Of a stretch of DNA of 13,659 nt, positions 1 through 13,659 are shown in pieces. The position numbers and the translations under genes are program-made. The notes beneath the pieces are model-generated. The model was not told the DNA's origin. It did no database searches and saw only the letters and a program-made list of their open reading frames with translations. Numbering within the stretch: the first letter of the stretch is position 1; the number at the start of each line of letters is the position of its first letter. Source of the DNA: an uncultured Spongiibacteraceae bacterium (GTDB lineage: Bacteria; Pseudomonadota; Gammaproteobacteria; Pseudomonadales; Dasaniaceae); assembly GCA_937969395.1 (NCBI GenBank), contig CALBVI010000457.1, positions 1 through 13,659 of the forward strand. Direction: 5' to 3'.

Positions 1-254
1 GTGCCCGCATTGGCGTTACCGGTATTCACTAAAAAATAGCGGGATGAGCTTACAGATAAATGCTTTTTAGCCACTTGAACCGGAGCAGCACAAAAAGCAT
101 TTTTTGTGAATACAGCGGCAACTGAAGAACCCTCACACAGCTCCATTACAACAACATCTTTCCGCCCAGGCGTCTTAATGCCAGCACAAGTTACACCCAA
201 TTTAAAACCTTTTACTGGATGCAACTCCGGTAACTTACCGCTCCCAACTGCCAT
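1..254 (-). CDS. argJ: Glutamate N-acetyltransferase ArgJ, N-terminal part only
   Basis: Only the first 84 residues are present; the gene runs off the window's low-coordinate edge. ArgJ transfers the acetyl group from N-acetylornithine to glutamate in the cyclic arginine pathway; some members also use acetyl-CoA, and this fragment cannot show which type this is. Seen in the sequence: the protein starts MAVGSGKLPELHPVKGF, has a GIKTPGRKDVVVME stretch near residues 25-38, then SSVAAVFTKNAFCAAPV and ends at VNTGNANAG, the conserved ArgJ block near residue 80. The autocleavage threonine of the alpha/beta junction lies outside the window. The ATG at 254-252 fits the family N-terminus; only a weak purine-rich run (GAGAACGAG) precedes it. 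It lies 77 bases after secA on the same strand with no convincing terminator between, and secA-argJ adjacency is known from Pseudomonas. Identity is from recalled family sequence, but the match is strong. Confidence 0.93.
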   Translation of the reverse strand, partial: MAVGSGKLPELHPVKGFKLGVTCAGIKTPGRKDVVVMELCEGSSVAAVFTKNAFCAAPVQVAKKHLSVSSSRYFLVNTGNANAG

Positions 255-331
255 ACTATTTTCTCGTTCTCTTTTATTACATACTAATGTTACGTACTAC
301 TATTTATTGCGCACTACGCAAACAACATCAA

Positions 332-3064
332 TTAGTCTGCTGATAACTTGCCATGACATTGCTTGTATTTTTTATTTGATCCACAGGGACAAGGCTCATT
401 CCTGCCTACCTTTTTCTCACGAACGAAAGGCTTTGCAGGAGTGTCTTGCGCCTCAGTTTCTGTTTTCTCTTCTTCAATCAAAGAAGCGCTTTCATGGGTA
501 AATTGCATCTTCTGCTTTTCTTCGGCTTCACGTCGCTGCCTTTCAAGCATTTCAACTTCGTCATCGCGTTTTATTTGTACATTACATAAAAACCGGACAA
601 CGTCATACTTCAAGCTATCGAGCATTGATTGAAACAATTCAAACGCTTCACGTTTATATTCCTGCTTCGGATTTTTTTGCGCGTAAGCTCTTAAACCAAT
701 ACCTTGGCGCAAATGATCCATCAAAGACAAATGCTCTTTCCATAAATTATCCAGCACTTGCAACATGATATGCTTTTCGAGCTTGCGAATATTTGGTCCG
801 ACCTCTTCAACTTTAAGCTTATAAGTTTCAGCTACGGCCAGTTGAATTTTTTCGCGCAACTTATCTTCATGTAATTTATCGTCATCATCCAACCATTGCT
901 GTATCGGCAATGACGTTGCGAATTCATTCGACAAACGCTGCTCAAGACCTGGAATATCCCACATTTCTTCTAGACTCTGAAACGGAATATACTCGCCAAT
1001 AACTTCACCAATAACATCATCACGAATTGTCTCTATGGTGTCGCCAATATCTTCGGACTCTAATAATTCAGAACGTTGTTGATAGACAATTTGTCGCTGA
1101 TCATTAGCAACATCATCATACTCAAGTAATTGTTTACGAATATCAAAGTTACGCCCCTCAACTTTACGCTGAGCCTTTTCAATAGCGTTACTTACCATTT
1201 TATGCTCAATCGCTTCACCTTTTTCCATGCCTAAGGCTTGCATAAAATTACGTACGCGATCCGAAGCAAAAATCCGCATCAGATTATCTTCCATTGAAAG
1301 ATAAAACCGCGATAGACCCGCATCACCTTGACGTCCAGAACGGCCACGTAACTGATTATCGATACGGCGTGATTCATGTCGCTCAGTACCAATAATATGT
1401 AAACCACCCGCGGCAAGCACAGCATCGTGACGCTTCTGCCAATCTGCTGTTGCTTCAGCAATTTTATCTTCTGTAGGGTTCTTTAACGCGGCTAATTCAG
1501 CCTCGATATTACCGCCCAATTTAATATCAGTACCGCGGCCGGCCATATTGGTTGCGATAGTAACAACACCCGCCTTACCTGCCTGCGCAATAATCTCAGC
1601 TTCTTGTTGATGAAATTTAGCATTCAGTACTTTATGTTCAATTTTAGCCTTAGTGAAACGTGCAGAAATTTCTTCTGAGGTTTCAATCGACGCAGTACCA
1701 ACCAGTACGGGAGCGCCCTTACGCGTCATTTCTTTTACATCTTCAGCTATGGCATCGTATTTTTCTTCTTTCGATAAGTAGACTAAATCATTAAGATCTT
1801 GTCTCTCCGCAGGAACATTGGTGGGCACAACAACAACTGACAAACCATAAATTTGCTTAAACTCAAACGCCTCCGTATCAGCTGTACCGGTCATACCCGC
1901 TAACTTTTTATACAAACGGAAATAATTTTGAAAAGTCGTTGATGCTAATGTTTGGCTCTCGGCCTGAATATTGACGCCTTCTTTTGCCTCTATGGCCTGA
2001 TGCAAACCTTCTGACAAACGACGACCAGGCATGGTGCGACCTGTATGTTCATCAACTAAAACAACTTGGTTTTCCTGTACGATATATTCAACATTTTTGT
2101 TAAACAATGTATGTGCTTTTAAGCCGGAATAAACATGCTGTAAAAGGCCCAAGTTCGTTGCGGCGTATAAGCTTTCACCTTCAGCTAACAAACCAGCCTG
2201 AGACAAAAGCTCCTCAATATATGAATGTCCTTTTTCAGTCATTTCAACCGAACGTGTTTTCTCATCAACAGCAAAGTGACCTTCTTCGCTTACCTCAGCC
2301 CCCTCTTCTACTTCAGGCTGCTGTTCTAATTTCGGAATAAGCTCGTTAATGCGGCGGTACAGTTCCGAGCTATCTTCAGCTGGCCCAGAAATGATTAATG
2401 GCGTACGCGCCTCATCAATTAATATTGAGTCAACTTCATCAACAATGGCAAAGTTTAACTCACGCTGAAAGCGCTCTTCCAAAGTGAAAGACATATTGTC
2501 ACGAAGATAATCAAAACCAAATTCATTATTGGTACCGTAGGTAATATCACTGGCATAAGCAGCGCGCTTTGATTCACCGTCCTGTCCAGAGAACACAACA
2601 CCAACCGACAAGCCTAAAAATTCATAAACCGGACGCATCCAGTTGGCATCACGCTCAGCTAAATAATCATTCACTGTAACAAGATATGCACCGTCTCCTG
2701 ACAGTGCATTCAAATAAATAGGTAAGGTCGCTACTAAGGTTTTACCTTCACCAGTTCGCATTTCAGCAATATGACCTTCATGTAAGGTAATACCCCCGAC
2801 CATTTGTACATCAAAGTGCCTTAAGCCAAGAGTACGTTTACCGGCTTCACGCACAACAGCAAAAGCTTCGGGCAAAAGACTATCAAGCGTATCGCCATCA
2901 GCAAGGCGCGACCTGAATTCTTCAGTCTTCGCCTTTAATGCGTCATCGTCTAAAGCACACATTGATTCATCAAATGCATTTATTTTCTGCACGATTTTAT
3001 TCATGCGTTTTAATTCTCGGTCGTTTTTGCTTCCGAAAACTTTCTTAGCAATATTTCCAAACAT
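332..3064 (-). CDS. secA: Preprotein translocase ATPase SecA
   Basis: SecA is the ATP-driven motor that pushes unfolded preproteins through SecYEG at the inner membrane. The 910-residue product has the usual gammaproteobacterial length. Visible features: Walker A MRTGEGKT at residues 102-109, the DEAD-like Walker B DEVD at 209-212, the substrate cross-linking region between the two nucleotide-binding folds, the second helicase fold with [10 protein letters not shown] and NMAGRGTDI, the [11 protein letters not shown] motif VI, and a helical scaffold/wing region. An acidic linker leads to a C-terminal zinc motif [13 protein letters not shown] with C892, C894, C903 and H904, which in the family binds SecB and phospholipid. 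The start ATG at 3064 gives the family N-terminus ([20 protein letters not shown]), but no good Shine-Dalgarno sequence stands before it. The gene lies 95 bases after the M23 peptidase. No secM-like arrest-peptide gene precedes it, so the enteric SecM control of secA is not seen here. Confidence 0.98.
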
Positions 3065-3159
3065 AATAGTAGCTGCGACTTTTTGATTTATTAAAATTAA
3101 TAGAAGAACAGGATCAGGCTAGAAGCACCCAATCACTTAAAAATGAATAATATGAGAAA

Positions 3160-4089
3160 TCAGCGACTGGCGCGATGAATATATGTAGCAGGATCGACAG
3201 GGCGACCGTGCTTGTAAACTTCAAAATGAACATGTGGGCCGGTAGAGCGACCGCTACTTCCCATCAGAGCTATCGCTTCGCCTTTCTTAACGATATCCCC
3301 AACTTTGACAATATTTTCTTTATTATGTGCATAGCGAGTCATAAACCCGCCATTGTGATTAATTTCTACCATTTGCCCATAACCTGAGCGCTCACCAGAC
3401 CAAGTGACAACACCTGAAGCTACAGTAACAATACTCGAACCTTCTTTACCGGCAAAATCAACACCTTCATGACTCGCGATCCGGCCAGTGAACGGGTCTG
3501 TTCTACGACCAAAAGCTGAAGACATCCAACCTTTAACAATCGGTCGACCAGCGATAAAAATATCGTCTTCGATTTTTCTGTTCGCCAATAGTGTTTCTAA
3601 GATTTCAAGCTGCTGCTCTCTATCGTCGACTCGCTCAACGAGCTGATCAATCGCCTGAATAAAATCTGGGCTTTCATAGGCTATACCTAGATCACTCGTT
3701 TCAGGCCCCCCCAGTGCGGGTGCCTGGCTAAAATCAAATTCACCTTTATCAAGTTTAGCCACACCAGCAATACGTTCGCCTAATGCATCCAAACGAACCA
3801 ATCTTGCCTGTAAAGTTGCCATTTTAACGGTTAGGGCTTGTAACTGCTGCTGTGCTTGCTGTTGCGTTTCAAGCAGTTCTTGCTGCTCATCTTGCATTTT
3901 ACTTTTAAGCGCCGACAGCGCTTGATGATCAAGAACCTCACCATCAGGGTTAACTTGACTATAACCAACATAACCAGCGAGGCCCAACGGCATGCCGAGG
4001 AAACAGAGAGATAGGAATGTGCGAGTCATACGGCCTAAAGAGATCGATTTAGAATGGCCGTGTTTACCGCTAACAATAATGACTTTCAT
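3160..4089 (-). CDS. M23 (LytM-type) metallopeptidase, membrane-anchored
   Basis: The 309-residue protein is probably a periplasmic peptidoglycan endopeptidase or an activator of amidases. It has a short basic cytoplasmic start, one membrane segment at about residues 24-44, a glutamine-rich coiled coil at about 55-105, a second short helical region near 143-172, and a C-terminal peptidase M23 domain from about 185 to 303. The zinc and catalytic residues are all present: HEGVD (H207, D211), YAH (H255) and HVHFE (H286, H288). This predicts an active enzyme rather than a degenerate LytM factor such as EnvC or NlpD. A GRRTDPFTG stretch before the first zinc motif is typical of this subgroup. The gene sits between lpxC and secA, the place held by secM in enterics and by a similar peptidase in Pseudomonas. 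A terminator upstream (4137-4163) suggests its own promoter, but I see none that convinces. The start ATG at 4089 has no clear ribosome binding site. The exact cell-wall substrate is not known. Confidence 0.9.
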   Translation of the reverse strand: MKVIIVSGKHGHSKSISLGRMTRTFLSLCFLGMPLGLAGYVGYSQVNPDGEVLDHQALSALKSKMQDEQQELLETQQQAQQQLQALTVKMATLQARLVRLDALGERIAGVAKLDKGEFDFSQAPALGGPETSDLGIAYESPDFIQAIDQLVERVDDREQQLEILETLLANRKIEDDIFIAGRPIVKGWMSSAFGRRTDPFTGRIASHEGVDFAGKEGSSIVTVASGVVTWSGERSGYGQMVEINHNGGFMTRYAHNKENIVKVGDIVKKGEAIALMGSSGRSTGPHVHFEVYKHGRPVDPATYIHRASR

Positions 4090-4136
4090 AATATGAATTT
4101 ATCGACGATATTCGTATTTATGTACAATTTATATAC

Positions 4137-4163
4137 AAAAAAGCAAGCATTTAAAATGCTTGC
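4137..4163 (-). terminator. Rho-independent terminator after lpxC
   Basis: Read on the minus strand, a perfect 10-base inverted repeat (GCAAGCATTT at 4163-4154, AAATGCTTGC at 4152-4143, with one base between) is followed at once by six T (4142-4137). In practice the A/T centre opens into a small loop on a GCAAGC/GCTTGC stem. It lies 120 bases after the lpxC stop and 48 bases before the M23 start, so it should end most lpxC transcripts and separate the M23-secA unit. The plus strand also has the stem but lacks a T run after it. Confidence 0.85.
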
Positions 4164-4282
4164 CTATGTTACCTAATTAAATATCGCATATAAATACTGC
4201 AATTGCCAATTAGACCACGACCAAATTAGTGAAGCCAATCATACTTAAAGCAGATAATAATGAAAACTTACAACAATAAAGC

Positions 4283-5197
4283 TTATACCGCGACAGAAAC
4301 TGGCGCCATATACGAAATAGGTGCCTTAGATACGTCATCAAAGGTCACAACTTCCCAGGCATCAGTATCTGCTATCAACGCTCTTAATAATGCGTTATTC
4401 AGCGCGTGACCCGATTTATAAGCCCTAAATTCGCCAATCAAGCTATTTCCCAGCAAATAAAGGTCACCAATAGCATCTAAAACTTTATGTTTGACGAATT
4501 CATCGTCATAACGCAAACCGTCTTCATTAAGAATACGATACTCGTCAACAACAATCGCATTGTCAACACTACCGCCCTGCGCCAAGCCTTTTGAGCGCAA
4601 ATACTCAAACTCATGCATAAAGCCAAAAGTACGGGCGCGACTGACCTCTTTCACAAAAGAAGTACTTGAAAAGTCTAATTCCACTTTGCCGCTACGGTCG
4701 CGGAATACAGGGTGATCGAAATCAATAGTAAAACTAACTTTAAAACCATCAAAAGGGAGGAAGATGGCTTCTTTATCATCATGAGTTACTTTGACTTCGC
4801 GCTTAATACGAATAAATTGCTTAGCCTTTTCTTGCTCTTGTATTCCCGCTGACTGAATTAGAAAAACAAAAGGCCCGGCACTACCATCCATAATAGGCAC
4901 TTCAACAGCGCTTAATTCGACATAGGCATTATCAATCCCCAAACCCGCCATTGCAGACAACAAATGCTCAACGGTAGAAACACGAACATCACCTTTTACT
5001 AATGTGGTCGACAACATCGTGTCACCAACATTTTCAGCGCGCGCAGGTATTTCTACCTGAGGGCTAAGGTCTGTACGACGAAAGACAATACCGGTATCAA
5101 CTGGCGCAGGTAGCAAGGTTAAGTAAACCTTATCTCCCGTATGCAAGCCAACTCCGGTTGCACGTATTGCATTCCTTAATGTACGTTGTTTAATCAT
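4283..5197 (-). CDS. lpxC: UDP-3-O-acyl-N-acetylglucosamine deacetylase LpxC
   Basis: LpxC is a cytoplasmic zinc amidase that removes the acetyl group of UDP-3-O-acyl-GlcNAc, the committed step of lipid A synthesis. The product is 304 residues, the usual length. Visible motifs: GVGLHTG near residues 15-21, VEHL with E77 and zinc ligand H78, IMDGSAGPF near 102-110, SRARTFGF near 187-194, HKVLDAIGD with zinc ligands H237 and D241, and KSGHALNN with catalytic H264. The start ATG at 5197 is chosen because MIKQRTLRN is the family N-terminus and AGAAG (5209-5205) lies 7 bases upstream; the frame stays open to a TTG at 5230, but that extension overlaps the leader hairpin and is not conserved. The gene follows ftsZ after a 225-base gap with candidate promoters and is closed by a terminator, so it can be transcribed alone. 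Confidence 0.97.
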
Positions 5198-5204
5198 GGC
5201 GGTT

Positions 5205-5225
5205 CTTCTGCTATCCGTAGATAGC
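5205..5225 (-). promoter_or_regulatory. UNCG-tetraloop hairpin abutting the lpxC ribosome binding site
   Basis: On the minus strand GCTATC (5225-5220), TACG (5219-5216) and GATAGC (5215-5210) form a perfect 6-base-pair stem closed by C(UACG)G, a member of the unusually stable UNCG tetraloop class. The next bases are the Shine-Dalgarno AGAAG (5209-5205), 7 bases before the lpxC ATG. The hairpin does not sequester the site but touches it, so it could affect ribosome loading, mRNA stability or protein binding. The structure is seen in the sequence; any regulatory role is inference. Confidence 0.5.
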
Positions 5226-5272
5226 TGCAATAGGGTTTAGTTTTACCCAGTACATAGACGCACTAATAATAA

Positions 5273-5301
5273 AATCTAAAACCAGTGAAATTATTGGTCA
5301 A
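5273..5301 (-). promoter_or_regulatory. Candidate sigma70 promoter for lpxC (proximal)
   Basis: On the minus strand TTGACC (5301-5296, 5 of 6 consensus bases) is spaced 17 bases from TAGATT (5278-5273, 4 of 6). Transcription would start near 5266 and give a leader of about 70 bases carrying the hairpin before the lpxC start. Optimal spacing and position between ftsZ and lpxC support it, but chance matches are common in AT-rich DNA. Confidence 0.5.
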
Positions 5302-5321
5302 TGCCCAAAAATGAGGCGCGA

Positions 5322-5350
5322 ATACTACCAGATAACCCGCACAACACCAA
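5322..5350 (-). promoter_or_regulatory. Candidate extended -10 promoter for lpxC (distal)
   Basis: On the minus strand TAGTAT (5327-5322, 4 of 6) is preceded by TGG, the extended -10 TGn element, and by a poor -35 TTGGTG (5350-5345, 3 of 6) at 17-base spacing. It lies in the ftsZ-lpxC gap upstream of the other candidate. It is weaker evidence than the proximal one; both could be used. Confidence 0.35.
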
Positions 5351-5422
5351 GAGGACAACCGACCACACTTACCAGCATTTCTTGCCACACTTTTCAAACT
5401 AACTAATTATCAAGCCTAGAAC

Positions 5423-6589
5423 TTAATCTGCTTGTCTGCGTAAAAAAGCAGGAATATCTAAATATTCCATATCTTTATCTTGCACAGGCATTGCTTGTAT
5501 AGACTCTTTAGCTACTGCTTGCTGAGGACTCTTACGCATAATAGTAGGGCGATCCAAACTGCGGTAATCAGTTTGTAAGTCACTCGACGACTGCTTGCTC
5601 TCAACAACTTTCAATGGCGCCTCGTTAACGTCCTCGTCGCCCAAGCCCGTTGCTACCACAGTAACTCTAAGCTCTTCTGACATTTCTGGGTCGATGACAG
5701 TTCCCACAACGACAGTAGCATTATCTGAAGCAAACTCTTCAACGATATCGCCCACTTCGGAAAACTCACCCAGAGACAAATCTAGGCCAGCAGTAATATT
5801 GACTAAGATACCACGTGCACCCTGTAAGTCGATATCATCTAATAGAGGACTGCGAATTGCAGCTTCAGCCGCTTCGCGAGCACGATCTTCACCGCGAGCA
5901 TGCCCAGTACCCATCATTGCCATACCCATCTCAGACATAACAGTGCGCACATCGGCAAAATCGACATTAATCATACCCGGACGAATGATCAAGTCAGCAA
6001 TACCTTGAACCGCACCTAACAATACATCATTTGCAGTTTTAAAGGCCTCTAACAAGCTCGCACTTTTACCAAGAACCTCTAGGAGCTTTTCATTAGGAAT
6101 AGTAATTAAAGAATCCACATGCTGCTGTAGTTCTTTCATTCCATTCTCAGCAATTAGCATGCGCTTCTTACCTTCAAAAGAAAATGGACGCGTTACTACT
6201 GCTACCGTCAAAATCCCCATATCTTTGGCAATTTCTGCAACAACTGGTGCAGCACCTGTTCCAGTGCCGCCACCCATTCCTGCGGTAATGAAAACCATAT
6301 CAGCACCGTGCAATGCCTCAGCGATACGATCTCTATCTTCCAACGCAGCTTGACGGCCAACTTCAGGATTAGCACCAGCACCTAAACCTTTAGTTATCGT
6401 TCCGCCCAACTGTAAAAGCGTTGTTGTTTCAACATCAGTTAGTGCCTGCGCATCTGTATTGGCGCAGATAAAATCCACGCCATCAACATCATTTGCAATC
6501 ATGTGTTTAACGGCATTACCGCCACCGCCACCAACACCCACTACTTTTATTACTGCATTTTGTGGTACGTTATCAACAAGTTCAAACAT
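5423..6589 (-). CDS. ftsZ: Cell division GTPase FtsZ
   Basis: FtsZ is the tubulin-like GTPase that forms the cytoplasmic Z-ring at midcell and recruits the divisome. The 388-residue product has GVGGGGGNAV at residues 18-27, the tubulin signature GGGTGTG at 106-112, the T7 synergy loop NVDFADV at 208-214 with D210 and D213 that complete the GTPase site of the neighbouring subunit, a GTPase core to about residue 316, a variable linker, and the conserved C-terminal peptide YLDIPAFLRRQ at 376-386, which in the family binds FtsA and ZipA. The ATG at 6589 is well supported: GGGAG (6601-6597) lies 7 bases upstream. It follows ftsA by 80 bases, consistent with the usual ftsQAZ unit. No terminator is evident after its stop. 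Confidence 0.98.
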   Translation of the reverse strand: MFELVDNVPQNAVIKVVGVGGGGGNAVKHMIANDVDGVDFICANTDAQALTDVETTTLLQLGGTITKGLGAGANPEVGRQAALEDRDRIAEALHGADMVFITAGMGGGTGTGAAPVVAEIAKDMGILTVAVVTRPFSFEGKKRMLIAENGMKELQQHVDSLITIPNEKLLEVLGKSASLLEAFKTANDVLLGAVQGIADLIIRPGMINVDFADVRTVMSEMGMAMMGTGHARGEDRAREAAEAAIRSPLLDDIDLQGARGILVNITAGLDLSLGEFSEVGDIVEEFASDNATVVVGTVIDPEMSEELRVTVVATGLGDEDVNEAPLKVVESKQSSSDLQTDYRSLDRPTIMRKSPQQAVAKESIQAMPVQDKDMEYLDIPAFLRRQAD

Positions 6590-6669
6590 AGTCTTTCTCC
6601 CTTTTTCAATTTTACTACCGTTGTTAAGTAGCTAACGCTGGTAGCCGTGCAATTTAAATAATTAAGTTA

Positions 6670-7908
6670 CTAAAAGTTATTTTTAAACCAATCTTTCATT
6701 CGTGAAAAAGCATTTGCATCAGATTTGGAGGATGAACTTTTTCCAACACTGCCGCCTTTCTGCTGTTTCAAACCGTACTGCAATAATCCGACACCGGTTG
6801 AGTAGATAGGGTTACGAACGATATCCGTAAGGCCTGCAATATTCTGCGGTGTGCCGATACGAACCGGAGCGTGAAAAATCTCTTCCGCAAGTTCAACAAC
6901 ACCTTCCATTTTTGAAGTTCCACCAGTAAGAACGATGCCCGCAGCAATCAAATCTTCGAAACCACTACGCCTAAGTTCCGCCTGAACCAATGTAAACAAT
7001 TCATCATAACGAGGCTCAACTACCTCGGCCAAAGCCTGTCTCGACAAATCGCGCGGCGGTCTTTCACCAACACTAGGCACCTTTATAGTTTCATCAGCGC
7101 CAGCTAATTGAGTTAGCGCACAAGCATATTTAATTTTAATTTCTTCGGCATTTTGTGTCGGCGTTCTAAGCGCCATTGCAATATCGTTGGTGACTTGATC
7201 GCCAGCAATTGGAATAACACCGGTATGACGAATTGCACCTTCCGTAAAAATTGCGATATCGGTAGTACCGCCACCAATATCAACCAAGCAAACACCTAGC
7301 TCGCGCTCATCATCAGTTAAGACCGAATAGCTAGACGCCAACTGCTCTAAAATAATATCTTCAACCTCTAGACCACATCGACGAATACATTTTTCAATAT
7401 TTTGCGATGCATTTACCGCACAGGTAACTAAATGTACTTTTGCCTCTAAACGCACACCCGACATGCCTAAGGGCTCTTTAATGCCTTCCTGTGTATCAAT
7501 GACATATTCTTGCGGCAAAATATGCAGTACTTTTTGATCTGCAGGGATTGCTACAGCTTGAGCGGCATCAATAACCCGCTCTAAATCTAAGCTGTAAACT
7601 TCGCGATCACGAATAGCAACAATACCGTGCGAATTTAAGCTGCGGATATGATTACCCGCTATACCTGCGTAAACCGAATGAATTTGGCAGCCAGCCATCA
7701 ATTCAGCTTCTTCAACTGCGCGCTGAATCGATTGCACGGTAGATTCAATATTAACAACCACGCCTTTTTTTAAGCCGCGGGAAGGATGCGAACCAATGCC
7801 AACGATCTCTAGTCCGCCTTCCGCATTAATAGCCCCAACAATGGCTACGACTTTCGACGTACCAATATCAAGCCCGACGATCATTTTGTCTTCACCTGTG
7901 TTGCTCAT
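6670..7908 (-). CDS. ftsA: Cell division protein FtsA
   Basis: FtsA is an actin-fold ATPase that tethers FtsZ filaments to the inner membrane and recruits later division proteins. The 412-residue product shows the actin-like phosphate 1 motif GLDIGTSKV near residues 12-20, the phosphate 2 motif VDIGGGTTDIAI near 209-220, the adenosine-binding LTGGTSKMEGV stretch in the last third, and a C-terminal amphipathic helix (FSRMKDWFKNNF) that fits the membrane-targeting sequence. The start is placed at the ATG at 7908, with GGGAG (7922-7918) 9 bases upstream; the frame extends only two codons to a TTG at 7914, which sits too near that site. It follows ftsQ by 54 bases of repeat-rich AT sequence and precedes ftsZ by 80 bases. 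The stop is TAG. Confidence 0.97.
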   Translation of the reverse strand: MSNTGEDKMIVGLDIGTSKVVAIVGAINAEGGLEIVGIGSHPSRGLKKGVVVNIESTVQSIQRAVEEAELMAGCQIHSVYAGIAGNHIRSLNSHGIVAIRDREVYSLDLERVIDAAQAVAIPADQKVLHILPQEYVIDTQEGIKEPLGMSGVRLEAKVHLVTCAVNASQNIEKCIRRCGLEVEDIILEQLASSYSVLTDDERELGVCLVDIGGGTTDIAIFTEGAIRHTGVIPIAGDQVTNDIAMALRTPTQNAEEIKIKYACALTQLAGADETIKVPSVGERPPRDLSRQALAEVVEPRYDELFTLVQAELRRSGFEDLIAAGIVLTGGTSKMEGVVELAEEIFHAPVRIGTPQNIAGLTDIVRNPIYSTGVGLLQYGLKQQKGGSVGKSSSSKSDANAFSRMKDWFKNNF

Positions 7909-7932
7909 CGGCAAACACTCCCTTCATGATTG

Positions 7933-7961
7933 TTACTAATTACTAAATAATTTAATAATTT
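7933..7961. repeat. Two adjacent short tandem duplications in the ftsQ-ftsA gap
   Basis: The gap holds TTACTAA twice in tandem (7933-7939, 7940-7946, plus strand) and, directly next to it, AATAATTT twice in tandem (7946-7953, 7954-7961). Together they make up more than half of the space between ftsQ and ftsA. They look like small slippage duplications in AT-rich DNA; no function is evident. Confidence 0.6.
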
Positions 7962-7962
7962 A

Positions 7963-8754
7963 TTAAGTCGCACTATTTTCATCCCATTGCACAGCCAAGC
8001 CATTGTTATATCTCATATCAACACGACTAACTTGTTCGAACTTATCGGCAAGCACTAATTCATAAACGCTAACAAAACGATGCATTTTCAACATTACATC
8101 ACTGGCGCCGAGAAACATTTGTATCTTATTTGTCTCTCTGCCGTCACTTATTCCTATTACCCAATTACCCCGCTGACCAAGGCGCACTTGATGAATTTGC
8201 AAGCCTTGCTTATTTAACATCCCGGACAATTCACGATAGTGATTCATTACCTGGCTAGCACTTTGCTCTGGCCCCGACAACTGCGGCAAATCTACAAATA
8301 AAAAATCATCAAATTGCTCGGGAAAAAATAAATTGCCGCGATGGTTAAGAAGGCCATTATTTCCCCATCTAGCAATAGGCGTTTGCTCAACAACGGTAAT
8401 ACCAATTTCATCAGGCCACTGTCTATTTACCGAAATATCGTAAACCCATGGACGCTCTATTAACTTGTCACGTATACCGTCCAAATCAAGCAATACAAAA
8501 CCTGCCTCTAAGTAGGGTGTCACTTCATCAATAATTGACTGTTTTCTTATGTGTCGAAAATCACCATTAATTGCAACTCTCGCTACAGGTTTATTAGTTA
8601 ATTTAATAACCCCTTGATAACAAACAGCGGTAATCGCAACTACTAACAGAAGAATCAAAGCCGGATAACACCGACTTATATCAAAGGTGCGCGATGGCTT
8701 CGCCCGCTCGCTGACCGCTCCTCGATATTGCTTTTTCTGCTTTGATATTTTCAT
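7963..8754 (-). CDS. ftsQ: Cell division protein FtsQ
   Basis: FtsQ is a bitopic inner-membrane protein of the divisome that binds FtsB and FtsL and links early and late division proteins. The 263-residue product has a basic cytoplasmic tail (residues 1-28), one membrane segment at about 30-50 (PALILLLVVAITAVCYQGV), a POTRA domain at about 57-126 containing INGDFRHIRKQ and PWVYDISVNRQWPDEI, and the FtsQ-type beta domain after that, including RLGQRGNW near residue 192. Length and layout fit the family. The ATG at 8754 gives the expected short basic tail, but no clear Shine-Dalgarno sequence is seen before it. It lies 50 bases after ddl, as in many gammaproteobacterial clusters, and upstream of ftsA. 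Confidence 0.95.
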   Translation of the reverse strand: MKISKQKKQYRGAVSERAKPSRTFDISRCYPALILLLVVAITAVCYQGVIKLTNKPVARVAINGDFRHIRKQSIIDEVTPYLEAGFVLLDLDGIRDKLIERPWVYDISVNRQWPDEIGITVVEQTPIARWGNNGLLNHRGNLFFPEQFDDFLFVDLPQLSGPEQSASQVMNHYRELSGMLNKQGLQIHQVRLGQRGNWVIGISDGRETNKIQMFLGASDVMLKMHRFVSVYELVLADKFEQVSRVDMRYNNGLAVQWDENSAT

Positions 8755-8804
8755 TATATAATTTTCAAAAATCAGTCTATATGTAATTAACTTCTTACTT
8801 ACTT

Positions 8805-9758
8805 TTAAACATCTACACTCAAACGTAAAACATCTTCAACTAACTGCCCAAAATTTTTACCATCAGCTTTTGCCGCCATCGGCACTAAGCTATGGCTAGT
8901 CATGCCAGGCACTGTATTGACTTCCAATAAAAAAAACTCACCTAACTCATTTTGCATCACATCAACTCTGCCCCAGGCCTTACAACCAACGCTTTTAAAA
9001 GCGGCTAGAGCCAATTCTTTTATTTCTTCTTCCTTTTCACTACTTAAACCTGACGGCAAAATATAACGCGTATCATCAGCAATATATTTGGCATCATAAT
9101 CATAAAAGGTATGATCAGTCTCTAAACGAATAACAGGCAAAGCACGATTCTCTAAAATAGCTACCGTAAACTCTGCGCCGCGAATAACTTGCTCAGCTAA
9201 TACTTCATTATCGAATGTCTTAGCCGCCAAATAAGCCGCCTCTAACTCTGATTCCGTTGTCGCGATAGCCATACCAATGCTAGATCCTTCGCTAGCCGGT
9301 TTAATAATAACTTCACCCCATTTTTCGATTAAAGCTTTGCAATCAGATACATCTCTCAAAACAGTAAAATCTGGTGTCGATAGATTTTCGCTTTGCCATA
9401 ACAACTTCGTTTTTATTTTATCCATTGCCAAAGCAGAAGCACTTACACCACTACCGGTATACGTAATACCAACCTTCTCTAAAGCACTTTGCACAGTACC
9501 GTCTTCACCACCTACACCGTGCAGTGCAATAAAAGCGTGTTTATAATTTTGCACAACGTCAGTTAGCCAATCAGGTGTAGCAGTATCGATAGCAACTACC
9601 TCGATGCCCTGCGACTTTAACCCTTCGATAATGGCAGCGCCGCTTTGTAGAGAAATCTCACGCTCAGCAGAACTACCACCTAATAAGACAGCTACTGGCC
9701 CTTGTAATTTCTTACGCCATTCGACTAATAAATGAGCTTGCCTAACTTCAGAATTCAT
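8805..9758 (-). CDS. ddl: D-alanine--D-alanine ligase
   Basis: Ddl is a cytoplasmic ATP-grasp enzyme that joins two D-alanines to make the dipeptide added to the peptidoglycan stem by MurF. The 317-residue product has the N-terminal motif VLLGGSSAEREISLQSG near residues 24-40 with the catalytic glutamate and serine of the family, HGVGGEDGTVQ near 80-90, the ATP-grasp segment IIKPASEGSSIGM near 151-163, GRVDVM near 263-268, and the metal and substrate site LLEVNTVPGMTSHSLVP near 277-293. The cluster position suggests the ddlB branch. The ATG at 9758 is supported by GGTGAG (9771-9766) 7 bases upstream. It starts 25 bases after murC, so the two are probably cotranscribed. Confidence 0.97.
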   Translation of the reverse strand: MNSEVRQAHLLVEWRKKLQGPVAVLLGGSSAEREISLQSGAAIIEGLKSQGIEVVAIDTATPDWLTDVVQNYKHAFIALHGVGGEDGTVQSALEKVGITYTGSGVSASALAMDKIKTKLLWQSENLSTPDFTVLRDVSDCKALIEKWGEVIIKPASEGSSIGMAIATTESELEAAYLAAKTFDNEVLAEQVIRGAEFTVAILENRALPVIRLETDHTFYDYDAKYIADDTRYILPSGLSSEKEEEIKELALAAFKSVGCKAWGRVDVMQNELGEFFLLEVNTVPGMTSHSLVPMAAKADGKNFGQLVEDVLRLSVDV

Positions 9759-9783
9759 TTAAAAACTCACCATTTCCTCAAAA

Positions 9784-11223
9784 TTATTCTTCACTTTGTG
9801 ACGACGCTAACTGCGCAGCTATACCACCCACGTTGCCGGCACCTTGTGTAAGTACTACATCTCCAGGCTGCACAACACCAGCCAACACAGCTGACACATC
9901 AGCAATGTCACTTACAAAAACAGGATCAACTTGGCCCCGACTGCGAATACTTCCGCACAGACTACGGCTATCCGCACCTGATATAGGATCTTCTCCTGCA
10001 GAGTAAACTTCTAGTAATAACAAACTGTCGACTGTTGATAGCACCTGTACAAAATCTTCATAAAGATCTTTAGTACGGGTATAACGATGAGGCTGATAAA
10101 TCATCACTAGTCTACGATCAGGCCAAGCTTGTCGAGCAGCAGAAATAGTTGCTGCCACCTCAGTCGGATGATGCCCATAGTCATCAACCAATAATGCACT
10201 ACCCTGACCTTTTTCATTGTTAACGCTTAAATCACCGTAAAGCTGAAAGCGGCGACCAACACCTTCAAAGTTTGCCAAACCATTCTGTATCGCAACATCG
10301 TCAACGCCTTCATCCGTAGCCACGGCAATAGCAGCTGTTGCATTTAAAACATTATGATCACCAGGCATATTAATAGTGACATCGATATCGGTCAGGTCAC
10401 CTGGACGAGATACTGTAAAGGAGGTTTTTAAACTTTCTTTCTTGATATTAGCAATTGAAAAATCTGCATCTTCACTAAAGCCATAGGTCAACATCGCACG
10501 GCTAATTTGTGGCATCAATTCACGCACAACATTATCATCAATACAAAGAACAGCTATACCGTAAAAAGGCAAATTATGTAAAAACTCTGTAAATGTTTTT
10601 TTCAATTTTTCAAAATCGTTTTCGTACGTCGCCATATGATCGGCTTCAATATTAGTAACGACGGAGACCATAGGCTGAAGGTGCAAAAATGAAGCATCGC
10701 TTTCATCCGCTTCTGCAATCAAATAACGACTTTCACCTAATTGTGCATTGGTTCCGGCACTATTTAGCAAACCACCAATAACAAAGGTAGGATCTAATTT
10801 TGCAGCGGCAAATATAGAGGCAATTAAACTCGTTGTAGTTGTTTTACCATGGGTCCCCGCAATCGCAATACCATGCCTATAACGCATTAATTCCGCTAGC
10901 ATTTCCGCTCTAGGAACAATCGGTATACGCTGCTCTCTAGCAGCAATAACTTCCGGATTAATATCACTAACCGCCGTCGAGCAAACGACAACATCTACAC
11001 CTTGAATATTCTCTGCTTGATGACCAATAAAAATAATGGCGCCTTTAGCGTCTAGGCGTTGGGTATTTTTTGATACCTGAATATCTGAACCAGAAATCTC
11101 GTATCCCATATTCAGTAATACTTCAGCAATACCGCACATGCCCGCACCACCGATGCCGACAAAATGAATACGTTTAATGCGACGCATTTCAGGGACTATA
11201 AATTTTGGTTCAATATCACTCAC
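9784..11223 (-). CDS. murC: UDP-N-acetylmuramate--L-alanine ligase MurC
   Basis: MurC adds L-alanine to UDP-MurNAc using ATP, the first amino acid of the peptidoglycan stem peptide, in the cytoplasm. The product is 479 residues from the chosen start. It has the N-terminal Rossmann loop [15 protein letters not shown] near residues 20-34, the Mur-ligase P-loop [12 protein letters not shown] near 122-133, [10 protein letters not shown] and EADHM in the central domain, NVLNATAAI, then [10 protein letters not shown] and YQPHRYTRT in the C-terminal domain. The start is placed at GTG 11223: GGAG (11234-11231) lies 7 bases upstream and the gene then overlaps the murG stop by 8 bases, a coupled layout. 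A TTG at 11250 would lengthen it by nine codons without a ribosome site, and ATG 11187 is also possible. The sequence closely resembles Pseudomonas MurC. Confidence 0.96.
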
Positions 11224-12294
11224 TCGCAAGCTCCAGACAAACTGATGCAACTTTTTCCGCAGCGTCAGTTTTTGCTAATCCACGCGCTGCAATTGCCATT
11301 GATAACAAGCTCTCGCGTGAATCATTAAACTCAATTAATGCTTGTGCCAAGCTCTCAGCCGCCATAGATGACTGAGGCATTAACACGGCGGCGTCATTTT
11401 CAGATAACCAGCGTGCGTTTTCAGTTTGATGATCATCAATTGCATAAGGTAGTGGTACCAATATAGAAGCAACACCCGCAGCCATTAATTCAGCAACCGT
11501 TAACGCCCCTGCACGACACAAGACCACATCAGCCCAGGCATAAGCTGCAGCCATGTCATCGATAAATGCTTCGGTTTTCACCTCAAGATTCTTAGCACAA
11601 TAATCACCTGCCACTACTTCAACATGTGCCGCCCCTGTCTGATGCCAAACCTGTGGGCGATCCTCTTCACTAATTATCTTTAAAGCTTGCGGCAACATTT
11701 CATTGATTGGCCTTGCACCCAAACTACCACCAAGTACCAAAAGCTTTAATTGACCAATATTCTGATAACGCTGTTGAGGCTCAGCAATGGCTGCAATAGA
11801 AGCTCTCACCGGATTACCAATAAATATACTTTTACTACCTAAATCTATTGGGTAACCCGTCAACGCACGATCAGCAACAGCAGACAATAAACGGTTAGCA
11901 GTACCCGCGACTGCATTTTGCTCATGAATCACCAGCGGACGACCTGTTAACCAAGCAGCCAAGCCACCAGGGCCTGATACAAAACCGCCCATACCTTAAA
12001 TGCAAACTGGCTTTAATTTAATCACTATGCGAAGCGCCTGATAAATAGCACCGATTAAATTAAATATAGCTTTCAGCATGTTAAAAATATTTTTCCCGCG
12101 TAAGCCCGAAACCATAATGTAGTGAATCGGTATATCTGCAGCAGGCACCAAACGCTCTTCAATACCTGAACGTGTTCCCAGCCATTCGACATTAATGCCC
12201 TGCTGTCGCAAACAGTCAGCTGCGGCCAGCGCAGGGAACACATGACCACCAGTGCCGCCAGCCATTATTAATACCGATTGATTCAGGTAACTCG

Positions 12295-12298
<4 letters not shown>
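11216..12298 (-). pseudogene. murG: murG (lipid II synthase) interrupted by one in-frame TAA
   Basis: MurG is the inner-face GT-B glycosyltransferase that adds GlcNAc to lipid I to give lipid II. Read through, the frame is 361 codons including the final stop, normal for the family, but codon 101 (11998-11996) is TAA. The first part (12298-11996, 100 residues) holds the first glycine loop MAGGTGGHVFPALA and GLRGK and ends at KPVCI. The second part resumes in the same frame at GMGGFVSGPGG, the second glycine loop, and carries HEQNAVAGTANR, VLGGSLGA, FIDDMAAAYAWAD, CRAGALTVAEL and DDHQTENA. Relatives have leucine at the stop position (KPVCVLG-type), so TTA to TAA explains it. An ATG at 11992 lies three bases past the stop and opens a 258-residue frame; AAGG precedes it by one base, too close for a normal site. 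The murG ATG overlaps the ftsW stop by 4 bases and has a strong GAGGAGG (12313-12307). It may be a sequencing error; the rest shows no decay. Confidence 0.85.
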
Positions 12299-13658
<1,360 letters not shown>

Positions 13659-13659
13659 A

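Follow-up and report, generated by a model that had tools for sequence, protein, structure and literature searches.

The 13,659-nucleotide stretch of DNA analysed here (the window) carries the ordinary murG of a gammaproteobacterium, in which codon 101 reads TAA. It is likely that this internal stop reflects either an error in the consensus or a nonsense allele that is rare or has arisen very recently, with error taking most of that joint weight. Our evidence favours sequence error or very recent mutation over a new biological mechanism.

The murG frame of the window

On the minus strand, positions 12298 to 11216 form a single murG frame of 361 codons (360 codons and the terminal TGA). Exactly one stop lies inside this frame, the TAA of codon 101 (11998-11996, minus strand), which stands immediately 5' of the glycine-rich motif GMGGF. 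The initial annotation had described an otherwise complete murG with an in-frame substitution rather than an indel. This was upheld by reading the frame, which is the same on both sides of the stop, and by comparison with the NCBIfam murG family (TIGR01133). With the stop written as X, the whole frame scored 328.7 bits against TIGR01133, above the curated cut-off of 250.25. Scored singly, the two pieces remained below that cut-off (226.4 and 83.5 bits) and covered consecutive parts of the 353-position profile (6-98 and 101-352). Based on frame, profile, and alignment, the upstream piece (100 aa; 11996-12298, minus strand) covers the beginning of MurG's first domain, including the GGTGGH motif. 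The downstream piece (258 aa; 11216-11992, minus strand), read from its ATG and placed by the profile, covers the remainder of that domain together with the second one. The solved MurG structures 3s2u, 7d1i, and 1f0k aligned to the window murG over nearly its full length.

The gene order around murG is ftsW-murG-murC. The upstream neighbour ftsW (12295-13536, minus strand) overlaps the start of murG, and the murC frame (9784-11250, minus strand) follows downstream; both were named by their sequence and the gene order, not by a family search. No internal stop was found in either of them, nor in the other frames of the window that were checked (nine in total, ftsW and murC included). At 9758-9784, ddl comes directly after murC, with no murB frame in between.

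Codon 101 among relatives

A search with the X-containing MurG matched all 57 genomes (our own and 56 relatives), and a stop was present only in our own match. Codon 101 was a sense codon in each of the 29 murG loci that were fetched from those 56 relatives, where it encoded leucine in 26, isoleucine in two, and valine in one. The same was observed in all of the named genomes (the best 80 of 589 relatives; Leu 64, Val 12, Ile 4), whose aligned murG sequences were also free of stops. Among the homologous proteins listed (120, the best of 8000 scored, from which the window's own piece was removed), 116 of 119 carried leucine at this position and the other three carried phenylalanine, valine, and isoleucine, respectively. 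Leucine had been proposed for codon 101 in the initial annotation, and most relatives indeed have it. All 119 of these listed homologues were at least 353 aa long. The nearest protein among the matches listed was P0001, a full-length protein of 361 aa with 78% identity, and near relatives by name included Oceanicoccus, other Spongiibacteraceae, and the marine gamma proteobacterium HTCC2143.

Given that no stop was found inside the matched murG of any of the 56 relatives or 80 named genomes, the observation goes beyond chance. A comparison of the codon in sister genomes, proposed earlier as a check, returned a sense codon in all relatives examined, and within this set the internal TAA appears to be private to our own sequence. 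A stop conserved among relatives, as in programmed stop-codon recoding, was seen in none of the 29 loci and none of the 80 named genomes. Likewise, a split common to relatives, as in a split gene, was not recovered, with a murG stop in 0/56 relatives and 0/80 named genomes.

Sequence constraint after the stop

In the part of the protein that follows the stop, the window sequence was closer than P0001 (fewer differences) to each outgroup protein in 10/10 comparisons, although the ten outgroup proteins are related to one another and the comparisons do not amount to ten independent tests. In the part that precedes the stop, the two proteins were about equal, as the window was closer to two, equal for four, and farther from four of the ten outgroups. 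The columns that are invariant in 11 relatives were retained in 138 of 141 cases, and the three departures were the stop itself, one A to S, and one K to R.

This unbroken downstream constraint speaks against an old pseudogene, which we disfavour given that the sequence after the stop has not relaxed; the same argument had been made initially from the later motifs, which are indeed intact. As no sign of relaxed constraint was seen, the stop either arose very recently, is bypassed, or does not really exist. Overall, the window gene resembles MurG (TIGR01133) in its profile coverage (6-352 of 353), its ftsW-murG-murC order, and all but three of the invariant columns, but differs in the internal TAA at codon 101, which is absent from all relatives examined.

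Internal stops elsewhere in the draft genome

The window corresponds to contig C457 in a draft genome of this bacterium with 495 contigs and 2,490,184 bases (completeness 64.12, contamination 0.64). Family searches of this draft for rpoB and rpoC gave no match. To survey internal stops, we considered 81 contigs (80 fetched contigs and the window). After removal of 15 masked contigs, 66 remained, with 388,408 bases in total. Most of the 80 fetched contigs were sampled at regular intervals of contig number, and 12 were picked for earlier hits on them. We found 54 cases in which two neighbouring stretches of at least 60 codons share a reading frame on either side of one stop, and 23 of these pairs passed a filter for the absence of a longer overlapping frame; a second round added 7 pairs that passed, for a total of 30. 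The window pair was tested by NCBIfam, 11 pairs were tested by Pfam on the separate pieces, and 18 were assessed by eye only and mostly taken for gene boundaries.

Among the 11 pairs tested by Pfam, a single domain spanned the stop in one (L104). Three others (L052, the first pair of L099, and the last pair of L144) had unlike Pfam families on their two sides and were thus gene boundaries, and the remaining seven (three in L050 and one each in L051, L053, L072, and L107) had a Pfam family on one side or none. The L104 stop is a TGA (G000 contig C392, 1519-1521) inside an acyltransferase domain, where it cuts the Pfam profile between positions 70 and 77. The gene encodes an MFS / acyltransferase / AMP-binding fusion, and its counterpart in the relative G005 is a single open frame. 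As a side observation, L050 (G000 contig C26, 2497-5193) has four successive same-frame stretches, one of them with a phage major capsid protein E domain, and is perhaps a prophage or phage contig.

Comparison of G005 proteins (60 stretches) with the 66 contigs gave 38 aligned pieces with 11,523 codons, and stops appeared in four rows. Two of these stops were mid-gene, namely those of murG (TAA) and L104 (TGA), whereas the stops in L098 and L146 fell in the first 15 columns only and were taken to lie upstream of the start. In the opposite direction, 37 pieces (11,308 codons) aligned, and stops occurred in two rows, in both cases within the first 27 columns. If murG is left out, as it was selected for its stop, the comparison of G005 proteins with the contigs corresponds to one mid-gene stop per ~11,150 codons, a count too small for a firm rate. 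No frameshifts were detected in the G005 comparison, where the sign of a frameshift would be a single query split over two adjacent matches, and no stops occurred inside the 20 matches of four family searches (~8,770 codons, on contigs partly shared with the G005 comparison).

As a control, the loci around murG of 28 relatives (G005 omitted) gave 98 pieces with 34,720 codons and 18 rows with stops. In seventeen of these rows the stops were confined to the first 40 columns, and in the other one (L012) they lay near the end of a presumed ftsW alignment, such that none was mid-gene. This control is limited to the mur region of mostly better genomes, and the contrast with the draft is a descriptive one. 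Internal stops in the draft are occasional and not pervasive, and the draft is not error-ridden.

Origin of the internal stop

The most likely origin of the TAA would be a single wrong base in the consensus of a fragmented assembly, built from either a metagenome or a single cell. A less likely origin would be a real nonsense allele that is rare or very recent in the sampled cells. With either an error or a young allele, all observations would be accounted for and a special translation mechanism would not be needed. We place the weight here given the private stop, the unbroken constraint, the fragmented and incomplete draft, and the presence of another internal stop. Error was among several options listed in the initial annotation, and the balance has now moved towards error in the sequence or an allele of very recent origin. 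We infer that sequencing reads would not support TAA in most molecules.

What is generally known of consensus errors and rare nonsense alleles in draft assemblies agrees with our case in that a private single codon is affected, frame and constraint are intact, the source is fragmented and incomplete, and another internal stop is present. It agrees less well in that internal stops are uncommon in this draft. The error reading has to be weighed against the finding of only one mid-gene stop beyond murG in the codons compared with G005, against the lack of stops in the 20 family matches and of frameshifts, and against the nine clean frames of the window. A single further stop does not suffice to set an error rate. 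Our literature search retrieved no relevant report on a premature-stop, split, fragmented, or pseudogene murG.

Alternative explanations

A bypass of the stop, by readthrough or by restart, is improbable. We regard it as unlikely that a genuine TAA has become fixed and that MurG is made either by efficient UAA readthrough or as two chains cut before the second glycine-rich loop. As for readthrough itself, in which a suppressor tRNA or leaky termination would yield enough full-length MurG, it also appears an unlikely explanation. Since constraint is normal downstream and the draft yielded no murG other than this one, some form of bypass would be required if the stop were genuine, and the draft does contain a second internal stop in L104. 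However, that stop is a TGA and not a TAA, and it is thus not obvious that a single ochre suppressor could serve both; moreover, TAA terminates six intact genes of the window. The stop is also absent from every relative examined. A search for the ochre suppressor tRNA suggested earlier came back empty: by anticodon, none was present among the 16 tRNA genes found in the draft (64% complete), all of which have ordinary anticodons.

It is quite unlikely that an intact second murG or a functional replacement resides elsewhere in the genome and that the window copy is a fresh pseudogene. The 64% completeness of the draft leaves room for a missed second copy, which had been another of the initial options. 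Nonetheless, a PF04101 search of the draft returned one match above the cut-off, murG itself, and the other match reached only 21.2 bits, below the cut-off. Among the relatives, 55/56 had a single murG match; G044 has an additional one, which spans only 43 residues. The sub-threshold PF04101 match in the draft lies in a 357-aa frame (L002; G000:C475:2658-2915) that is perhaps another glycosyltransferase. One genome of the same genus, G004, has as its sole murG match a divergent sequence (G004:C105:11395-12426) with 31% identity, compared with 61-68% in the other five same-genus genomes. This match may reflect contamination, which is listed at 6% for that genome, or else misbinning or replacement; read as the last of these, it would indicate that replacement may occur in the group.

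A two-chain MurG, with termination at the TAA, restart at the ATG three bases further on, and assembly of the chains, is very unlikely. An in-frame ATG does follow soon after the stop and opens the 258-aa frame. The five-base ribosome-binding-like match before it ends one base from the ATG, compared with eight bases at murG's own start. Three of the six other starts that were compared (ftsQ, secA, and the M23 peptidase) have only three-base consensus matches, and a proper ribosome-binding site may thus be dispensable; for this reason the spacing is weak evidence against restart. In the general domain layout of MurG, the cut falls within the first domain, just before the motif that forms a glycine-rich loop, and not between domains, such that restart would give two parts of one domain. 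In addition, no split murG was found in any relative examined.

Reassignment of TAA to a residue in this organism, with which a murG frame that stays open through TAA would fit, is refuted in practice, since secA, lpxC, ftsZ, ftsQ, ddl, and murC all end in TAA (as had been stated initially, and confirmed here for all six) and the nine other frames have no internal TAA. A phage origin was rejected, as the murG DNA had no match in phage records ('near' mode search).

Implications

Were the stop genuine and fixed, the cell would rely on stop-codon bypass for an essential enzyme of peptidoglycan synthesis, a striking situation. The protein database searched already has the 258-aa downstream piece as a separate protein (P0002), and one doubtful base can in this way put a false short MurG into databases. 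As it stands, the main value of the internal TAA is as a caution for database entries.
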